A stretch of DNA of 64,000 nt from Paenibacillus sp. FSL W8-0426 (lineage in GTDB: Bacteria; Bacillota; Bacilli; Paenibacillales; Paenibacillaceae). Where the stretch lies: assembly GCF_037969725.1 (NCBI RefSeq), contig NZ_CP150203.1, positions 4,046,001-4,110,000 on the forward strand, given 5' to 3'. The notes under the pieces were generated by a model. The model was not told the DNA's origin. It worked only from the letters and a program-made list of their open reading frames with translations, and made no database searches. Numbering within the stretch: position 1 is the stretch's first letter; every line of letters begins with the position of its first letter. Made by a program: the position numbers and the translations under genes. Below are positions 1-64,000 of this stretch, piece by piece.

Positions 1-37
1 AATGAAATGCGTAGCCGTCGGCTGCAAGGAGTGATTA

Positions 38-814
38 ATGATGAACACCTGGAAACAGCACATATTATTCGATCTCGACGATACGCTCGTCTATTGCAAC
101 AAATACTTCAACCTCGTGCTTGGCGAGTTTTTCGAAAATATGCAGGAATGGTTTAAAGGCGATGCCTTGTCCGTTCAGCAGGTTCGGGACAAACAGCTGG
201 AGATCGATGTTACGGGAGTAAACAAAGTCGGCTTCGCGAGCCATCACTTCCCTCAATCGCTGATTGACACGTATCGCTACTTTTCGCAAAAGTATAAACG
301 ACCGACGGCTGCTTCCGAAGAGGCTTACCTGCACAAGCTGGGAATGAGCGTATACGAACAGGAAGTCGAGCCTTACCCGCACATGGTTGAAACGTTGGAG
401 AAGCTGAAATCGGAAGGACATTCCCTTTATCTGTATACCGGCGGGGAAAAAGTCATTCAACAGCGCAAAATCGATCAGATGAAGTTATCTCTTTACTTCG
501 ATGACCGGATCTATATCCGGCAGCATAAAAACATCGAAGCATTGGAAGGTATTCTGTCAAACGGACCATTCGACCGCACTGCAACCTGGATGGTGGGCAA
601 TTCGCTTCGCACGGATATTATGCCGGCAGTAACGGCGGGCATCCACAGCATTTATATCAAACAGCCGAACGAGTGGCAGTATAACATCGTGGAGCTTCAG
701 CCCAACCCTGATGTGTCCATGTACACGATCACTGCCTTGAAAGAAGTGCCAGAGATTATTCATGAAAATCTGCAGCACCATGCAAAACGAATCTATCGGC
801 ACCAGTCGAAATGA
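38..814 (+). CDS. HAD-superfamily hydrolase
   Basis: A 258-residue HAD phosphatase-like protein of unknown substrate. Motif I is FDLDDTL near residue 12, with both catalytic aspartates. A motif II-like YTGG lies in the middle, and motif III/IV reads MVGNSLRTDI near residue 185, which supplies the Mg-binding acid. The helical cap lies between motifs I and II. AAGGAGTG at 26-33 serves either of two adjacent ATG codons (38 or 41). It is cytoplasmic, with no signal peptide. The gene stands alone: topB converges from the right and both share the hairpin at 893-929. The family is certain; the substrate cannot be read from sequence. Confidence 0.85.
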   Translation: MMNTWKQHILFDLDDTLVYCNKYFNLVLGEFFENMQEWFKGDALSVQQVRDKQLEIDVTGVNKVGFASHHFPQSLIDTYRYFSQKYKRPTAASEEAYLHKLGMSVYEQEVEPYPHMVETLEKLKSEGHSLYLYTGGEKVIQQRKIDQMKLSLYFDDRIYIRQHKNIEALEGILSNGPFDRTATWMVGNSLRTDIMPAVTAGIHSIYIKQPNEWQYNIVELQPNPDVSMYTITALKEVPEIIHENLQHHAKRIYRHQSK

Positions 815-892
815 GATAGGACTCTTTGCTTCTTTGATCCGTCTTCCGAATTAGTCATAGGGCACTGAAGCCAAAATGAAGAACCCAACCAC

Positions 893-929
893 AAAAAAGG
901 ACCCGTCTCTATCTCTCGGGTCCTTTTTT
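893..929. terminator. Bidirectional terminator, HAD gene / topB
   Basis: A perfect 13-bp stem (893-905 with 917-929) around an 11-nt loop has an A-run on one flank and a T-run on the other. It can stop transcripts from both directions and sits between two convergent genes. Confidence 0.9.
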
Positions 930-979
930 GTCATTCCAGTTTTGGCTCGTGCCGTTATCGATCGGCGCCAACCATACGC

Positions 980-3295
980 CTAAACACGTTCTGCAGACAA
1001 CTTACCGGTGGAGCGGTCCTCAAGGATAATCCTCGCCTTAACGGTGCTCCCGTCTTTCCGTTTAAAGGATAGCACCTGAGTGCTTCCTTTCTCAATCAGC
1101 GACTTCAGCATCGTGCCCGTAATTTTTTTGCCCGCATATTCCTTCCAAATGACGAATCGACAGCCTTCCTTATAGCGGGTGCATCCGAAACCTTTATTGC
1201 CCTCGATAATATGTCCCGTACACCCCTGCGAAGGACATGAACCTAAAGCTTCCCTGCTTCCTGCGGTTGCCTTCTCCGGGGCTTTGATCGTGCCTGTAGG
1301 GGCTGCTGCAGCTGCTCTGCTTCGCGTCGCAACTGACTCCGCCTGCCGAGAACCTGTTGAAGACGAGCTGCTTTTGCGCGTGCGGTTTCCTTTCCCTTTG
1401 CCCTTGCCGCGGCCGCCACGCGCTTCGTCACCAAACGCGTCCGCCGGAGCCGGTGTCTGGACACGCACTTTATCGATGATGGATAACGTAAACTTTTTCA
1501 CGTTTTCCATAAATTTGTCCTGCCCGGCTTCGCCTTTGGAAATCTGGTACAACCTTCGCTCCCACTGGCCGGTCATTTCGGGCGAAGTCAGCAGGTCGAC
1601 CCCGGCACGCCGAATCAACTCGATGGCCGTTCGCCCTTTCAGCGTCAATTGCATCTTTTTCCCCTGCATGGTGATATAACCGACGTTTTTAAGCCGTTCG
1701 ATCGTAGCTGCCCGCGTTGCAGGGGTGCCTAGGCCGCTGTCTTTCATCGCGTCGCGAAGCTCCTCGTTCTCGATCTGTTTGCCCGCACTTTCCATCGCAC
1801 GCAACAACGTGCCTTCGGTATAGCTTTTCGGCGGCTGGGTCGCCTTCTCCTTGCATTCGCTTTTGTGGCACTGCACCGGGAGCTCAGGCCGCACCGAGAA
1901 CGCCTTGTCCGTCCATTCTTCGGGTTCCTCCTCCTGAGCGCCGGCTTTGCCCCTCTTTTTGCCCGACGTCTTGCCCTTTTCCTGATCCGCTGCGGGAAGA
2001 ACCGCTTTCCACCCCAACGAAATGAGTTCTTTTACGGATGTTTTGAAAGTGTGTTTCTCCACCTCGGTCAGCACGGTATGCTGCTTATACTCTGCCGGAG
2101 GATAAAAATGGGACAAAAATCGCCGGACGATCAAATCGTAAATGTTCTGCTCGTCCTTCGACAACGTTCCCGGCCGCTTCAGCGTAGGCAGGATGGCATG
2201 GTGATCCTCCACCTTGGATGGATTGCAGACACCCTTGTTGTTTTTATGCACCAATTCAGGCTTCGCGCCTTGGGCAAGCTCACTGTATGCTCCTGTTTTG
2301 AGCATGTTCAGCGTTTTATGCATGCCGTCCAAATTTTGTTCGGTCACGTAATTGGAATTGGTCCGCGGATACGAAATGACCTTGTGCTTTTCATAAAGGG
2401 CTTGTGCAATATCTAACGTTTTTTTCGCACCGTAACCGAATTTCGCATTGGCCTCCCGCTGTAAAAGGGTCAAGTCGTATAACCGGTACGGATACTCCTT
2501 TGTCGGTTTCGCCTCGTATTTGGCAATGCGGCCCGTCTTCCCCTTTACGCTCGCTGCAATGCCCTCCGCCGCCTCAAGATCAGTCAGCTTGTCTCCTTGA
2601 ACCTGCAGCACTCCGCGGTACTCCACATCCTCCTGGCGGAACCAAGCAGCAACCTCGTAGTACGTCTGGGACTGAAAAGCTTCGATCTCCGTTTCACGGT
2701 CATAGATCAGCGCCAAAACAGGGGTCTGCACACGCCCCACAGACAAAAGCGCATTGTGGCGGGTCGTGAACGCTCTCGACGCATTCATGCCGATTAACCA
2801 ATCCGCCTCGCTTCGCGCCCGCGCAGCATGCGTCAGATTTTCGAATTCGGAAGCATCCTTTAGCCCTGCGAATCCCTTCCGAATGCTTTCGGCCGTCAGG
2901 TCCGATATCCACAGTCGTTTGACCGGTTGACGAAGCTTTAGCTGCTGCTGGATCAATGCAAAAATGTATTGTCCTTCACGCCCCGCATCACAAGCATTAA
3001 CGATCATGGAGCATTTTTTGGCCAGTTCACCGATCGTTTTCAGTTGATCCTTCGTTTTCGGGTTAGGGACAATTTTGAACTGGTCCGGAATGATCGGCAA
3101 ATCCGCGAGGTTCCAACGCTTATATTTGCTATCATAAGCATCCGGTTCTGCAAGTCCGAGCAAGTGTCCGATCGCCCACGTAATGATATAGCTTTCGCCT
3201 TCCAGATACGTGCGATTGTTCTTGGCCCCGGGTTCCATAACGGCGGCAATGGTTCTCCCCATGTCCGGTTTCTCCGCGATAACCAGTGTCTTCAT
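980..3295 (-). CDS. topB: DNA topoisomerase III (type IA)
   Basis: Type IA topoisomerase that relaxes negative supercoils and decatenates DNA through a 5'-phosphotyrosine intermediate. The N-terminal Toprim domain shows LVIAEKPDMGR and DACDAGREG-type acidic motifs (about residues 5-110). The active-site tyrosine is in YPRTNSNYV near residue 310. After the core comes a Gly/Lys/Arg/Ser/Ala-rich linker (about residues 625-680), then a cysteine-containing zinc-ribbon-like tail with CPSQGCTGH and a further C-x-C pattern. ATG at 3295 follows AGGAGGAG by about 10-12 nt; a TTG at 3304 is an alternative but sits too close to it. At about 771 residues the protein is a little longer than typical Bacillus TopB because of the linker. 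Confidence 0.95.
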   Translation of the reverse strand: MKTLVIAEKPDMGRTIAAVMEPGAKNNRTYLEGESYIITWAIGHLLGLAEPDAYDSKYKRWNLADLPIIPDQFKIVPNPKTKDQLKTIGELAKKCSMIVNACDAGREGQYIFALIQQQLKLRQPVKRLWISDLTAESIRKGFAGLKDASEFENLTHAARARSEADWLIGMNASRAFTTRHNALLSVGRVQTPVLALIYDRETEIEAFQSQTYYEVAAWFRQEDVEYRGVLQVQGDKLTDLEAAEGIAASVKGKTGRIAKYEAKPTKEYPYRLYDLTLLQREANAKFGYGAKKTLDIAQALYEKHKVISYPRTNSNYVTEQNLDGMHKTLNMLKTGAYSELAQGAKPELVHKNNKGVCNPSKVEDHHAILPTLKRPGTLSKDEQNIYDLIVRRFLSHFYPPAEYKQHTVLTEVEKHTFKTSVKELISLGWKAVLPAADQEKGKTSGKKRGKAGAQEEEPEEWTDKAFSVRPELPVQCHKSECKEKATQPPKSYTEGTLLRAMESAGKQIENEELRDAMKDSGLGTPATRAATIERLKNVGYITMQGKKMQLTLKGRTAIELIRRAGVDLLTSPEMTGQWERRLYQISKGEAGQDKFMENVKKFTLSIIDKVRVQTPAPADAFGDEARGGRGKGKGKGNRTRKSSSSSTGSRQAESVATRSRAAAAAPTGTIKAPEKATAGSREALGSCPSQGCTGHIIEGNKGFGCTRYKEGCRFVIWKEYAGKKITGTMLKSLIEKGSTQVLSFKRKDGSTVKARIILEDRSTGKLSAERV

Positions 3296-3331
3296 CCGTC
3301 TCAATCTCCTCCTATACCGTCACATGACGGC

Positions 3332-3360
3332 AAAAAGGGCCTTCCGCCCACGGAAGCCCC
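3332..3360 (-). terminator. Terminator of fur
   Basis: A 10-bp stem with one mismatch (3337-3346 with 3351-3360), followed on the minus strand by a U-run (3332-3336). It lies just past the fur stop codon. Confidence 0.8.
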
Positions 3361-3417
3361 TGCTTCTATAATCCATTATATCAGATTTTGATCGCGGGAG
3401 CATCCTCCCCCATTGAA

Positions 3418-3909
3418 TTAACCCACTGCCGGTTCATTCACGGCTTGCTTCTGTCTGCATTCGCGGCACACGCCTTGGAAATCCAGACGATGATCCATCA
3501 CTTTGAAACCGTACTGTCGTTCCACCATTTGCTCCAGTTTCAACAATCCATCCTCCATAATCTCCTCCACGCTGCCGCAGTGCATGCATATCAGATGATG
3601 ATGATGGTGCGACCCGTCCGTGCTGCGGAGATCAAAGCGGGCAGCCCCGTCGCCGAAGTTTATTTTTTCCACAACCTGCAGATCGCTAAGCAGCTCCAGC
3701 GTGCGATAAACGGTAGCCAGACCGATTTCGGGAAACTGCTCCTTCACCAGCAAAAACACTTCTTCTGCGCTAAAATGGTCCTTTTCATGCTCCAGAAGCA
3801 CTCGGACCGTGACTTCCCGCTGCTGCGTCAGTTTGTACCCTTTCTCGACCAGCTGCTTCTTTATATATTGAATTTGCTCTTGAATGGATTTGCCCTGGTT
3901 ATTTGTCAT
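3418..3909 (-). CDS. fur: Ferric uptake regulator, Fur family
   Basis: Metal-responsive repressor of about 163 residues. The N-terminal winged helix carries GLATVYRTLELL. The dimerisation domain carries the histidine-rich SHHHHHLICMHCG and a CxxC pair, VCREC. Wording in the helix and dimer core (EIGLATVYRTLELL, INFGDGAARFDLR) is much closer to B. subtilis Fur than to PerR or Zur, as judged from memory of those families. ATG 3909 lies 10-11 nt after GGAGGT; a GTG at 3921 overlaps the ribosome site. A perfect PerR-type operator sits over the likely promoter, which agrees with known PerR control of fur in B. subtilis. Confidence 0.85.
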   Translation of the reverse strand: MTNNQGKSIQEQIQYIKKQLVEKGYKLTQQREVTVRVLLEHEKDHFSAEEVFLLVKEQFPEIGLATVYRTLELLSDLQVVEKINFGDGAARFDLRSTDGSHHHHHLICMHCGSVEEIMEDGLLKLEQMVERQYGFKVMDHRLDFQGVCRECRQKQAVNEPAVG

Positions 3910-3998
3910 AGCAGGCCGCACCTCCGAAATGTGTTTTCGTGTAAATGACTAGTTCAACCTAAATATTGCTTTGGTTAGTCGTTGTCAGAATATCTTAT

Positions 3999-4013
3999 TT
4001 ATAATAATTATAA
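3999..4013. promoter_or_regulatory. PerR-box operator upstream of fur
   Basis: TTATAATAATTATAA matches the PerR consensus TTATAATnATTATAA at every defined position and 13 of 15 positions of the Fur 7-1-7 box. It lies about 90 nt upstream of the fur start and overlaps the candidate -10 region. Confidence 0.75.
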
Positions 4014-4038
4014 TCTAATAATAAGTCTTTCTGGTCAA
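4007..4038 (-). promoter_or_regulatory. Candidate fur promoter
   Basis: On the minus strand TTGACC (4033-4038) precedes a TATAAT (4007-4012) at 20 nt and a GATTAT (4010-4015) at 17 nt. Either -10 overlaps the PerR-type palindrome, so bound repressor would block RNA polymerase. Confidence 0.5.
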
Positions 4039-4107
4039 AAAAGCAATGCCGCTGATCACACTTTCGATCACACTTTCAATGAAGAAACCGCGCTATCGCA
4101 TTCATGG

Positions 4108-4138
4108 CAAAAACCCCCCGCATTTCTGCGGAGGGTTT
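4108..4138 (-). terminator. Terminator of gltD
   Basis: A 12-bp stem with one mismatch (4111-4122 with 4127-4138) and a tetraloop ends in a U-run on the minus strand. It separates gltD from the fur promoter. Confidence 0.85.
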
Positions 4139-4199
4139 GTTTGCAGCCAAGTTATAATCATGCTGGCAAAACATGCAAAACTATTATTTTATAAACGTA

Positions 4200-5687
4200 T
4201 TATACGAGAACGGTGGAACCCATCAAATATTTATCCACTTCGCGAGCTGCTTCGCGTCCCTCATTGATCGCCCATACCACCAAGCTTTGGCCACGACGCA
4301 TGTCGCCTGCGGCAAAGACTTTATCCACATTGGTGTTGTATTTGCCATAACGTGCTTTCACGTTGGTACGGCGGTCCGTCGCCAGGCCAAGCTGTTCCAC
4401 CAACGTTTGCTCCGGTCCGTCAAAACCGATGGCGATCAACGCCATTTGCGCAGGGAATACGCGCTCTGTGCCAGGAATCGGCTGATAGATTTTGCGGCCC
4501 GTTTCGTCCACGATCCGTTCAATTTGAACCGTGTGCAATTCTTTAAGGTTGCCTTCATCGTCACCCACAAACTTGGTTGTCATGATCGAAAACTCGCGCG
4601 GATCTTGACCAAAGATGGCTTTGGCTTCTTGTTGCGCGTAATCCAGTGTATATACGTTAGGGAATTGCGGCCAAGGGTTATTGATTTGATCGCGCTCCAG
4701 CGGAGCTTTGGCATGGGTACCGAATTGGGTTACGGTACGGCAGCCATGACGGAGGGATGTCGCCACGCAGTCCGAACCGGTATCTCCGCCACCGATGACA
4801 ATAACGTCTTTTTGTGCTGCAGACAGGTAATTTCCGTCTTCGAGTTTGGAATCCAAATAACTTTTGATGCTTCCGTTCAAAAAGTCCATCGCATAATGCA
4901 CGCCGTTCAATTCGCTGCCTTCGATGTTGAATTCACGCGGTTTGGTTGCGCCGCCGCACAACACAACAGCATCATATTCGTCAACCAATTGCTGTGCAGG
5001 TATGTCCTTGCCGATCTCCGTATTGGTCACAAACTGGATGCCTTCAGCCTCAAGCAGGTCAACACGACGTTGTACGACTCTTTTATCCAGTTTCATGGTC
5101 GGGATTCCGTACGTCAGCAAACCGCCAACGCGGTCAGCACGCTCGTACACCGTAACGAGATGGCCGGCTTTGTTCAACTGCGCTGCTGCGGCAAGTCCTG
5201 CAGGACCGGAGCCAACGACGGCTACGCGTTTGCCTGTACGCTTTTCAGGCGGTTGGGGTACAACCCAGCCTTCTTCAAATCCTTTTTCGATAATCGCTTC
5301 TTCAATCGTTTTGATGGTAACCGGCTGCCCGATCAACCCGACCGTACAGGAGCCTTCACACGGAGCAGGACATACACGTCCTGTAAATTCAGGGAAATTG
5401 TTGGTTTTGTGCAGGCGATCGAGTGCCTCTCTCCACAAACCACGATACACCAAGTTGTTCCACTCCGGAATCAAGTTATGCACGGGACAGCCCGACGTAC
5501 CGCCGATCATATCTATACCTGTATGGCAGTAAGGAGTTCCGCAATCCATGCAGCGCGCCCCTTGCGTTCTCAGCTCTTCTTCCGCCATATGTTTATGAAA
5601 CTCTTCCCAATCCTTGATACGCTCTGCAGGCTCCCGATCCGCGGGCAGTTGGCGTTTGTATTCCATAAATCCAGTAGGTGTAGACAT
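4200..5687 (-). CDS. gltD: Glutamate synthase, small (beta) subunit
   Basis: Beta subunit of NADPH-dependent GOGAT. It passes electrons from NADPH via FAD and Fe-S clusters to the large subunit, which makes glutamate from glutamine and 2-oxoglutarate. The N-terminal cysteine sets that bind Fe-S are visible (CMDCGTPYC and CPAPCEGSC). An FAD Rossmann motif [14 protein letters not shown] follows near residue 150, and an NADPH-binding [13 protein letters not shown] near residue 295. The length of 495 residues is normal. It is preceded by GGGGGA. No large-subunit gene (gltA/gltB) lies next to it in the window, so the partner must be encoded elsewhere. Confidence 0.95.
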
Positions 5688-6344
5688 CTTACATTTCCCC
5701 CATCCGTTCTTTTATCTTAATCCCTTCATAACCGAGGCCCTATATGAATGAATTATGCAAACTTCTCATTTTTTGAATATTGTATCACAAAATCTTGTCG
5801 AAGATATTTCAATAATAGTAGCATTTCAACATTTGAATATTAAATGGATTATCCGCATAATAATTTGTATTTTATACATCATAGAGGGCCAAAGGACCGC
5901 AGGTCAACAACCGAATTTTGGTTATCCAGATACGGGTATTTCGTCTTGCACATTACTTGATCATAAAGAAAAATGAATGCACGTTACGTAAATGTGAGAT
6001 AATTTGCCATCAAAATCAACGTTTTAAGAAATAAAAGCTAGACAAATTGAACGAATTGTTCGAATTTAAAGCTTTACAACGGTAAAAAGGCACATCGTTT
6101 ATACTTTTTCACCAAAATATATAAACCCAATTCACATTTCATTCCTGATGTTGGTGCTTTTTATGTTAGTTTTATGTAAAATCTTCGGTCAGACCTTCAT
6201 ATCCGTTTTTTTCGCTCGAGAATAAAGAAAGGGCTACTGTCACGAACCATTCGTAACGAGCGCCCTTTTTCTGCGTGCATCATTTTTTGGGATCTTGACC
6301 TTTGATGTCATATCTGGGCTCTTTGATCTCAACGTATGCTTTAT
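5688..6344. other. AT-rich intergenic region gltD / folA
   Basis: About 650 bases with no supported gene. The first about 100 nt are the gltD leader, with a TACAAT-like -10 but a poor -35. The middle is AT-rich with only short open frames lacking ribosome sites. The far end holds the folA terminator. No riboswitch motif was recognised. Confidence 0.6.
6228..6270 (-). terminator. Terminator of thyA-folA
   Basis: The outer stem AAAGGGC/GCCCTTT (6228-6234 with 6262-6268) encloses an inner 8-bp stem around the sequence ACGAA..TTCGT. On the minus strand an A/U-rich tail follows. Confidence 0.65.
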
Positions 6345-6833
6345 TTATTTTTTTCGTTCATAAAATTCAAACGTGTAGGGGTAAATATTTTTTTCGTCCT
6401 GTTTGCCTTCGATCTGCTCAACGAGCTCCCACTCCGACCAATCGATGTTGGGAAAAAAGGTGTCCGCTTCAAAATGTTCGTGAATTTTGGTCACAACCAA
6501 CCGATCGGCAAACGGAAGGAATTCACGATAGATCTCAGAACCCCCGATCACGCACAATTCTTCGCCTTGGGTTGCACTCAGACCTTCTTCAATAGTATGG
6601 ACCACTTCTGCCTGTTCAACCTTATAGTCCAGGTCCCGCGTAATCACGATGTTTCGGCGCTGCGGCAGCGGTTTGCCACCGAAAGATTCCCACGTTCTGC
6701 GCCCCATGATGATGGTTTTGTTCAACGTACGCTGTTTAAAAAAAGCCATGTCTTTCGGCAATCGCCAAGGGATCGCATTATTAAGGCCGATCGCTCCGTT
6801 CTCTCCCATGGCCCATACCAGTTCAATACTCAT
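6345..6833 (-). CDS. folA: Dihydrofolate reductase
   Basis: NADPH-dependent reduction of dihydrofolate to tetrahydrofolate, which regenerates the cofactor consumed by thymidylate synthase. The 162-residue protein has the usual N-terminal core (ENGAIGLNNAIPWRLPKDM, with the active-site acid region), NADPH-binding MGRRTWESF, and VIGGSEIYREF. A good ribosome site, AAAGGAGTG, precedes ATG 6833. It lies 28 nt downstream of thyA and is surely cotranscribed with it. An equivalent symbol is dfrA. Confidence 0.95.
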   Translation of the reverse strand: MSIELVWAMGENGAIGLNNAIPWRLPKDMAFFKQRTLNKTIIMGRRTWESFGGKPLPQRRNIVITRDLDYKVEQAEVVHTIEEGLSATQGEELCVIGGSEIYREFLPFADRLVVTKIHEHFEADTFFPNIDWSEWELVEQIEGKQDEKNIYPYTFEFYERKK

Positions 6834-6861
6834 GTGTATGCACTCCTTTCACCGGATGCAA

Positions 6862-7656
6862 TCAGATGGCAACCGGGGCTTTGATTCCAGGATGATGCTG
6901 GTAGTTCTCGAATTCGAAATCTTCAAACTTGTAGTCGAAAATCGAATCCGGCTTGCGTTTGATCACCAGCTTCGGCAATGCAAACGGCTCACGTTCCAAT
7001 TGGGTTTTGACTTGTTCCAAGTGGTTCGAATAGATGTGCACATCTCCTCCGGACCAAATGAACTCGCCCACTTCCAGATCGCACTGTTGAGCGATCATAT
7101 GGGTTAATAACGCATAGCTGGCGATGTTAAACGGCAGTCCAAGGAACGTGTCCACCGAACGCATGGTCAACATACAGGATAATTTACCCTCAGCCACGTA
7201 AAACTGAAACGCAAAATGGCATGGCGGAAGCTTCATGCGATTGATTTCGGCCACGTTCCACGCGCTAACCAGATGGCGCCGGGAATCGGGATTGTTTTTG
7301 ATCGCGTCCACCACGGCAGCGATTTGGTCGATTTTTTCGCCACTCGGAGCTTCCCAGGTCCGCCATTGCGACCCATATACCGGGCCAAGATCGCCGTTCT
7401 CATCCGCCCATTCATCCCAGATGCTCACGCCGTTATCCTTCAGGTAGCGAATGTTGGTATCTCCGCTCAGAAACCATAACAACTCGTGAACGACCGATTT
7501 CAGATGGATGCGCTTGGTCGTAACCAGCGGAAAACCTTCGTTCAGATCAAAGCGCAATTGGCGCCCAAAGACGGACAATGTGCCCGTGCCCGTGCGGTCT
7601 TCTTTGTGAACCCCGTTGTGCAGCACGTCCTGCAGCAATTCCAGATAATTTTTCAT
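6862..7656 (-). CDS. thyA: Thymidylate synthase (ThyA type)
   Basis: Methylates dUMP to dTMP using methylene-tetrahydrofolate. The 264 residues fit the short ThyA class. The catalytic cysteine lies in [14 protein letters not shown] near residue 146. The phosphate-binding arginines [10 protein letters not shown] and the dUMP contact region [11 protein letters not shown] are present, as is the substrate motif [12 protein letters not shown]. It is first in a two-gene operon with folA; the pair forms the folate/dTMP cycle. The ribosome site is GTGAGGCG. Confidence 0.96.
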
Positions 7657-8061
7657 GTATTCATCGCCTCACAGTCGTTTCTATATAAGTTTGAACGAAT
7701 GGTTTTACATCGAGCCACTATGTAGTCAGAACCATATTCCGATTGCTGTTATCCCCAGATTTTTTTGACTCCTTTTTCAAGGAGGACATCTGTCGATAAG
7801 TCTCAACCTCTTGGAGAAGCTCATTGTAACAGTTTATCATATATCATTCTTTCACGGAAAGGCATCATTATTCGGTGACTTCACACTTCGCATATTTCAT
7901 AACCCAGTCAACGAAAAGTTTTCCGCTTTTCATCCTCACTGTGTTCGAAGGTTGTCGTTTCGTGCAAGTCAAAAAAAAGGACAGGTAACGCTGTGGCGTT
8001 ACCCATCCCTTGTACGTTCATCTATAAGGCCGGACGAATCCAAGGCCATTGCTGTTCTGAA
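7657..8061. other. Intergenic region thyA / pdhD
   Basis: About 400 bases. The thyA-proximal part is a transcribed leader with a small CTCCTT/AAGGAG hairpin near 7770-7790 that lacks a U-run. The other end is the pdh terminator. No gene is supported. Confidence 0.6.
7971..8010 (-). terminator. Terminator of the pdh operon
   Basis: A perfect 8-bp stem GGTAACGC/GCGTTACC (7984-7991 with 7996-8003) is extended by AGG/CCT and followed by eight U residues on the minus strand. It lies directly downstream of pdhD. Confidence 0.92.
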
Positions 8062-9477
8062 TTAACGGGAAATGATGTGGATCGGATGACCCATAACCAG
8101 TTCCGCTGCTTCCATCACGATTTCGCCCAATGTTGGGTGAGCGTGAATAGTCAGAGCCAAGTCTTCCAGAGTTGCACCCATTTCGATAGCGAGACCCAGC
8201 TCAGCAATCAAGTTGGAAGCTTCCAGACCTACGATTTGGCAGCCAAGAACAAGGCCGTTCTCTTCGTCAGCAACGATTTTTACGAAACCTTCGGCATGGT
8301 TCAAAGATACGGCACGGCCGTTACCCGCATAAGGGAATTTGCCTGCTTTTACTTTGTAGCCTTTTTCTTTGGCTTCTTTTTCAGTCAGACCTACGCTGGA
8401 GCACTCAGGATCTGTGAACACAACAGCCGGCATACATTTGTAGTCAACTACGGACGGTTGTCCTGCAATGGCTTCTGCAGCCACTTTACCTTCGTAAGAA
8501 GCTTTGTGAGCCAATGCCAGACCAGCCACGATATCACCGATTGCGAAGATATGAGGAATGCTAGTGCGTCCTTGGTGGTCAACTTTAACGAAGCCACGCT
8601 CATCAGTTTCAACACCGATCAAGTCCAGACCCAGTTCTCCGTCTGTGTTTGGACGACGTCCAACCGTTACGAGCAGATAGTCTGCAGTAATTTCTTTGGA
8701 CTCGCCGTTTACGGAATATTTAACCGTTACGTCTTTGTCCGTTTGCTCAGCGCTTTCCGCTTTTGCACCCGTTACGATTTCGATGCCGGTTTTCTTCATG
8801 TTTTTAGCCACAAGGCTCGTCATGTCTTTATCGAAACCTGGCAATACCGTGTCCATACCTTCGATGATCGTTACTTTCGCACCGAATTTGGAGTACATTT
8901 GACCAAGCTCGGCACCGATATATCCGCCACCGATCACGATCAGGCTTTTCGGTACTTCAGGCAAGTTCAACGCTTCTGTCGAGGACAGAATGCGACCGCC
9001 GAACGGGAAAGGTTTCAGTTCGATTGGACGGGAACCTGTTGCAATGATTGCATTTTTGAATTTGTAACGCGGTGATTCGTGATCGTTGAATACACGCGCT
9101 TCGTTTTCGTTGATGAACATGCATTCACCGTTGAAAACTTCAACTTTGTTGCCTTTGAGCAAGCCAGTCACGCCGCTAGTCATTTTCTTAACAACGCCGT
9201 TTTTGAATTCTTGCGTTTTGGCAAAGTCCACTTTTACGTTCTCCGCAGAGATACCAAAAGCGTCGCCATGCAATGCACTTTCATATTGATGCGCAGCCGA
9301 GATCAAAGCTTTGGATGGAATACATCCACGGTTCAAACATACGCCGCCCAGTTCGGATTTGTCTACGATCAATACGCTTTGGCCCAGTTGTGCAGCACGG
9401 ATGGCAGCTACGTAGCCGCCAGGTCCTGCACCAATTACCAATGTGTCGATATTGAGAGAAGCGTCGCCTACTACCAT
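8062..9477 (-). CDS. pdhD: Dihydrolipoamide dehydrogenase (E3)
   Basis: The FAD flavoprotein of the pyruvate dehydrogenase complex; it reoxidises E2 dihydrolipoamide with NAD+. The FAD motif [10 protein letters not shown] is near residue 15. The redox disulfide is in [18 protein letters not shown]-binding [12 protein letters not shown] is near residue 185, and the C-terminal catalytic [13 protein letters not shown] carries the His-Glu pair. The length of 471 residues is typical. Its ribosome site GGAGGTG lies inside the end of pdhC, and only 3 nt separate the genes, so translation is probably coupled. Last gene of pdhABCD. Confidence 0.96.
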
Positions 9478-9480
9478 ATC

Positions 9481-10776
9481 TTACACCTCCATAACAAGCA
9501 GCTCAGGGTTAGCGAGCAGCTGTTTAATGTAGTTCATAAAGTTTTGTGCTGTTGCGCCATCGATGATACGGTGGTCAAAGCTCAAGGACAGAGCCATTAC
9601 AGGTGCTGCAACGATTTCGCCGTTTTTCACAACCGCTTTTTCGCTGATGCGTCCGGTTCCGAGAATAGCAACTTCAGGGAAGTTGATGATCGGAGTGAAG
9701 AACATGCCGCCAGCAGAACCGATGTTCGTGATGGAGATCGTGCTGCCTTTCATTTCGTTAGGGCTCAGTTTGCCGTCGCGGCCACGAGCTGCCAGGTCAC
9801 GGATGGAATCAGCGATCATCCAGATGGATTTACGATCAGCATCTTTGATAACAGGAACGATCAAGCCGTTGTCTGTATCTGTAGCGATACCGATGTTGTA
9901 GTATTTTTTGTATACAATTTCGTTAGCTTCTTCATCAATCATCGCGTTAAGAGCCGGGAATTGACGGGAAGCCGCAACCAGAGCTTTAACGATGAATGGC
10001 AGATAAGTCACTTTTGTGCCTTTTTTCTCTGCAATTGGTTTCATGCGAGTGCGGAACGCTACCAGTTCAGTGACGTCCACTTCATCCATGATTGTAACGT
10101 GTGGAGCTGTGTAAGCAGATTTAACCATGGCATTGGAAATCGCTTTGCGGATTCCTTTGAATGGTACGCGTTCTTCTTCCAGACGCGCATCTGCTGCTGC
10201 GGCTGCCGGAGCTGCGGATTTTTTCTCTTCTTGAGCTGCTGGAGCTGCAGAAGAAGCTGCTGCTTGGCCGCCACCGTTTTTGAAAGCTTCAACGTCTTCT
10301 TTGGTTACTTTGCCGTTGTTGCCGGTGCCGTTCACTTGAGCAATGTCAACGCCTTGCTCACGAGCAAACTTGCGAACGCTTGGCGTAGCCAAAACGTCTT
10401 TGGCCGGAGCTGCTGGAGCAACGTTGTTGCTTGCTTGAGCAGGGGAAGAAGCGTTAGTGTCTGCTCCGCCTTGAGCCGCATCTTTTTCTTGTTCAGCTTG
10501 ATCGCCAGCGTCGTCGCCTTGATCCGGAATGTCACCTTCTGCATCGATGATCGCAACAACTTCGCCAACGTGGCAAACTTGACCATCTTTTGCAAATACT
10601 TCAGTTACTGTTCCGTTAACCGGACAAGGAACTTCAACGACCGCTTTATCGTTCTGTACTTCCATGATGATGTCGTCGTCTGTTACCTTGTCACCGGGTT
10701 TGATGTGCATCTTGATGATTTCGCCTTCGTGCAGGCCTTCACCCAGTTCAGGGAATTTGTATTCAAATTTAGCCAA
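9481..10776 (-). CDS. pdhC: Dihydrolipoamide acetyltransferase (E2)
   Basis: The core of the pyruvate dehydrogenase complex; it carries acetyl groups on lipoamide to CoA. One N-terminal lipoyl domain (about residues 1-80) has the lipoylated lysine in [11 protein letters not shown] flexible Ala/Asp/Gln-rich linker follows, then a peripheral subunit-binding domain near residues 125-160 ([15 protein letters not shown]). The catalytic domain ends in SFDHRIIDG. The start is TTG at 10776, placed 8 nt after a perfect AAGGAGG and giving [14 protein letters not shown], which fits the family; the longer upstream frame has no ribosome site. A second linker rich in Ala/Glu/Lys precedes the catalytic domain. 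Confidence 0.94.
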
Positions 10777-10958
10777 CTGAAAAACCTCCTTGATTATGTG
10801 CTCAATCCTGAAAACAACCCTTAGCTCCAAGTCTATTACCGTTACTGCGAGAGCAAATAACTGTGACTACTCAAGGGGCTAATGGCTGTTTTCAGTGCAG
10901 CTTTGCAGCTGCGATGTGAATCACCATACTGCGCCTTGCGGCATGTCAGATGATTGAA

Positions 10959-11936
10959 TTAAAACTCAACTACTTTGTTCACTGCATCGATGATCCGAGC
11001 AGGAGTAGGCAGCCAAGCATCTTCGATTTGCGCGAAAGGATATACCGTGTCAGGACCTGCTACGCGCAGAACCGGCGCTTCCAGGTGCAGGATAGCTTTT
11101 TCATTGATTTGGGCAATGACTTCAGCCGCAACGCCTGCGCTCTTTTGAGCTTCTTGAACCACGATAGCGCGGTTGGTTTTTTTGATGGAAGCAACGATGG
11201 TATCGATATCGATCGGGCTAACCGTACGCAAGTCGATAATTTCAACCTTGATTCCTTTTTTCTCCAACTCTTCAGCAGCTTTGATGGACGTGTGCACCAT
11301 CATGCCGTAAGTAACGATCGTTACGTCCGAACCTTCGCGAACCACGTTCGCTTTACCCAGTTCAACCACGTAGTCTTCTTCAGGAACCTCTGCACGGAAA
11401 GCATGGTACAGGTTCAAATGCTCCATGAAGAATACAGGGTCATTGTCGCGGATGGAAGCGATCATCAAACCTTTTGCATCGTAAGGGTTCGAAGGGATTA
11501 CTACCTTAATACCCGGAGTTTGCGCAAGCAAACCTTCCAAAGCGTCTGTATGCAATTCGGCTGCTTTTACGCCGCCGCCGTAAGGTGTACGGAAAACGAT
11601 TGGGGAGTTGTATTTGCCGCCGGAACGGTAACGCATGCGCGCAGCTTGCACAACCATTTGGTCAAGGGCTTCGAAAATGAAACCTACGAATTGGATTTCG
11701 GCAACCGGACGGAAGCCTTGAATACCCAAACCTACAGCCAGACCGCCGATTGCGGACTCAGCCAGCGGCGTATCGAATACGCGCTCTTCACCAAATTCTT
11801 TTTGCAGTCCTTCCGTTACACGGAAAACGCCGCCTACATGACCTACATCTTCACCGAAAAGCACAACGTTAGGATCACGTTTCAATTCAACGCGAAGCGC
11901 ATCACGGATTGCTTCTTTCATGTTCATTTGTGCCAT
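10959..11936 (-). CDS. pdhB: Pyruvate dehydrogenase E1, beta subunit
   Basis: Beta subunit of the thiamine-diphosphate-dependent E1 that decarboxylates pyruvate and acetylates E2. Conserved stretches include [16 protein letters not shown] near the N-terminus, and [17 protein letters not shown]. The 325 residues from ATG 11936 match the family length, and AAGGAGG lies 11 nt upstream; upstream in-frame ATGs are too close to it. A gap of about 180 nt to pdhC contains a small hairpin (GCAGC/GCTGC near 10900) but no clear terminator. Confidence 0.95.
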
Positions 11937-12045
11937 TTGCTTCATTTCCTCCTTAAACATTGACAGTTCACATTCTCGAAATCACACAAGGAACCGTAAT
12001 CCGGACGATCGTCCGGACACGATATATGCTTTTAATGGAAAAAAC

Positions 12046-13113
12046 TTATTGGAAGTCTGCTTTTTGCTCTTCCAAGTGCTTAGGCGTATGTTCGAACATG
12101 CTGTCAAGCAAGCCTGGAATCGTCATTTTTTCTGTTTTTTCCGCTTTTTTGATCTCGTCGTTGACTTTCGCTTTTGCTTCTTCTTTCACGCGAGCTGTAT
12201 CTTCTTCGGTCCACAGACCTTTTTTCTCCAGATATTTCGCAAAACGCGCGATTGGATCCTTTTCGCTCCACTCTGCTTCTTCATCTTTGGTACGATATTT
12301 GGAAGCATCGTCCGAAAGGGAGTGAGGACGGAAACGATACGTTACAGCTTCGATCAATGTTGCGCCTTCGCCATTGCGGCCGCGCTCAGCAGCTTCTTGA
12401 ACCGCTTTGATGACAGCCAGAACGTCCATACCGTCAACTTTAACGCCTTTGATCCCTGCTGCAACCGCTTTATGAGCGATGGACAATGCAGCGGTTTGTT
12501 TAGCAAAGGGAGTTGTGATGGCGTAGCCGTTGTTTTGCACAAAGAAAATAACAGGCAGCTTGTAAACGCCGGCATAGTTCAAACCTTCGTAGAAGTCACC
12601 TTCGGAAGAACCGCCGTCACCTGTATATGTGATAACGACTTGTTTTTGTTTTTTCAATTTGTATCCCATTGCAATCCCCATCGCGTGCAGGATTTGCGCG
12701 CCGATGATGATTTGCGGCATCAATACGTTAACGCCGTCAGGCACTTGGCCACCATGCTGATGTCCACGGGAATACAGGAATGCTTGGTACAATGGAAGTC
12801 CATGCCATACGAGCTGCGGAATGTCGCGATAGCCTGGGCAGATAAAGTCTTCTTTTTGAATGGCGAATTCACTACCCACCATTGTTGCTTCTTGTCCGGA
12901 TACCGGAGCATAGAAACCGAGACGGCCTTGGCGACCGAGGTTAACTGCACGATCATCCCAAGTGCGGGTAAATACCATGCGGTACATAATTTCTTTTAAT
13001 TGATCGTCGGAAAGTTCTGGCAACTTGTCTTTGTTAATAATTTCACCATCCGGAGACAGTACGGACAGAGCTTCTACTTCCTCCGTGTATACTTCATAAG
13101 GAACCTTGCTCAT
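12046..13113 (-). CDS. pdhA: Pyruvate dehydrogenase E1, alpha subunit
   Basis: Alpha subunit of E1. The thiamine-diphosphate motif is visible as GDGGSSEGDFYEGLN ... NN (about residues 165-195), and the phosphorylation-loop region reads YRFRPHSLSDD. From ATG 13113 the protein has 355 residues; GAGGTG lies upstream. It is first in the operon pdhA-pdhB-pdhC-pdhD, with a strong sigma-A-like promoter at 13169-13198. No branched-chain features were noticed, so pyruvate is the likely substrate, by gene order and family. Confidence 0.95.
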   Translation of the reverse strand: MSKVPYEVYTEEVEALSVLSPDGEIINKDKLPELSDDQLKEIMYRMVFTRTWDDRAVNLGRQGRLGFYAPVSGQEATMVGSEFAIQKEDFICPGYRDIPQLVWHGLPLYQAFLYSRGHQHGGQVPDGVNVLMPQIIIGAQILHAMGIAMGYKLKKQKQVVITYTGDGGSSEGDFYEGLNYAGVYKLPVIFFVQNNGYAITTPFAKQTAALSIAHKAVAAGIKGVKVDGMDVLAVIKAVQEAAERGRNGEGATLIEAVTYRFRPHSLSDDASKYRTKDEEAEWSEKDPIARFAKYLEKKGLWTEEDTARVKEEAKAKVNDEIKKAEKTEKMTIPGLLDSMFEHTPKHLEEQKADFQ

Positions 13114-13168
13114 TTTTTTCTTCACCTCAACAAAAAGTTTGAATATCAAGTTCCGCTGTTATAGAATT

Positions 13169-13198
13169 ATTATACACCTGTTTCACCGCATACGTCAA
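13169..13198 (-). promoter_or_regulatory. Promoter of pdhABCD
   Basis: TTGACG (13193-13198) and a perfect TATAAT (13169-13174) are separated by 18 nt on the minus strand, about 55 nt upstream of the pdhA start. Confidence 0.75.
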
Positions 13199-13369
13199 AG
13201 AAATCCGTAATTTTTTTATATTTCCTTTCGGATTGTATGTATAACAGGGGATGAATAATGGTATAACAGCATAGTACATGGCTGCTGGTCTGACCTATCC
13301 GCGCACAAGGTTAATCTTACCGTATTGTGCAGTTGAATGCAAAAAAATAACCGAGAAAGGTGACGTTTT

Positions 13370-14104
13370 ATGACGGATTCCCGCTATTTGAAACGGACGA
13401 TTGTGAAAGAAGAAATCGAGAGTCGCCATCTTGGCGAAAAGCGTGTCCTGCGCATCTACCTTCCCCCGGGGTATAACGAACTGCTAACTTATCCTGTCGT
13501 TTATTGTCAGGACGGAGAGGAGTTTTTCAATTTTGGACGCATCGCGACGACGGCGAACCGGATCATCCTGGATGAAGGCGCCGAGCCGTTCATTATTGTA
13601 GGCGTTCAGGTGGATGTCTCGGTGAGAACCCAAGAGTATGCTCCGTTCGGCGATCGCTTCAAAGCATACACGGCCTGCTTCGCTGAAGAGATTATTCCCT
13701 ATGTGGAAGAGAAATATCCTGTACGCCGCTCTCCCCAGGAACGTGTGCTTGCGGGAGATTCCCTCGGCGGCAGCGTATCGCTGCACCTCGCCCTGCTTTA
13801 TCCTCACCTTTTTAACCGGGTCATCAGCCTGTCAGGAGCCTTCTATTCCGCTTCCCAAGAAATTTACGCTGCTGAGGAAGACTTGTCGTGGCTGAACATC
13901 TGGATGATCGTTGGCTTGCAGGAGGATGCATTTGAATCCGATACAGGCATCTACGATTTCGTGCAGCTGAACCGCGATACGCGCGACATTTTGGAAAACC
14001 GCGATGCGGTTGTATCGTACCGGGAAAAAGACGGGCGTCATCAATGGGGGTTTTGGCAAAAAGAGCTCCCCGAGGCTCTGCTTTATTTCCTGAGCGAGCG
14101 CTAA
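13370..14104 (+). CDS. Putative esterase (alpha/beta hydrolase, Esterase-D type)
   Basis: A 244-residue alpha/beta hydrolase resembling the enterochelin-esterase/esterase-D family. The nucleophile elbow is GDSLGG near residue 125. A candidate acid is in the LSWLNIWMIVGLQED region, and the C-terminal catalytic His is in GRHQWGFW. The N-terminal part YLPPGYNELLTYPVVYCQDG is typical of the family. It has no signal peptide, so it is cytoplasmic. AAAGGTGA precedes the ATG. It is divergent from pdhA and monocistronic. The family includes siderophore and carboxyl esterases; the substrate here is unknown. Confidence 0.85.
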   Translation: MTDSRYLKRTIVKEEIESRHLGEKRVLRIYLPPGYNELLTYPVVYCQDGEEFFNFGRIATTANRIILDEGAEPFIIVGVQVDVSVRTQEYAPFGDRFKAYTACFAEEIIPYVEEKYPVRRSPQERVLAGDSLGGSVSLHLALLYPHLFNRVISLSGAFYSASQEIYAAEEDLSWLNIWMIVGLQEDAFESDTGIYDFVQLNRDTRDILENRDAVVSYREKDGRHQWGFWQKELPEALLYFLSER

Positions 14105-14120
14105 GAACATCTGTCCGGCG

Positions 14121-14142
14121 GCGGCTGAAAGGCCGCTTTTTT
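14121..14142 (+). terminator. Terminator of the esterase gene
   Basis: The stem GCGGC/GCCGC (14121-14125 with 14132-14136) is followed by six T residues on the plus strand. Confidence 0.8.
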
Positions 14143-14176
14143 CCCGGCATATTTGTTAGCGTTTACATTTAAGATC

Positions 14177-14203
14177 AAAAAAGAAGCAGGACGCCCTGCT
14201 CTT
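14177..14203 (-). terminator. Terminator of the phosphatase operon
   Basis: The stem AGCAGG/CCTGCT (14185-14190 with 14195-14200) is followed on the minus strand by a U-rich tract, downstream of the gene at 14248. Confidence 0.75.
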
Positions 14204-14247
14204 TCAGTCGCTTTTTGTTGCGCTCAGTATGGAAGAATTCCGAAATG

Positions 14248-14721
14248 TTATAATGATAGTGAATGCTCACTTTCAATCCGTTTCAATAATGCGTCGCACC
14301 CGGCATCCACGAGTCTGTAAACCTCTTCGAAATTCCCCGTATAATACGGATCAGGCACTTCGCGCAACGTCTCATCAGGCAGCAAATCCATCAATTTGAG
14401 CAGATCGGCTTTCTCTCCGCCAATGACTTTGCGTACGTTCGCCACGTTGGAATCATCCATGCACACAATATAATCGAACTGTTCAAAGTCTGCGCTTGCG
14501 AATTGCCTGGCGGCCATATTGGCATAGGAAATCCCGTATTCATCCAACAATTGGCGCGTTCCTTCATGAGGCGGCTTGCCGACATGCCAATTGCCTGTCC
14601 CGGCCGAGTCTACGCGAATTCGGTCCTGCAGTCCGCGCTGCTCTATTTTGTGCCTCATCACCGCCTCAGCCATCGGGGATCTGCAGATGTTCCCCAAACA
14701 TACAAACAAAACATGAATCAT
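14248..14721 (-). CDS. Low-molecular-weight protein-tyrosine phosphatase
   Basis: A 157-residue cysteine phosphatase. The P-loop FVCLGNICRSPMAEA near residues 6-20 carries the CX5R signature. The general acid is in VPDPYYTGNFEEVY near residue 125. In Bacilli such enzymes dephosphorylate phosphotyrosine or phosphoarginine; the residue after the P-loop glycine, which in YwlE governs arginine preference, was not compared rigorously. The ribosome site is AAGGGGAG. The upstream TRIC-type gene ends 4 nt before this start, so the two form one operon. Confidence 0.92.
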   Translation of the reverse strand: MIHVLFVCLGNICRSPMAEAVMRHKIEQRGLQDRIRVDSAGTGNWHVGKPPHEGTRQLLDEYGISYANMAARQFASADFEQFDYIVCMDDSNVANVRKVIGGEKADLLKLMDLLPDETLREVPDPYYTGNFEEVYRLVDAGCDALLKRIESEHSLSL

Positions 14722-14725
14722 CTCG

Positions 14726-15424
14726 TTACTCCCCTTTTCCGAACGTACGATTTAATGAGCTTTGTGCCGCCTGAGGCTGCACACGATCCGCCTGTACCAG
14801 CGAACGGCGCGGCAGCTTCCATTTATAATGGACGGAACACATCCGGAAAAATACGACCGCAACAAATCCGATAAGCAATCCCGTATTGGTTGTCAGCCAG
14901 CCCATTCCGATCGCAAACCCGGCAGCGATCGCCCATACCGCATAGATTTCATCCCTCAACACCAAAGGTTTGCGTCCTGCCAACAGATCGCGAATGATCC
15001 CTCCGCCGATGCCTGTCATCACTGCTGCCACAATGACCGCACTGATGGGATGACCCATGTTAACGGCATATAGGGCACCCTGAATCGCAAAAGCGGCAAG
15101 TCCAATGGCATCGAAGAGCGCCTCCGTCCGCTTCCAATGTCCGATCCATTTCAGCGGGAGCACAAATGCCACGGCTACGGATACGAGGGCAAGCATAATA
15201 AGTGCGCCTTGGCTCCACAGCGTGGTCACGGGCACACCGATCAGAACATTCCTTACCACCCCGCCACCGAAGGCGGTGACCAATCCCAGCACCAGCACGC
15301 CAAGAATGTCGTATTCCTCTTCCATGGCCACGAAAGCCCCCGACATCGCAAACGCAATGGTGCCGATGATGCTGAACACTTCAAAAATGTGCAAGTCCAA
15401 TTCCGTCCAAACCTCACTTTTCAA
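14726..15424 (-). CDS. TRIC-type cation channel family (UPF0126) membrane protein
   Basis: A 232-residue polytopic protein, probably seven transmembrane segments built from two three-helix repeats. Each repeat carries the glycine-rich signature (AFGGGVVRNVLIG near residue 50, GIGGGIIRDLLAGRKP near residue 140). This is the YvgT/YicG family, members of which have structures resembling trimeric intracellular cation channels. The start is TTG at 15424 after GGAGATG. The short hydrophilic C-terminus ends at the phosphatase gene, with which it is cotranscribed. The ion transported is not known from sequence. Confidence 0.85.
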   Translation of the reverse strand: MKSEVWTELDLHIFEVFSIIGTIAFAMSGAFVAMEEEYDILGVLVLGLVTAFGGGVVRNVLIGVPVTTLWSQGALIMLALVSVAVAFVLPLKWIGHWKRTEALFDAIGLAAFAIQGALYAVNMGHPISAVIVAAVMTGIGGGIIRDLLAGRKPLVLRDEIYAVWAIAAGFAIGMGWLTTNTGLLIGFVAVVFFRMCSVHYKWKLPRRSLVQADRVQPQAAQSSLNRTFGKGE

Positions 15425-15559
15425 GTCATCTCCATGTCGCTCTCATCATTGTATCCGCGAGTGCCGGAATTGTGCAACTAGATTTTGTGATTTATACTGG
15501 AAGGGTTCGCAATATAATGATAAATGAAAACTTTCTTCATGGCAGGAAGGATGAATAGA

Positions 15560-16201
15560 ATGACCATGAAACGCGTCGTCATTTTTACGGGGGGAAGCCT
15601 GTCTCCCGAATTTCTCAAAGAAATCAGGCACGATGACGTGCTCATCGCTGCAGATCGCGGGGCACTGTACCTGATCGATCACGGCATTCGACCCCACTTT
15701 GCCGTAGGCGACTTCGACTCTATTACTGACGAGGAACGGGAAAGGGTCCGCCTGAACAGTGAACGCATGATTTCCGTCGATGCCGTCGAGAAGGACTGGA
15801 CGGATACGGAAATGGCTTTCGAAACCGCATTGGATATGGAACCTACCCATATTCTCATGCTGGGCGCTACAGGTACTCGCCTTGATCATACGCTTGCCAA
15901 CGTACATATCATGGTCCGTGCGATGCAGCATCATATCTCTTGCACGCTTCAGGACGAACACAACTATCTGACACTGACTACGTCCGAAGCCTCGGTCGAA
16001 GATCGGGGGTATCAGTACGTTTCATTGCTGCCGTTGACGCCCGAGGTCACCGGAATCAGTCTGGAAGGCTTTCAGTACCCTCTGGATAAAGCAACGCTCC
16101 GGATGGGACAATCCCTTGGCATAAGCAACAAGCTTTTGGGACCTGCGGGGACAGTTACCATCGATAGCGGATTGCTGCTCATTATTCAGAGCAAGGATTA
16201 A
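15560..16201 (+). CDS. thiN: Thiamine pyrophosphokinase
   Basis: Transfers pyrophosphate from ATP to thiamine, making TPP directly. The N-terminal domain has VIFTGGSLS, LIAADRGALYL and AVGDFDS (about residues 5-55), which form the ATP/Mg site. DWTDTEMAFE and LGATGTRLDHTLAN follow, and a C-terminal beta-sandwich ends in DSGLLLII. The 213-residue length fits ThiN. ATG 15560 lies 9 nt after GGAAGG; earlier in-frame starts overlap that site. It stands alone, divergent from the channel gene, and functionally completes the thiamine genes near 18-22 kb. Confidence 0.93.
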   Translation: MTMKRVVIFTGGSLSPEFLKEIRHDDVLIAADRGALYLIDHGIRPHFAVGDFDSITDEERERVRLNSERMISVDAVEKDWTDTEMAFETALDMEPTHILMLGATGTRLDHTLANVHIMVRAMQHHISCTLQDEHNYLTLTTSEASVEDRGYQYVSLLPLTPEVTGISLEGFQYPLDKATLRMGQSLGISNKLLGPAGTVTIDSGLLLIIQSKD

Positions 16202-16483
16202 CGTTGGTTCATATGAAAGTTACATTTTTGTAACTTGCTGAAAAATAAAAAGAGCAACTTATTATTCGAAAAAACCTTTGATTTTCAAAGGTTTTTTCTG
16301 TTTCAAACCTTAAATGCATCCGTCAACGATTAATTTTTTGACATTTTTAATGGTATTTTAATAAAACGCTCCAAAACCAGTCACTTCAAGCACTTCAAGC
16401 TTCTACTCCAAATTTTAGGGTGTTACAAACCTGTTATACTCGCTCTAGCAAACGAAACGAAAACTTAATTTTGGAGGTACTAC
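16202..16483. other. Intergenic region thiN / NlpC-P60 gene
   Basis: About 280 bases holding the thiN terminator and the upstream region of the NlpC/P60 gene. It contains a TTGACA (16338-16343) with TAATAA 15 nt on, which is shorter than ideal. Confidence 0.4.
16269..16297 (+). terminator. Terminator of thiN
   Basis: A 12-bp perfect stem AAAAAACCTTTG/CAAAGGTTTTTT (16269-16280 with 16286-16297) with a 5-nt loop and a T-run. Confidence 0.92.
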
Positions 16484-16984
16484 ATGAAAACAAACATCTT
16501 TGTCCAAAAGGCCGTGACCGTGGGATTGTGCGCAGCACTTGGTTTTGGAGCCATCGCAATGACATCGGCACCTGCTGCTCAAGCAGCAAGCGCAACCGTG
16601 TCCAAAGGACAACAAATCGTCAATTACGGTAAACAATTTATGGGAACGCCATATAAATTTGGAGCATCCACTTCGACGACCAAAAATTTTGACTGCTCTT
16701 CCTTCATGAAATATATCTTTAAAAAGTATGGCGTGGACCTTCCGCGTACCAGCGTCAAACAATCCAAGGAAGGCGTAGCCGTATCCAAAGCGAACCTGCG
16801 CGTCGGAGACCTGGTATTCTTTTCGAGCGGCAGCCGTTCCACAGGCAGCAATATTACGCACGTAGCAGTTTACGCGGGCAACGGAAAGATCCTGCACACT
16901 TACGGATCTCCAGGGGTAACGTTCTCTGACCTGAACTCGGGAAACTGGAAAAAAACGTATATTAAAGCACGCCGTGTACTGTAA
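16484..16984 (+). CDS. Secreted NlpC/P60 family cell-wall hydrolase
   Basis: A 166-residue exported peptidase, probably a gamma-D-glutamyl-diamino-acid endopeptidase acting on wall stem peptides. A Sec signal peptide covers about residues 1-34 and ends in the AxA site PAAQAASA. The NlpC/P60 domain fills the rest: catalytic Cys in NFDCSSFMKY, catalytic His in NITHVAVYAG, and a third polar residue in ILHTYG. There is no SH3b or LysM wall-binding module, so it is a minimal enzyme. A strong ribosome site TTGGAGG lies upstream. Monocistronic. Confidence 0.92.
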   Translation: MKTNIFVQKAVTVGLCAALGFGAIAMTSAPAAQAASATVSKGQQIVNYGKQFMGTPYKFGASTSTTKNFDCSSFMKYIFKKYGVDLPRTSVKQSKEGVAVSKANLRVGDLVFFSSGSRSTGSNITHVAVYAGNGKILHTYGSPGVTFSDLNSGNWKKTYIKARRVL

Positions 16985-17013
16985 TTTCCCTACGAATCAT
17001 TGAATATATGTCT

Positions 17014-17048
17014 AAAATGGCCGGATCCATTAAGGATCTGGCCATTTT
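17014..17048. terminator. Bidirectional terminator, NlpC gene / response regulator
   Basis: A long stem (AAAATGGCC with GGCCATTTT plus a GGATCC-rich inner part) lies between convergent genes. It reaches the stop codon of the leftward regulator gene. Confidence 0.88.
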
Positions 17049-17743
17049 TAATGGGAAGAATGAAGCATATAACCCACTCCGCGCACAGTTTGAATGAGTT
17101 TGACGCCCCTACCCTTGTCCACTTTTTCACGCAAATGTTTGATATACACATCCACCACGTTCGTATCCATTTGAAAATCATAGCCCCATACTTCCGATAA
17201 GATCGCCTTCCGCGAACAGGCTTCGTTTGCATGCCGCGCCAAAAACTCCAACAATTCGTATTCTTTCGGCGTGAGCGTCAAATACTCCCCAGCCCGGCTG
17301 ACTCTCCGCGAGCGCAAATTGATTTTAAGGTCATGCACCATGATAACTTCTTCGTCGAACTGCGAACCTTGAGAAAACAAGCGAAGCAAATTTCGAATCC
17401 TTGCCATCAATATACTCGGCTCGCTCTCTTGCTCGAGTATGTCGTTTGCCCCGCTGTCCAACCATTCCACGATTCGATCCGCGGATATTGCGGTCGTAAT
17501 AATTATAAACGGAATGTTGTGATGGTTCTGTCCGCGATGCCACTTCAATCCTTCGTCGGGCTGGATTGTGTCTTCAGGAGCAGCGGTCCAGATGATCATA
17601 GACAGATTCTGCTTGACCATCTCCAATTGCTGCTTGTATGTACCTGCGCTGGCCAAGAGCACGGCATAGCCCTCGGCACTCAGCGCTTCTTTTAGCGACC
17701 TTGTCTGTTCCTGGGCGCCAACAAGTAAAATGGTCGTTTTCAT
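17048..17743 (-). CDS. OmpR-type response regulator with degenerate receiver
   Basis: A 231-residue two-domain protein. The C-terminal winged helix (about residues 135-228) is intact: LTLTPKEYELLEFLARH, DVYIKHLREKVDKG and VRGVGYML. The N-terminal receiver keeps the fold pattern but has lost the phosphorylation site. The usual acidic pair is replaced by ILLVGAQEQ, the phosphoacceptor segment reads MIIWTAAPED with no aspartate at the expected strand end, and the usual Lys-Pro is replaced by ILEQESEP. No histidine kinase lies nearby. ATG 17743 was chosen because upstream frame runs into thiF. It may be cotranscribed with thiF, although a weak hairpin with a U-run (17826-17849) lies between them. 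Confidence 0.85.
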   Translation of the reverse strand: MKTTILLVGAQEQTRSLKEALSAEGYAVLLASAGTYKQQLEMVKQNLSMIIWTAAPEDTIQPDEGLKWHRGQNHHNIPFIIITTAISADRIVEWLDSGANDILEQESEPSILMARIRNLLRLFSQGSQFDEEVIMVHDLKINLRSRRVSRAGEYLTLTPKEYELLEFLARHANEACSRKAILSEVWGYDFQMDTNVVDVYIKHLREKVDKGRGVKLIQTVRGVGYMLHSSH

Positions 17744-17873
17744 CCGTTCACCCGGCCTTGGACAAATTCTTTCTCTGTAGAGGTCGCGTGCGATCCTCCA
17801 TATGTCGTTATGATGCCGAAAAACGAAAAAGTCCATTCCTCGAAAGGAACGAACTTGAATTTGGTGCACGGCA

Positions 17874-18929
17874 TTAGCCAAAATAGCGATGGACAAGCGT
17901 GCGTGCTTCAGCAGTATCTTTGGTCCCGTGGACGAGGATCCGACCGTCTTGAAAAATAACCATCCGATGTTCCCCTAGGCTGAACGAGACCAGAAACGGA
18001 TTGTGTTCCACGACCCCTTCCCCAAGCTTACCCAAACGTTCAGCGGTCTGTTGGAGATCCAGCTTCAATGGGCGGGAAGGACGGATCTGCACCGTATCCC
18101 TGCCGCAGAGCACGTCCGTTTTTTCGAGATTCGAGGCGGATAAATACGGAAATGAAGCCGATGCGCTGCACGAAGGACAATCCGGCTTCTTCGCGCCATC
18201 CACGTTGATCGTTATGTACTCGTTCCGCCACAGGTCAAACGACAGCAGCTTGCGCCTTAAGGCGCCATGATTTCCGCTAAGAAGCTTCATGGCTTCTGCA
18301 GTCTGATTGGCCGTGACCATCTGCACGGCTTGCGGAATGATTCCAGAAGTATCGCAGGTATCCCCGCCCAACGGCACCTCTCCGAGCAAACAATTCAAAC
18401 AAGGGGTTTCCCCTGGCATAAAGGTGTAGGTAATCCCGTAGCTGCCTACGCACCCACCGTAAATCCATGGTTTGCGATGTTTTTGGCACATATCGTTGAT
18501 CAGCAGTCTTGTATCAAAGTTATCCGTTGCATCCATCACCAGATCGACATCCGCAATGAGTTCTTCCAATTCATCCGTCCGCACATCCATGACTTTTCCA
18601 ACGATGTCTACTGTGGAATTAATCTCTTTCAGACGCTTTACAGCAGCGATCGCTTTCGGCATGCGCTCCAATGCGTCCTTCTCTGTGTAGAGCTGCTGGC
18701 GCTGCAGGTTGCTCCACTCCACGTAATCGCGATCGGCGATCGTGATATGCCCGATTCCGGCACGTGCCAACGTCTCGGCGATTCCCGTTCCCAGCGCGCC
18801 TGCACCAATGATCAGTACACGGCTTCCTTTCAGCCGCTCCTGTCCGTTTTTGCCCAGCGGCGCGAATCGTTCCTGCCGTGAGTAACGGTTTTCTTGCTCT
18901 GGATGCTCGTTCGTGTTCGGGTTTGTCAT
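17874..18929 (-). CDS. thiF: Sulfur-carrier adenylyltransferase ThiF
   Basis: Activates the C-terminal glycine of ThiS with ATP, so that sulfur can be loaded for thiazole synthesis. The 351-residue E1-like fold shows [21 protein letters not shown] near residue 37, the ATP-contacting [13 protein letters not shown] near residue 65, and zinc cysteine pairs CLNC and CPSC. A C-terminal extension of about 90 residues resembles Bacillus ThiF/MoeB-like proteins. Its start overlaps the thiG stop by 4 nt (ATGA type), implying translational coupling. It could also serve molybdopterin synthesis, but the context assigns it to thiamine. Confidence 0.9.
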
Positions 18930-19693
18930 GACTGAACCATTCCTTCCGCAGGACTGCTCGCTGCTGCATAACGCTTGACGGGGATCATGCCTGCCTCGTA
19001 TGCCAATCTCCCTGCTTCAACGCCCATTCGCATGGCCTTAGCCATCTTAACCGGATCGCGTGAACCTGAAACAGCCGTATTAAGCAATACGCCATCTGCC
19101 CCCAGCTCCATCGCTTGGGCAGCATCTTTGGGAGAACGAAGGCCTGCATCCACAATGACCGGAACCGCAGCCTGTTCAATGATCAGCTCAAGATTGTACG
19201 GATTTATCAGCCCTTTGCCCGCACCAATCGGCGAGGCCCCGGGCATCACGGCGTGTACACCGAGCAATTGCAGACGTTTGGCCAAAATGACGTCATCCGA
19301 AATATACGGCAGCACCGTAAATCCTCTTTCAAGCAGCATCTCGCAAGCCCTGTACGTTTCGATCGGGTCGGGCAACAACGTTCGCCCATCGCCGATCACT
19401 TCTACCTTAATCATATCACAAAGTCCCGATGCCCGTGCCAATTCGGCGATGCGTACCGCTTCTTCGGCATTCGTCGCTCCAGCGGTATTCGGCAGCAACG
19501 TGAATCGACTCAGGTCCAACGTGTCGAGAAAATGCTTGCGTTCCCGCTGCTCCAAATTCAAGCGCCTTATAGCAAATGTCAGAACCTCTGTACCTGATGC
19601 CTCAACCGCCTGTCGTTGTACATCCAAGTCTTCGAATTTCCCTGTTCCCAGCAGCAATCTCGATTCAAAGGCATATTTTCCAATGTTTAACAT
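18926..19693 (-). CDS. thiG: Thiazole synthase ThiG
   Basis: A TIM-barrel enzyme that joins deoxyxylulose phosphate, dehydroglycine and ThiS-thiocarboxylate to give the thiazole phosphate. The Schiff-base lysine lies in [16 protein letters not shown] near residue 96. Phosphate-binding glycine motifs [11 protein letters not shown] and [20 protein letters not shown] are present. The length of 255 residues is normal. It sits 2 nt after thiS and overlaps thiF. Confidence 0.97.
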
Positions 19694-19695
19694 AC

Positions 19696-19899
19696 TTATC
19701 CGCCTCCCACAAAATGTACGATTTCGATTCGGTCTCCGTTTTTCAGCGGCGTCGTCTCATGAAGCTCTCGCGTTAAAATTTGCCGATTCAGTTCAACAAC
19801 GACGGTTTTCACCTGAAGATTGAAAGAGAGCAACAATTTGTCCACACGATTCAACTGGTCTTCAATCTCCATCGATTGTCCGTTGACGATAATATTCAA
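19696..19899 (-). CDS. thiS: Sulfur carrier protein ThiS
   Basis: A 67-residue ubiquitin-like sulfur carrier. It begins [14 protein letters not shown] and ends EIVHFVGGG, the glycine tail that is adenylated by ThiF and thiocarboxylated. The tail has three glycines where two are essential. It overlaps thiO upstream by 4 nt and abuts thiG, the usual order. Confidence 0.95.
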
Positions 19900-21116
19900 T
19901 GCATCATCCCCTTTCCGCTTAAGCGCTCCGGATTGAAAGCAGCAATCCCGAGTTCACCGGCCGATTTCCCCTCGATCAAATCCGCCAACACACTGCCTGT
20001 GATAGCGCTGAGCAAAATACCGTTCCGATAATGTCCGAAAGCGGCATACAATCCCGAATATTGTTCGCTTTCCCCCAAATACGGCAAACCATCCGGAGTC
20101 GATGGTCTCACGCCGGCCCAGGCTCGCTCGAATCGGGCGTGCGCAACGGCGGGAACCCATGCTGCCGCGGCGGAGATCAGTTTCTGGATTCCTCCAGGGG
20201 TCACATGCAAATCCGAAGCTCCCGCCAAGCTTGTTGCACCCAACCACACTTCTCCATTCGCTTTTGGAACGATATAAACATCTTCCGCATAAACGGTCCT
20301 GTCCGGTATATTTCCCCGTGCAGCGTCATGATGCGAAAACCGGACAGCAACCATTTCTCCCTTTACCGGCACGACAGGCATGTTCAACCCTACGCTTTCC
20401 ATCAACTCTACTCCTTGCAGCCCGGCCGCGACTATGACATTTTTACATGTCAACATGCCAATGGAGGTTTGAACCCCTTGTATGCGCCCTGCCCCGGTTT
20501 GCAGCGTTACATTCTGAATGCCTTCCATGATTCGAGCCCCGTATGCTTGAGCGGACTTGGCATAAGCTGTGACAAGGTTTAACGGCAGCACTTCGCTTTC
20601 AGCTTGCCTGTACAACCCGCCATACGTATCCCGGCTTAGCCAGGGTGCTTGACGCTGCAGTTCCTGCCGATCCCAATACGTGCATGCATTCGAATCTGTT
20701 TCATATGCGGCTGCATATAGTCCTGCCTTTTGTCCGCTTCGAAAAGGCGTAATGAACCCGGCCTGCCGCAAGCCAATGTCAATTCCGCTCATCGCTTGAA
20801 TATGCTCCCTCTGCCGGTGAACCCGTTCACGGCTGCGCCGGGCAAGCTCCGCCATGGCCGCATGATGAAAGTGCTCACTGTCGGCAGCCAGCATGCCGGC
20901 CGCCGCCGATGACGTCCCTCCACCCATTCGGGCTCGTTCCAGGAGCATTACTTCCTGCCCGCGGGCTGCCAATTCATAAGCAATGGAACAACCGATGACA
21001 CCCCCTCCGATCACGATCGTTTCGGCAGACATGTCCTTTCGCGAACGTGGATTCTCTTTTTTGTCGAGAATGTCGAACCCCGAACTACCGTCTAAGCTAA
21101 TGCGATCATCAAACAA
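19896..21116 (-). CDS. thiO: Glycine oxidase ThiO
   Basis: FAD enzyme that oxidises glycine to dehydroglycine for thiazole synthesis. The dinucleotide motif is TIVIGGGVIGCSIAYELAARG, followed by GGGTSSAAAGMLAA and the C-terminal GLYAAFGHYRNGILLSAITG. The start is uncertain. TTG 21116 lies 8 nt after AAGGAGG, whereas ATG 21134 overlaps the tenI stop (ATGA) but has no upstream ribosome site because AAGGAGG falls inside its codons. Either choice gives an N-terminal extension of about 28-34 residues before the usual FAD motif, longer than in B. subtilis ThiO. Confidence 0.92.
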   Translation of the reverse strand: MFDDRISLDGSSGFDILDKKENPRSRKDMSAETIVIGGGVIGCSIAYELAARGQEVMLLERARMGGGTSSAAAGMLAADSEHFHHAAMAELARRSRERVHRQREHIQAMSGIDIGLRQAGFITPFRSGQKAGLYAAAYETDSNACTYWDRQELQRQAPWLSRDTYGGLYRQAESEVLPLNLVTAYAKSAQAYGARIMEGIQNVTLQTGAGRIQGVQTSIGMLTCKNVIVAAGLQGVELMESVGLNMPVVPVKGEMVAVRFSHHDAARGNIPDRTVYAEDVYIVPKANGEVWLGATSLAGASDLHVTPGGIQKLISAAAAWVPAVAHARFERAWAGVRPSTPDGLPYLGESEQYSGLYAAFGHYRNGILLSAITGSVLADLIEGKSAGELGIAAFNPERLSGKGMMH

Positions 21117-21130
21117 CGATTGCCCCTCCT

Positions 21131-21817
21131 TCATCTTCGTTCAATGGCGTCATTCATGGGCCGTACACCGGACATAGCCTGTTTGAATGCAGCGGCTGCT
21201 TGCTCAGGTTTACTGTTCTCCCATATGGCGGACATGACCGCAATCCCGCTTGCCCCGGCTGCGTAAATCGCATCCACGGCATCAAGGCGAATTCCGCCGA
21301 TCGCAATGACGGGAATGCAAAGGGAGCTGCATATCGCTTTCAATGCAGGTATGCCTCTTGGCGCAGCGCCAATTTTGCTGTTGGTAGCAAAAACGTGCCC
21401 AAAAATAACATAATCTGCGCCTTGGCGCTCAGCGGATTTCGCCCCTTCCAAGGAATGCACGGAAACGCCCAGACGGATCGGTTCATGCTTGTTGTCCATC
21501 CGGATGGTTGTGCCATACTGTTTGAAATCCGATTCCCCCCTGTGCACGCCGCACAACTTAGGAACAGAAAAACCATCCATTCGATCAGGAATGCCATTAA
21601 CGACAATTTGCGAAGCCGGGATACCCGCTTCTTGCATTCGTTCGGCCCAATGCAATCTTTGGTTGATCGCAAGATGTTTTTCCCGAATATGAATGTAATC
21701 CACCCAAGGGGTCACCCGGATCGCCTTTTCAAGAAAAACATCAAGGTCCCCCGTTCCGTTTGAAATGACATGGAGCTCCAATGATGAAGGTACTGATTGA
21801 GTTTGCGAAGCAACCAT
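21131..21817 (-). CDS. tenI: Thiazole tautomerase TenI (ThiE-like)
   Basis: A 228-residue TIM barrel of the ThiE/TenI family. Wording such as VDYIHIREKHLA, GVSVHSLEGAKSAERQGADY, VIFGHVFAT and PVIAIGGI matches TenI (aromatising tautomerase of the thiazole) better than ThiE, as recalled from B. subtilis. Its place as first gene of tenI-thiO-thiS-thiG-thiF agrees. ATG 21817 follows AGGTGA by 8 nt; the longer open frame upstream runs through the terminator and is not coding. Confidence 0.88.
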   Translation of the reverse strand: MVASQTQSVPSSLELHVISNGTGDLDVFLEKAIRVTPWVDYIHIREKHLAINQRLHWAERMQEAGIPASQIVVNGIPDRMDGFSVPKLCGVHRGESDFKQYGTTIRMDNKHEPIRLGVSVHSLEGAKSAERQGADYVIFGHVFATNSKIGAAPRGIPALKAICSSLCIPVIAIGGIRLDAVDAIYAAGASGIAVMSAIWENSKPEQAAAAFKQAMSGVRPMNDAIERR

Positions 21818-21851
21818 AACTCGGTTCACCTGCCTTTCGCTGAAAGAACAC

Positions 21852-21877
21852 AAAAAACCACTCCCGCAGGGGAGTGG
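21852..21877 (-). terminator. Riboswitch-controlled terminator of the thi operon
   Basis: A perfect 8-bp stem CCACTCCC/GGGAGTGG (21858-21865 with 21870-21877) plus six U residues on the minus strand. It lies 35 nt upstream of the tenI start and downstream of the TPP aptamer, as expected for transcriptional attenuation. Confidence 0.92.
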
Positions 21878-22026
21878 CGACTTATTCGTATCTTTCGTGC
21901 AATGCAAGGCAAATGCGAAACCAATGGGCATTATTCTCACGCGTTTATGCATGGAACGAGCATTGCCGATAATCGCATTGCAATCCAAGCGACGGCTGAA
22001 ATACAGCCTTCCTTGTCATGACGAAA

Positions 22027-22127
22027 AACGTGCCACTTCCCTACGCTGGTATGATCCAGATCAGGTACAAAGGGTCCGGAATCGAATTATTCCATCTCAG
22101 CCGCATCGCGCGGCACCCCTAGTGCTC
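22027..22127 (-). promoter_or_regulatory. TPP riboswitch (THI element)
   Basis: On the minus strand the conserved aptamer elements occur in order: ACTAGGGGTGCC, GGCTGAGATGG, CCCTTTGTACCTGATCTGG, and CCAGCGTAGGGAAGTGGC. These are the THI-box stems P1-P5, including the CUGAGA pyrimidine-binding loop and the ACCUGAUCUGG pyrophosphate-binding part. TPP binding should favour the terminator at 21852-21877 and shut off thiazole genes. Confidence 0.97.
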
Positions 22128-22144
22128 TTATGAAGTTGTAGCCT

Positions 22145-22173
22145 ATATTACCATAGGCATCCTGTTTTGTCAT
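22145..22173 (-). promoter_or_regulatory. Promoter of the thi operon
   Basis: ATGACA (22168-22173) and TAATAT (22145-22150) with a 17-nt spacer on the minus strand, about 20 nt upstream of the TPP aptamer. Confidence 0.6.
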
Positions 22174-22281
22174 CGATCATTTTTGCGTGCACTGCCAAAA
22201 ATCAGGAAGATCAGCGCTTTTTTAGGTTAGACTACGCAGCTGAAAATATCGCACTATCCAGTGCCTTTTCGTCGGAGGATA

Positions 22282-23268
22282 CTAGCGATTGATATAACAA
22301 TTTTGCTCAAAATAGCCTCGAGCCGCTGCCTCCTGGGCATCCGTAAAAACTTCCTCCGGCCTGTATCCGTTCGAGCATGTGGCCGGATAATAATATTTGA
22401 TGCCGCTGTCAGGATCCACACCGCCGATCACGGCCGCCCTCTTAACAAGCCGGCCGCCTCCGATGGCAAAGTTGTTGATTTTTCGGCCTCCGCTCGGAAT
22501 ACCCTGAATGAAAGCAATGATCCCTGTGTCATTTATAGAGTTGTACCAGTCTTCCTGGGAGATGAGCGGCAGAGTAAACGTGTATGAGATGCCATTTCTT
22601 CTGGCAAATTCGTTGTGACGATTGATGACCTCGGCCAAATCCTCCTGAACGGCACTGACAATCCGGCTTCTGCGCACATGTTCAAAATGTTGATCATCTC
22701 TCAGCAACGGGATCCGTGTCGACGCGATGAGTTCGTTCCGAAAGCCTTCAAGCCACATTTGCTTTTCGGCATCATAGGCGTAGACATAACTATCCAACGT
22801 GAAATTGATGCTGTTTCCGTCTTCGTCTGCATAGGTATAGGGTTTCTTTGGGCTCCACACGTGACGAAAAGAGTTTTCGGACTCCCCCATCATTTCCGTC
22901 TCATTGGCATACATGTAGTAACCGTCGTAGTCCAGAACAACGATAGCCGGGATATAATCGAACAAGGAGCGAATCGCTGGCGGATCGTCCTGAATCCCCA
23001 AATTAAGAGCCATCGTTTGCGTAAACGTCTCCAGCGCCAAATCTTTATCAGCGTTCACAAACTTTGATGAACCGTAGCCCGCTTCTCCACTTTGCTTTTC
23101 GTTCTGGTGCATGACCATGCCAGCGTCCATGACGGCAGTCCTCAGCGCTGTCTCGTATCTATTGCTGAGGATCTGGGCCTCTTGGAGTTCCCGACTGCTC
23201 TGCGACACGATCCAAAAAAACGGAAAAAAGACAAGCACAAAAACGATGGACAGCTCAGTAATCTTCAT
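22282..23268 (-). CDS. Membrane-anchored protein of Tad-like operon (last gene)
   Basis: A 328-residue protein not matched to a named family. One N-terminal hydrophobic segment (about residues 3-21, ELSIVFVLVFFPFFWIV) is followed by a predicted extracytoplasmic region with an initial helical stretch (ELQEAQILSNRYETALRTAV). This is the layout of TadE/TadG-like minor pilins. There is no signal peptidase site. Two cysteines lie near the C-terminus (ATCSNGY and FEQNCY) and could pair. Its start overlaps the upstream gene by 14 nt. Tenth and last gene of the operon; no clear terminator was found before 22175. Confidence 0.7.
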   Translation of the reverse strand: MKITELSIVFVLVFFPFFWIVSQSSRELQEAQILSNRYETALRTAVMDAGMVMHQNEKQSGEAGYGSSKFVNADKDLALETFTQTMALNLGIQDDPPAIRSLFDYIPAIVVLDYDGYYMYANETEMMGESENSFRHVWSPKKPYTYADEDGNSINFTLDSYVYAYDAEKQMWLEGFRNELIASTRIPLLRDDQHFEHVRRSRIVSAVQEDLAEVINRHNEFARRNGISYTFTLPLISQEDWYNSINDTGIIAFIQGIPSGGRKINNFAIGGGRLVKRAAVIGGVDPDSGIKYYYPATCSNGYRPEEVFTDAQEAAARGYFEQNCYINR

Positions 23269-23806
23269 TCAGCACCATCCCTCCATACGTGGTAAACACG
23301 GCGGGAGATTGGATTGTCCCATTTAGCCATTCGCGGATAAGCATTGCGGGGGTTCGATTCGTATTTCTGACGGACACGGTAAAAAAATCCCCTACTGTAA
23401 ACGTGTATCTTCGAGCAGGATCCTCCGCGGTTTCTAAACCGTCGGTCGGAAAAAGCTTCTCTTTGATTTGGCTTGAATAATATCCATCCAAAACCGTCTC
23501 GTACGTCCCCGTAAAAGTCGCAGGATTTTGGGGATCGATGTAATTCGGCACATATTTTTTGTGCAAATGCTCCATTGAAATGTCGTAGACATTGCCCGTG
23601 CGCGCCAATTGTTCTTCGAATTCGGCAAACATCGCTGGAGAAATGTAACCTTTGGTGCGAGCGGAATCAACAAAACGCGTGACGGTCTGGTAAACGGTCA
23701 TCCGGGAAATCTCATCCTGCCGATCTGCCGTTTCGGCAGCCGGATATACATATAGCAGAAGTACCGCCAACAAGACGGCAAGCAGTTTGGATGCGGCATT
23801 AATCAA
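23255..23806 (-). CDS. Pilin-like membrane protein of Tad-like operon
   Basis: A 183-residue protein of unknown family. A hydrophobic N-terminal segment (about residues 6-24, SKLLAVLLAVLLLYVYPA) runs into a long amphipathic helix (TADRQDEISRMTVYQTVTRF), then a globular domain with YTFTVGDFFTVSVRNT. The start is TTG at 23806 after AGGAGG, overlapping the preceding gene. The layout suits a minor pilin or anchored assembly factor. Confidence 0.7.
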   Translation of the reverse strand: MINAASKLLAVLLAVLLLYVYPAAETADRQDEISRMTVYQTVTRFVDSARTKGYISPAMFAEFEEQLARTGNVYDISMEHLHKKYVPNYIDPQNPATFTGTYETVLDGYYSSQIKEKLFPTDGLETAEDPARRYTFTVGDFFTVSVRNTNRTPAMLIREWLNGTIQSPAVFTTYGGMVLNEDY

Positions 23807-24200
23807 TATCTCCGGCCTCCTTCCAGAACGAGATTTTATTCAGCTGCCCGGACTCGTCTCTGATAAACTCAGGCCTGTAGAGACCCATAAGCTGGACCGG
23901 AACGGTCGCCCCCCTGTCTGCCAAAGGGTCTATACGATAGGCGCTTCCGTCCACCTCCACCTGAATGGTTGTCCCCGTCATCTGTCTGACCGTATGCAGC
24001 ACTTCCGCTCCGCTATAACGTTCCGGCTCAGAAATTCTCAGCGTTGCTGTCAACTTGCCCTCCATAGCTTCCGTTCCCTGGATGGTCTGATCAATGGTCT
24101 GTGCCAAGTGGCGAACATGATGCTGTCCGTGCATACAAGCTGCAACAAACATAACTACCGCCGTGCAAAACAACATAAGCTGCTGCGTGTTTCGGGACAT
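23799..24200 (-). CDS. Small membrane-anchored protein of Tad-like operon
   Basis: About 133 residues. The N-terminal hydrophobic segment (QQLMLFCTAVVMFVAACMHG) contains a cysteine, but this does not form a convincing lipobox because no LxxC context precedes a small residue. A helical stretch follows (HHVRHLAQTIDQTIQ), then a small beta-rich domain. No named family was recognised. ATG 24200 has AGGAG about 11 nt upstream; a GTG one codon earlier is possible. It overlaps the next gene by 2 nt. Confidence 0.65.
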   Translation of the reverse strand: MSRNTQQLMLFCTAVVMFVAACMHGQHHVRHLAQTIDQTIQGTEAMEGKLTATLRISEPERYSGAEVLHTVRQMTGTTIQVEVDGSAYRIDPLADRGATVPVQLMGLYRPEFIRDESGQLNKISFWKEAGDID

Positions 24201-24216
24201 CACCCTCCAGCTCCTG

Positions 24217-24702
24217 TCACGATTGTGTGAAAATAAGCCCTCTCACCACATTGGACTTATCTTTCACGATGATCGCTTTGAATTTCCCGCTCGGATTGAC
24301 GTATTGGTTGTCTTTCTCGTTCATCGTTTGATTAATGCTCCCTACCTTGTTATCAGGCGCGATCACCGAGCCATAATCTGCGTTATTGACGTCACGTGAA
24401 ATGTTCAATTCATTGCCGTACCATTGTCCCGCTGCGTTTTTGCCAGTAATGATCTGAATGCCGAACTGGTCCTTGTCCGCATACTTTCGCAGCGCATTGG
24501 TCACCTGGGAGCCGCTGATCGTTGTTCCGTCATAAACGGTGAATGCAGCCTGAGACAATTCGGTCTGAATGTCCGCGAAGTTGTTTTGTGCCGTCTTGGT
24601 GGCCTCCTGGGCCGATATAAACAGCAGCACCACGATCGTAATCAAGGCAATCGTCAAAAAAATCCCGGCAGCAACCTTTAGCGCACTGGATGCATTGTTC
24701 AT
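24217..24702 (-). CDS. Pilin-like protein of Tad-like operon
   Basis: A 161-residue protein starting MNNASSALKVAAGIFLTIAL, with one long hydrophobic helix (residues 8-30) continuing as an amphipathic helix (TKTAQNNFADIQTELSQAAF). This is the architecture of type IV filament subunits. It lacks the charged prepilin peptidase site and the Glu5 of type IV pilins, so it is not a classical prepilin. ATG 24702 lies 8 nt after GGAGG; the TTG two codons earlier is less likely. Its position right after the TadB/C-type protein makes it the best candidate major subunit. Confidence 0.7.
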   Translation of the reverse strand: MNNASSALKVAAGIFLTIALITIVVLLFISAQEATKTAQNNFADIQTELSQAAFTVYDGTTISGSQVTNALRKYADKDQFGIQIITGKNAAGQWYGNELNISRDVNNADYGSVIAPDNKVGSINQTMNEKDNQYVNPSGKFKAIIVKDKSNVVRGLIFTQS

Positions 24703-24733
24703 TTTCAATTCCTCCCAAAATAAGTTGTATGAT

Positions 24734-26803
24734 TTATAATTGTTGGATTTGTTCGTAATACATGTTCATCTGCAGGAAGCTCATGCCAACAAGCGGGACG
24801 ACCAAGTAGAGAAAGACCAGTGCATACATAGGCGCAAACCCGATCATTTTTCCCCATGCAGCCTTGGCATCGACCATTTTGGCGTACTCCTGCTTGCGTT
24901 GTTCAAAATAAAAAGACATCATGCTATCCAGATCATCAAATGCTTCCTGGATCGAAATTTTGCCCAGCGCAAGCTGCAGCTTGTCCACAAGGCGTTGAAA
25001 CTCCGGGAGCCGCGCATCCGCCTTTAAATGTTCAAGGGCATCCTCCGGCCCATGTTCGAAATGAAGCAGGCACTTTTGCAAAGGGCGTTTGAAAATGACG
25101 GCAAACCGGTTAAGCCACTCCAGAATCTCTTCCACCGACATCCGCTCCATGTCGCGCAAAATTGAGATGACCGTCTGGAACTGGTAAATTTCATGCAGCA
25201 TGTCCATGCCGCGCATTTTGCGCTGAAACAGCATCAGCCATATGGGCAAATAATACCCGGACGTGCCGATCAGAAAAGCAATGAGCAGTTCCCACCACTG
25301 CAAATATTGACGTTGAAGCTTCTCCCATTTTTGCGTGATCCGGGCAACCGTTTCATTCTGCACCTCGTCCTTAAGCTTCCGGGAACTAACGCGCTCTAGC
25401 GCTTGGACGATTTCGTCATGAGTCGCATTCCCTGCTTTGGAGACCTGCTGCAGCACAGCCCGGTCCAGATCCGCCGTATCCTGGGCTTGTTTCAATTCAT
25501 CTGCGGACATGGCTCCGAACATTCGGTCATCCCGGACAGGCGCATATAAAATATGGTTCCGTTCCACCTGGTGAAGCGCAGCAATGCAACAAAGAGAGAA
25601 TAGAAAGCATCCTACAAAGAGGACAAACCTTCGAATAGCCAACCATTCATACTTGAGCTCCGAGCTGCTCTCTCTCATCAAACGTACGGATTGGCCGTAC
25701 TTGATGCTGCCGGGTTTGGCTGCAAGCAGAAATGAGCATTTTCGAATAAAAGGCTGCTTGTAAAGGATTCGCTCCCATACGGTATTGCTGCGCCCTGCCC
25801 GAAAACGCGTTTCATCGTACTGTTGCAGGCGCTGCAGCAGTAAATAGGCAGCAATAATCACCACATAGATGGATATCTTGGTTACGAACCCCAGCTTGCT
25901 TCCGTAAAACTCATCCATCGAAGGAAAGCTGCTTCTGGCCCAACGCTCGATCGGCGCCGTAAACAGTACCGGGGCAAGCGCAATGATATTGAGCCCTTTC
26001 AACAGGTAATCCAGCTTGTCCCTGCGCAAAATTTCCAAGTGGATTTCCTGCGTGAGGTTGCCGAGCCCCTTCAGATAGATGGAGCCGTGCGCCCTGTCCT
26101 TATCCCCGAATTCCATGACCAAGTAGGACATGCCCGCAAATCCTTTCAAAAAACGGTTAGGAGCAACCTCATAATACCTTTCCAGCGCCTCGTTCGGATC
26201 CGGTGAAGTCAATGCCTCGTAGATGAGCATGACTTGCTGCGCGGCTTCCCCTTTACCTGTTTCCGCTGCCTCGTATAGCGCTTCTTCGATCATGCCGTGC
26301 TGGTGATAACGATGACGCACTTCGGCAAACACATCCAGCATCTGCATCAACAAACGTTTCTCCAAGCGATTTAGCCACATATCCAAGACCAGGCTGTTCA
26401 ACACAACCGCGCACAGAACAACCAATAACAAAAAGCTCCATCCAGGTTGAACCATCAACAGAACGATACCGACTAAACTGAAGCTTCCTGCGACGATGAG
26501 CACGATCCCCATCGTCGTTTTTCTCAGCGCCATTTCATCTCCGACATGGCGGAACGAAATCCTCTTTTTGACCTGCAGAACGTATGCAGACCATAACGGC
26601 AGTTTCATGCTCCAACGATAGCTCTGCAATAAGAACGATCTCCAACCGGCAAGCCGCCGGCTTCCTGGTATGGAAAATACGGTTTGCCGTCTGGTTGCTG
26701 CAACACCTCCTTTATGGCGGAGAATCGCTAGAATCAGCATGACAACCGCCAGACCTACAGCACAGCATGCAAGCAGCAATAACAGGATCGATTTAAACGG
26801 CAT
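24734..26803 (-). CDS. Tandem T2SS-F-domain membrane protein (TadB/TadC-like fusion)
   Basis: A 689-residue inner-membrane platform protein with two halves of the same plan. The first half has N-terminal transmembrane segments, a cytoplasmic helical domain (RLLMQMLDVFAEVRHRYHQ; about residues 150-290) and closing transmembrane segments to about residue 345. The second half repeats this from about residue 420: two segments, a helical domain (LHEIYQFQTVISILRDMERM; about residues 540-650), then a final segment (FAPMYALVFLYLVVPLVG). In Tad systems TadB and TadC are separate proteins of about 300 residues each; here one chain appears to replace both. Its start overlaps the ATPase gene by 11 nt. 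Confidence 0.85.
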   Translation of the reverse strand: MPFKSILLLLLACCAVGLAVVMLILAILRHKGGVAATRRQTVFSIPGSRRLAGWRSFLLQSYRWSMKLPLWSAYVLQVKKRISFRHVGDEMALRKTTMGIVLIVAGSFSLVGIVLLMVQPGWSFLLLVVLCAVVLNSLVLDMWLNRLEKRLLMQMLDVFAEVRHRYHQHGMIEEALYEAAETGKGEAAQQVMLIYEALTSPDPNEALERYYEVAPNRFLKGFAGMSYLVMEFGDKDRAHGSIYLKGLGNLTQEIHLEILRRDKLDYLLKGLNIIALAPVLFTAPIERWARSSFPSMDEFYGSKLGFVTKISIYVVIIAAYLLLQRLQQYDETRFRAGRSNTVWERILYKQPFIRKCSFLLAAKPGSIKYGQSVRLMRESSSELKYEWLAIRRFVLFVGCFLFSLCCIAALHQVERNHILYAPVRDDRMFGAMSADELKQAQDTADLDRAVLQQVSKAGNATHDEIVQALERVSSRKLKDEVQNETVARITQKWEKLQRQYLQWWELLIAFLIGTSGYYLPIWLMLFQRKMRGMDMLHEIYQFQTVISILRDMERMSVEEILEWLNRFAVIFKRPLQKCLLHFEHGPEDALEHLKADARLPEFQRLVDKLQLALGKISIQEAFDDLDSMMSFYFEQRKQEYAKMVDAKAAWGKMIGFAPMYALVFLYLVVPLVGMSFLQMNMYYEQIQQL

Positions 26804-28619
26804 GGGTATCCCCCCAATATTTGATCAGAAACCGCTCGAACCGGTCTGCATCCTGCATCGTCATTTGATCCCGCATATCGGACATGCTTTCAGCAGTTAA
26901 AGGCGCAGCCGCAACATAACTTCCGTCCCGATACTCGACCACGTTGCGGAACGAAAACCCTACCCGCTCTTCAACGCTCTCGATCTGCCCGGAACGCGGC
27001 AGGCATTCGGTGATTCGCTCGATGTATCTGCGTCCCTCCGCATCTTTTTTCATGTGCACGTCGAAATTGATCACGCTGACGACCTGCTCTTCGGCAATAT
27101 GTTCATGTTGAAACATCCCTGTTTTGAGCAGTGAATTGCGCAGGGAAAACACAAGATCCCTGAACGTTTTGGCATGGTGAGTGAACAGCGTGAACAGACT
27201 GGCGACTTGAGACATTTGAATCATCCAGGCAGCTACTTCGTCACTCGCTACTTCGCCCAAAATATTCACGGTTCCGTCCGTCTTTTTCTGTAAATCGAGA
27301 CCTTCCTGACCGGAAATTTGCTCGGTTTCGCGAAAGCTCAATATGTTGCGCCGGCTATAAATACGTCTCAGCTGCAGCTCGAAGGCCATCTCTTGCACAC
27401 GCAAGGTATACGATGGATAAATGTGTTTCACCATGGCCATAAGGAGCGTTGTTTTCCCCGAACCCTGAGCTCCGGTCACAGCGGTAATCCGGCTTCCTTT
27501 CATCAAATAACACAACAGCATGATGGGCAGCTCCGCATTTTCGCCAGTGACAAGCTGCTCCAGCGAAGCATTCGGAATATCGAACTTCCGTACGAAAAAG
27601 GCCCACGATTCCGCAAACGGAGGACGAACGACAACAACGCGCGAACCGTCTTTCATCTCGTTCACTTTATATCCGTTCGCCTCGGACAACTGTCCAGGGT
27701 AGTTGTATTTGTAAATGTTCTGGCATACCCTTTTCAGTTCACGGACGCTGCCAAAGGACAGAAACGACAGGTGGATCGATCTCCCCTTGTAAAAAATCCA
27801 AACGCTCTCCGCTGCGCTTAAAGGCTCTTTCGCTTCATCCACAAACGATGTATCCTGTATCAGATCATTCCACGATGCAGGTAACCGACTTCCTTGATCC
27901 TGCGTATCCAATATGCCGCTGACTCCGCCGCTCACGCCATCAATGCGTTGGTCACGAATCTCGTCAACAATCGAAAACCCTTTGTAGTGTTGATAGATTC
28001 GCTGCACGACGATATCTCTTTTTTCATGAAATTCTAGCCTGCGGTATTCGCAATCGAAAACGTAATGGATGTCTTCCTCCGAAATGTAGTAGCTCCCCCC
28101 GTTCTCCCCTTCTGCCTCCATTCGCAATTTCCCAAGATCATACGTTTCGATCAGCCGGGAAAGAGCATCCACCCCGAATTGCTGTTTGTACAAAAAAAAC
28201 ACGATTTCAAAGCGATCCTGAACCGTTAACAGCTCCTGATCTTCAAATGGAATGACTTCATCAATGGTGGTCTTGTTCAATCCAAGAGTCCGCGTGAGCA
28301 GATCGCCGATGAGTCTTTTAACATAAAGTTTGTCGCTCAGGCTGCCGGAGACACAGCCTTTCAGCGCTTTCCGCATCTCGGCACGCTGGTTGATTCTCCG
28401 CTGATACTCCTCTTCATGCAAGCCGGCGTCGGCCAACTGGCTGTGACTTAACTCATGCAGCGAATGTTTTACTTTCTCCGTCAAACCTTCGATGGTTAGC
28501 GATTCGTGATTATGATCTTTCCGTTCTTGTTGTTCACGATCAAGCTTCCTGTATTTCGCCCCAAAAAATAGGATGATTCCAAGCAGCATTACGCCGATTA
28601 ATGTACCATTCACCCCCAT
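26793..28619 (-). CDS. CpaF/TadA-type secretion ATPase
   Basis: A 608-residue ATPase of the T2SS/T4P/T4SS (VirB11-like) superfamily that would drive subunit assembly. The Walker A motif TGAQGSGKTTLL is intact near residue 385. VNILGEVASDEVAAWM fits the Walker B region, and FTHHAKTFRDLV the conserved His-box area. Unusually for the family it begins with a transmembrane segment (TLIGVMLLGIILFFG, about residues 6-20), which would tether the motor. A large N-terminal domain of about 300 residues precedes the core. Start ATG 28619 lies 10 nt after AAAGGGGAG, 5 nt past the upstream gene. Confidence 0.88.
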   Translation of the reverse strand: MGVNGTLIGVMLLGIILFFGAKYRKLDREQQERKDHNHESLTIEGLTEKVKHSLHELSHSQLADAGLHEEEYQRRINQRAEMRKALKGCVSGSLSDKLYVKRLIGDLLTRTLGLNKTTIDEVIPFEDQELLTVQDRFEIVFFLYKQQFGVDALSRLIETYDLGKLRMEAEGENGGSYYISEEDIHYVFDCEYRRLEFHEKRDIVVQRIYQHYKGFSIVDEIRDQRIDGVSGGVSGILDTQDQGSRLPASWNDLIQDTSFVDEAKEPLSAAESVWIFYKGRSIHLSFLSFGSVRELKRVCQNIYKYNYPGQLSEANGYKVNEMKDGSRVVVVRPPFAESWAFFVRKFDIPNASLEQLVTGENAELPIMLLCYLMKGSRITAVTGAQGSGKTTLLMAMVKHIYPSYTLRVQEMAFELQLRRIYSRRNILSFRETEQISGQEGLDLQKKTDGTVNILGEVASDEVAAWMIQMSQVASLFTLFTHHAKTFRDLVFSLRNSLLKTGMFQHEHIAEEQVVSVINFDVHMKKDAEGRRYIERITECLPRSGQIESVEERVGFSFRNVVEYRDGSYVAAAPLTAESMSDMRDQMTMQDADRFERFLIKYWGDTHAV

Positions 28620-28624
28620 GAAGG

Positions 28625-29455
28625 TCAGGCTCCCCTTTCAAGCCTTTTCAAGATCGTGCGCATTCCTGCGCCGTCCATGATCAGGCGAGCGAATTCAGCC
28701 ATATGCTTGCTGAAACTGTCTTTCCCTTTTCCTTCATTGCCACCCCACCCGTGCAATTGCAGAAAGCTCCCCACATCGCGCCGGTTGGCTGCATCAAGGT
28801 ACCCCGTTGTGTACGGGATCGCCGACATCGTCCCCTTATATCGGAAACGACGACGAATGTTCGCTAGCGTTGCTCGGGCATGCGGGTCATACTTGCCAAT
28901 TACCAAATGCATTTTTCGGTCTTTCATACAAAAAGGCATTTCTCCTTCAAAAAACTGTTCAAGCTCCCTCATGTTCTGCGTCAAATGAACGACCACGAAC
29001 TCAGCGCGCTGCAGAAGAAGACTTGCATCTCTCCCTTCCTGACCCGCCTCTACGATGACCAGATCATAGTATTCGTTCGCGGCATTCAGCAGCGAGTTCA
29101 GCGGTTCAGCCTGCCCTTTATGCAATCGCTCCATATTGTTCATGGAACCGGTCAGCAAGTCCAAGCGGTCTTTGATCAGCGGTTTGGCATGATCCTTGAC
29201 GTTATGTTTGGTCAATGCGCCGCTGGCATGCAGCCGCTCGATGGCATCCCATCCCCCTTCGTCAAAACGGTGAAGCGAGTCTGCTTCATACTCTTGAATC
29301 GGAGGAAGCAACGCCTCCACTCCGCTGCCCGCCTGTCCTGAATTCACCAGTAAAATTCTTACTCTGTACTGCAAACCCATAGCATACGCGCCAATCAATG
29401 AGCTGGAGGTGCAGCCGCTTCCGGCAAACGGACTCCAAAACGCTACCGTACTCAT
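28625..29455 (-). CDS. MinD/CpaE-like protein with degenerate P-loop
   Basis: A 276-residue ParA/MinD-fold protein. The N-terminus MSTVAFWSPFAGSGCTSSSL aligns with the start of CpaE/MinD proteins (SPKGGVGKTT-type), but the P-loop lysine is replaced by Cys. The later segments YYDLVIVEAGQEG and FVVVHLTQN fit the Walker B and following strands. It may bind nucleotide poorly or not at all. In Tad systems CpaE/TadZ proteins position the machine at the pole. It shares 4 nt with the preceding gene. Confidence 0.8.
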   Translation of the reverse strand: MSTVAFWSPFAGSGCTSSSLIGAYAMGLQYRVRILLVNSGQAGSGVEALLPPIQEYEADSLHRFDEGGWDAIERLHASGALTKHNVKDHAKPLIKDRLDLLTGSMNNMERLHKGQAEPLNSLLNAANEYYDLVIVEAGQEGRDASLLLQRAEFVVVHLTQNMRELEQFFEGEMPFCMKDRKMHLVIGKYDPHARATLANIRRRFRYKGTMSAIPYTTGYLDAANRRDVGSFLQLHGWGGNEGKGKDSFSKHMAEFARLIMDGAGMRTILKRLERGA

Positions 29456-30165
29456 GCCCTCATCCTTTCTGCTTCTTTCATCGCCTTGCGGCTCTGAACC
29501 GGTTCCCAGCCTGTCAGCTGCTCGATCAGGCGGCGAAGCGATTTTTTGTAGTTTCGAGAAAGTGGGCCCAGCCGTATTCGGCGATGATGCTCATTTTCCA
29601 ATTTGACTGCCGCAATCAGTTCATCCCAGGGCAGCACCAGAGATTCTGCAGTCCACTCAAACGGGCCTCTATCAAGATATGTCCATAAATATTGAACATC
29701 CAGTTTGCAATCCACCGCATTGATCAAAATCCGTTGAAACGAAAGATTGCCCGGCAAGTCCTGTTCCTCCAGCAAATGCTCCAGCCAGCCCTTGCTACGC
29801 TCGAGATTATAACGCTCGTAATCGCAGACCCAGAGACGGATCTCGGCTTGCAGCCATAAATCTCTGGAAGCGAAATGGGAGCTTTCCACGTCATAAACGA
29901 TGTAATCATAAGCGTCAATCCCTTCGCCGCTTGCTTCGAGATGGCCCTCAACCGCTGCGGACGTAACGAATTGGCAAGCGACGTCGAATCCTTCAAACTC
30001 AGTAATGCGAAGCGAGTGATTGCCTTCACCCACGCTATACATGTATTTCTGTTGAAGCGTACCATCTACAAGCAAAACCCTTTTACCGGACGCCGCCAAA
30101 ATTTTGCACAAGTACAACATCAGATCCGTTTTCTCGCACAATCCCGCAAAAATCCATGCATGCAA
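29452..30165 (-). CDS. Second MinD/CpaE-like protein, strongly degenerate
   Basis: A 237-residue protein with the outline of a ParA/MinD fold. MHAWIFAGLCEKTDLMLYLC takes the P-loop position but has lost the glycines. GKRVLLVDGTLQQKY and DYIVYDVESS resemble the strand-2 and Walker B segments. Enzymatic ATPase activity looks unlikely. ATG 30165 follows AGGAGGGG by about 11 nt. The stop overlaps the next MinD-like gene by 4 nt, so the two proteins are probably made in equal amounts and may pair. Confidence 0.7.
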   Translation of the reverse strand: MHAWIFAGLCEKTDLMLYLCKILAASGKRVLLVDGTLQQKYMYSVGEGNHSLRITEFEGFDVACQFVTSAAVEGHLEASGEGIDAYDYIVYDVESSHFASRDLWLQAEIRLWVCDYERYNLERSKGWLEHLLEEQDLPGNLSFQRILINAVDCKLDVQYLWTYLDRGPFEWTAESLVLPWDELIAAVKLENEHHRRIRLGPLSRNYKKSLRRLIEQLTGWEPVQSRKAMKEAERMRA

Positions 30166-30236
30166 TTGAACCCCTCCTAAACAATCGCGTTGTTATAAGA
30201 ATCATTAATAGAATACATCGCTTGTTTTTCTGTGTC

Positions 30237-31232
30237 TCATTGCCCGCCAGTCAGCACCCGTTGTTGTTGTTCCTCAGCACTGCCGCTGTCCGCCGGTTGG
30301 TCAAACACGCTTCCTGGATCAACGTTCGCGGACTGATCCGTTCGTTCGCCAGCGCCTGGACGGTTATTGTACGAAACAGAGGATTGCGCCACATCCTGTT
30401 CAACGCTCCGCGAAGGCGCGGCAGCAGAGATTGCAAGCGAGCTTTCCAATGAGCTGCGCACTTGGCGCACCAGTTCCTGCTCGGCCCGCCTGACGATATT
30501 CGGATCGCTCTCCAGCAATTTCAACACCTCCTGATTCGCTGGATACGTCGGTATGGCCGCAGTTTGAAACTGGGGTTCCACATAGGTAAGGGCGTAGATT
30601 GAAGCTTTATGTAAGTAGGCATCCACGATCGCACTGGATAGCGACAAGATCTCTTCTTCCGTCATCGTAATCCATAATGTAGAGGCATTGAGGCGCTCCA
30701 CCTTCTTTTTCGACAATAGAATGTAGTCCTGGCCTGTCGGAAACTGGATCCGAACATCAATGATATCACCCTGGGCCAACGACGAAGGCAGCAGAACAAC
30801 TTGAAGCTCCCGGTTCCTTAAATCCGGAGGAGCAGGCGTATCTTCGTAAACCATTTCCGTCGTAATGGCTGTTCCTTTTTTAAGCTCGATCTTGGCTCGC
30901 TGATCTTCGGGTTGTTTGCTGCTGGACCACAAATTGCGCGGTGCCTGTGCGTCGGGAACGGCAAAAAGCTTAATGTCTTCCGCGAGAATCGGCTCCCCCG
31001 CTTCAATATCCCGCACGGTCACCCATGCCTGCGCCCCCGACTCCCATTGCTGGAGAAGCTCGGCTTCTTTTTGCTCGAAGGCTGCTGTAAACTTCGCTTC
31101 GATCTCCGCTTTGGTGTCGTTTAGCGTAATGAGGCTGTAAATCACGTATCCCCCAAACAGCAGGCCTGCTGCACCCGCACCAATCAAGCCAGCATAAATC
31201 CGTTGTCGGCTTTGCTTTCGTAATTTGGACAA
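30237..31232 (-). CDS. CpaB/RcpC-like SAF-domain protein
   Basis: A 331-residue protein with an N-terminal transmembrane segment (about residues 12-34, YAGLIGAGAAGLLFGGYVIY), a coiled stretch (TKAEIEAKFTAAFEQKEAEL), then a SAF domain of the CpaB/FlgA type (WVTVRDIEAGEPILAEDIKL, KKGTAITTEMVYED). The C-terminal about 60 residues are polar and likely disordered. In Tad systems CpaB is an assembly protein outside the cytoplasmic membrane. The start is TTG 31232, 8 nt after AGGAG. Second gene of the operon. Confidence 0.85.
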   Translation of the reverse strand: MSKLRKQSRQRIYAGLIGAGAAGLLFGGYVIYSLITLNDTKAEIEAKFTAAFEQKEAELLQQWESGAQAWVTVRDIEAGEPILAEDIKLFAVPDAQAPRNLWSSSKQPEDQRAKIELKKGTAITTEMVYEDTPAPPDLRNRELQVVLLPSSLAQGDIIDVRIQFPTGQDYILLSKKKVERLNASTLWITMTEEEILSLSSAIVDAYLHKASIYALTYVEPQFQTAAIPTYPANQEVLKLLESDPNIVRRAEQELVRQVRSSLESSLAISAAAPSRSVEQDVAQSSVSYNNRPGAGERTDQSANVDPGSVFDQPADSGSAEEQQQRVLTGGQ

Positions 31233-31350
31233 AAAAGGCTCTCCTTTCCCTTAATTGCATGTTCTGCTTTGGAATTGATCGTCATTTCTTGATGATCTCA
31301 GCTTGCTTCACCACACTTCATCCTGTAAGCCTTACCATCATATACACGGC

Positions 31351-32820
31351 TCATTTCTTTCTGGTAAACCACGAACGCTTCGCCGGCGTATGCCCTGTCA
31401 GATGATGCAATAATTGCCCAAGCACCTTATCCATGTGCGGATCCTTGTCAAAAGGATCTGTTTGCAACGGAAGGCTGTATACGCGTTCCGTATCCAGTGA
31501 TTTGCGAATTCGCTGCACTGCATCCGAAGCGGCCAATGGCAGGCAATAGGTCCACTTGTCCCGCGGGAAACGATGATGCGAGCGAATCAAAGCTCCAATC
31601 TCGGCTTGCCTCCACTCCGCGCCTGAACCTACAACGATGGGCAGGTCGGCTCTTAGAAATTCCTCCAGCCGCTGCTGATCCTGACCACTGCCCAAATCCA
31701 TGACGATAAACTGGTAGCTGCCCCCAAGCAAAGACAAAATATCTGCCCTTCCGGATTGCTTCCAGTAGTGGACACCGTTGACCACAAAATTCCGGCCTGC
31801 AGCAGGCGGCTTGCCGCCATGGGCAATTTGCTGGATACGGCTAAACGACTGCGAACGCGGAGACATTTCAATAATGGCTACCTTGCCGTTGTTCCGCTCC
31901 AAATAATGGCTTATCGCTATGGATGTATGCGTTACGCCTACACCGGCGGCCGTTCCCATCAGAGCGATGACACGGGTACCGCCATTCATCGTTACCGATA
32001 CATTTCCTGAAAGCGGAGTACTCCCGGGTCTTCGCAAAATTTCTGCACGCACTTCGCCGGCCGATTGAAAGCGTTCCTGGGGTTCCTGGCGCAGCAACCT
32101 TCGCACAACAGGAATGTACATGCGCGGAACGTCGCCTCGTACACAAGCCTCTACCCCATGAATCCACTCCGTATAAGCACCGCATGTCAAGAGATACAGC
32201 ATTAGTGCTCCAAGTCCGTATAGGTCTGAACGGGCATCCGTTTGTCCCGATCCGTATTGTTCCGGAGCGGCAAACCCGGCAGTTCCCAGCTTGATCGTAT
32301 CCTGATTTTGAAGCGTCTTATAGCTTCGAGCAATGCCGAAATCAATCAACCTCACTTCCTGCTCCGGCGTGATCATGATGTTGGACGGCTTCATATCCCG
32401 GTAAATAATGGGCGGATCGAGATGATGCAAATATTCCAACACATCGAGCAACTGAAGCACAAATTCGGTCACTTGCTCCATCGGGATTTTACCGCCGCAT
32501 TGTTTGAAATATTCAGCCAGCGTCATGCCTTCGATTCGCTCCATGACCAGGTAAGCATACCCTTGTTCATCCGGGGCAAAGAAGTCGACAATCTGCGGAA
32601 GCCTCGGATGTCGAAGGGAAATGAGCAGGGCCGCCTCCGTGTCCATGGTGCTCTCATATGGCAGGCTCATCACGCTTTCCTTAACGGCCCACGTTTTGCC
32701 GGGAAGCTTCAAATCCTCGGCTTCGTACACACGGCTCATGCCGCCTGTGCCTAGAACCGAAACGATGCGGTATCTGTCGCCAAGCAGTCTTCCTGGCACC
32801 AATCCGGCCGAATGTTTCAC
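31351..32820 (-). CDS. Ser/Thr protein kinase fused to MinD/CpaE-like domain
   Basis: A 489-residue cytoplasmic protein and first gene of the Tad-like operon. Residues about 15-270 form a Hanks-type kinase with every key motif: glycine loop GTGGMSRVY (24-32), catalytic Lys47 (WAVKE), YRDMKPSN with Asp142, metal Asp160 in IDFGIAR, and GTAGFAAPEQY. From about residue 295 a ParA/MinD-like domain follows (RVIALMGTAAGVGVTHTSIA, then YQFIVMDLGSGQD). Its P-loop Lys is replaced by Val. There is no transmembrane segment or PASTA repeat, unlike PknB/PrkC. GTG 32820 lies 8 nt after AAAGGAGG. The fusion suggests kinase control of the machine's positioning or assembly. Confidence 0.9.
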   Translation of the reverse strand: MKHSAGLVPGRLLGDRYRIVSVLGTGGMSRVYEAEDLKLPGKTWAVKESVMSLPYESTMDTEAALLISLRHPRLPQIVDFFAPDEQGYAYLVMERIEGMTLAEYFKQCGGKIPMEQVTEFVLQLLDVLEYLHHLDPPIIYRDMKPSNIMITPEQEVRLIDFGIARSYKTLQNQDTIKLGTAGFAAPEQYGSGQTDARSDLYGLGALMLYLLTCGAYTEWIHGVEACVRGDVPRMYIPVVRRLLRQEPQERFQSAGEVRAEILRRPGSTPLSGNVSVTMNGGTRVIALMGTAAGVGVTHTSIAISHYLERNNGKVAIIEMSPRSQSFSRIQQIAHGGKPPAAGRNFVVNGVHYWKQSGRADILSLLGGSYQFIVMDLGSGQDQQRLEEFLRADLPIVVGSGAEWRQAEIGALIRSHHRFPRDKWTYCLPLAASDAVQRIRKSLDTERVYSLPLQTDPFDKDPHMDKVLGQLLHHLTGHTPAKRSWFTRKK

Positions 32821-32848
32821 TGTCAATCCCTCCTTTCTCGCACGACAA

Positions 32849-32917
32849 AAAGGGAAAGCACTCCAAAGCCGCACTACCGAAACATCGGTAGCTCTGACTC
32901 TGGGATGCTTTCCCTTT
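32849..32917 (-). promoter_or_regulatory. Long terminator-like hairpin in the leader of the Tad-like operon
   Basis: A 12-bp perfect base stem AAAGGGAAAGCA/TGCTTTCCCTTT (32849-32860 with 32906-32917), an internal 6-bp stem and a 7-bp CTACCGA/TCGGTAG tip with a 4-nt loop, followed by U residues on the minus strand. It begins about 19 nt after the predicted transcription start and ends about 26 nt before the kinase start, leaving no room for a promoter downstream. It therefore looks like an attenuator or riboregulator rather than just the terminator of the gene at 33065. No known riboswitch consensus was recognised. Confidence 0.65.
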
Positions 32918-32942
32918 AAACGTCATGGTTAATATTGGTATC

Positions 32943-32972
32943 ATTATAGTACAGGCCGGTGTTGGTTGTAAA
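32943..32972 (-). promoter_or_regulatory. Promoter of the Tad-like operon
   Basis: TTTACA (32967-32972) and a perfect TATAAT (32943-32948) with an 18-nt spacer on the minus strand. The predicted start of transcription is near 32936, just before the leader hairpin. Confidence 0.75.
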
Positions 32973-33064
32973 GTACAAAATCCGTTTCAGATCATGTCAT
33001 ACACAGTACGCCCGATTTTTCCATCCATTGCTGGTAAAGCAATCTGTTTCAGGAAGCGAGTCTG

Positions 33065-34120
33065 TTAATATTTAATCATGTAAAGCGTGATCTCTTCACG
33101 ATTATGGAACAACTGCTTTGAGCGTTGAATTTGCAAGCGAGAGCGTTCAAAGGTGTCGATGACTTCCTTGATGAGGGCCAGCGGCTTTTTGTGAAGCAGC
33201 TTGACCGTAACGATCGCGGTCCCCCCGGACTGAAGGCTGTACATCAGATCGGAAACAAGCCTGCTCATCAGCTTCGGACTCCAGCTCATATCACATACCA
33301 GCAGATCGAATTCGCCTTCCTTAAACTTCACGTCACCCGCATTTTTTTTCAAAAACGTAAGCTTGGGCGATTGCAGCAGACCCGCATCCATCTTGGCCGG
33401 ATCCACAGCGGTAACCTCAAGGCCGCGTTCCAACAGAAACGATGTCCAACCTCCTGGCGCGGCTCCGATGTCCAGCGCTTTGCGAAAAGATCTGAAGTCG
33501 ATGCCAAAGGTCTGCTCCGCTTCCAACAGTTTGAATTTGGCCCGCGAAATCTGACCCTCTTCCTTCTGAAAACGGATGGCTCCTCCATTCCAGTCCGACA
33601 AATTTTGTTCCGGTTTCGAAATTCCCGCGTACAAGGTTTCCTCAGCAGCGAAAACGGATACGATGTAATCTGCTTCGCGAACAACCCATTCGCAGCCCAG
33701 ATCCTCCAATTTGTCGGTGAGGTATTGCTTCAGCGACGCAGCGTTTTCGTGCCAGAACGCACCTTCGGTTTTGCGCACCTGCAACGCCACGCGTAAGCCG
33801 CCCAGCTCTTGATGATTCGTTATAAAAGCAAGCAAGCGTTCCAGCGCTTGTTCGGAATCGGCTGCATTTTCCTGAAATTGCACCGGTTGAATATGACGCA
33901 GAAACGTCGGATCCTCCGCCTGCAGCATACTGGCAACTTGTTCTTCCGCAACAGGCAAGCCGGCAAGCAACACCTCGCCGGGCACAAGCACCGTGCTCTT
34001 GACCGCTCCGAACGTTCGGCGCAATTCTTCCTGCGCGTAGGGCGCAAAGCCATGATTGGCCGTGCAAATAAAACGGGAGAAGTTGCCTTCCTCCCAAGGT
34101 GACTGTGACTGTGTACTCAA
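33065..34120 (-). CDS. FtsJ/RlmM-like SAM-dependent RNA methyltransferase
   Basis: A 351-residue protein. The N-terminal about 150 residues resemble a THUMP/RNA-binding region. The C-terminal Rossmann methyltransferase has SAM motif ALDIGAAPGGWTSFLLERG near residue 215 and the K-D-K-E arrangement typical of 2'-O-ribose methylases: SRAKFKLLEA, LLVCDMSWSP, AIVTVKLLHK and EEITLYM. RlmM, which methylates C2498 of 23S rRNA, is the closest family known, but the target here is unproven. It lies 6 nt after the ABC ATPase gene and is last in a seven-gene operon. Confidence 0.85.
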   Translation of the reverse strand: MSTQSQSPWEEGNFSRFICTANHGFAPYAQEELRRTFGAVKSTVLVPGEVLLAGLPVAEEQVASMLQAEDPTFLRHIQPVQFQENAADSEQALERLLAFITNHQELGGLRVALQVRKTEGAFWHENAASLKQYLTDKLEDLGCEWVVREADYIVSVFAAEETLYAGISKPEQNLSDWNGGAIRFQKEEGQISRAKFKLLEAEQTFGIDFRSFRKALDIGAAPGGWTSFLLERGLEVTAVDPAKMDAGLLQSPKLTFLKKNAGDVKFKEGEFDLLVCDMSWSPKLMSRLVSDLMYSLQSGGTAIVTVKLLHKKPLALIKEVIDTFERSRLQIQRSKQLFHNREEITLYMIKY

Positions 34121-34126
34121 AATGTG

Positions 34127-34906
34127 TTACCCTCCAGAACGTACGCGAATCCAAGGCCGTCCTTCCACCCATTGGATGTCGACCGGAATGTCGTACGTAA
34201 GCTTAATGGTTTCTTGCGTCAAAACATCATGTTTCGGACCTGCCGCGGCAATGCGGCCATCGCGAACAAGAGCGACATGCGTAAATAAAGGCATGATTTC
34301 CTCAATATGATGCGTGACATAAATAACGGTCATGTCCCGCTGGCGCAGCCGGTCGATTTCGGCCAGCATTTTTTCGCGTTCATACAGATCAAGCCCCGCA
34401 CAGGGCTCGTCCATGATCAGCAGTTTGGGATCGGCCATGAGCGAACGCGCCAGCATCACCTTTTTCCGTTCCCCCTGGGACAATGTACCGAGCGGTTGAT
34501 CGGCGAGTTTGCCAAAGTCCATTTCTTCTAACAGCTGCCGCGCTTTGTTTTGAACCTCGTCCGGAATCGCCTGATAAAAACGCAGAAATGCGTAGGCCCC
34601 GGTAGCCACAACTTCCCAGACAGGATCTCGCAAAGTCAGCTTTTCGATCAGCGTCTGGCTGATGTAGCCGATCTGCTTGCGCACTTCCCGCACATCGCAT
34701 TGCCCGTACCGGTTGCCCAATACGTCGATGCGTCCCTGGCTTGGGAACATGTACCCCGTCATCAGCTCCAGCAGCGTTGTTTTCCCGGAACCGTTGCGTC
34801 CCAGGATCACCCAATGCTCGCCTTCCTGAACATGCAGCTGCACATGGTCCAAAATTTGACGTTCCTCTCTCCGGAGGGAAACGTCTTGCATCTGAATGAT
34901 ACTCAT
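34127..34906 (-). CDS. ABC transporter ATP-binding protein (YlmA-like)
   Basis: A 259-residue single ABC domain: Walker A LGRNGSGKTTLLELM near residue 37, signature LSQGERKKVMLARSLM near residue 140, Walker B LLIMDEPCAGLD, and switch His in VIYVTHHIEEI. No permease gene accompanies it; neighbours encode thioredoxin and an RNA methyltransferase. It may be a soluble ABC protein or use a permease encoded elsewhere. It overlaps the thioredoxin gene by 4 nt. Confidence 0.88.
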   Translation of the reverse strand: MSIIQMQDVSLRREERQILDHVQLHVQEGEHWVILGRNGSGKTTLLELMTGYMFPSQGRIDVLGNRYGQCDVREVRKQIGYISQTLIEKLTLRDPVWEVVATGAYAFLRFYQAIPDEVQNKARQLLEEMDFGKLADQPLGTLSQGERKKVMLARSLMADPKLLIMDEPCAGLDLYEREKMLAEIDRLRQRDMTVIYVTHHIEEIMPLFTHVALVRDGRIAAAGPKHDVLTQETIKLTYDIPVDIQWVEGRPWIRVRSGG

Positions 34907-35220
34907 CCCAGCACCACCTTTCGAATTTCGCCGAGAAGATGTTGGGTTGAATTCATTCGATAAACCATTGTTGGCCTTTCTTGCTCACCGTCAAACAGCA
35001 TAAGTGCCGGCACGCTGGATATTTGATACTTCTGCACCAACTCGGGAATATCGTTGATATTCATCTCGACCAACACATCCTCCGGCAGCAAATGCTCGGC
35101 AACCTCCAGCATGCGCCGGGCAGCGGCACACGTGCCGCATAGCGGAGTATGGATGAAGACTGCTTGTGGCAATCCTTCCCATACGTTGCGCAAAAGCATT
35201 TTTTGCGTGATCGGCTTCAT
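34903..35220 (-). CDS. Thioredoxin-family protein
   Basis: A 105-residue thioredoxin fold. The redox pair is CGTC at residues 28-31, where classical thioredoxin has CGPC, and the cis-proline is in SSVPALMLF near residue 72. There is no signal peptide, so it works in the cytoplasm. It overlaps genes on both sides by 4 nt, so its synthesis is tied to the receiver-like protein and the ABC ATPase. Reduction partners are unknown. Confidence 0.88.
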   Translation of the reverse strand: MKPITQKMLLRNVWEGLPQAVFIHTPLCGTCAAARRMLEVAEHLLPEDVLVEMNINDIPELVQKYQISSVPALMLFDGEQERPTMVYRMNSTQHLLGEIRKVVLG

Positions 35221-35558
35221 CGGGAACCCGCTCCCGCGGCAATGCGAAGCATAACCTCACCTGTCATTGGTCCGTTGTGCATAATGACTTCTGCCGGCTT
35301 GTTTGAGTAAAGGATTTCATACATTTGACGTTTGCCAAACATGCTCGAGGTATGCAAATAAATCTCGCGCGGATAGAGGCCTTCTCTTACGATCGCTGCA
35401 GCGACATCGCCACCGTTCGGGGAATCGGGACCCAGCTCATAATCGAGCGACAATATATCTACTTCGCATTCCCTGAGCAGCATCAGGCATTCCTCCGCGT
35501 TTTTTGCGAGCACAAAGCCTTTCGGACATGCCCGATAGTCATCCAAAAATACATGCAT
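35217..35558 (-). CDS. Cyclic-phosphate-processing receiver-like domain protein
   Basis: A 113-residue stand-alone protein with a receiver-like fold: MHVFLDDYRACPKG at the N-terminus supplies the acidic pair, DILSLDYELGPDSPNGGD holds the central aspartate, and EIYLHTSS fits the conserved Ser/Thr strand. It matches the family described as cyclic-phosphate processing receiver domain, which is predicted to act on nucleotide cyclic phosphates rather than in phosphorelay. Its job in a repair and redox operon is unclear. It overlaps the thioredoxin gene by 4 nt. Confidence 0.7.
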   Translation of the reverse strand: MHVFLDDYRACPKGFVLAKNAEECLMLLRECEVDILSLDYELGPDSPNGGDVAAAIVREGLYPREIYLHTSSMFGKRQMYEILYSNKPAEVIMHNGPMTGEVMLRIAAGAGSR

Positions 35559-35580
35559 GGTATCTCTCCTCTCCCCGCTT

Positions 35581-36429
35581 TTATTGCCAGGAACGCATTA
35601 ACGCGATGTCTTCGCGGTGCGTTCCGTCTTTGCCCGTCTCCGTTTCCATGACAACGACGGCTTTTCCGAACTCGGGAGACGCCAGCAGCGCCTTCATTCC
35701 ATCACTTCCGATGCGACCGGCGCCAATTCGGGCATGTCTGTCCTTGCATGAGCCGGATGCAAATTTTGAATCGTTGAAATGTACGGCCGCCAAGGCATCC
35801 CAATAGCCAAGCTTTCTTCCTTTTTCTAACATGGCCTGCTCTTCCCCCTCAGACCACATGCCTGAAGCAAAAGCATGGCAGGTATCAAAGCAAAAAGCAA
35901 TATGTTCAGGGTGGCTGCATAGTTTGCGAATCTGCACCATCTCTTCCATCGTTGTTCCCATAGGTCCATGATCGCCTGCTTGATTTTCGAGCAGCACCTT
36001 TGCCTTCCCGTCCCATTGCTCCAGAACCATGTCAAGGGTCTGTATAATATGCTGATAACCCACCAAAGGGTCGTCGCTTTTCATATGGCCAAAATGAACC
36101 ACCGTACCCACGGAGCCGCAAGCATCTGCGATCTCCAGGTCATTGCGAATCGAAGCGATCACCGCATGATATCCCGCCTCTCCACGGGACATGCCCAAAG
36201 CAGGATTAGTAGGATAAGGCGAGTGGGCGATGGACGCCAATCCGTACTCCATGCAATAGTCCCGGCATTGCCGGGCATCTATGGCATCCAGAGCCTTAAG
36301 CGAGAGACTGCGGGGGTTTTTCGGAAAGTACTGAAATGCCGTTGCCCCCTGTGCGTGAGCCCGCTTGGCCGCCTGGACAAATCCGCCTTTGGTGCTGACG
36401 TGCGCGCCGATGCCGCTGTTAGGCGTCAT
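35581..36429 (-). CDS. nfo: Endonuclease IV (apurinic/apyrimidinic)
   Basis: A zinc TIM-barrel endonuclease that nicks DNA 5' to abasic sites. Metal ligands are seen in GAHVSTKGG (His), VVHFGHMKS (His), VLLENQAG (Glu), CFDTCHAFASG (Asp, His), AVHFNDSK (His) and KDRHARIGAG (Asp, His). From ATG 36429 it has 282 residues, the family norm; a longer frame reads back into the glycosylase gene, which it overlaps by 11 nt. It works after the glycosylase in base excision repair, so the pair forms a pathway unit. Confidence 0.95.
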   Translation of the reverse strand: MTPNSGIGAHVSTKGGFVQAAKRAHAQGATAFQYFPKNPRSLSLKALDAIDARQCRDYCMEYGLASIAHSPYPTNPALGMSRGEAGYHAVIASIRNDLEIADACGSVGTVVHFGHMKSDDPLVGYQHIIQTLDMVLEQWDGKAKVLLENQAGDHGPMGTTMEEMVQIRKLCSHPEHIAFCFDTCHAFASGMWSEGEEQAMLEKGRKLGYWDALAAVHFNDSKFASGSCKDRHARIGAGRIGSDGMKALLASPEFGKAVVVMETETGKDGTHREDIALMRSWQ

Positions 36430-37240
36430 GCTGGCAATCCGGACAGAAAAATGCCTTCTTGCCCGTGATTTCCACACGTTCGATCGTTCCCCCACAACGC
36501 GGGCACGCTTCGCCTTCGCGATCGTACACCCTGCATTGGTCATCAAAATTTCCTGTCTTCAAGTCGCCTTGCATCAGCGGCATTTCAATATATCCGCCTT
36601 CGCTGGCTGCCTCGCGCAATACCGATTGCATGGCATGATATAGACGTTCGCTCAGTTCCGGAGAAGCGGCAATATTTTGGGTTTTGGACCCGGGTCTTAA
36701 GCCCGCAGCAAACGCAATTTCATCCGAATAACAGTTGCCGATGCCCGCAATGATATGTTGATTGACCAGCGTTGTTTTGAGCGTGCCCCGACGCCCCTTG
36801 AGCAGCGCGGCAAACCGTTCTGCGTTCATGCGGCGGTCCAGCGGCTCGGGTCCTAACTCAGACATCGCTTCTTCGGTTTCCTTCGAAGTCAACAGATGCA
36901 AATACCCCAACCGCAGACCGATAAAGAATAAAATTTGTTCACCGAAATGAAGCTCTACTTGGGTCGTGCGGTCTGGTCGATCGTCCTCGGTTCCCCAATA
37001 AAGCAATCCGCCCAGCATCAAGTGCAGTACGAGGCGCTTTCCGTTGGAAAGGTGGAAAATAAGATGCTTCGCCCGACGCTCCACAAAAATGATGCGATTG
37101 CCCACCAGCTGCTGTGCAAACTCATCCGGCGTTTTGTTAATGGATTTTTCGCGGTTAACCGCTACGTTCGTAATCGGTTTATCCAGTATGTGATCGGACA
37201 ATAGCGTCCGGTAGTTTTCCATTTCCGGCAATTCCGGCAT
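36419..37240 (-). CDS. Fpg/Nei-family DNA glycosylase (divergent)
   Basis: A 273-residue bifunctional DNA glycosylase/lyase family member. The N-terminal Pro-Glu nucleophile MPELPEMENY is present (Pro2, Glu3), as are the conserved Lys in VERRAKHLIF and GIGNCYSDEI of the helix-two-turn-helix. The C-terminal zinc finger is CPRCGGTIE ... CPDC. It differs from standard MutM in two places: LHLMLGGLLYW replaces the usual HLGMTG, and the finger loop reads TGKKAFFC where the strand-inserting Arg of GRGTxxC is expected. It may therefore be a paralogue with altered lesion preference. It precedes nfo with overlap and follows the HAD gene by 7 nt. Confidence 0.9.
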   Translation of the reverse strand: MPELPEMENYRTLLSDHILDKPITNVAVNREKSINKTPDEFAQQLVGNRIIFVERRAKHLIFHLSNGKRLVLHLMLGGLLYWGTEDDRPDRTTQVELHFGEQILFFIGLRLGYLHLLTSKETEEAMSELGPEPLDRRMNAERFAALLKGRRGTLKTTLVNQHIIAGIGNCYSDEIAFAAGLRPGSKTQNIAASPELSERLYHAMQSVLREAASEGGYIEMPLMQGDLKTGNFDDQCRVYDREGEACPRCGGTIERVEITGKKAFFCPDCQHDA

Positions 37241-37247
37241 CGTACAT

Positions 37248-38057
37248 CTACTCCTTCGTCGTTGGATGGCCGACTTGCTCAGACAGCCACTCGATCAAAT
37301 TGTTCAAATCTTCAAACACATGGTCTGGACGTACCTTTGCGGCATTGATGTGGCTATCCATGTTGTCGCGTGTCGTCACTCCTGTCAACACCAACAACGT
37401 TTCACAGCCAGCTGCGGCGCCTGCACCAATGTCGGTACGCATATTGTCCCCGATGACCGCGACTTCTTCCGGATTCAGGTTCAAACGTTGGATGGCCGAC
37501 TTCATGATGATGCTGGACGGTTTGCCAATAACGGTAGGTCGGATGTCGGTCGCCGCTTCAATGGCCGCGCCAAGCGTTCCCGCTCCCGGCGTAAGCCCGT
37601 CGTCCGAAGGAAGCTGCAGATCAGGGTTCGTCAATATGAATTCCGCACCTGCATTGATCCACCGAAGCGCCTGCGTCAATTTGACGTAATTGAAATCACG
37701 GTCAATCCCCTGGATCAGGTAATCAGGATCGTGATCCGTTAAAGTCAATCCAGCATCCTGAATCGCCTGCAGCAGCCCTTCTTCTCCGATGCAAGCGACT
37801 CGCGCGCCAGGCGCAATTCCTGCTACGTATTCTGCCGCGGCAACCGCCGAAGTACACACTTGTTCAGCTTCAGCCGGAATGCCCATCCCTTTCAAATGTT
37901 CCGCCACGCCTTGAGGCGTACGCGACGAGTTGTTTGTGACAAACAAATAAGGCACCTTTTGCTCATTCAAAAAATGAATTAACCGATCTGCTCCCTCGAT
38001 TCGATGTTTTCCGTGATAAAGCGTACCATCCAAGTCAATCAAAAAAGCTTTAATCAC
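37248..38057 (-). CDS. NagD-type HAD sugar/nucleotide phosphatase (YutF-like)
   Basis: A 269-residue HAD class IIA phosphatase. Motif I is AFLIDLDGTLYHG at the N-terminus, motif II LFVTNNSSRTPQGV near residue 40, and GKPSSIIMKSA with VAVIGDNMRTDIGAGAAAG hold the Lys and acidic motifs. It matches the TIGR01457-type group with B. subtilis YutF. It is first in an apparent seven-gene leftward operon that continues with the glycosylase and nfo. Its leader contains an 8-bp stem (38110-38117 with 38142-38149). Confidence 0.9.
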   Translation of the reverse strand: MIKAFLIDLDGTLYHGKHRIEGADRLIHFLNEQKVPYLFVTNNSSRTPQGVAEHLKGMGIPAEAEQVCTSAVAAAEYVAGIAPGARVACIGEEGLLQAIQDAGLTLTDHDPDYLIQGIDRDFNYVKLTQALRWINAGAEFILTNPDLQLPSDDGLTPGAGTLGAAIEAATDIRPTVIGKPSSIIMKSAIQRLNLNPEEVAVIGDNMRTDIGAGAAAGCETLLVLTGVTTRDNMDSHINAAKVRPDHVFEDLNNLIEWLSEQVGHPTTKE

Positions 38058-38169
38058 TCAGACACTTCCTTTCTTCATGGCATGAACCATTAGGAAAGCA
38101 TTGCTGGAAGCCCAAATTGCAGAACAGTTCCACAAATGGTTGGCTTCCAAACAATACTGTCCGGCGATA

Positions 38170-38331
38170 CTATGTATAGAGACAAAAAGGAAACGCCCGC
38201 TTCGCAGCACGCAACACGTCGAACTTGATCGAAGATAGACGTCTGCCTTCGCGCGCCTTCTGTACAAGCTTGTCATTTCCTGCGCTTTCCCGGAAAATAA
38301 TTCGGTTCATTTCCTCATGCTCAATGCCCAT
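38170..38331 (-). CDS. Possible small hypothetical protein
   Basis: A 53-codon open frame starting ATG 38331, after the rnz terminator. The product would be basic and helical (starts MGIEHEEMNRIIFRESAG). The ribosome site is poor (GGTGTAGG adjoining the start). No family was recognised. A longer frame to 38454 runs through the terminator hairpin and is not credible. It may be non-coding. Confidence 0.25.
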   Translation of the reverse strand: MGIEHEEMNRIIFRESAGNDKLVQKAREGRRLSSIKFDVLRAAKRAFPFCLYT

Positions 38332-38356
38332 CCTACACCGTTTACCAACAGATTGC

Positions 38357-38389
38357 AAAAGGGACTGCGGGAAATGCTTCCCCAGTCCC
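38357..38389 (-). terminator. Terminator of rnz
   Basis: The stem GGGACTG/CAGTCCC (38361-38367 with 38383-38389), continued inward by GGGAA/TTCCC, with a U-run on the minus strand. Confidence 0.88.
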
Positions 38390-38450
38390 GAGCCATAATA
38401 GGCTTTCCTAATCAACGCCCGTCTGCAGATGCCCAACCATCCATTCATAT

Positions 38451-39395
38451 TCAACCTTTTGGGGCTGGACCCGAATGAGCAATCGGCATAAGCTGGTGTT
38501 CCACGGCAAGACGGGTATTCGGAAATATTTCCTGAGCCTCCTGCAGCAGGGGCTGCAGCTGCTCCTCATCCTTATAGCGTGAGCTGAAGTGCGTCAAAAT
38601 GAGCTGCCCCGCATTCGCCGCCATTGCCGCTTCGGCCGCTTGCCTAGCCGTGCTATGATAATACTCGTGCGCCGTATCCGCCAGCTCATGGGTAAACGTC
38701 GCTTCATGAACGAGCACATCCGCATGCTGCGCAAGCGGCAGTACCCCTTCGCACGGGCGTGTATCTCCCAGGATCGTTACTATCTTGCCGGGTTTCGGAG
38801 TGCCGAGCACGTCTTGCGGAGCAATCGTCCGACCGTCATCCAGCGTAATGGATTCGCCTCGCTTCAAGCGGCCGAACAAAGGCCCTGGTTTCAAACCGTA
38901 CTCCGCCATTTTCGACGGGTCAAGACTGCCTGGACGATCCTTCTCGGTCACCCGGTAGCCGTAACTGTCGATGCGGTGCTCCAAAAGGCCGGCTTCCACT
39001 ACAAAACTCTCGTCTTCGAAAATAATTCCACCCGTATGTTCAACGATAAGAAGCTCATAATTCAGTCGGGACTGGCTTAGCTCCAGCGTTGTCGCAATCA
39101 TGCGTTCCGTCCCTGGAGGACCGTATACGGTAAGCAGCGTCGTGCCCCCTTGATATGCCCTGCTGGAAAGCAGGCCCGGCAACCCGAATACATGATCGCC
39201 ATGCAGATGGGTGATGAATATTTTCTCCAGTTTGCTCAGTTTGAGCGGAGAGCTCAAAATCTGATGCTGCGTTCCTTCCCCGCAGTCAAACAACCACAAT
39301 GCCTTGCGTTCATCGAGCAAACGAAGCCCAATAGAGGTCACATTGCGCTGCAGCGAAGGTACACCAGCGTTAGTTCCCAGGAAATATAGTTCCAC
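38451..39395 (-). CDS. rnz: Ribonuclease Z (tRNA 3' endonuclease)
   Basis: A zinc-dependent metallo-beta-lactamase-fold nuclease that removes 3' trailers from tRNA precursors lacking encoded CCA. It begins VELYFLGTNAGVPS. The metal motif is FITHLHGDHVFGLPGLL near residue 63, with further ligands in ILGDTRPCE and LTHFSSRY. The exosite region GPPGTERMI is present. GTG 39395 is preferred: AGAGG lies 10 nt upstream, while the GTG at 39407 overlaps that site. The length of 314 residues is typical. Confidence 0.94.
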   Translation of the reverse strand: MELYFLGTNAGVPSLQRNVTSIGLRLLDERKALWLFDCGEGTQHQILSSPLKLSKLEKIFITHLHGDHVFGLPGLLSSRAYQGGTTLLTVYGPPGTERMIATTLELSQSRLNYELLIVEHTGGIIFEDESFVVEAGLLEHRIDSYGYRVTEKDRPGSLDPSKMAEYGLKPGPLFGRLKRGESITLDDGRTIAPQDVLGTPKPGKIVTILGDTRPCEGVLPLAQHADVLVHEATFTHELADTAHEYYHSTARQAAEAAMAANAGQLILTHFSSRYKDEEQLQPLLQEAQEIFPNTRLAVEHQLMPIAHSGPAPKG

Positions 39396-39424
39396 TCCGG
39401 ATTGCACCTCTTTCTGTTGCCAGC

Positions 39425-39448
39425 AAAAAGCCTCCGACGATGCGGAGG
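39425..39448 (-). terminator. Terminator of metH
   Basis: A 6-bp stem CCTCCG/CGGAGG (39431-39436 with 39443-39448) and a U-run on the minus strand, between metH and rnz. Confidence 0.8.
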
Positions 39449-39475
39449 TCTTTGCATGACCATTGCTCTTTATTG

Positions 39476-42400
39476 TTATGCTTTATCCACGTTAAAATAC
39501 TTCGCTTGCGGGTGGCTGAATACCATCGCCGAAACGGAAGCTTCGGGCTCCATCATGAAGCCTTCTGTCAGCTGTACGCCGATATCTTCGGGACGCATCA
39601 GTTTGAACAACGGCTCCTGATCTTCCAGGTCCGGACAAGCAGGATATCCGAAAGACACCCGAATGCCCTGATAGCGCGCCCCGTGGCGCTGCTTCATCGT
39701 CATTTCTTGAGGATCCGGGAAGCCCCATATATCCCTCATCATATGATGCACGCGTTCTGCGAGTCCCTCCGCTACTTCCAGCGCTACCGACTGCAGCGCA
39801 TGTGAACGAAGGTAGTCCCCTTGTTCTTTCCAGGTGGTGGAGAGCTCACGCACACCGTGTCCAGCCGTCACCACAAGGAATCCGACGTAATCCATAATAC
39901 CGGACTCTACCGGCTTGAGGAAGTCGGACAAGCACAGGAACGGATCGACCTTTTGCCGCGGGAACGTAAAAGTATGCAATATTTGGCTTGTATCCTTCGG
40001 ATCATACACGATAATGCTGTTTCCGCTCGATTGTGCCGGGAAAAATTGATACATGGCATGTGCCTGAATAATGCCGTCGCGAATCGCGTCGTTCATGATG
40101 CCATCCACGACCGCTTTAAGATCGGTTGCTTTGGGGTCACCCGCAGCGAGCAATTGCTCTACCGAACCACGAAGCCCCAAATGATGTCCGAGCAGCATCT
40201 GCATGTTGACGTAAGGCAGGATGTGCGAAATAGGGTAGTTCCGCAGCACGTGCCGTTCCAAATCAGGCGGCACAAGCACCGGGTTATCGATCGCGATGTC
40301 GGACCGTTCCACGCGAGTAAGCTCTGGCATCGACTTCACGTTGTCCGCGTTGGCTGCATCAGCCTCTTTTTCCGCGTCCATCTCCAGCTGCATCTGCGCG
40401 CGGGTTTCCGGATTCATCAGCTTGTTCGCCAGATCCAGCCCGTCCATGGCATCCTTGGCATACACGACCATGCCGTCGTACTCCGGACGGATACGCGTTT
40501 TGGTGAATTTGCGAGTCAGTGCCGCCCCGCCGACCATAATAGGAACGTCCACTCCTGCCGTGCGCAAATCCTGAGCGGTTACGATCATCTGCTGCGCTGA
40601 TTTTACGAGCAGTCCGGACAAACCGATCGCATCCGCTTTTTCCTTGCGATAAGCCTCAATGATCCGTTCAGGTGGTACTTTTATACCCAAATTGATGATC
40701 TGGTAACCATTGTTGGAGAGAATGATTTCCACGAGGTTTTTTCCAATGTCATGCACGTCACCTTTAACGGTGGCGAGAATGATTTTCCCTTTGACCGATG
40801 ATTCGTTTTTCTCCATGAACTGCTCCAGATGGGCAACGGATGCCTTCATGACTTCGGCGCTCTGCAGCACCTCGGCAACAATCAGCTCATTGTTGTTGAA
40901 CAGCCGCCCCACTTCCTCCATGCCCGCCATCAACGGCCCGTTAATGACTTCCAGCGCGGAGTATTTGGTCAACGCTTCATTGAGGTCGGGAATAAGTCCT
41001 TCCTTACTGCCTTCGACCACATAAGAAGCAAGCCGTTCTTCCAACGAAAGGTTCGAGATTTTCTCTTTTTTCTCTACCTTTTTGTTGCGGAAAGCAGCAA
41101 CGAATGCAGCCAGCGTTTCGTCGTTCGTGTTATAGAGCAGCTCTTCGGACAATCTGCGCTCTTCCTCCGGAATAGAGGCATAGCGCTCCAGCTTCTCCGT
41201 ATTTACGATCGCATAATCAAGTCCCGCCTTGGTACACTCGTACAGAAACACGGAGTTCAGCACTTCGCGGCCTGCCTCCGGCAAACCAAACGAGATGTTA
41301 CTGATTCCGAGAATTGTGTGACATTCCGGCATGGCTTCTTTGATCAGACGAATGCCTTCGATCGTTTCCTTGGCCGAGCCGATATATTGCTCATCCCCCG
41401 TACCGACAGGGAAAACAAGCGTATCAAAAATCAGGTCTTCCGGCTGCAGGCCGTACTTTCTTACGAGCAAATCATAGGAGCGCTTGGCCACGTCAAGCTT
41501 GTCCTCTCTGCTGATCGCCTGGCCTCGCTCATCGATCGTACCTACAACGACGGCTCCGCCGTACTTGTGCAGCAAAGGCGTGACAAGCTCGAATTTTTCT
41601 TCGCCATCCTCAAGGTTAATGGAGTTAATAATCGCTTTGCCTTGAGAATATTGCAATGCAAGATCGATGACCTTTGCATCGGTCGTATCGATCATCAGGG
41701 GGACCTTGACCTTTTTGACGACGAGCTCAAGGAACTTGATCATGTCCTCGCTTTCCTCGCGGTCAGGGTCCTGTACGCAAATGTCGACAATATGCGCCCC
41801 GTTCTTCACCTGTGCACGCGCAATTTCCGAAGCCTCTTCATACTTCCCTTCGACAATAAGGCGTTTGAATTTGCGTGATCCGAGCACGTTGGTCCGCTCT
41901 CCCACCATATATGGGCGATTGTCCTGCTCGATGTATACCGGATCAATGCCGGATAACGCCGGCGGATGTGTTCCGTTCAGTTCTCTTGGGGGGTACTTTG
42001 CCAGGGTATCGCGCATCGCCCTGATATGTGCAGGCGTCGTGCCGCAGCATCCGCCCGCGATGTTCAGCCAGCCTTGCTCGGCAAAGGCACCGATCTTCTG
42101 GGCAAGCGATTCCGGCGATTCATGATAGTTCCCATTCTCATCCGGCAAACCCGCGTTGGGATAACAGCTGACGGCGGCCGAGGCCATGCTCGAAAGCGAA
42201 CGAATATGGTCACGCATGAACTCGGGTCCTGTCGCGCAGTTTAACCCCACCGAAATCGGGTTAAGGTGTTCCAGAGAGATATAGAACGATTCGATGTTTT
42301 GACCTGCCAAAGTGGTGCCCATCGGCTCAATCGTGCCCGAGATCATCAACGGCAATTTGACGCCCGTCTGTTCGAAGGCTTGTTGAATGCCGATGCTCCC

Positions 42401-42916
42401 TGCTTTTACGTTGAGCGTATCCTGTGAAGTTTCGAGCAGTAACGCATCAACGCCGCCCTCGATTAAAGCGACGGCCTGTTCGAAATAACTGTCAACCAGT
42501 TCCTGGAAGGTCACTCCGCCCGTAACCGACAGCGTTTTGGTCGTTGGGCCCATTGCACCCACGACGTAGCGCGGATGGTCAGGCGTAGAGTAGCGGTCGG
42601 CGGCAGCTTTCGCGATCTTGGCCGCAGCCAGATTGATTTCGCGCGCGCGATCCTGTATTTCATATTCAGCCAGTACAACCGAAGTCGCACCAAACGTGTT
42701 GGTTTCTATTAAATCGGCACCGGCTTCCAAATAATCTTCGTGAATCCGCTGAATGAGATCCGGGCGTGTTAACACGAGCATCTCATTGCATCCATCCAGC
42801 TCTTCGCCGCCAAAATCTGCGCCGGTAAGTTCAACTTGCTGGATCATGGTCCCCATTGCACCGTCGAGGATTAATATTCGTTGTTTTAATGCATCGTGTA
42901 GACTAAGCTTATCCAA
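39476..42916 (-). CDS. metH: Cobalamin-dependent methionine synthase
   Basis: Moves a methyl group from methyltetrahydrofolate to homocysteine. All modules are present in order in about 1146 residues: homocysteine domain (ILDGAMGTMIQ; zinc cysteines in GLNCATGP and GGCCGTTP), pterin domain (VGERTNVLGSRKFKR), cobalamin cap and B12 domain (GDVHDIGKNLVEI, with the axial His), and the C-terminal activation domain (RVSFGYPACPDLEDQ). The start is TTG 42916 after GGGGGTGA, or GTG 42925, which lacks a site. No SAM riboswitch fits the short leader. It is divergent from mtnD, another methionine-cycle gene. Confidence 0.97.
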   Translation of the reverse strand: MDKLSLHDALKQRILILDGAMGTMIQQVELTGADFGGEELDGCNEMLVLTRPDLIQRIHEDYLEAGADLIETNTFGATSVVLAEYEIQDRAREINLAAAKIAKAAADRYSTPDHPRYVVGAMGPTTKTLSVTGGVTFQELVDSYFEQAVALIEGGVDALLLETSQDTLNVKAGSIGIQQAFEQTGVKLPLMISGTIEPMGTTLAGQNIESFYISLEHLNPISVGLNCATGPEFMRDHIRSLSSMASAAVSCYPNAGLPDENGNYHESPESLAQKIGAFAEQGWLNIAGGCCGTTPAHIRAMRDTLAKYPPRELNGTHPPALSGIDPVYIEQDNRPYMVGERTNVLGSRKFKRLIVEGKYEEASEIARAQVKNGAHIVDICVQDPDREESEDMIKFLELVVKKVKVPLMIDTTDAKVIDLALQYSQGKAIINSINLEDGEEKFELVTPLLHKYGGAVVVGTIDERGQAISREDKLDVAKRSYDLLVRKYGLQPEDLIFDTLVFPVGTGDEQYIGSAKETIEGIRLIKEAMPECHTILGISNISFGLPEAGREVLNSVFLYECTKAGLDYAIVNTEKLERYASIPEEERRLSEELLYNTNDETLAAFVAAFRNKKVEKKEKISNLSLEERLASYVVEGSKEGLIPDLNEALTKYSALEVINGPLMAGMEEVGRLFNNNELIVAEVLQSAEVMKASVAHLEQFMEKNESSVKGKIILATVKGDVHDIGKNLVEIILSNNGYQIINLGIKVPPERIIEAYRKEKADAIGLSGLLVKSAQQMIVTAQDLRTAGVDVPIMVGGAALTRKFTKTRIRPEYDGMVVYAKDAMDGLDLANKLMNPETRAQMQLEMDAEKEADAANADNVKSMPELTRVERSDIAIDNPVLVPPDLERHVLRNYPISHILPYVNMQMLLGHHLGLRGSVEQLLAAGDPKATDLKAVVDGIMNDAIRDGIIQAHAMYQFFPAQSSGNSIIVYDPKDTSQILHTFTFPRQKVDPFLCLSDFLKPVESGIMDYVGFLVVTAGHGVRELSTTWKEQGDYLRSHALQSVALEVAEGLAERVHHMMRDIWGFPDPQEMTMKQRHGARYQGIRVSFGYPACPDLEDQEPLFKLMRPEDIGVQLTEGFMMEPEASVSAMVFSHPQAKYFNVDKA

Positions 42917-43032
42917 TATGGTCACCCCCGCAAAACGTTAAATCTTAGTTTAACAGAAACTAACTTATTGTGAAAGATCGTTTTCATCAGCCGTGTGGCG
43001 CCGTTTGGCATCGACCCGAACGAATTAATGAA

Positions 43033-43061
43033 TCGACAAAATCGAAGCGTTCCGATATAAT
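43033..43061 (+). promoter_or_regulatory. Promoter of mtnD
   Basis: TCGACA (43033-43038) and a perfect TATAAT (43056-43061) with a 17-nt spacer, about 35 nt upstream of the mtnD start. Confidence 0.7.
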
Positions 43062-43095
43062 GTCTATCAAACCTAGTGGAAAAGAGGGGAAGAAA

Positions 43096-43635
43096 ATGGC
43101 TGAAATCGTGATCCGAAAAACGAACGAACGCATCACCGGAGAAGAAAACGTTCGAAATTTCTTGAACAAATATGACGTATTATATGAAAAATGGGATGCC
43201 TCCAAATTAAGCCCTGAACTGCAAACCAACTTCAACCTGACCGACGAGCAAAAAAAACAGGTTCTGGAGACGTACGATGCCGAAATCAAGGATTTGGCTG
43301 CGCGCCGCGGCTATCAAATCTGGGACGTGATCACCTTGTCTGAAGATACGCCCGACATTGAAGCGAAGCTGGCCAAATTTGAAGAAATCCATACGCACTC
43401 CGAGGACGAAATCCGCGCCATTGTTGGCGGTAAAGGCATTTTTGTCATCAAAGGAACGGAAGAAGAAGGTTACTTTAATGTAGAACTGCTGCCCGGGGAC
43501 GTCATCTCCGTGCCTGAAAACATTCCGCACTTCTTTACGCTGATGGAAAACAAACAAATCATCGCTGTACGCCTCTTTATTGAAAAAGACGGCTGGATTG
43601 CAAGCCCTTATCCGGATCCATCCTTTATCAAATAA
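43096..43635 (+). CDS. mtnD: Acireductone dioxygenase
   Basis: Methionine-salvage enzyme of the cupin fold that cleaves acireductone to the ketoacid precursor of methionine (Fe form) or off-pathway products (Ni form). The metal ligands are clear in FEEIHTHSEDEIRAIV (two His and a Glu) and VPENIPHFFTL (third His). The 179 residues from ATG 43096 after AGAGGGGA fit the family; the longer open frame lacks a site. It lies divergent from metH. The other salvage genes are not in the window. Confidence 0.93.
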   Translation: MAEIVIRKTNERITGEENVRNFLNKYDVLYEKWDASKLSPELQTNFNLTDEQKKQVLETYDAEIKDLAARRGYQIWDVITLSEDTPDIEAKLAKFEEIHTHSEDEIRAIVGGKGIFVIKGTEEEGYFNVELLPGDVISVPENIPHFFTLMENKQIIAVRLFIEKDGWIASPYPDPSFIK

Positions 43636-43672
43636 GATGATTCACAGCATGAATATGTAATAGGCTAAACAA

Positions 43673-43700
43673 AACCCCTGTTCGCCATCGAACAGGGGTT
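43673..43700. terminator. Bidirectional terminator, mtnD / gntR
   Basis: A perfect 12-bp stem AACCCCTGTTCG/CGAACAGGGGTT (43673-43684 with 43689-43700), between convergent genes. Confidence 0.85.
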
Positions 43701-43738
43701 CGTTGCATCTCTTGAGGCATTATTCACCACTATGAGTT

Positions 43739-44413
43739 TTATATAAAATAATGCGGGAATTTGGCTTTGACCGGCTCTTGTTCGATCATGACCAAACGAA
43801 GATGCTCTTCCATGGCCTTAACGGCCAGCTCGGTCTCCCGTGCCGTAATCAGTCTATAGATCTCTTTGTGCTGGGAAACGATGACGTCCAGGTTGGAAAC
43901 TTCGGACAAACGGAGCAGGCGCAAGCGATTAAAAGGAATGTTCAACTGCTGCAGCATCTTCCATGTCCGCATTTTGCCTGTCGCCTGAAACAGTATTTGG
44001 TGGAATTCTTCATCGAGCTCATACAGCCTATAAACATTATTGTTATCAAGGCATACTTCCTGCATCGCAATGTTGGTCTCCAATCGGAACCTGAACTCTT
44101 CCTCAAGAGAAGCACAAGCAAGAGCCACAATTTCCATTTCGATCTTTTCCCTGATGAATCGCCCTTCTTCCACGTGTTCCAAATTAATGAGCGACACGAC
44201 CGTCCCGCTCTGCGGAATAATATCGAGCAGTTCTTCTTCGGCGAGTTTCATAAACGCTTCCCGGACAGGGGTCCTGCTCACCTGCAATTCATCCGCAATT
44301 TCCTTTTCGGAAATCTTCGTGCCCGGCTCAAGTTCAAGATGCAATATCCGCTCTTTAATCAGATTGTATGAATATGCCCGGGTCGATCCTCTAATTTTTT
44401 GATTAAGTGACAT
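43739..44413 (-). CDS. GntR-family regulator (FadR/FCD subfamily)
   Basis: A 224-residue transcription factor. The N-terminal winged helix has KISEKEIADELQVSRTPVRE near residue 40. The all-helical FCD ligand domain has the metal-binding pattern DEEFHQILFQATG, QHKEIYRLI and MEEHLRLVM. FCD regulators commonly sense sugar acids or other small acids. It follows the sugar ABC genes but is separated from them by a terminator-like hairpin, so it probably has its own promoter. It is the most likely local regulator of that transporter. Confidence 0.9.
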   Translation of the reverse strand: MSLNQKIRGSTRAYSYNLIKERILHLELEPGTKISEKEIADELQVSRTPVREAFMKLAEEELLDIIPQSGTVVSLINLEHVEEGRFIREKIEMEIVALACASLEEEFRFRLETNIAMQEVCLDNNNVYRLYELDEEFHQILFQATGKMRTWKMLQQLNIPFNRLRLLRLSEVSNLDVIVSQHKEIYRLITARETELAVKAMEEHLRLVMIEQEPVKAKFPHYFI

Positions 44414-44458
44414 TCCTTAACCTCTTCCTCTCAGCCGTATTCATCCATCTTAGCACAA

Positions 44459-44496
44459 ATTGCCGCTCCACTGAAATGCTCAAGTGAAACGGCAAT
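44459..44496 (-). terminator. Terminator of the sugar ABC operon
   Basis: The outer stem ATTGCCG/CGGCAAT (44459-44465 with 44490-44496), with a further CACT/AGTG inner stem and a U-containing tail on the minus strand, downstream of the solute-binding-protein gene. Confidence 0.7.
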
Positions 44497-44515
44497 CCGG
44501 GCTTTGGGCATTAGG

Positions 44516-46147
44516 TTACTGTTGTTTGCTCTCTTTATACTTCTTGTAAGTGTCGTTGGCAAGCTTCACGTATTGGGACAATCCTTGACTTTCCAGTTCC
44601 TGTACAAAGGTATCAAACTCAGACAATTTGCGTTCGCCCAGAATAAACTTCAACGTGTTTTGGTCCGTGTAGTCTTTGAGCGGCGTGCTCAGCAGCGTAA
44701 CCTGTTCACGGTCAATTTCGGAATACGGGATCGGCGGTTCTGCCGGAACCACTTCTTTGGTCTCCTTCATGTCCTGCTGGAATTTCAGTTCTTCTTCGCT
44801 GAACATGGATTGCAGCAAATCGGTCGTTCCACCATACGCGAACACCCCGCCAGAGAAACCATAATCAATGCGTAGATCTTTGGTTCCCTTCGGATTCAGT
44901 CCGTTGTAGTTGATGTCGTCTGCCAGCTTGCGAACGCCGTTTTCTTTGGTAAAGGTCTCGCCTTCAACGCCCCATTTCGCGAATTCTTGGCCTTGGTCGC
45001 TGTAGTAGAGCCAGTCAATAAACTGCATAATGGCTTTGAAATTGTCGCTATCCTTGATCTTGCTCGAGATCATGACACCGTTTTCAAGTCTGGATCCGGA
45101 CATCAGCTGCCCTTTTGGACCGCCTGGAACCGTAATTTTGGCAATGGAGAAGTTCCCTTCGCCGAGCGTTTTGTTCATGTCATTGCGATGCAGCACGAGC
45201 GTTTGCGAGTTACCGTTAATGATGAAGGACTTGCCGGAAACGAATTTCTGCGTGGCCTGATCATCATCCTGCGTAAAGCTTTCTTTGTCGAGCAATCCTT
45301 CCGTAACCAGTTTGTTGAAATACTCCAGCATTTCTTTGTACTCCGGCGTCGTCGCCGTATACACGAATTCATCCTGATCTTTCTTGTACGTCAGTCCGTT
45401 GCCGAATCCCCAACCTGCTTTCGTTCCAAAACCGGTGGCAGCGATGTTCAGCGTGCTGTTGAATTTGAATCGATCCGAGAACGGAGTGGAGTCCGGATAA
45501 ATTTCTTTTAGTTTTTTGGCTGCCTGGTACAATTCATCCCAAGTGGTCGGAATCGGAATATTATTTTTTTCAAACAAGTCCGTTCTTACGATAAGCGTAT
45601 AATCAGGCCATACTTCTTCATGCAGACCTGGAAGCACGTAGTATTTCCCATCTTCCTGCCGAAGGCCTTCAAGTTCATCCTCCAGTCCCCACTTTTCCAC
45701 TTTATCTTTAAAATTCGGCATCAGATCAATGTAATCGCTGACCGGCAGAACCGCACCCGACGATACAAATGCCGATTCTTCGCCCGGATAAGTTTTAGGG
45801 ATTACCAGAGGTGCATCCCCCGAACTGATCAGGAGGGATCTTTTTTGGGGATAGTCGCTCATCGGAACGATGGTAGGTTCCAACGTTACACCAGTCATTT
45901 CGGTGATTTTTTGGAATAACAGCCAATCCTTTTTATACGGATACGCCGGCTGATCGCTGTACAATATCGATAGGTTGAACGGTTCGCTCGCCTTGAAGGT
46001 ATCCCCGACATTATACGTTTCCATGGCGCCCTTCGTTTTTACATCGGCTTCGCCGCCTCCTGCACCGCTGCTGCATGCTGCCAGCACGACGCTCATCAAA
46101 GTTGCCAAAACCATTTTGCCTACAAGCTTGCGTGGCTTCTGTTTCAT
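44516..46147 (-). CDS. Extracellular solute-binding lipoprotein (LplA/YtcQ-like)
   Basis: A 543-residue family-1-type sugar-binding protein. The lipoprotein signal ends in the lipobox VLAAC (Cys near residue 25), so the protein is anchored on the outer face of the membrane. The long periplasmic-binding-protein domain and size fit the LplA/YtcQ group, which serves oligosaccharide uptake with LplB/LplC-type permeases. Last of three genes in the order permease, permease, binding protein. No ATPase is encoded here, so a shared one such as an MsmX-type protein is inferred. The substrate is unknown. Confidence 0.9.
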   Translation of the reverse strand: MKQKPRKLVGKMVLATLMSVVLAACSSGAGGGEADVKTKGAMETYNVGDTFKASEPFNLSILYSDQPAYPYKKDWLLFQKITEMTGVTLEPTIVPMSDYPQKRSLLISSGDAPLVIPKTYPGEESAFVSSGAVLPVSDYIDLMPNFKDKVEKWGLEDELEGLRQEDGKYYVLPGLHEEVWPDYTLIVRTDLFEKNNIPIPTTWDELYQAAKKLKEIYPDSTPFSDRFKFNSTLNIAATGFGTKAGWGFGNGLTYKKDQDEFVYTATTPEYKEMLEYFNKLVTEGLLDKESFTQDDDQATQKFVSGKSFIINGNSQTLVLHRNDMNKTLGEGNFSIAKITVPGGPKGQLMSGSRLENGVMISSKIKDSDNFKAIMQFIDWLYYSDQGQEFAKWGVEGETFTKENGVRKLADDINYNGLNPKGTKDLRIDYGFSGGVFAYGGTTDLLQSMFSEEELKFQQDMKETKEVVPAEPPIPYSEIDREQVTLLSTPLKDYTDQNTLKFILGERKLSEFDTFVQELESQGLSQYVKLANDTYKKYKESKQQ

Positions 46148-46215
46148 CCTTTTAGTCCCCCTGCATGTGGTATAGGTTGGCCTTGCGTAAACAAGCTTAT
46201 ATATCGGGCTGGAGC

Positions 46216-47085
46216 CTATTGTTTCACGGACCCCAGCATGATACCGGTTACAAAGTAACGCTGCACAAACGGATAAATCGTCAAAATCGGCAGGATCGTC
46301 AGAACCATCGTCACTGATTTGATGTTGGCCGCAATCGAAGTAAGGTTATCCGCGGATGCTCCCGCAGAAGCTCCCCCTGTTGCTCCGGCGATCATGTTGC
46401 GAAGATAAATCGTGACCGGAAACAGTTCCTTTTTGTCCAGATAGAGAAATGCAGGGAACCAAGAGTTCCAATGGCTAACGGCATAAAACAGTACCATCGT
46501 TGCCATAACTGCTTTACTTAACGGTAAAATGATGCGGATCAAGATGCCATACGTATTCAGGCCGTCGATTGCTGCCGCTTCCTCCAGCTCTTCCGGCATA
46601 TTTTCAAAGAAGGACTTCATGATCAACATGTTATAAATGCTGATTGCCCCCGGCACGACCAGTGCCCACATGGTGTTGTTGAAGCCCAGCGAATTGATCA
46701 AAACATAGTTCGGAATCAGACCACCGCTGAAAAACATCGTGAACACGGCGAACATCGTCAGGAACTTGCGGCCCATCAGACGCTTTTTGGACAGCGCGTA
46801 GGCGAAGATCGTGGTCATGAACATGGAAATCAATGTGCCCACAATGGTGTATATCACCGTGTTTTTATAGTTGGTCCAGAACATGCTGTCCTTGGAAATC
46901 GTTTTATAGGTGTCGATATTGAATCCTCTTGGGATAATGCTCACCTTGCCGGAGTTGATATACGACTCACTGCTGAAGGATTGCGCCACGACATTCAAAA
47001 ACGGGTAAAGCGTAATGAACACTACGAACAATAAAAAGATGACATTGAATACCTTGAACACTTTGTATGATTTGGATTCAAACAT
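46216..47085 (-). CDS. Sugar ABC transporter permease (LplC/YtcP-like)
   Basis: A 289-residue inner-membrane permease with about six transmembrane segments. The cytoplasmic EAA loop reads EELEEAAAIDGLNTYGILIRIILPLSKA near residue 180 (first part EELEEAAAIDGLNTYG). The protein ends FVQRYFVTGIMLGSVKQ, typical of LplC. It lies 12 nt downstream of the LplB-like gene; the two form the channel for an oligosaccharide. Confidence 0.93.
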   Translation of the reverse strand: MFESKSYKVFKVFNVIFLLFVVFITLYPFLNVVAQSFSSESYINSGKVSIIPRGFNIDTYKTISKDSMFWTNYKNTVIYTIVGTLISMFMTTIFAYALSKKRLMGRKFLTMFAVFTMFFSGGLIPNYVLINSLGFNNTMWALVVPGAISIYNMLIMKSFFENMPEELEEAAAIDGLNTYGILIRIILPLSKAVMATMVLFYAVSHWNSWFPAFLYLDKKELFPVTIYLRNMIAGATGGASAGASADNLTSIAANIKSVTMVLTILPILTIYPFVQRYFVTGIMLGSVKQ

Positions 47086-47097
47086 GATGCTCCTCCT

Positions 47098-48060
47098 TTA
47101 CCACAAGCTTCTTTGCGTCAATCTGCGCGAGATCGCGTTCACCGAAAATACGAGAATGAGCCCGATAATCGATTCGAACAATCCGATGGCTGTCGCATAA
47201 CTAAAGTTGCTGGATTGCAGGCCGACCCGGTACAGATAGGTGGAGATCACGTCAGATGTTTCATAAGTCAGCGGATTGTACAGGAGCAATATTTTCTCGA
47301 ACCCAACCGCCAGGAAGTTGCCCAGATTCAGAATCAGCAGTGTAACAATTGTGGGCAAAATGCCAGGAATGGTCACATGCAGCGTTTGTTTCCAACGATT
47401 CGCGCCATCGATTCGGGCAGCTTCATACAAGGAGTCGTCGATGGTTGTCAATGCTGCCAGATACAAAATCGCCCCCCAGCCCATTCCCTGCCAAACTTCG
47501 GAGGTAATATAGACGGTTCTGAACCATTCAGCCCGCTGCATGAAGGGAATGGTGTCTCCAGTGAAGAAGGATACCAAGCTGTTAATGGAGCCATTTACGG
47601 CTGTCAGCTGCAGGATCATACCGGCAACGATGACGATGGACAGAAAGTGCGGAAGATATGAAGCCGTTTGCACGAATTTTTTGAATCGTTTGCTTTTCAC
47701 CTCGTTCAGCAGCAATGCAAAGATGATCGGTACCGGAAAGGTGAAGAGCAGCGCCAAACCGCCAAGCATCAGTGTATTTCCAAACACTTTCCAGAAGGTC
47801 GGGTCTTGAATAAACATTTGGAAATATCTGAATCCAACCCACGTTTCCCCGAAAATACTTCCCCCGGGAACAAATCGTCTAAAAGCAATGATGTTTCCAA
47901 GCATCGGACCATATTTAAAAATCAGCAAATAAATGATTGGAAGAATTAACAATGAGTACAGCTGCCAATCTTTACGGAACAGCGCTGCAGCTGTCTGTAA
48001 TCTGCTTTCTTTACGCAAAGAGGTCATCGTTAATGTCGTTTTAGCAGTTTCCGTCTTCAT
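47098..48060 (-). CDS. Sugar ABC transporter permease (LplB/YtcB-like)
   Basis: A 320-residue permease with six to seven transmembrane segments. A polar N-terminal leader is followed by LYSLLILPIIYLLIFKYGPM. The EAA loop is SLYEAARIDGANRWKQTLHV near residue 215, and the C-terminus reads FSVNAISRRLTQRSLW. First gene of the operon; GGAGTGAGG precedes ATG 48060. The 580-nt upstream region holds cre-like sites and a palindrome. Confidence 0.93.
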   Translation of the reverse strand: MKTETAKTTLTMTSLRKESRLQTAAALFRKDWQLYSLLILPIIYLLIFKYGPMLGNIIAFRRFVPGGSIFGETWVGFRYFQMFIQDPTFWKVFGNTLMLGGLALLFTFPVPIIFALLLNEVKSKRFKKFVQTASYLPHFLSIVIVAGMILQLTAVNGSINSLVSFFTGDTIPFMQRAEWFRTVYITSEVWQGMGWGAILYLAALTTIDDSLYEAARIDGANRWKQTLHVTIPGILPTIVTLLILNLGNFLAVGFEKILLLYNPLTYETSDVISTYLYRVGLQSSNFSYATAIGLFESIIGLILVFSVNAISRRLTQRSLW

Positions 48061-48196
48061 GTGTCCTCACTCCGATCCATAAACATGAATTAAGGCATGG
48101 GTCCAATCGCTGTAAACCCACACTTTTCCTGTGACCTGACGCTTCTTGATGTATACTGAATGTTCACCCCCATAACAAAATAGATCCATCAAACCA

Positions 48197-48210
48197 TGTA
48201 AACGGTATCA
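48197..48210. promoter_or_regulatory. cre-like site 1 (CcpA)
   Basis: TGTAAACGGTATCA matches the cre consensus TGWAARCGYTWNCW at 13 of 14 positions. It lies about 140 nt upstream of the first permease gene. Confidence 0.5.
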
Positions 48211-48317
48211 TTTTTGTGTAAACTGGTATAATTGATTTCTCTAAACCGCCAACATCGAAATGGAAGCTTAAAAGTACAAACCGTCGCTTCCCAAATTCCA
48301 GTGGTTTCACAATAACT

Positions 48318-48331
48318 ATAAAGCGCTTACA
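48318..48331. promoter_or_regulatory. cre-like site 2 (CcpA)
   Basis: On the minus strand TGTAAGCGCTTTAT matches the cre consensus at 13 of 14 positions, including the central AGCGCT palindrome. It suggests glucose repression of the transporter. Confidence 0.55.
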
Positions 48332-48484
48332 ATGAATACGAAATGAATAGCGATTACACTCTTGCTCCCTTCACGCTAAACATGGTGTACGATCATTCCT
48401 TTCACCGTTTTTGTTAGCGGGATGCTTAACGTCGTTGCATCGTTTAGTTACAAGATGAATCGCTTTGTACAAGCGCATACTAGT

Positions 48485-48496
48485 CATACTAGTATG
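48485..48496. promoter_or_regulatory. Palindrome, possible regulator site
   Basis: CATACTAGTATG is a perfect 12-bp palindrome, preceded by a partial direct copy CATACTAGT at 48476-48484. It is a candidate operator for the GntR regulator; there is no proof. Confidence 0.35.
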
Positions 48497-48530
48497 TTAG
48501 TTATATTCTAAATCAACCGTTCCAACATTT

Positions 48531-48558
48531 CAACATCTTTTTTATAAAAAAAATGTTG
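48531..48558. repeat. A/T-rich inverted repeat downstream of HAD gene
   Basis: CAACAT...ATGTTG arms enclose T6/A7 tracts that also pair. It may end transcription of the HAD gene to its right, although the stem is weak. Confidence 0.4.
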
Positions 48559-48641
48559 GCTGCTTCAAATGGATGGCAAAACAGCTGCCCCCAAATAAAG
48601 TACCAACATTCCTTCTGTACGATATGTTAATGCATAAGAAC

Positions 48642-49442
48642 TTAAAATTCAGCAATAATACGCTTCAAATCTGCCAAATGTTTAATTTCATGATCAGGTG
48701 CATACGACTCTGGATTCTCTTTATTTTCCCGGTTAATCCATACAGCTCGAATACCCGAAGATAATGCTCCCCGAATATCCGTAGTAAGCTTATCCCCTAC
48801 CATCATGCTCTCTTCAGGTTTGACGCCGAGTTGGGCTAAAGCATGTTCAAAGATGGACGGATCCGGTTTTCCCTTTCCGAAAGAACCCGAGATAATAATA
48901 TGATCAAAAAATGGAGCCAATTCGGGCACGCCGTCCAATTTTTCTTGCTGCAAAGCAGGACAACCATTCGTTAAAAGCAGCAATTTGTAATTCCCTTGCA
49001 GTTCACGCAGCGTATCCATCGTTTCTTCGTAGATATGGGGTCTCGCTCGACGCTCAGCCGCAAATTGTTCAGCCAAACGCTCGGCTAATTCCTCTTGGTC
49101 TACGCCCAATTTCAACAAGCCACGTCGCCATGACTCCTTCCGATACACCGGAGCGAGCTGTTCCAACTGGCGGAATTCCGCTTGTTCTCCTCCTGTGAAA
49201 TTGGCCCAAAGACCTTCAAAAGGATTGATTCCAATCATCTTGGTAAACGGAAACGTTTCGTAAGATTCGTACAAGTTACGAGCTTCATTGCGAACGGCTT
49301 CTTCAAGCTTTTCCGGATCTATGCCCGTTTCTTGGGCTGCCACAAGACATGTCTCATGAAAAGCTTCTCTTACACTGCGCTCATCCCACAACAAAGTATC
49401 ATCAAGGTCGAACAAAATCGCTTTCAACGCCATCCCGGTCAT
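48642..49442 (-). CDS. HAD-family phosphatase (YsaA-like)
   Basis: A 266-residue HAD phosphatase: motif I ILFDLDDTLLWDE, motif II LLLTNGCPALQ near residue 160, Lys in GSFGKGKPDPSIFEHAL, and motif IV MMVGDKLTTDIRGALSSG. A C1 helical cap includes SYETFPFTKMIGINPFEGLW. It closely resembles B. subtilis YsaA, as recalled; members act on small phosphoesters such as phosphoserine. Start ATG 49442 follows AAAGGGG closely; ATG 49433 is an alternative. Confidence 0.9.
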   Translation of the reverse strand: MTGMALKAILFDLDDTLLWDERSVREAFHETCLVAAQETGIDPEKLEEAVRNEARNLYESYETFPFTKMIGINPFEGLWANFTGGEQAEFRQLEQLAPVYRKESWRRGLLKLGVDQEELAERLAEQFAAERRARPHIYEETMDTLRELQGNYKLLLLTNGCPALQQEKLDGVPELAPFFDHIIISGSFGKGKPDPSIFEHALAQLGVKPEESMMVGDKLTTDIRGALSSGIRAVWINRENKENPESYAPDHEIKHLADLKRIIAEF

Positions 49443-49462
49443 CTTCCCCTTTATGCAATGGA

Positions 49463-49975
49463 TTACTTTTTATCGATTGTTTCCACGGTGATCTGATGTG
49501 CTTTGGCAAATTTAAGAAGACGCTCTGCAAGCGCATCGGTATCGTAACGGTTAATCAGTTTCGTAAATACCCATCGTTTTCCACGGCTGTTGTGCTCAAT
49601 GACCACTGTGCCTGGTTCAATACGGAATCTGACAATATCGTCCACGCCAATGGAGCGCTCGCGGTTTCCTTTGAGCGTCACGATTCGATTGCTGCTCACT
49701 TTAACGTAAGGTCGGCGCAGAAAGAAAATGAACGCCAAAAATACGTATAACAGCATCGTTACCCAGTCCCAGGTCGTCATGGAAGTTTGGGTAAGAAACG
49801 TGCTCATAAACAAATAAAGCACAGCAAGCCCCAACAAAAATACGGGAAACAGAAGACTGCGGCCTTTAAATACGTCTTCTCCCGGTGTTCCTGATACAGG
49901 TTGGCCATTTTTCTTGCGCTGTTGATTCAATTGTTTCGAATTTCTTCGAACCGTTCTCTCGAACGAACGAGCCAT
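49463..49975 (-). CDS. Membrane protein with C-terminal PH-like region
   Basis: A 170-residue hypothetical protein. A basic N-terminus (ARSFERTVRRNSKQLNQQRK) is followed by two transmembrane segments (about residues 40-62 and 70-85). The C-terminal cytoplasmic beta-rich domain of about 80 residues (YVKVSSNRIVTLKGNRERS, GTVVIEHNSRGK) resembles a bacterial PH-like fold. ATG 49975 lies after AAGGGGGA. It shares direction with the HAD gene 20 nt downstream. Function unknown. Confidence 0.7.
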   Translation of the reverse strand: MARSFERTVRRNSKQLNQQRKKNGQPVSGTPGEDVFKGRSLLFPVFLLGLAVLYLFMSTFLTQTSMTTWDWVTMLLYVFLAFIFFLRRPYVKVSSNRIVTLKGNRERSIGVDDIVRFRIEPGTVVIEHNSRGKRWVFTKLINRYDTDALAERLLKFAKAHQITVETIDKK

Positions 49976-50069
49976 GAAAATCCCCCTTATATGTTCTTTT
50001 ATGCAGGTCGGCACAACAACGATTAGCCAACACTTCCCCCTATATTATGGACACTCAAATATAAACAGA

Positions 50070-50105
50070 AGAAACCTAGATATCACAAGGATAGCTTAGG
50101 TTTCT
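50070..50105 (-). terminator. Terminator of ynzC
   Basis: A perfect 9-bp stem AGAAACCTA/TAGGTTTCT (50070-50078 with 50097-50105) adjoins the ynzC stop codon. The loop is 18 nt and the following U-tract is short. Confidence 0.6.
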
Positions 50106-50315
50106 CTAGTGTTTGAGTTTGCCCTGGCGGCCCTGATCGTTCTCGTCATCAACAATTTCAATGGAATCCAGCTGCTGTCTGAAATTGTTGCGAATGTTGT
50201 TCAAATAAATTTCTCTGAGTTTGGCGCGTTCTTCAAGTTCTTCTTCTGTCAATCCAGTGGATTTATGTTTGCGAGCCAACTCATTAATGCGTCCTACCAG
50301 GCGATCTATATCCAA
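50106..50315 (-). CDS. ynzC: DUF896 protein YnzC
   Basis: A 69-residue two-helix protein of the DUF896 family (DIDRLVGRINELARKHKSTG, LTEEELEERAKLREIYL). In B. subtilis ynzC is part of the SOS-controlled yneA-yneB-ynzC operon, and here it follows yneA. TTG 50315 lies 8 nt after GGAGG; the upstream TTG has no site. Its molecular role is unknown. A short hairpin lies between it and yneA. Confidence 0.88.
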   Translation of the reverse strand: MDIDRLVGRINELARKHKSTGLTEEELEERAKLREIYLNNIRNNFRQQLDSIEIVDDENDQGRQGKLKH

Positions 50316-50414
50316 ACTTGTCCCCTCCAAAAATACAAAGTCACATTAACTTTGACATGTTCGGGTCTGCTTGTCAAGATTGATGCATAACCAGGGTGCA
50401 AATCTTCTATATAA

Positions 50415-50789
50415 TTATTTAAAGCGAGGTAATTCCAACACTTGCCCGACTTGAATTGAACTTGTTTGTAACTGATTTGCTTCCTTAATTGCTTCTATAT
50501 ATACACGCGTATCCATATTTTCCGGTTTGTGTTCCAACGAGATGCTCCACAGCGTTTCCCCTTGAGACACCGCCACCTTACCACCAGGAATCAAATTTTC
50601 CTCATCACCTGCGAACACTGTTAGCACTGCGCTGCAGCCAATAATGACGATCAATGAAACGATCGTTAATTTTAATAGCAGAGCTGCTGCCTTGTTCTGA
50701 ATCAGCCGTTTCTTTAGCAATCCCATATTGGATTTGACAGCCTCTGTATTGACAGGTTCGTAAATGCTTTGATAAGTGGAATATCTCAT
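50415..50789 (-). CDS. yneA: SOS cell-division inhibitor YneA-like LysM protein
   Basis: A 124-residue membrane protein. A cytoplasmic N-terminus is followed by one transmembrane segment (about residues 38-60, LLKLTIVSLIVIIGCSAVL) and an extracellular LysM domain (VAVSQGETLWSISLEHKPEN ... QVGQVLELPRF). This layout and its position divergent from lexA identify it as YneA, which delays septation during DNA damage. Several LexA boxes lie upstream. ATG 50789 follows GAAGGA; earlier codons in the open frame run across the operators. The yneB resolvase gene of B. subtilis is absent here. Confidence 0.88.
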   Translation of the reverse strand: MRYSTYQSIYEPVNTEAVKSNMGLLKKRLIQNKAAALLLKLTIVSLIVIIGCSAVLTVFAGDEENLIPGGKVAVSQGETLWSISLEHKPENMDTRVYIEAIKEANQLQTSSIQVGQVLELPRFK

Positions 50790-50841
50790 GGTTCCTTCGC
50801 CCTCCAAACATTTGTTCCGGTTCGTTGAAATCAATATAGCA

Positions 50842-50855
50842 CGAACACATGTTTC
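50842..50855. promoter_or_regulatory. LexA (SOS) box 1
   Basis: CGAACACATGTTTC matches the Bacillus LexA consensus CGAACRNRYGTTYC at every position, 53 nt upstream of yneA. Confidence 0.9.
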
Positions 50856-50870
50856 ATACAATAGTTTTTT

Positions 50871-50884
50871 AGAACAATTGTTCG
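50871..50884. promoter_or_regulatory. LexA (SOS) box 2
   Basis: On the minus strand CGAACAATTGTTCT matches the LexA consensus at 12 of 14 positions. Confidence 0.6.
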
Positions 50885-50991
50885 CTCTTTTTTTGAGCAT
50901 GGCGTTACAGCGGGATACGTCCAAAATTCGATGCATCGACGACGATTCAAACCAACCCTCCACGAAAACGTTGATTTTATCGCTTTTTTTT

Positions 50992-51021
50992 AGAACTTAT
51001 GTTTGTACGAACGGTAGTTCT
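50992..51021. promoter_or_regulatory. LexA box cluster at the lexA promoter
   Basis: Two partial boxes lie side by side: AGAACTTATGTTTG (50992-51005, 11 of 14) and CGAACGGTAGTTCT (51008-51021, 11 of 14). Their position 45-75 nt upstream of lexA fits autorepression. Confidence 0.6.
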
Positions 51022-51065
51022 ATGTTATAATTTTCCCAAACGTTACTAAATGGGGTTGATACGGT

Positions 51066-51692
51066 ATGTCGAAGATATCCAGCAGGCAACAGGCTATTCT
51101 GGAGTTTATACGCAATGAAGTCCGGTTGAAGGGGTATCCTCCTTCCGTACGAGAGATTGGTGAAGCCGTCGGGTTGGCATCCAGTTCAACCGTCCACGGT
51201 CATTTGGATCGATTGGAGAAAAAAGGACTAATCAGACGCGACCCAACGAAACCTCGGGCGATTGAACTGCTCAGCCAAGAAGAGTCCGAGCATTCACATC
51301 AGTTTGCCCATAGCGTCGCTCGTGTTCCCGTTGTCGGTAAAGTAACGGCAGGGGTACCGATTACGGCAACCGAGAACATTGAAGACTACTTCCCGCTTCC
51401 AACACACTATGTCGGCGAACAGAAAGTCTTTATGTTATCCGTTGTCGGAGACAGCATGATCGATGCAGGCATCGTCAATGGAGACTATGTCATCGTTCGC
51501 CAGCAGCAAACGGCGGATAACGGCGATATCGTCGTCGCCATGACGGAAGAAGACGAAGCGACGGTAAAGACGTTTTATAAAGAAAAGGATCATATTCGTC
51601 TGCAACCGGAAAATGCCACTTTCGAGCCATTGCGTCTCAAACATGTCAGCATTTTGGGCAAGGTCATCGGTCTTTTCCGTGATATTCACTAA
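51066..51692 (+). CDS. lexA: SOS repressor LexA
   Basis: A 208-residue repressor. The N-terminal winged helix has [20 protein letters not shown] near residue 26. The self-cleavage site is Ala-Gly in VTAGVP near residue 95. The Ser-Lys dyad is in [10 protein letters not shown] (Ser near residue 130) and ATVKTFYKE (Lys). RecA-triggered autolysis would derepress yneA-ynzC and, by inference from the box at 51921, the small gene at 52006. Confidence 0.97.
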
Positions 51693-51728
51693 TTTTGCGC
51701 AACATTTCACATCATGAATGACTACAAC

Positions 51729-51766
51729 AAGAGGCTGGCCCGTTTAATGGGTCAACCTCTTTTTTT
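51729..51766 (+). terminator. Terminator of lexA
   Basis: AAGAGG..CCC pairs with GGG..CCTCTT, followed by seven T residues on the plus strand. Confidence 0.88.
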
Positions 51767-51920
51767 ATGTCTTAGATATTGTGAATCCCCCCCCTCCTCC
51801 TCCGACTCCATTCCGGAAACTTCCATCTTCTTCTCATTCGATAAGAGGTTATTCGTGATTTTCCACGATTCATGATAATAAAGAAGATTGCAGAATAAAA
51901 TTTTTCTTAATTATATTCTC

Positions 51921-51934
51921 AGAACACATGTTCC
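51921..51934. promoter_or_regulatory. LexA (SOS) box upstream of 52006
   Basis: AGAACACATGTTCC matches the LexA consensus at 13 of 14 positions. It lies between a TTCTCA (51916-51921) and a TATCAT (51940-51945), spaced 18 nt, so it would cover the promoter. Confidence 0.7.
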
Positions 51935-52005
51935 TATGTTATCATCTAGTCAAAGTTCATGTAATGAGCACAAGTTATACCGGCTTCAAAGAAAGGAGAT
52001 AAAAC

Positions 52006-52287
52006 ATGAATCTATATAAATTCGAATTGACAGTGAATGGATTTCCACTGCGCGTCCATTTTAGTGCAACGGAAGAAAGCGGATTACGATGGTGCAAACG
52101 AACCGCTTCTGACTTCCAAAGGAATGTTGCCAATTTAGAGATAAAAGTTTCTGTACATAAAAAAGAGAAACAAAAGAATGCATGGGAATATCATGGAAAA
52201 CCATATCTGTATGATCGAACTTTGCGAAAAAAACCTCTACCAGCGAACCACATAGCAGAAGATGATTCAATGACAGCTATACAATAA
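52006..52287 (+). CDS. Small protein under a probable LexA-controlled promoter
   Basis: A 93-residue protein of no recognised family, basic in the centre (VHKKEKQKN). It begins MNLYKFELTVNGFPLRVHFS, suggestive of a small beta-rich domain, and has one cysteine (RWCKR). There is no signal peptide or transmembrane segment. AAAGGAGATAAAAC is a strong ribosome site. A near-perfect SOS box overlaps the promoter, so it is probably DNA-damage induced. It lies immediately outside the island boundary. Confidence 0.75.
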   Translation: MNLYKFELTVNGFPLRVHFSATEESGLRWCKRTASDFQRNVANLEIKVSVHKKEKQKNAWEYHGKPYLYDRTLRKKPLPANHIAEDDSMTAIQ

Positions 52288-52294
52288 TAACTTG

Positions 52295-52334
52295 AAAAAC
52301 CCCTCACGCCATATGGCGCAAGTGATTAGGGATT
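52295..52334 (-). terminator. Probable ancestral glnA terminator, stranded outside the island
   Basis: On the minus strand AATCCCT...AGGGGTT arms enclose the palindrome CGCCATATGGCG, followed by a run of U. It adjoins the left copy of the glnA 3' end, so it looks like the terminator glnA used before the island inserted. It may also end the plus-strand gene at 52006. Confidence 0.6.
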
Positions 52335-52335
52335 C

Positions 52336-52362
52336 TAGTACAGCGTGATATATTGATCGCGT
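52336..52362. repeat. Left 27-bp direct repeat (attachment-site-like)
   Basis: A 27-bp sequence identical to 54955-54981, which is the last part of the glnA coding region. The bases on either side differ, so the identity is exactly 27 bp. It marks the left edge of the island. On the minus strand this copy would end glnA with TAG instead of TAA. Confidence 0.85.
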
Positions 52363-52390
52363 GTTTACAGCAAATCATAGCTTTTCATGA

Positions 52391-52429
52391 CTTAGGGGAG
52401 TTTTTGGGGATAAACTGGGGGACAGTTAA
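52391..52429 (+). pseudogene. Possible integrase C-terminal relic
   Basis: In one frame the sequence reads LRGVFGDKLGDS then stop, preceded at once by a TGA. Repeated Gly-Asp endings of this type are common at the C-termini of phage-type tyrosine integrases in Firmicutes, as recalled. It sits next to the left repeat and just before a terminator, where an integrase gene would end. Only about a dozen codons remain, so this is tentative. Confidence 0.3.
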
Positions 52430-52436
52430 AAAAATG

Positions 52437-52470
52437 AGCAATGAGACTTTTTATCATCTCATTGCTTATT
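52437..52470 (+). terminator. Terminator at the left end of the island
   Basis: A perfect 10-bp stem AGCAATGAGA/TCTCATTGCT (52437-52446 with 52457-52466) followed by TATTTT. No intact plus-strand gene now precedes it. Confidence 0.75.
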
Positions 52471-52611
52471 TTAAGTAATACTTTTATTTTGTATACCCAA
52501 CAGAAGCGATATAAATCAAATCAAAAATTCACTATATTTTGCACCTGTGGAACGCTGATTCAAAAATCAGCGCCCCAACTAGAATCCCATATTATTTGTA
52601 GGTAGAGAAAA

Positions 52612-52722
52612 TTATTTAAATAGATCTAAAATTTTCGATAACACTTTAAACGATAACACAGTGACTAGCAGTATCCATACCCATTCCATAAAACTCCGCT
52701 TTGTACGTTTATTATTGCTCAT
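52612..52722 (-). CDS. Possible 36-residue membrane peptide
   Basis: A complete 37-codon frame from ATG 52722, with AAGGAT 7 nt upstream. The product has a basic N-terminus (MSNNKRTKRSF), one hydrophobic segment (EWVWILLVTVLSFKVL) and a short charged tail (SKILDLFK). This design is seen in small membrane toxins of type I toxin-antitoxin systems and in other small membrane proteins. No antisense RNA could be established. Confidence 0.45.
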   Translation of the reverse strand: MSNNKRTKRSFMEWVWILLVTVLSFKVLSKILDLFK

Positions 52723-52986
52723 TAAGATAATCCTTCTCGGGAATCACCTTGGGTACCTACCCTGACATTCTAATATGATACGAAGGAAATAACAAGTAAT
52801 TAAGTAATTATTCGATTACGTACCCTTTGTAAAGGACTTTTCAAAGTGTCTATCTTATAGAATACAGTTTAAAATAAACTTAGCGGGGCCTTTGTTTAAA
52901 TGAAATAACCTACTGTAAGTGAGTGTGGTGTAAAACAACAGCCCCTGTCTTCATCATTTCTCACATAGCATAACAACAAGAAGGCA

Positions 52987-53115
52987 TTACGATACCTGGA
53001 AACCAAGCTGCTTGTGTATATCACCTGATGCAACAACCAAGTATCCTACCAACTGCCTTTGCCTCAACATCCCTTTTACCTCACTACGAATCGATAATAC
53101 TTTTTGGATCAACAT
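52987..53115 (-). CDS. Possible 42-residue protein or gene remnant
   Basis: An open frame from ATG 53115 with GAGGTGG 4 nt upstream. The product begins MLIQKVLSIRSEVKGMLRQR and continues with GYLVVASGDIHKQLG. It looks like a folded N-terminal segment that stops early, so it may be the truncated start of a longer protein. No family was assigned. Confidence 0.35.
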   Translation of the reverse strand: MLIQKVLSIRSEVKGMLRQRQLVGYLVVASGDIHKQLGFQVS

Positions 53116-53241
53116 TTATCCACCTCTGTTCCCCTAAATTCAAACTTATCTTTAAAATATCTATTACCCGCGATCCTCACAGATACATGATCGGATGCTT
53201 CTAAATTACACCATAGTCCATAATTTCTTCTAGGTCCTGTG

Positions 53242-53270
53242 AAAAAGCCAGACAGATACACGAGTCTGGC
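53242..53270 (-). terminator. Terminator-like hairpin, minus strand
   Basis: A 7-bp perfect stem GCCAGAC/GTCTGGC (53247-53253 with 53264-53270) with five U residues on the minus strand. No minus-strand gene is evident upstream of it, so it may be a relic or end an unseen transcript. Confidence 0.55.
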
Positions 53271-53517
53271 ATAAAGCAAAGACAAAAAAGTCTGTTTCCG
53301 ATTTACGATATGTATTATTCATATACTCTTAGGCCACCTAACATATAAAGATATCACCAATATTACAATCAGTATATCGAATCCCACTATTTACACAAAA
53401 CCATTTTAACACCTTGTTTGTTGTAATTATTGAGCACCCCAAAACGAGTCCCTCTCTGAATAAATTCCTTGATTTTTGTAAAAATAAGTTTAAATACTTT
53501 TATAATGGAGGATAACA

Positions 53518-54375
53518 ATGGTCGCTATTCAACATACTGATGGACTCTTATTTAAAACAAGAGCTGGTTATTTCTTGAATACTGACAATGGTACTGGTCC
53601 TGTTGTTAAAATGCAGAAAGAGGCAAACCGCAATCCCGGGGTTAGTGATGAAATATGGTTCATTGAGCGGTTAGATGGCGCTGGTTCGATTCAACCGGGA
53701 GAACCAATTTTAATAAAATCGCGAGCTGGTTATTTCCTGAATACTGACCACGGTATCGGTCCTGTTGTTAAAATGCAGAAAGAAGCAAACCGTGATCCCG
53801 GGGTTAGTGATGAAATATGGTTCATTGAGCGGCTAGATGGCGCTGGTTCGATTCAACCGGGAGAACCAATTTTAATAAAATCGCGAGCTGGTTATTTCCT
53901 GAATACTGACCACGGTACCGGTCCTGTTGTTAAAATGCAGAAAGAAGCAAACCGTGATCCCGGGGTTAGTGATGAAATATGGTTTACTGAGTTAATAGTT
54001 CAAAATGACGAAGTACAACCTTGTTCAGATGGGAAGGGGGAATTTATTTATTCTGGGACGGCAAGTGTCGATATTGTCTCTGTAGATTACAAAATTTATG
54101 AGTGTGAAATTGAGTTGTTACCTAAAATAATCGGAATAAGAACTGGAGGAGAATATTTTCTAAGAAAAGGAAATAATTCAGTTACTGCCACATGGCCTGA
54201 AGCAGACGGGATTACCAGATATCAATTTAAAGCATGGGTCAATAACAAAGAGCTGTGGGTAGAAATTGAACATCAACACAAAACTGTAGAAGTTAGTATA
54301 CCGCCAAAGACTCATTGGACAAAAACAGCAGGAGCTAAAACCAAATTAGGTTCTTGGTCTAACTTAAAAATATAG
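53518..54375 (+). CDS. Protein with three near-identical 54-residue repeats
   Basis: A 285-residue protein of unknown function. After 14 residues, three tandem copies follow (53560-53721, 53722-53883, 53884 to about 53985, the last partial). Each copy begins with RAGYFLNTD and has GPVVKMQKEANR, PGVSDEIWF and a linker IERLDGAGSIQPGEP. Three such beta-rich repeats recall a beta-trefoil or fascin-like fold, but this is inference. About 120 C-terminal residues are different and beta-rich (YKIYECEIELLPKIIGIRTG, WVEIEHQHKTVEV). There is no signal peptide. ATGGAGGAT lies 5 nt upstream. The copies are almost identical in DNA, so they duplicated recently. Cargo gene of the island. Confidence 0.8.
   Translation: MVAIQHTDGLLFKTRAGYFLNTDNGTGPVVKMQKEANRNPGVSDEIWFIERLDGAGSIQPGEPILIKSRAGYFLNTDHGIGPVVKMQKEANRDPGVSDEIWFIERLDGAGSIQPGEPILIKSRAGYFLNTDHGTGPVVKMQKEANRDPGVSDEIWFTELIVQNDEVQPCSDGKGEFIYSGTASVDIVSVDYKIYECEIELLPKIIGIRTGGEYFLRKGNNSVTATWPEADGITRYQFKAWVNNKELWVEIEHQHKTVEVSIPPKTHWTKTAGAKTKLGSWSNLKI
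53560..53985 (+). repeat. Three tandem copies of a 162-bp coding repeat
   Basis: The unit is exactly 162 bp (54 codons), with starts at 53560, 53722 and 53884. Copies 2 and 3 differ at only a few bases; copy 1 differs slightly more. The third is cut after about 100 bp. Confidence 0.9.
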
Positions 54376-54376
54376 G

Positions 54377-54742
54377 ATGACTATAAAAGAGCCCCTTTGG
54401 GGTTCTTTTAATGTAAAGGTTATTATCATTTTGAATGGCCTGCCACGTATGCGATCTTCGGTAAGCTACCACTCATGGAGCGCAAGGCGAATCTTCACTG
54501 CCTCAATTTGCCGTCCAGTAGCTTTGGAATTGTGTTACACATTGAAGGCGCAGGAGAAAGGTTTAACAGGACCGTTGAAATCATCAAGTTATGCTGAAAT
54601 AGAACAGGCCGTAATTCAAGGAAAGTTGGAGCGGAACCCATGTAAAGGTTCTATTATTAAAGAGATGCGAAGAAAGAAGTCAGTTGATTTCACTGCCTCT
54701 GAGGATATAACTAATTTTCTTCACGCAGCTAGAGAGTTTTGA
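54377..54742 (+). pseudogene. Doubtful open frame after the repeat-protein gene
   Basis: A 121-codon frame whose first codons overlap the terminator of the preceding gene and which lacks a ribosome site. The C-terminal half (AEIEQAVIQGKLERNPC, then KEMRRKKSVDFTASEDI) has a protein-like composition, while the N-terminal half does not. It may be the remnant of a longer gene. No family was recognised. Confidence 0.25.
54385..54410 (+). terminator. Terminator of the repeat-protein gene
   Basis: An 11-bp stem AAAAGAGCCCC/GGGGTTCTTTT (54385-54395 with 54399-54409) with a 3-nt loop, 10 nt after the stop codon. Confidence 0.9.
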
Positions 54743-54841
54743 TATATCTACTGGATATTCTTCGAGTTGCTCCTGTAACTGATAAACCGATCATCAACAA
54801 ATACGAGCTATATACCTCAAATACTCTTGGTTCAGACAAAC

Positions 54842-54910
54842 AAAAAAACATGGGGACGTTTGGGGGATACACCTCAATAGAAGCGTAATCTCCTCACTAA
54901 ACGTCCCCAT
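54842..54910 (-). terminator. Present glnA terminator
   Basis: A perfect 12-bp stem ATGGGGACGTTT/AAACGTCCCCAT (54850-54861 with 54899-54910) enclosing a 37-nt loop, followed by seven U residues on the minus strand. It lies inside the right end of the island, so the element appears to supply glnA with a new terminator. Confidence 0.75.
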
Positions 54911-54953
54911 ATGAAATCTCATTAAACCCCGTGATTACAAGGTTTTAACCCAA

Positions 54954-56282
54954 TTAGTACAGCGTGATATATTGATCGCGTTCCCATTGGTGAACTTGCG
55001 TGCGGTACATATCCCACTCGATTTCTTTCAACTCATAGAAGTGAGCCAAAGCGTGGTCGCCGAGCGCGTCGCAGATGACTTCGCTGCGGATCAGCTCATT
55101 AAGAGCTTCTTTCAGGTCAGCCGGCAAGCTTGGGATGCCTTCTTCCACACGCTCTTCTTCGGACATGATATAGATGTTGCGGTCGATTGGAGCCGGCAAA
55201 GGAAGCTCGCGTTTGATGCCGTCCAAGCCTGCTTTCAACATCACAGCCAGTGCCAAGTATGGGTTCGCAGCCGGATCCGGGTTGCGCACTTCGACGCGTG
55301 TGCTGAGACCGCGGGAAGCCGGAATACGAATCATTGGACTGCGGTTACTTGCAGACCATGCTACGTAACAAGGTGCTTCGTAACCAGGTACAAGACGTTT
55401 GTAGGAGTTTACGCTAGGATTCGTGATCGCCGCGTATGCACGAGCATGCTTCAGCATTCCTGCCATGTAATGGCGAGCGGTTTTGCTAAGGCCAAGCTCA
55501 TCGGACTCGTCCACGAACGCGTTCTCATTGCCTTTGAACAGGGATTGGTTACAGTGCATACCGGAACCGTTCATGCCGAACAACGGTTTTGGCATGAATG
55601 TAGCATGCAATCCGTGCTGGCGAGCAATCGTTTTAACGACCAGTTTGAACGTTTGGATTTGGTCAGCCGCTTTCAACGCATCCGCGTATTTGAAGTCGAT
55701 CTCGTGCTGACCTGGAGCTACCTCGTGATGGGAAGCTTCAATTTCAAAGCCCATTTCTTCGAGCGTAATAACGATGTCACGACGGCAGTTTTCGCCAAGA
55801 TCCGTTGGAGCCAGATCGAAATAACCGCCTTGGTCGTTCAATTCGTTGGTTGGGTTACCTTTTTCATCGGTCTTGAACAAGAAAAACTCTGGCTCAGGCC
55901 CGACATTCATCGCTGTAAAGCCCATTTCTTCCGCATCCTTCAGGCTGCGTTTCAGAATGCCGCGCGGATCTCCAGGGAACGGCGTTCCGTCCGGCAAGTA
56001 TACGTCGCAAATCATGCGAGCAACGCGGTTGTCGGCCACCCATGGGAAAATGAGCCAAGTATCGAGATCCGGATAGAGGTACATATCGGATTCCTCGATG
56101 CGCACATATCCTTCAATGGAAGAACCATCGAACATCATTTTGTTGTCCAAAGCCTTTGTCAGCTGGCTTACCGGAATTTCAACGTTTTTGATTGCACCGA
56201 GCAAGTCTGTAAACTGCAAACGAACAAACCGTACATTTTCTTCTTTTGCGATGCGGAGAATGTCTTCTTTAGTATAACTCAC
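54954..56282 (-). CDS. glnA: Glutamine synthetase type I
   Basis: Makes glutamine from glutamate, ammonia and ATP. The 442-residue length fits the Bacillus GSI-alpha type. Active-site segments include [10 protein letters not shown] near residue 50, [41 protein letters not shown] and SANRSP-like [11 protein letters not shown]. The Bacillus-type feedback residue Arg in [11 protein letters not shown] is present. The C-terminus ends RDQYITLY; these last codons form the 27-bp repeat at the island edge. It is cotranscribable with glnR and has its own promoter-like TTGACC/TACAAA (56329-56357). Confidence 0.97.
54955..54981. repeat. Right 27-bp direct repeat within glnA
   Basis: The second, functional copy of the 27-bp sequence at 52336-52362, covering the last codons of glnA and part of its TAA stop. 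Confidence 0.85.
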
Positions 56283-56328
56283 GATACTCTCTCCCTTTCT
56301 TCTCTGCTTATTTAGCTTGCATGTTATA

Positions 56329-56357
56329 TTTGTACATTAGAAACCCGCATGGGTCAA
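56329..56357 (-). promoter_or_regulatory. Possible internal glnA promoter
   Basis: TTGACC (56352-56357) and TACAAA (56329-56334) are spaced 17 nt on the minus strand in the 131-nt glnR-glnA gap. Just upstream lies AGGAACATTTCCT flanked by two ATGACA copies, a possible protein site. Confidence 0.4.
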
Positions 56358-56413
56358 GAAAAGGCTCAACCTATGACAGGAACATTTCCTATGACACGCG
56401 AGATTACGCAACA

Positions 56414-56827
56414 TTATTTTTTGTTGAAAAATCGGGAAAGCTCTCCTTGAATAAGCGATACTTGTCCCGGTCTTTTTCCGGAAACCAGCTGTTGTTTCAA
56501 CAAACGATGAAGCTGCGTATCCGATAGTTCCCTGCGTTTCACTTCCGTATCGGCCGTAATGACGGTTGCTTCCTCGGATTCCTTGGACACAGGGTTCATT
56601 ACCTGTTTGATGCCCGCGATGTTTACTCCTTTTTCGATCAAAGCCTTGATTTCGAGCAAACGTTCAACGTCATTAAACGAAAACAAACGCTGATTGCCTG
56701 ACGTTCTTGCCGGAACGATCAGATTATGCTGCTCATAATAACGAATCTGCCGTGCGGACAGGTCCGTCAGCTTCATAACGATGCCAATCGGGAATAAGGC
56801 CATATTTCTGCGAATTTCGTCGCCCAT
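56414..56827 (-). CDS. glnR: Nitrogen regulator GlnR (MerR family)
   Basis: A 137-residue repressor that senses feedback-inhibited glutamine synthetase. The MerR-type winged helix has KLTDLSARQIRYYEQHNLIV near residue 20 and GNQRLFSFNDVERLLEIKAL. The short C-terminal tail ends SRFFNKK and lacks an effector domain, as in GlnR/TnrA. ATG 56827 follows AAGG. It sits directly upstream of glnA, with a perfect GlnR box before its promoter, which indicates autoregulation. Confidence 0.95.
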   Translation of the reverse strand: MGDEIRRNMALFPIGIVMKLTDLSARQIRYYEQHNLIVPARTSGNQRLFSFNDVERLLEIKALIEKGVNIAGIKQVMNPVSKESEEATVITADTEVKRRELSDTQLHRLLKQQLVSGKRPGQVSLIQGELSRFFNKK

Positions 56828-56863
56828 CACTCATCAACCTTCCAGTCATCTATTCTTCACCTT

Positions 56864-56893
56864 ATTGTACATTTACTTGTTACAAAGTGTCAA
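56864..56893 (-). promoter_or_regulatory. Promoter of glnRA
   Basis: A perfect TTGACA (56888-56893) and TACAAT (56864-56869) with an 18-nt spacer on the minus strand. The GlnR box ends 6 nt upstream of the -35. Confidence 0.8.
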
Positions 56894-56898
56894 TAACG

Positions 56899-56915
56899 TG
56901 TTAGATAAACTCACA
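56899..56915. promoter_or_regulatory. GlnR/TnrA box
   Basis: TGTTAGATAAACTCACA matches TGTNAN7TNACA exactly. It overlaps the last codons of ynbB and adjoins the glnRA -35. Confidence 0.85.
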
Positions 56916-58164
56916 ATAATTTACGATCTTTCATGGCTTGTAATGCCATCAAAACGCCATATTTGACATGCGAGTACGTTAATCCCCCTTGCATGTACCC
57001 GATATAAGGCTCTCGGATCGGTGCATCCGCAGACAGCTCAAGACTTCCGCCCTGAATGAACGTACCTGCCGCCATAATAACAGGATGTTCGTATCCCGGC
57101 ATGTCCCAAGGCTCGGGAACGACATGGCTATCCACCGCCGCTGCCCGCTGAATCCCTTGAACGAAGGCAATCAAATGCTCAGCGGAACTGAACTGGACCG
57201 CCTGGATCAGGTCAGTTCGTTTATCATTCCATGCAGGTTTGGTGACAAATCCGGAAGCCGCAAACATCGCTGCCGCAAAAACGCTTCCTTTAACGGCTTG
57301 TCCAACGATCGTTGGAGCCATGTAAAGTCCCTGATAGATTCCCCGTGTCGTGCCAAGCATTGCACCAACCTCGCCGCCGATACCGGGGGCCGTCAGACGA
57401 TAGGCTGCAAGCTGTACATATTTTTCCTTTCCGCATATGTATCCACCGGTTTCCGCAAGACCGCCGCCAGGGTTTTTGATCAGCGATCCGGCCATCAGGT
57501 CTACGCCCACTTGGGTAGGTTCCAATGGCTCGGTAAACTCCCCGTAACAATTGTCCACGAACACGATGACATCTTCCTTGATCGCCTTCACGCGTGTGAC
57601 CATGTCCGCAATTTCGTCGATACAAAAAGACGAGCGCCAATCATACCCGCGCGAACGCTGGATACCGATCACTTTGGTTTTTGACGTCACGCTATTTCGC
57701 ACTGCTTCCCAATCGATCCCGCCATCGGGAAGCAGTGCCGTTTCCTTGTAATCGATGCCGAAATCCATCAGGGAACCCGTGCCATCACCAGGCTTGCCGA
57801 TGACTTTATGCAAAGTGTCATAGGGTTTCCCCGTTATATATAACAATTCGTCCCCCGGGCGCAGAACGCCGAACAAGGCCGTTGCAATCGTATGCGTTCC
57901 CGAAGCGAAATGAGGGCGGACAAGCGCCGCTTCCGCTCCGAAAACATCTGCATATACCTCGTCAAGCACTTCCCGTCCGCGATCGTTGTAGGCATAACCT
58001 GTCGATCCCGCAAAATGAAAGTCGCTCACTTTTCTCCGTTGAAATGCATCGATGACTTTCCATTGATTTTGATCGACCAAGCGATCAATCTCTTTCATTT
58101 GTTGCTCGATCTGGCGTTCAACCTGTTGTTGAAGCTCAATGATTGCTGTATCAAAACTGGACAT
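56911..58164 (-). CDS. ynbB: PLP-dependent methionine gamma-lyase family protein YnbB
   Basis: A 417-residue fold-type I PLP enzyme of the group once called aluminium resistance protein. SGTHTIATALFGVLRPGDE near residue 90 binds the cofactor phosphate. VFVDNCYGEFTE holds the PLP-nitrogen aspartate. The Schiff-base lysine is in GSLIKNPGGGLAETGGY near residue 236. The reaction is not established. The order hflX-ynbB-glnR-glnA is the same as in B. subtilis. The GlnR operator lies across its stop codon. Confidence 0.92.
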   Translation of the reverse strand: MSSFDTAIIELQQQVERQIEQQMKEIDRLVDQNQWKVIDAFQRRKVSDFHFAGSTGYAYNDRGREVLDEVYADVFGAEAALVRPHFASGTHTIATALFGVLRPGDELLYITGKPYDTLHKVIGKPGDGTGSLMDFGIDYKETALLPDGGIDWEAVRNSVTSKTKVIGIQRSRGYDWRSSFCIDEIADMVTRVKAIKEDVIVFVDNCYGEFTEPLEPTQVGVDLMAGSLIKNPGGGLAETGGYICGKEKYVQLAAYRLTAPGIGGEVGAMLGTTRGIYQGLYMAPTIVGQAVKGSVFAAAMFAASGFVTKPAWNDKRTDLIQAVQFSSAEHLIAFVQGIQRAAAVDSHVVPEPWDMPGYEHPVIMAAGTFIQGGSLELSADAPIREPYIGYMQGGLTYSHVKYGVLMALQAMKDRKLL

Positions 58165-58248
58165 CCTGCTTTATTCTCCTTTATTGCATGAATCTAACGT
58201 CAAATATATATTGTTATGTCAACTTACCATACAAATGTATCGCCAATG

Positions 58249-59535
58249 TTACGAAACGATGAAATCTTCGAGTAAATAGCCGTATTTTTCATATTCGCCC
58301 TTTTGCAGCTCCACTTGATAGATCACATCATTCTCTTCGAACGACGTGTCCACCACGTCTCCGATCTTATATAATACCGAAGTCAGATCACCGCGATCCG
58401 CCGGAATGCGGAAACGTTTGGTATCGCCTGTCAGCTCGGCCTGAATGCGCTCCCGGATTTTGAGCTGGTCAACTTCATCGTATGCACTGATCTTCATATG
58501 TTCCTTGTCCTGCGGCAGCATTTCAAGCTGTTCAGGAGTACATGCATCCTTTTTATTAAACAGGACCAGCTGCGGCTTGTCGCCGGAACCCAGCTCCTGC
58601 AAAATGGCATTTACCGTTCTCATCTGATCCTCGCGCATTTCGGAAGATGCATCCACGACGTGCAAAATCAGGTCTGCTTCATTCACTTCCTCCAGTGTAG
58701 CGCGGAATGCAGCAATCAGATCATGGGGCAGGTTCTGAATGAAACCAACCGTATCGGTAAGCACGATTTCTTTGCCGCTGGGCAATTCCATCGTACGGGA
58801 TGTAGGATCCAGCGTAGCGAACAACTGGTTCTCAATATATACATCGGCTTCTGTAAGCTGTTTCAACAGTGTCGATTTGCCTGCATTCGTGTATCCGACG
58901 AGTGCCACTTGAACTATCCCCGTTTTTTTGCGGCGCTCGCGATGAAGTTTGCGATGTCGCGTTACTTCCTCCAAATGCCGCTTCAGATCATCGATCCTTC
59001 CGCGAATGTGGCGGCGATCCGTCTCAAGCTTGCTCTCCCCCGGTCCGCGGGTACCAATCCCGCCTCCCAGTCTGGACAAGTTTTTGCCGTGTCCGGACAA
59101 CCGTGGCAACAAATAGCTCAATTGGGCCAGCTCTACCTGGATGATCCCTTCCCTCGTATTGGCGCGTTGCGCGAAAATGTCCAGAATCAACTGGGTACGG
59201 TCGATAATTTTTAGGTCGAGCGCTTCTTCCAAGTTACGAACCTGAGCCCCGGACAACTCCTGATCGAAAATCGCCGTCGTTGCGCCAAGTTCTTCCGCCA
59301 CTGCACGCAGCTCATCCACCTTGCCTTTACCGATGAACCATTTCGTATCCCGCGTTTCCCGGTTCTGGGTCAGGACGCTCAAAACCTCAACGCCTGCTGT
59401 TTCGGCAAGCTTGACCAGCTCTTCGAGCGAATATTCCGGATTAATACCCGATCGTTTGACCTCATCCGTAATCAGGCTGACCAATATGGCACGATCTTTT
59501 TGTACTTGATTGGTATCATGTGTGACATTTGCCAT
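58249..59535 (-). CDS. hflX: Ribosome-associated GTPase HflX
   Basis: A 428-residue GTPase that splits stalled or stressed ribosomes. The N-terminal HflX domain (about residues 20-180) has GKGKVDELRAVAEELGAT and SRLGGGIGTRGPGESKLE. The G domain has G1 VGYTNAGKSTLLKQL near residue 205, G3 DTVGFI and G4 NKKD. The C-terminal domain is present. The ribosome site AAGGAGGGAATG is strong. It lies upstream of ynbB with an 84-nt gap. Confidence 0.95.
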   Translation of the reverse strand: MANVTHDTNQVQKDRAILVSLITDEVKRSGINPEYSLEELVKLAETAGVEVLSVLTQNRETRDTKWFIGKGKVDELRAVAEELGATTAIFDQELSGAQVRNLEEALDLKIIDRTQLILDIFAQRANTREGIIQVELAQLSYLLPRLSGHGKNLSRLGGGIGTRGPGESKLETDRRHIRGRIDDLKRHLEEVTRHRKLHRERRKKTGIVQVALVGYTNAGKSTLLKQLTEADVYIENQLFATLDPTSRTMELPSGKEIVLTDTVGFIQNLPHDLIAAFRATLEEVNEADLILHVVDASSEMREDQMRTVNAILQELGSGDKPQLVLFNKKDACTPEQLEMLPQDKEHMKISAYDEVDQLKIRERIQAELTGDTKRFRIPADRGDLTSVLYKIGDVVDTSFEENDVIYQVELQKGEYEKYGYLLEDFIVS

Positions 59536-60030
59536 CGTATCATTCCCTCCTTCTGCATGGTACGATCGTCAACCTCCAACGTCTTGCCATGCATGCCAAG
59601 CCGGACCGGATGGGCCCGGCCGGCTTATCCAAAGATATTCATTATCGCTTACTTTCACCCAAACTTCAAATCCTCCGTCCAGTCGGTTTCCGTTCCAGAT
59701 TTGCCGAGATTGAACTGAAGGCGAGGTCCAGGCAAACGGACCATCGAATAGCGGATGGAACGTTCAATCCCATTGCCTTGGAGTACGGTTTCATTGTTCC
59801 CATGTCGATGTTCCCTTATTTAGTTTAACATCGGATGGGAAATTTATAAAACATCGCCCGGCAATGCTTGCTATCCTAACCATTCTCCCTGGAACATGAT
59901 AAATCCTTCCGCCTTCTTAATCATGATGGCCTATGCGTTGAAATTATGTACTCCGCCGCCAGTCCTTACTCCCCACCCTAAGCAAGAAAGAAAACGAACG
60001 ATCACCTCCTCTATCGAAAAAGTACACCGA
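59536..60030. other. Intergenic region hflX / spoVK
   Basis: About 495 bases. The hflX-proximal 240 nt contain a possible frameshifted gene remnant. The remainder shows no open frame with a start site and no clear spoVK terminator. Confidence 0.5.
59569..59803 (-). pseudogene. Possible frameshifted remnant upstream of hflX
   Basis: No single frame is open with a start, but two overlapping minus-strand frames read like protein. One gives RLPGPRLQFNLGKSGTETDW; one base back, the next gives VWVKVSDNEYLWISRPGPSG and ends at 59569. A -1 shift near 59667 would join them. The ATG at 59803 with AAGGGA upstream is in a third frame. Either a decayed gene or chance. Confidence 0.25.
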
Positions 60031-61008
60031 CTAATTGAAATGTATCCCTTCCGTAATGTCTGTAAGCTTGGTTTTCGCTGCAGGAACATCACGGAATGTA
60101 ATCTCGGTAAGCTTTTGTTTGGATGGTTTGCCTCCCAAACTCATTAGTCGAACAGCCTGGGTTCGTATTGCCTTTTCAATGACGTTCCGCACGTACCGAG
60201 CATTGCTAAAGTCTAACCTGCTTTCCTTTTCCAGGTAAATCAACTCCTTCAATCGGTCCATGGCATCTGAGTTGAGATTGTATTCTTTCTCAGAAGCCAT
60301 TTTCAGCGCAATCAGCATCAGTTCATCCACGGAGTAATCTTCAAAATTGATTTGAATAGGAAACCTGGATGGCAGCCCTGTATTTATTTGCATAAACTCA
60401 TCCATTTCATCGGGATATCCGGCAAGTATGATAATGACATCGTCAGCACGATCCTCCATCACTTTCACTAAACAATCGATGGCCTCTTTCCCGAAGTCCT
60501 TTTCTCCGCCCCGAGCCAGACTATAAGCTTCGTCAATGAATAACACTCCCCCCATGGCCTTCTTAACCAAGTCCCTCGTTTTCTGAGCTGTGTGACCAAT
60601 ATATTCCCCCACCAAGTCGGCTCTTTCAACCTCCACGAGATGACCTTTGCTAAGTACGCCCATCCGGTTCAGCATTCTCGAAATGATTCTTGCAACGGTG
60701 GTCTTCCCCGTACCCGGGTTGCCTTTGAAAATCATGTGATACACTTGTTTGCTGCTCTTCAGCCCTTCTTCGGCACGGAATTTGTTTATTTGAATGAGCG
60801 CATATATTTCGTAAACGAGATCCCTAACCTTATCTAATCCGATCATTTCATCGAGTTCTTTGAAAATATCCGCCACAGATTCATGATGACTATTTGATGG
60901 AAGAGGCTCCTCCGCTTGCTCAACATAAGGTTCACCCTGATTCTGAGAATTAAACACGATGTTGATTCTTGATTCGTTTACAGTTATTCTTCTCGTTTTT
61001 TCGCCCAC
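60031..61008 (-). CDS. spoVK: Stage V sporulation protein K (AAA ATPase)
   Basis: A 325-residue AAA+ ATPase of the CbbX/SpoVK group needed for spore maturation. Walker A FKGNPGTGKTTVARII lies near residue 95, then ERADLVGEYIGHTAQKTRD and Walker B GGVLFIDEAYSLARGG. The arginine finger region is GLPSRFP. GTG 61008 lies 8 nt after GAGG; the ATG at 61014 overlaps the site. The spoVK-hflX-ynbB-glnR-glnA order is as in B. subtilis, and the gene marks this as a spore former. Confidence 0.93.
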   Translation of the reverse strand: MGEKTRRITVNESRINIVFNSQNQGEPYVEQAEEPLPSNSHHESVADIFKELDEMIGLDKVRDLVYEIYALIQINKFRAEEGLKSSKQVYHMIFKGNPGTGKTTVARIISRMLNRMGVLSKGHLVEVERADLVGEYIGHTAQKTRDLVKKAMGGVLFIDEAYSLARGGEKDFGKEAIDCLVKVMEDRADDVIIILAGYPDEMDEFMQINTGLPSRFPIQINFEDYSVDELMLIALKMASEKEYNLNSDAMDRLKELIYLEKESRLDFSNARYVRNVIEKAIRTQAVRLMSLGGKPSKQKLTEITFRDVPAAKTKLTDITEGIHFN

Positions 61009-61083
61009 AGTCATCACCTCAAGGCTCATTATATGCTCGAAGCTATCGTTATAATTCTGCAATCGAACAAATGCTTTGAACAA

Positions 61084-61125
61084 CAAAACCCCTATTGAGA
61101 TCTAAATTTCTCATTAGGGGCTTTT
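61084..61125. terminator. Terminator of the DUF402 gene
   Basis: CCCCTATTGAGA pairs with TCTCATTAGGGG (61089-61100 with 61109-61120, one mismatch), with a T-run on the plus strand and a U-run on the minus strand. Confidence 0.75.
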
Positions 61126-61237
61126 GGTTTGGGCATGACGTTCATTTTAATCTGCTGAAATGAAGGCCCATCGTGAAAGCAAGAGGACTTTCCGTGGCAA
61201 ATGCTGCTGGACGGCAGCCGGACACGTTCCGTTTCAT

Positions 61238-61801
61238 TCAAAGCTGGACGTTTTTGCGAAACTCCCCGTTCTCGAACAAGGATTTGCGATGTTTAAGCGA
61301 TAACTGGAAATAAGGAAACATGTGTGCATCGATGGCACGCAGCAGCTCCTTCGCCGTTCGATTGGCCAAATCATAGTCGGCGGTCGTGATTTGTTTCCGC
61401 GCCAGCGCCTCCTCAAGTTCATCCTCGTCCAACAAAAAGATCTCTCCATCCTTCAGTACAACGACGTCCAGATAAAGGTCATCGAACCAAGGCACGCCTT
61501 GATCGGTAATTCCTTGGCTTCTGCATGTATCAATATACCATTCCACGATGCGCTCTTGGTTATCAAACATGGCAGTCACGACAAAATGTTCGCCTTTGGG
61601 ATAATACTGCAGCCAGGAATACCCTTTGTCTGCAATGCAAAACGTGCTTCCTCCGTAGGTTTTCCACAATGGTTCCTTCAAATCCTGTATCGTGTACAAC
61701 GTGATGTAGCCTGTAAATATTTTGGATTGCACGAACCGGCATGTAAATTGTCGGTTCGTAATCCGGCGCCAATTTGCGCGATCCCCGAATTTCCGTTTCA
61801 T
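61238..61801 (-). CDS. DUF402 nucleoside di/triphosphatase-like protein
   Basis: A 187-residue protein of the DUF402 family, with B. subtilis YgaC and a staphylococcal nucleotide phosphatase as relatives. The conserved acidic and aromatic core is seen in PKGEHFVVTAMFDNQERIVE, WYIDTCRSQGI, DDLYLDVVVLKDGE and LLDEDELEEAL. The basic N-terminus precedes a beta barrel. It hydrolyses nucleoside tri- and diphosphates in known members. Monocistronic between terminators. Confidence 0.85.
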   Translation of the reverse strand: MKRKFGDRANWRRITNRQFTCRFVQSKIFTGYITLYTIQDLKEPLWKTYGGSTFCIADKGYSWLQYYPKGEHFVVTAMFDNQERIVEWYIDTCRSQGITDQGVPWFDDLYLDVVVLKDGEIFLLDEDELEEALARKQITTADYDLANRTAKELLRAIDAHMFPYFQLSLKHRKSLFENGEFRKNVQL

Positions 61802-61976
61802 ACGAACCCCTCTTTGCCGACAACAGGCCCACCTGGCCTGCTCTAATGTGGTGAACAGCGAATAACGTCTGCATGGGAGCGATTCCTGAACATGCTCTGC
61901 ACGACGTATTACAATAGCTACAGCTTACCATATTTAAGGTATACACTCAAAATCGCATGATCGGAAACAGAAATGC

Positions 61977-62018
61977 AAAAGGCCCTGTATCCCAAAGCCA
62001 ATCGGGATGCAGGGCCTT
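61977..62018 (-). terminator. Terminator of the penicillin-binding-protein gene
   Basis: AAAGGCCCTG pairs with CAGGGCCTTT, with ATCCC/GGGAT inside the stem and a U-run on the minus strand. Confidence 0.9.
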
Positions 62019-62040
62019 TCATTTCTTCGAATATGTTTCG

Positions 62041-64000
62041 TTAACCTCCGTTGCCGGCTTGCGGATCGACGACGTTCGGATCTGACTCTACCGTACTGCC
62101 GCTATCTCCGCCATCCGGCGTAACAACCTCTCCCGGGATGACGACAGCCCCGTCACTCGAGCCATCCCCATTCCCGCCTGGTTCAGTCGTGCCTTGATCG
62201 GGCGGTGGGTTGCCGTTGCCGGATTGTCCATCCTGGCTCGGTTCCCCATTATTCCCGTTTCCGTTATTTCCGTTGTTGCCATGCCCATTGCCGTTGTTTC
62301 CATTGCCATTATTGCCGTTATTGCCATTATTTCCATTCCCGTTATTGCCATTCCCATTGTTGCCATTGCCGTTATCGGGAAGCTCGCCGCCCGGATTGTC
62401 TATTCCCGGCTCCTCCGTCCCCGGATCCAGTCCCGGATCCGTGCCAGGATCAGGCTCCTGCGGCTCCAATTCCTGAGCTTCGATGAAAAGTGAAATGGTG
62501 TTGGTTGGTGGCGTCTCTGCTCCCGTAGACGGGTCATACGCAGTTACGTAGTATTCGTAAGTCAACCCTGGAAGGGCGCTTAAATCCTGCGCATTAGTCG
62601 TTCCAACAGCGTCGATGAGACGTGTGAACTCCGACTCAGACGTCTCTTTACGGTACACCCGGTACTGAGTTTGGGAATCTCCTGATCCGCTCCACGACAA
62701 CGATACCGTCTGCGTTGTCGGATCATAAGCCCCGCTCAGTCCTGTTACGGACAATTGTGGTGTCTCCGGTTTTTGCACCGGCGGCGCCGTTTTCTCTCCT
62801 TCCGGAACGGTAAAGTCCTTGACAGGAACACCTTTGAGCGCATCGTTCATGACTTTCGCAAAGAACGCAGCGGACAATTTACTGCTGTTTTTGAGCATAT
62901 GGTTCGCATCCGGATTGTCATATCCCATCCAGACCGCCGCAGTCCATTCCGGCGTGTAACCAACAAACCACACATCCCGGTTGGAACTGTTGCCGGAAAT
63001 GCCGCTCTGCGTCGTACCCGTTTTGCCGGCAACCGGACGATCCAAACGTGCAGCGCGTCCTGTCCCGTCGTTGACGACGTTCTGCAGCATTTTGGTCAAC
63101 TCGTAAGCATTGTGCTCACTCATGACCCGCGTCGTTTTGGACTTGTGCTTATAAATCTCTTTGCCGGTACTGTCCACCACCGATTTGATGGAGTACGCTT
63201 CCTGATATTCGCCAAGGTTGGCAAAAGCGCTGTAAGCCTGAGCCATTTCAAGCGTATTGGTCCCTTTGCTCAGCCCCCCGAGGGCAATCGCCAGGTTTTT
63301 GTCTTCGTCCGTAAGCTGAATGCCCAGCTTCTTGGCAAACTGCACGCCGGTATTGACGCCGATTTTGTCCAAAAGCCATACCGCCGGAATATTTTCCGAT
63401 TTCGTAATGGCATCGGTCATGCTGATCGTTGACGAATAGCCATGCAGGTTTCCCGGGCAGTAGTTGCCAAAACACTGCTTTTGATTGCTGAGCGGAGAAT
63501 TGGCATTATACTCCCCGGACTCCAGTGCAGGCGCATAAGATACGATCGGTTTGAATGCCGAACCCGGCTGTCTCCGGCTTTGGGTAACGCGGCTGTAACC
63601 TTTCGTTTGATAGTCGCGTCCGCCCAGCAAGGCAACCAGGCTTCCATTTTCATGGTTCATGATCACCATCGACCCCTGCACCTTTTGGTCGTCTTTGCTT
63701 TTTTCGAACAGGCTGTCGTCGGAGAAAGCTTTCTCCATCGCCGTTTGGGCCTGCACATCCATGGTCGTGTAAATTTTGTATCCGCCGATGTTCAGATCAT
63801 CTTCCGTTTTGCCCGTCACTTCTTCGGCTTCACGCAAAACGTAATCGATAAAGGCCTGGTATTTTCTCTCTTTCTCCGGCGGCGTGTAGTCGTAATCGAC
63901 CGCTTTGGCTTCGTCCATATCCGCTTTGCTGATGTATCCTTGCTCGTACATCAACTGTAACACTACCGCGCGGCGTTCCTTGGACGCTTCCGGATTGCTG
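62041..64000 (-). CDS. Class A penicillin-binding protein (PBP1-type), 5' end cut
   Basis: The frame is open to the window edge, so the N-terminus and most of the glycosyltransferase domain are missing. The visible 653 codons start at its end (NPEASKERRAVVLQLM). The transpeptidase domain has SxxK in RQPGSAFKPIV, SxN in KSENIPA, and KTG in AGKTGTTQ. A fibronectin type III module follows (SVTGLSGAYDPTTQTVSLSW). The tail of about 150 residues is disordered, first Pro/Glu/Asp-rich and then built of Asn-Gly repeats. It makes and cross-links peptidoglycan at the outer face of the membrane. The product resembles PonA-type proteins. Confidence 0.93.
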   Translation of the reverse strand, partial: SNPEASKERRAVVLQLMYEQGYISKADMDEAKAVDYDYTPPEKERKYQAFIDYVLREAEEVTGKTEDDLNIGGYKIYTTMDVQAQTAMEKAFSDDSLFEKSKDDQKVQGSMVIMNHENGSLVALLGGRDYQTKGYSRVTQSRRQPGSAFKPIVSYAPALESGEYNANSPLSNQKQCFGNYCPGNLHGYSSTISMTDAITKSENIPAVWLLDKIGVNTGVQFAKKLGIQLTDEDKNLAIALGGLSKGTNTLEMAQAYSAFANLGEYQEAYSIKSVVDSTGKEIYKHKSKTTRVMSEHNAYELTKMLQNVVNDGTGRAARLDRPVAGKTGTTQSGISGNSSNRDVWFVGYTPEWTAAVWMGYDNPDANHMLKNSSKLSAAFFAKVMNDALKGVPVKDFTVPEGEKTAPPVQKPETPQLSVTGLSGAYDPTTQTVSLSWSGSGDSQTQYRVYRKETSESEFTRLIDAVGTTNAQDLSALPGLTYEYYVTAYDPSTGAETPPTNTISLFIEAQELEPQEPDPGTDPGLDPGTEEPGIDNPGGELPDNGNGNNGNGNNGNGNNGNNGNNGNGNNGNGHGNNGNNGNGNNGEPSQDGQSGNGNPPPDQGTTEPGGNGDGSSDGAVVIPGEVVTPDGGDSGSTVESDPNVVDPQAGNGG

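Follow-up and report, generated by a model that had tools for sequence, protein, structure and literature searches.

The window analysed here, a stretch of 64,000 nucleotides from Paenibacillus sp. FSL W8-0426, carries a ten-gene operon whose order and content are kept in other genera, which rules out a chance array and indicates that the set encodes a real, conserved machine. We read this machine, with moderate confidence, as a filament or pseudopilus of monoderms that derives from Tad and apparently works independently of a prepilin peptidase; this is the best reading of the data, and its functional steps are drawn from the anatomy of the operon and from its neighbours. The novelty of the machine was judged against protein families and a limited part of the literature.

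The operon comprises ten minus-strand ORFs, named A to J, at positions 22282-32874 of the window (Table 1), in agreement with the initial annotation, which had described ten leftward genes that mostly touch or overlap. Two intergenic gaps measure 118 and 71 bp and the rest do not exceed 31 bp, with ORF overlaps at C/D, E/F, H/I and I/J. For G, the ATG at 24702 (161 aa) is more likely to be the start than a TTG located six bases upstream. The promoter-like site upstream of A has to be seen against a count of 8 such sites in the region compared with a mean of 11.4 in shuffled sequences, i.e. no excess.

Table 1. Features of the ten-gene operon (positions refer to the window).
Feature	Positions	Strand	Description
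gene A	31351..32874	-	507 aa; Ser/Thr kinase domain and degenerate CpaE/MinD module
gene B	30237..31232	-	331 aa; anchored SAF protein, CpaB/RcpC-like
gene C	29452..30165	-	237 aa; degenerate MinD/CpaE-like
gene D	28625..29455	-	276 aa; degenerate MinD/CpaE-like
gene E	26793..28619	-	608 aa; predicted membrane-anchored CpaF-family ATPase
gene F	24734..26803	-	689 aa; putative platform protein, N-terminal half TadB-like
gene G	24217..24702	-	161 aa; predicted leaderless pilin-like protein
gene H	23799..24203	-	134 aa; paralogue of G; ATG also at 24200
gene I	23255..23806	-	183 aa; N-terminally anchored; minor-pilin-like by layout only; gene position conserved
gene J	22282..23268	-	328 aa; predicted N-terminal helix 3-52, large domain after
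promoter-like site (TTTACA, 18 nt, TATAAT) upstream of A	32943..32972	-	consensus 11/12

The putative motor E is, as far as its sequence allows to judge, a CpaF-family ATPase with a membrane anchor and a clade of its own, and the claim of a CpaF-type ATPase with a membrane anchor made in the initial annotation holds. The matches of E in Pfam and NCBIfam, to P-loop or T2SSE entries, were weak (Pfam T2SSE: 22.3 bits, under the cut-off of 24.9), while profile-profile comparison with classical CpaF reached 100% over 344 columns, and the three PDB sequence matches at an E-value of 0.01 or better were all CpaF (best: 1.3e-10). Crude patterns applied to 110 E proteins, which were not dereplicated, revealed a Walker A pattern in 106, the GE motif in 109 and the HH pair in all 110. 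A hydrophobic segment at the N-terminus was present in 110 of these 110 proteins, compared with none of 17 classical CpaF proteins. In a tree combining 36 E sequences with 17 classical CpaF proteins and a further 26 T2SSE hits of the order, some of them identical proteins, the 36 E sequences grouped in a single clade with a FastTree support of 0.914, which is set off by a long branch and excludes classical CpaF.

The platform protein F had been taken for a double T2SS-F protein. By profile-profile comparison its N-terminal half is indeed TadB-like (96.4%), but comparisons of the C-terminal half yielded nothing usable (6.8% or less to TadB or TadC), so that the description stands for the first half of the protein. 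For archaeal platforms, passages of PMC6668835 align TadC to the N-terminal domain and TadB to the C-terminal domain. Given the TadB-like N-terminal half of F and this archaeal alignment, we infer that a fusion in the order tadB-tadC would be a better fit for F than an unsplit archaeal platform.

The kinase-MinD fusion, the SAF protein and the two further MinD-like proteins proposed earlier were all recovered. A contains a kinase domain (PF00069, 118.7 bits) and a C-terminal part that matches CpaE at 97.0% in profile-profile comparison; C and D match CpaE at 96.9% and 97.9%, respectively, and received no Pfam assignment at Pfam cut-offs. The SAF domain of B scored 26.1 bits against a cut-off of 21. 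Matches of B to TIGR03177 pilus_cpaB (5.8e-6) and of D to TIGR03815 (9e-4) were under the cut-off.

By these comparisons A, C and D are CpaE-like modules from which the P-loop lysine is absent. The canonical GK[TS] P-loop was found in 1 of 71 rows for A, 4 of 71 for C and 0 of 71 for D, compared with 16 of 17 for classical CpaE, and the four positive C rows proved to be second, ParA-like ORFs located elsewhere in the respective loci. A looser P-loop pattern additionally flagged one A row and one D row with GRS. In the operon of the window, the motif at the P-loop position of A has no lysine, and C is likewise devoid of a P-loop lysine motif. TadZ is described in passages of PMC6668835 as having an atypical Walker A and yet binding ATP, so loss of the lysine is no proof of lost ATP binding. 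Of 36 representative A proteins, 20 carried kinase motifs. An A of more than 350 residues was absent from 17 of the 53 representative loci; the flanks of some of these loci were short. The earlier proposal that assembly is under Ser/Thr-kinase control is thus not supported as a general rule, and kinase control appears to be a local option.

The products of G to J had been described as four small N-terminally anchored proteins. A hydrophobic segment indeed opens each of them, but J, with 328 aa, is not small. The most hydrophobic window begins at a median residue of 11 in G, 9 in H, 7 in I and 3 in J. G and H are paralogues (98.4% in profile-profile comparison), and in other loci G-family genes are found in 1-6 neighbouring copies. 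AlphaFold2 models predict for G (48 rows; pLDDT 82.5, pTM 0.62) a helix from residue 2 to 55 with a small alpha/beta head, and for J (56 rows; pLDDT 82.2, pTM 0.70) a helix from residue 3 to 52 with a large domain. The models thus suggest for both proteins a pilin-like layout only, with an opening helix of approximately 50 residues; against PDB structures, neither model gave a match at an E-value of 0.001 or better, nor a convincing fold among the rows compared. None of G to J matched the order's two TadE-like groups by profile; I also matched neither Flp, G nor H, and I and J matched no pilin profile. Proteins of the G type are currently named 'ABC transporter permease' and those of the J type 'F0F1-type ATP synthase'.

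Searching the ten proteins with Pfam and NCBIfam detected no Flp, prepilin peptidase, secretin or TadD, the four components that had been noted as missing. Moreover, the suggestion that the subunits are not processed by the usual peptidase agrees with the scarcity of candidate sites. A prepilin-site pattern ([GA]xxxxE followed by a hydrophobic stretch), which is crude and places a few of its classical hits beside the expected position, occurred in 4 of 311 non-redundant proteins (G 1/86, H 1/69, I 2/79, J 0/77), compared with 44 of 47 classical Tad pilins (Flp 15/15, TadE-like 16/16 and 13/16). Of 155 non-redundant G and H proteins, 153 had no Flp-type G|xxxxE site.

A strong relative of E (E-value of 2.7e-116 or lower, identity of 44% or more) is encoded in all 36 genus genomes and in 9 of 23 order genomes of other families. 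The E profile was found at 1e-100 in 106 of 197 family genomes, representing 15 of 19 genera, and at 1e-40 in 5 of 398 genomes of a phylum sample, in which scoring was confined to the three best candidates of each genome; a single-sequence search at 1e-25 yielded the identical five. A scan of named genomes gave at least 571 stretches. Among the best 80 of these, all were Bacillota by title, including 22 with Clostridia-type or unplaced Bacillota titles and one Tumebacillus, which, for the best 80 of at least 571 loci, is consistent with the earlier idea of a monoderm type IV filament-type machine related to Tad. Profiles of the ten families recovered the order A-B-C-D-E-F-G-H-I-J, with single genes absent in some loci, in both Paenibacillaceae and Clostridia, and the same order without A in Tumebacillus. 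After dereplication of 109 loci to 53, the core B, D, E, F, G, I and J was present in 49 and the full set of ten families in 32. Ten genus genomes carry a second operon, the flanking genes of which were read in seven; in one genome (G014) the main copy of E is split into parts about 54 kb apart and the second copy is whole.

A phmmer survey of the flanks revealed a large PF18964 (DUF5704) protein, usually encoded after J behind an SLH or Cu_amine_oxidN1 protein and, by reading of its sequence, apparently starting with an export signal. The gene is present in 29 of 111 undereplicated and 22 of 53 dereplicated loci, the other 31 of the 53 having no DUF5704 nearby. At the genome level, DUF5704 was detected in 43 of 45 genomes with the operon compared with 1 of 14 without it (Fisher p = 3.5e-10, kinship ignored), and outside the genus in 7 of 9 compared with 1 of 14 (p = 0.001, kinship ignored). 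The sole match in a genome without the operon is a frame of 117 aa that covers 44 of the 185 positions, and no DUF5704 was found in the operon carriers G038 and G046. DUF5704 matches averaged 4.6 in the ten genus genomes with a second operon and 1.2 in the other 26, values that count matches and not genes (one stretch of G023 was counted in two pieces) and for which the rank tests ignore kinship. The window's genome encodes a single DUF5704 protein, of 1119 aa, together with an SLH protein around 5.605-5.610 Mb, far from the window.

Reviews divide type VII systems into subtypes. EssC-like genes adjoin the operon in 11 of 111 loci (6 of 53 after dereplication), and TIGR03928 EssC scored over the cut-off at all three loci tested. 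In one clade the EssC gene follows J. The genes after J in G022 encode EssC, WXG100, VWA, YukD, a kinase, one unassigned protein, two further WXG100 proteins and a 1624-aa RHS/pre-toxin protein, followed by a small protein, SLH, DUF5704 and then a protein sharing the start of the RHS one. EssC and YukD are encoded upstream of A in L051 and L200; EssC, a YukD-like protein (below the cut-off) and WXG100 precede B in a Peptococcaceae MAG (L127); and in two Vallitaleaceae loci an EssC-like gene on the opposite strand stands beside an A-family gene. When mapped onto an IQ-TREE phylogeny of 54 E proteins, the label for EssC requires five changes, for which gains and losses are indistinguishable; the starred branches force at least four of them, counted against rows with DUF5704 only. 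Judged from this tree, EssC is found beside the operon on at least four separate branches. Eight of the 59 genomes gave a YukD match, and in seven a YukD gene shares its contig with an E gene that lies within about 5-13 kb. The window's genome gave no YukD match, and no EssC, YukD or WXG100 is encoded among the ten genes. Type VII genes also lie beside a different, shorter CpaF set in G048 and G053 (L217, L218), and at the similar shorter CpaF set of G031 (L219) no type VII gene was shown.

The reading as a Tad-derived filament starts from what sequence comparison establishes: the homology of E, of the N-terminal half of F and of A, C and D, the gene order, the absent peptidase sites, and the co-occurrence and adjacency of partner genes. 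From these we infer filament assembly, a lack of processing, a role for DUF5704 and wall crossing, as follows. The membrane-anchored ATPase E would turn the platform F, which would add pilin-like subunits (G, H, probably I and J) directly from the membrane; as the N-termini of G to J appear to resemble those of mature pilins already, a prepilin peptidase would be unneeded. The CpaB-like B and the lysine-less MinD-like modules of A, C and D may place and gate the machine, with A contributing a kinase in this lineage and elsewhere having other N-terminal parts or being absent. Outside the membrane, the filament would hold, or push through the wall, the apparently Sec-exported DUF5704 protein, often together with its SLH or Cu_amine_oxidN1 partner, and in some lineages it might also serve type VII secretion and the associated toxins.

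A tentative extension of this scheme, possible in our view, is hybrid export: EssC would perform the crossing of the membrane, and a G/H filament with surface DUF5704/SLH proteins would carry the substrates, including RHS toxins, through the wall. Where EssC is absent, Sec-exported DUF5704/SLH proteins would be served instead, making the machine a monoderm counterpart of the T2SS. The main rival dispenses with a filament and sees in the operon an envelope translocation motor, in which G to J form a fixed membrane/wall channel driven by E and F for DUF5704 and its partners or, with EssC, for type VII substrates. Such a motor would be in line with the presence of EssC, YukD and WXG100 genes next to the operon on several branches, with the adjacency of DUF5704, with an M23 peptidase gene found after J in L068, L073 and their kin, and with the lack of a classical pilin match for I and J. 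However, E and the N-terminal half of F belong to filament motor families, and both the variable copy number of G and the long pilin-like helix in its model argue against a fixed channel; we regard this rival as rather unlikely.

The genome of the window has a second Tad locus (L032, G000:C1, about 1.477-1.488 Mb), comprising a CpaE-like protein, CpaF (491 aa), TadB (256 aa), TadC (310 aa), a 62-aa Flp, TadE-like proteins, a 173-aa prepilin peptidase and an FHA-like protein; except for CpaF and the peptidase, these labels are our own reading of the sequences. The only PF01478 (prepilin peptidase) match of the genome sits in this locus and not in the ten-gene operon, and of the two T2SSE matches one is in this locus and the other is E. 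The operon might then encode an ordinary Tad-type pilus whose odd pilins are cut by the peptidase of the separate locus, a borrowing of the kind proposed for MSH pili. A prepilin peptidase is present in all 59 order genomes searched, so that G to J could be processed by a shared enzyme, and passages of PMC6668835 describe sharing of the peptidase between systems. Passages of PMC10191384 also list the enzyme as a core component of type IV filaments. Of 27 genomes examined, five lacked it, all five being MAGs of unstated completeness. Yet G to J have no Gly/Glu+5 site, E falls outside the classical CpaF clade and bears a membrane anchor, and there is one platform gene, not two, all of which make an ordinary Tad pilus improbable. 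The initial annotation had held that a separate complete Tad locus could turn the ten-gene set into a partial relic; the locus exists, but a decaying or dispensable Tad copy, to which the lysine-less MinD modules and the E gene split over about 54 kb in one relative might also point, is highly improbable as a general reading given the retention of E in all 36 genus genomes, the gene order kept across classes, the intact ATPase motifs and the doubling of the set in ten genus genomes.

To our knowledge, how type VII and Sec-exported proteins cross the wall of monoderms is largely open. With its apparently leaderless subunits, its DUF5704 partner and its recurrent EssC linkage, this conserved relative of the Tad machinery makes both wall transit and the need for a peptidase directly testable in soil bacteria, and suggests a so far unexplained route through the wall for thick-walled bacteria. 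It would also offer an initial clue to the function of DUF5704 and of the G-type and J-type proteins now carrying transporter and ATP synthase names.

With the Tad/Flp pilus (T4cP), the operon shares a CpaF-family ATPase, a TadB-like half, CpaE-like and SAF proteins and small N-terminally anchored subunits. The Tad pilus has Flp, TadE/F and TadV, none of which was found in the operon, and employs two platform genes (tadB, tadC) where the operon has a single one of 689 aa; the operon further differs by the membrane anchor and separate clade of its ATPase, by three degenerate MinD modules and by its apparently leaderless subunits. Archaeal type IV pili, Epd-like and others, resemble the operon in having long two-part platform proteins according to passages of PMC6668835, and differ by the opposite arrangement described there, the N-terminal half of F being TadB-like; the sequences compared with F here were bacterial. 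The T7SSb of Firmicutes is linked to the machine through the EssC, YukD and WXG100 genes that adjoin several relatives of the operon, while the operon of the window has none of them. In the tree, E stands apart from the order's long T2SSE proteins (548-577 aa), which from their length and tree place we read as PilB/ComGA-like, and the principle of motor, platform and pilin is common to the operon and to the ComG competence pilus/T2SS.

The window's genome carries a separate Tad locus with Flp (L032), and the genome's sole match to a prepilin peptidase lies within that locus. There, an FHA-like protein comes after the Tad genes; the labels at this locus rest partly on reading of the sequences. 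Within the ten-gene operon itself, the public names of the leaderless pilin-like protein G ('ABC transporter permease') and of the 328-aa protein J ('F0F1-type ATP synthase') are both at odds with the sequences. The operon is followed by thiamine-type genes, and a tenI-like match was also found in 11 of the 31 fetched loci of relatives.

Coordinates of the features discussed
Feature	Location	Basis of label
Gene for the CpaF-family ATPase E in relative G014, in two parts (L041, L059)	G014:C1, ~3.0904-3.0916 and ~3.1454-3.1461 Mb	
RHS/pre-toxin and SLH/DUF5704 region behind type VII gene set (L199, L220)	G022:C1:5.650-5.689 Mb	
Tad locus with Flp (L032)	G000 (window's genome):C1:1476774-1487581	partly reading of sequences
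Gene G	window 24217-24702	
Gene J	window 22282-23268	
thiF-, thiG-, thiS-, thiO- and tenI-like genes, after operon	window 17874-21988	reading of sequences

In one relative, G014, the two parts of the E gene are separated by approximately 54 kb, and a 17-base stretch is common to the neighbourhood of both ends; the split probably reflects an inserted element. Among related loci, GGDEF or degenerate GGDEF-like proteins adjoin gene A in some of the paralogous operons (L054, L058, L103 and L118), and in one locus group (L094, L097, L106, L115) a canonical ParA-like ORF lies a few kb upstream of gene B.

Downstream of the type VII set of the relative G022, proteins sharing an N-terminus alternate with pairs of SLH and DUF5704 proteins; the scan covered the first of them, a 1624-aa RHS/pre-toxin protein. 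At locus L219 (genome G031), a CpaF set similar to that of L217 and L218 was found together with a CpaB-like protein, and no type VII genes were seen at this locus. At L217 (G048) and L218 (G053), EssC-like and YukD type VII genes adjoin a CpaF-type ATPase set that is shorter than and different from that of the operon, and this arrangement is a second pairing of Tad and type VII genes.
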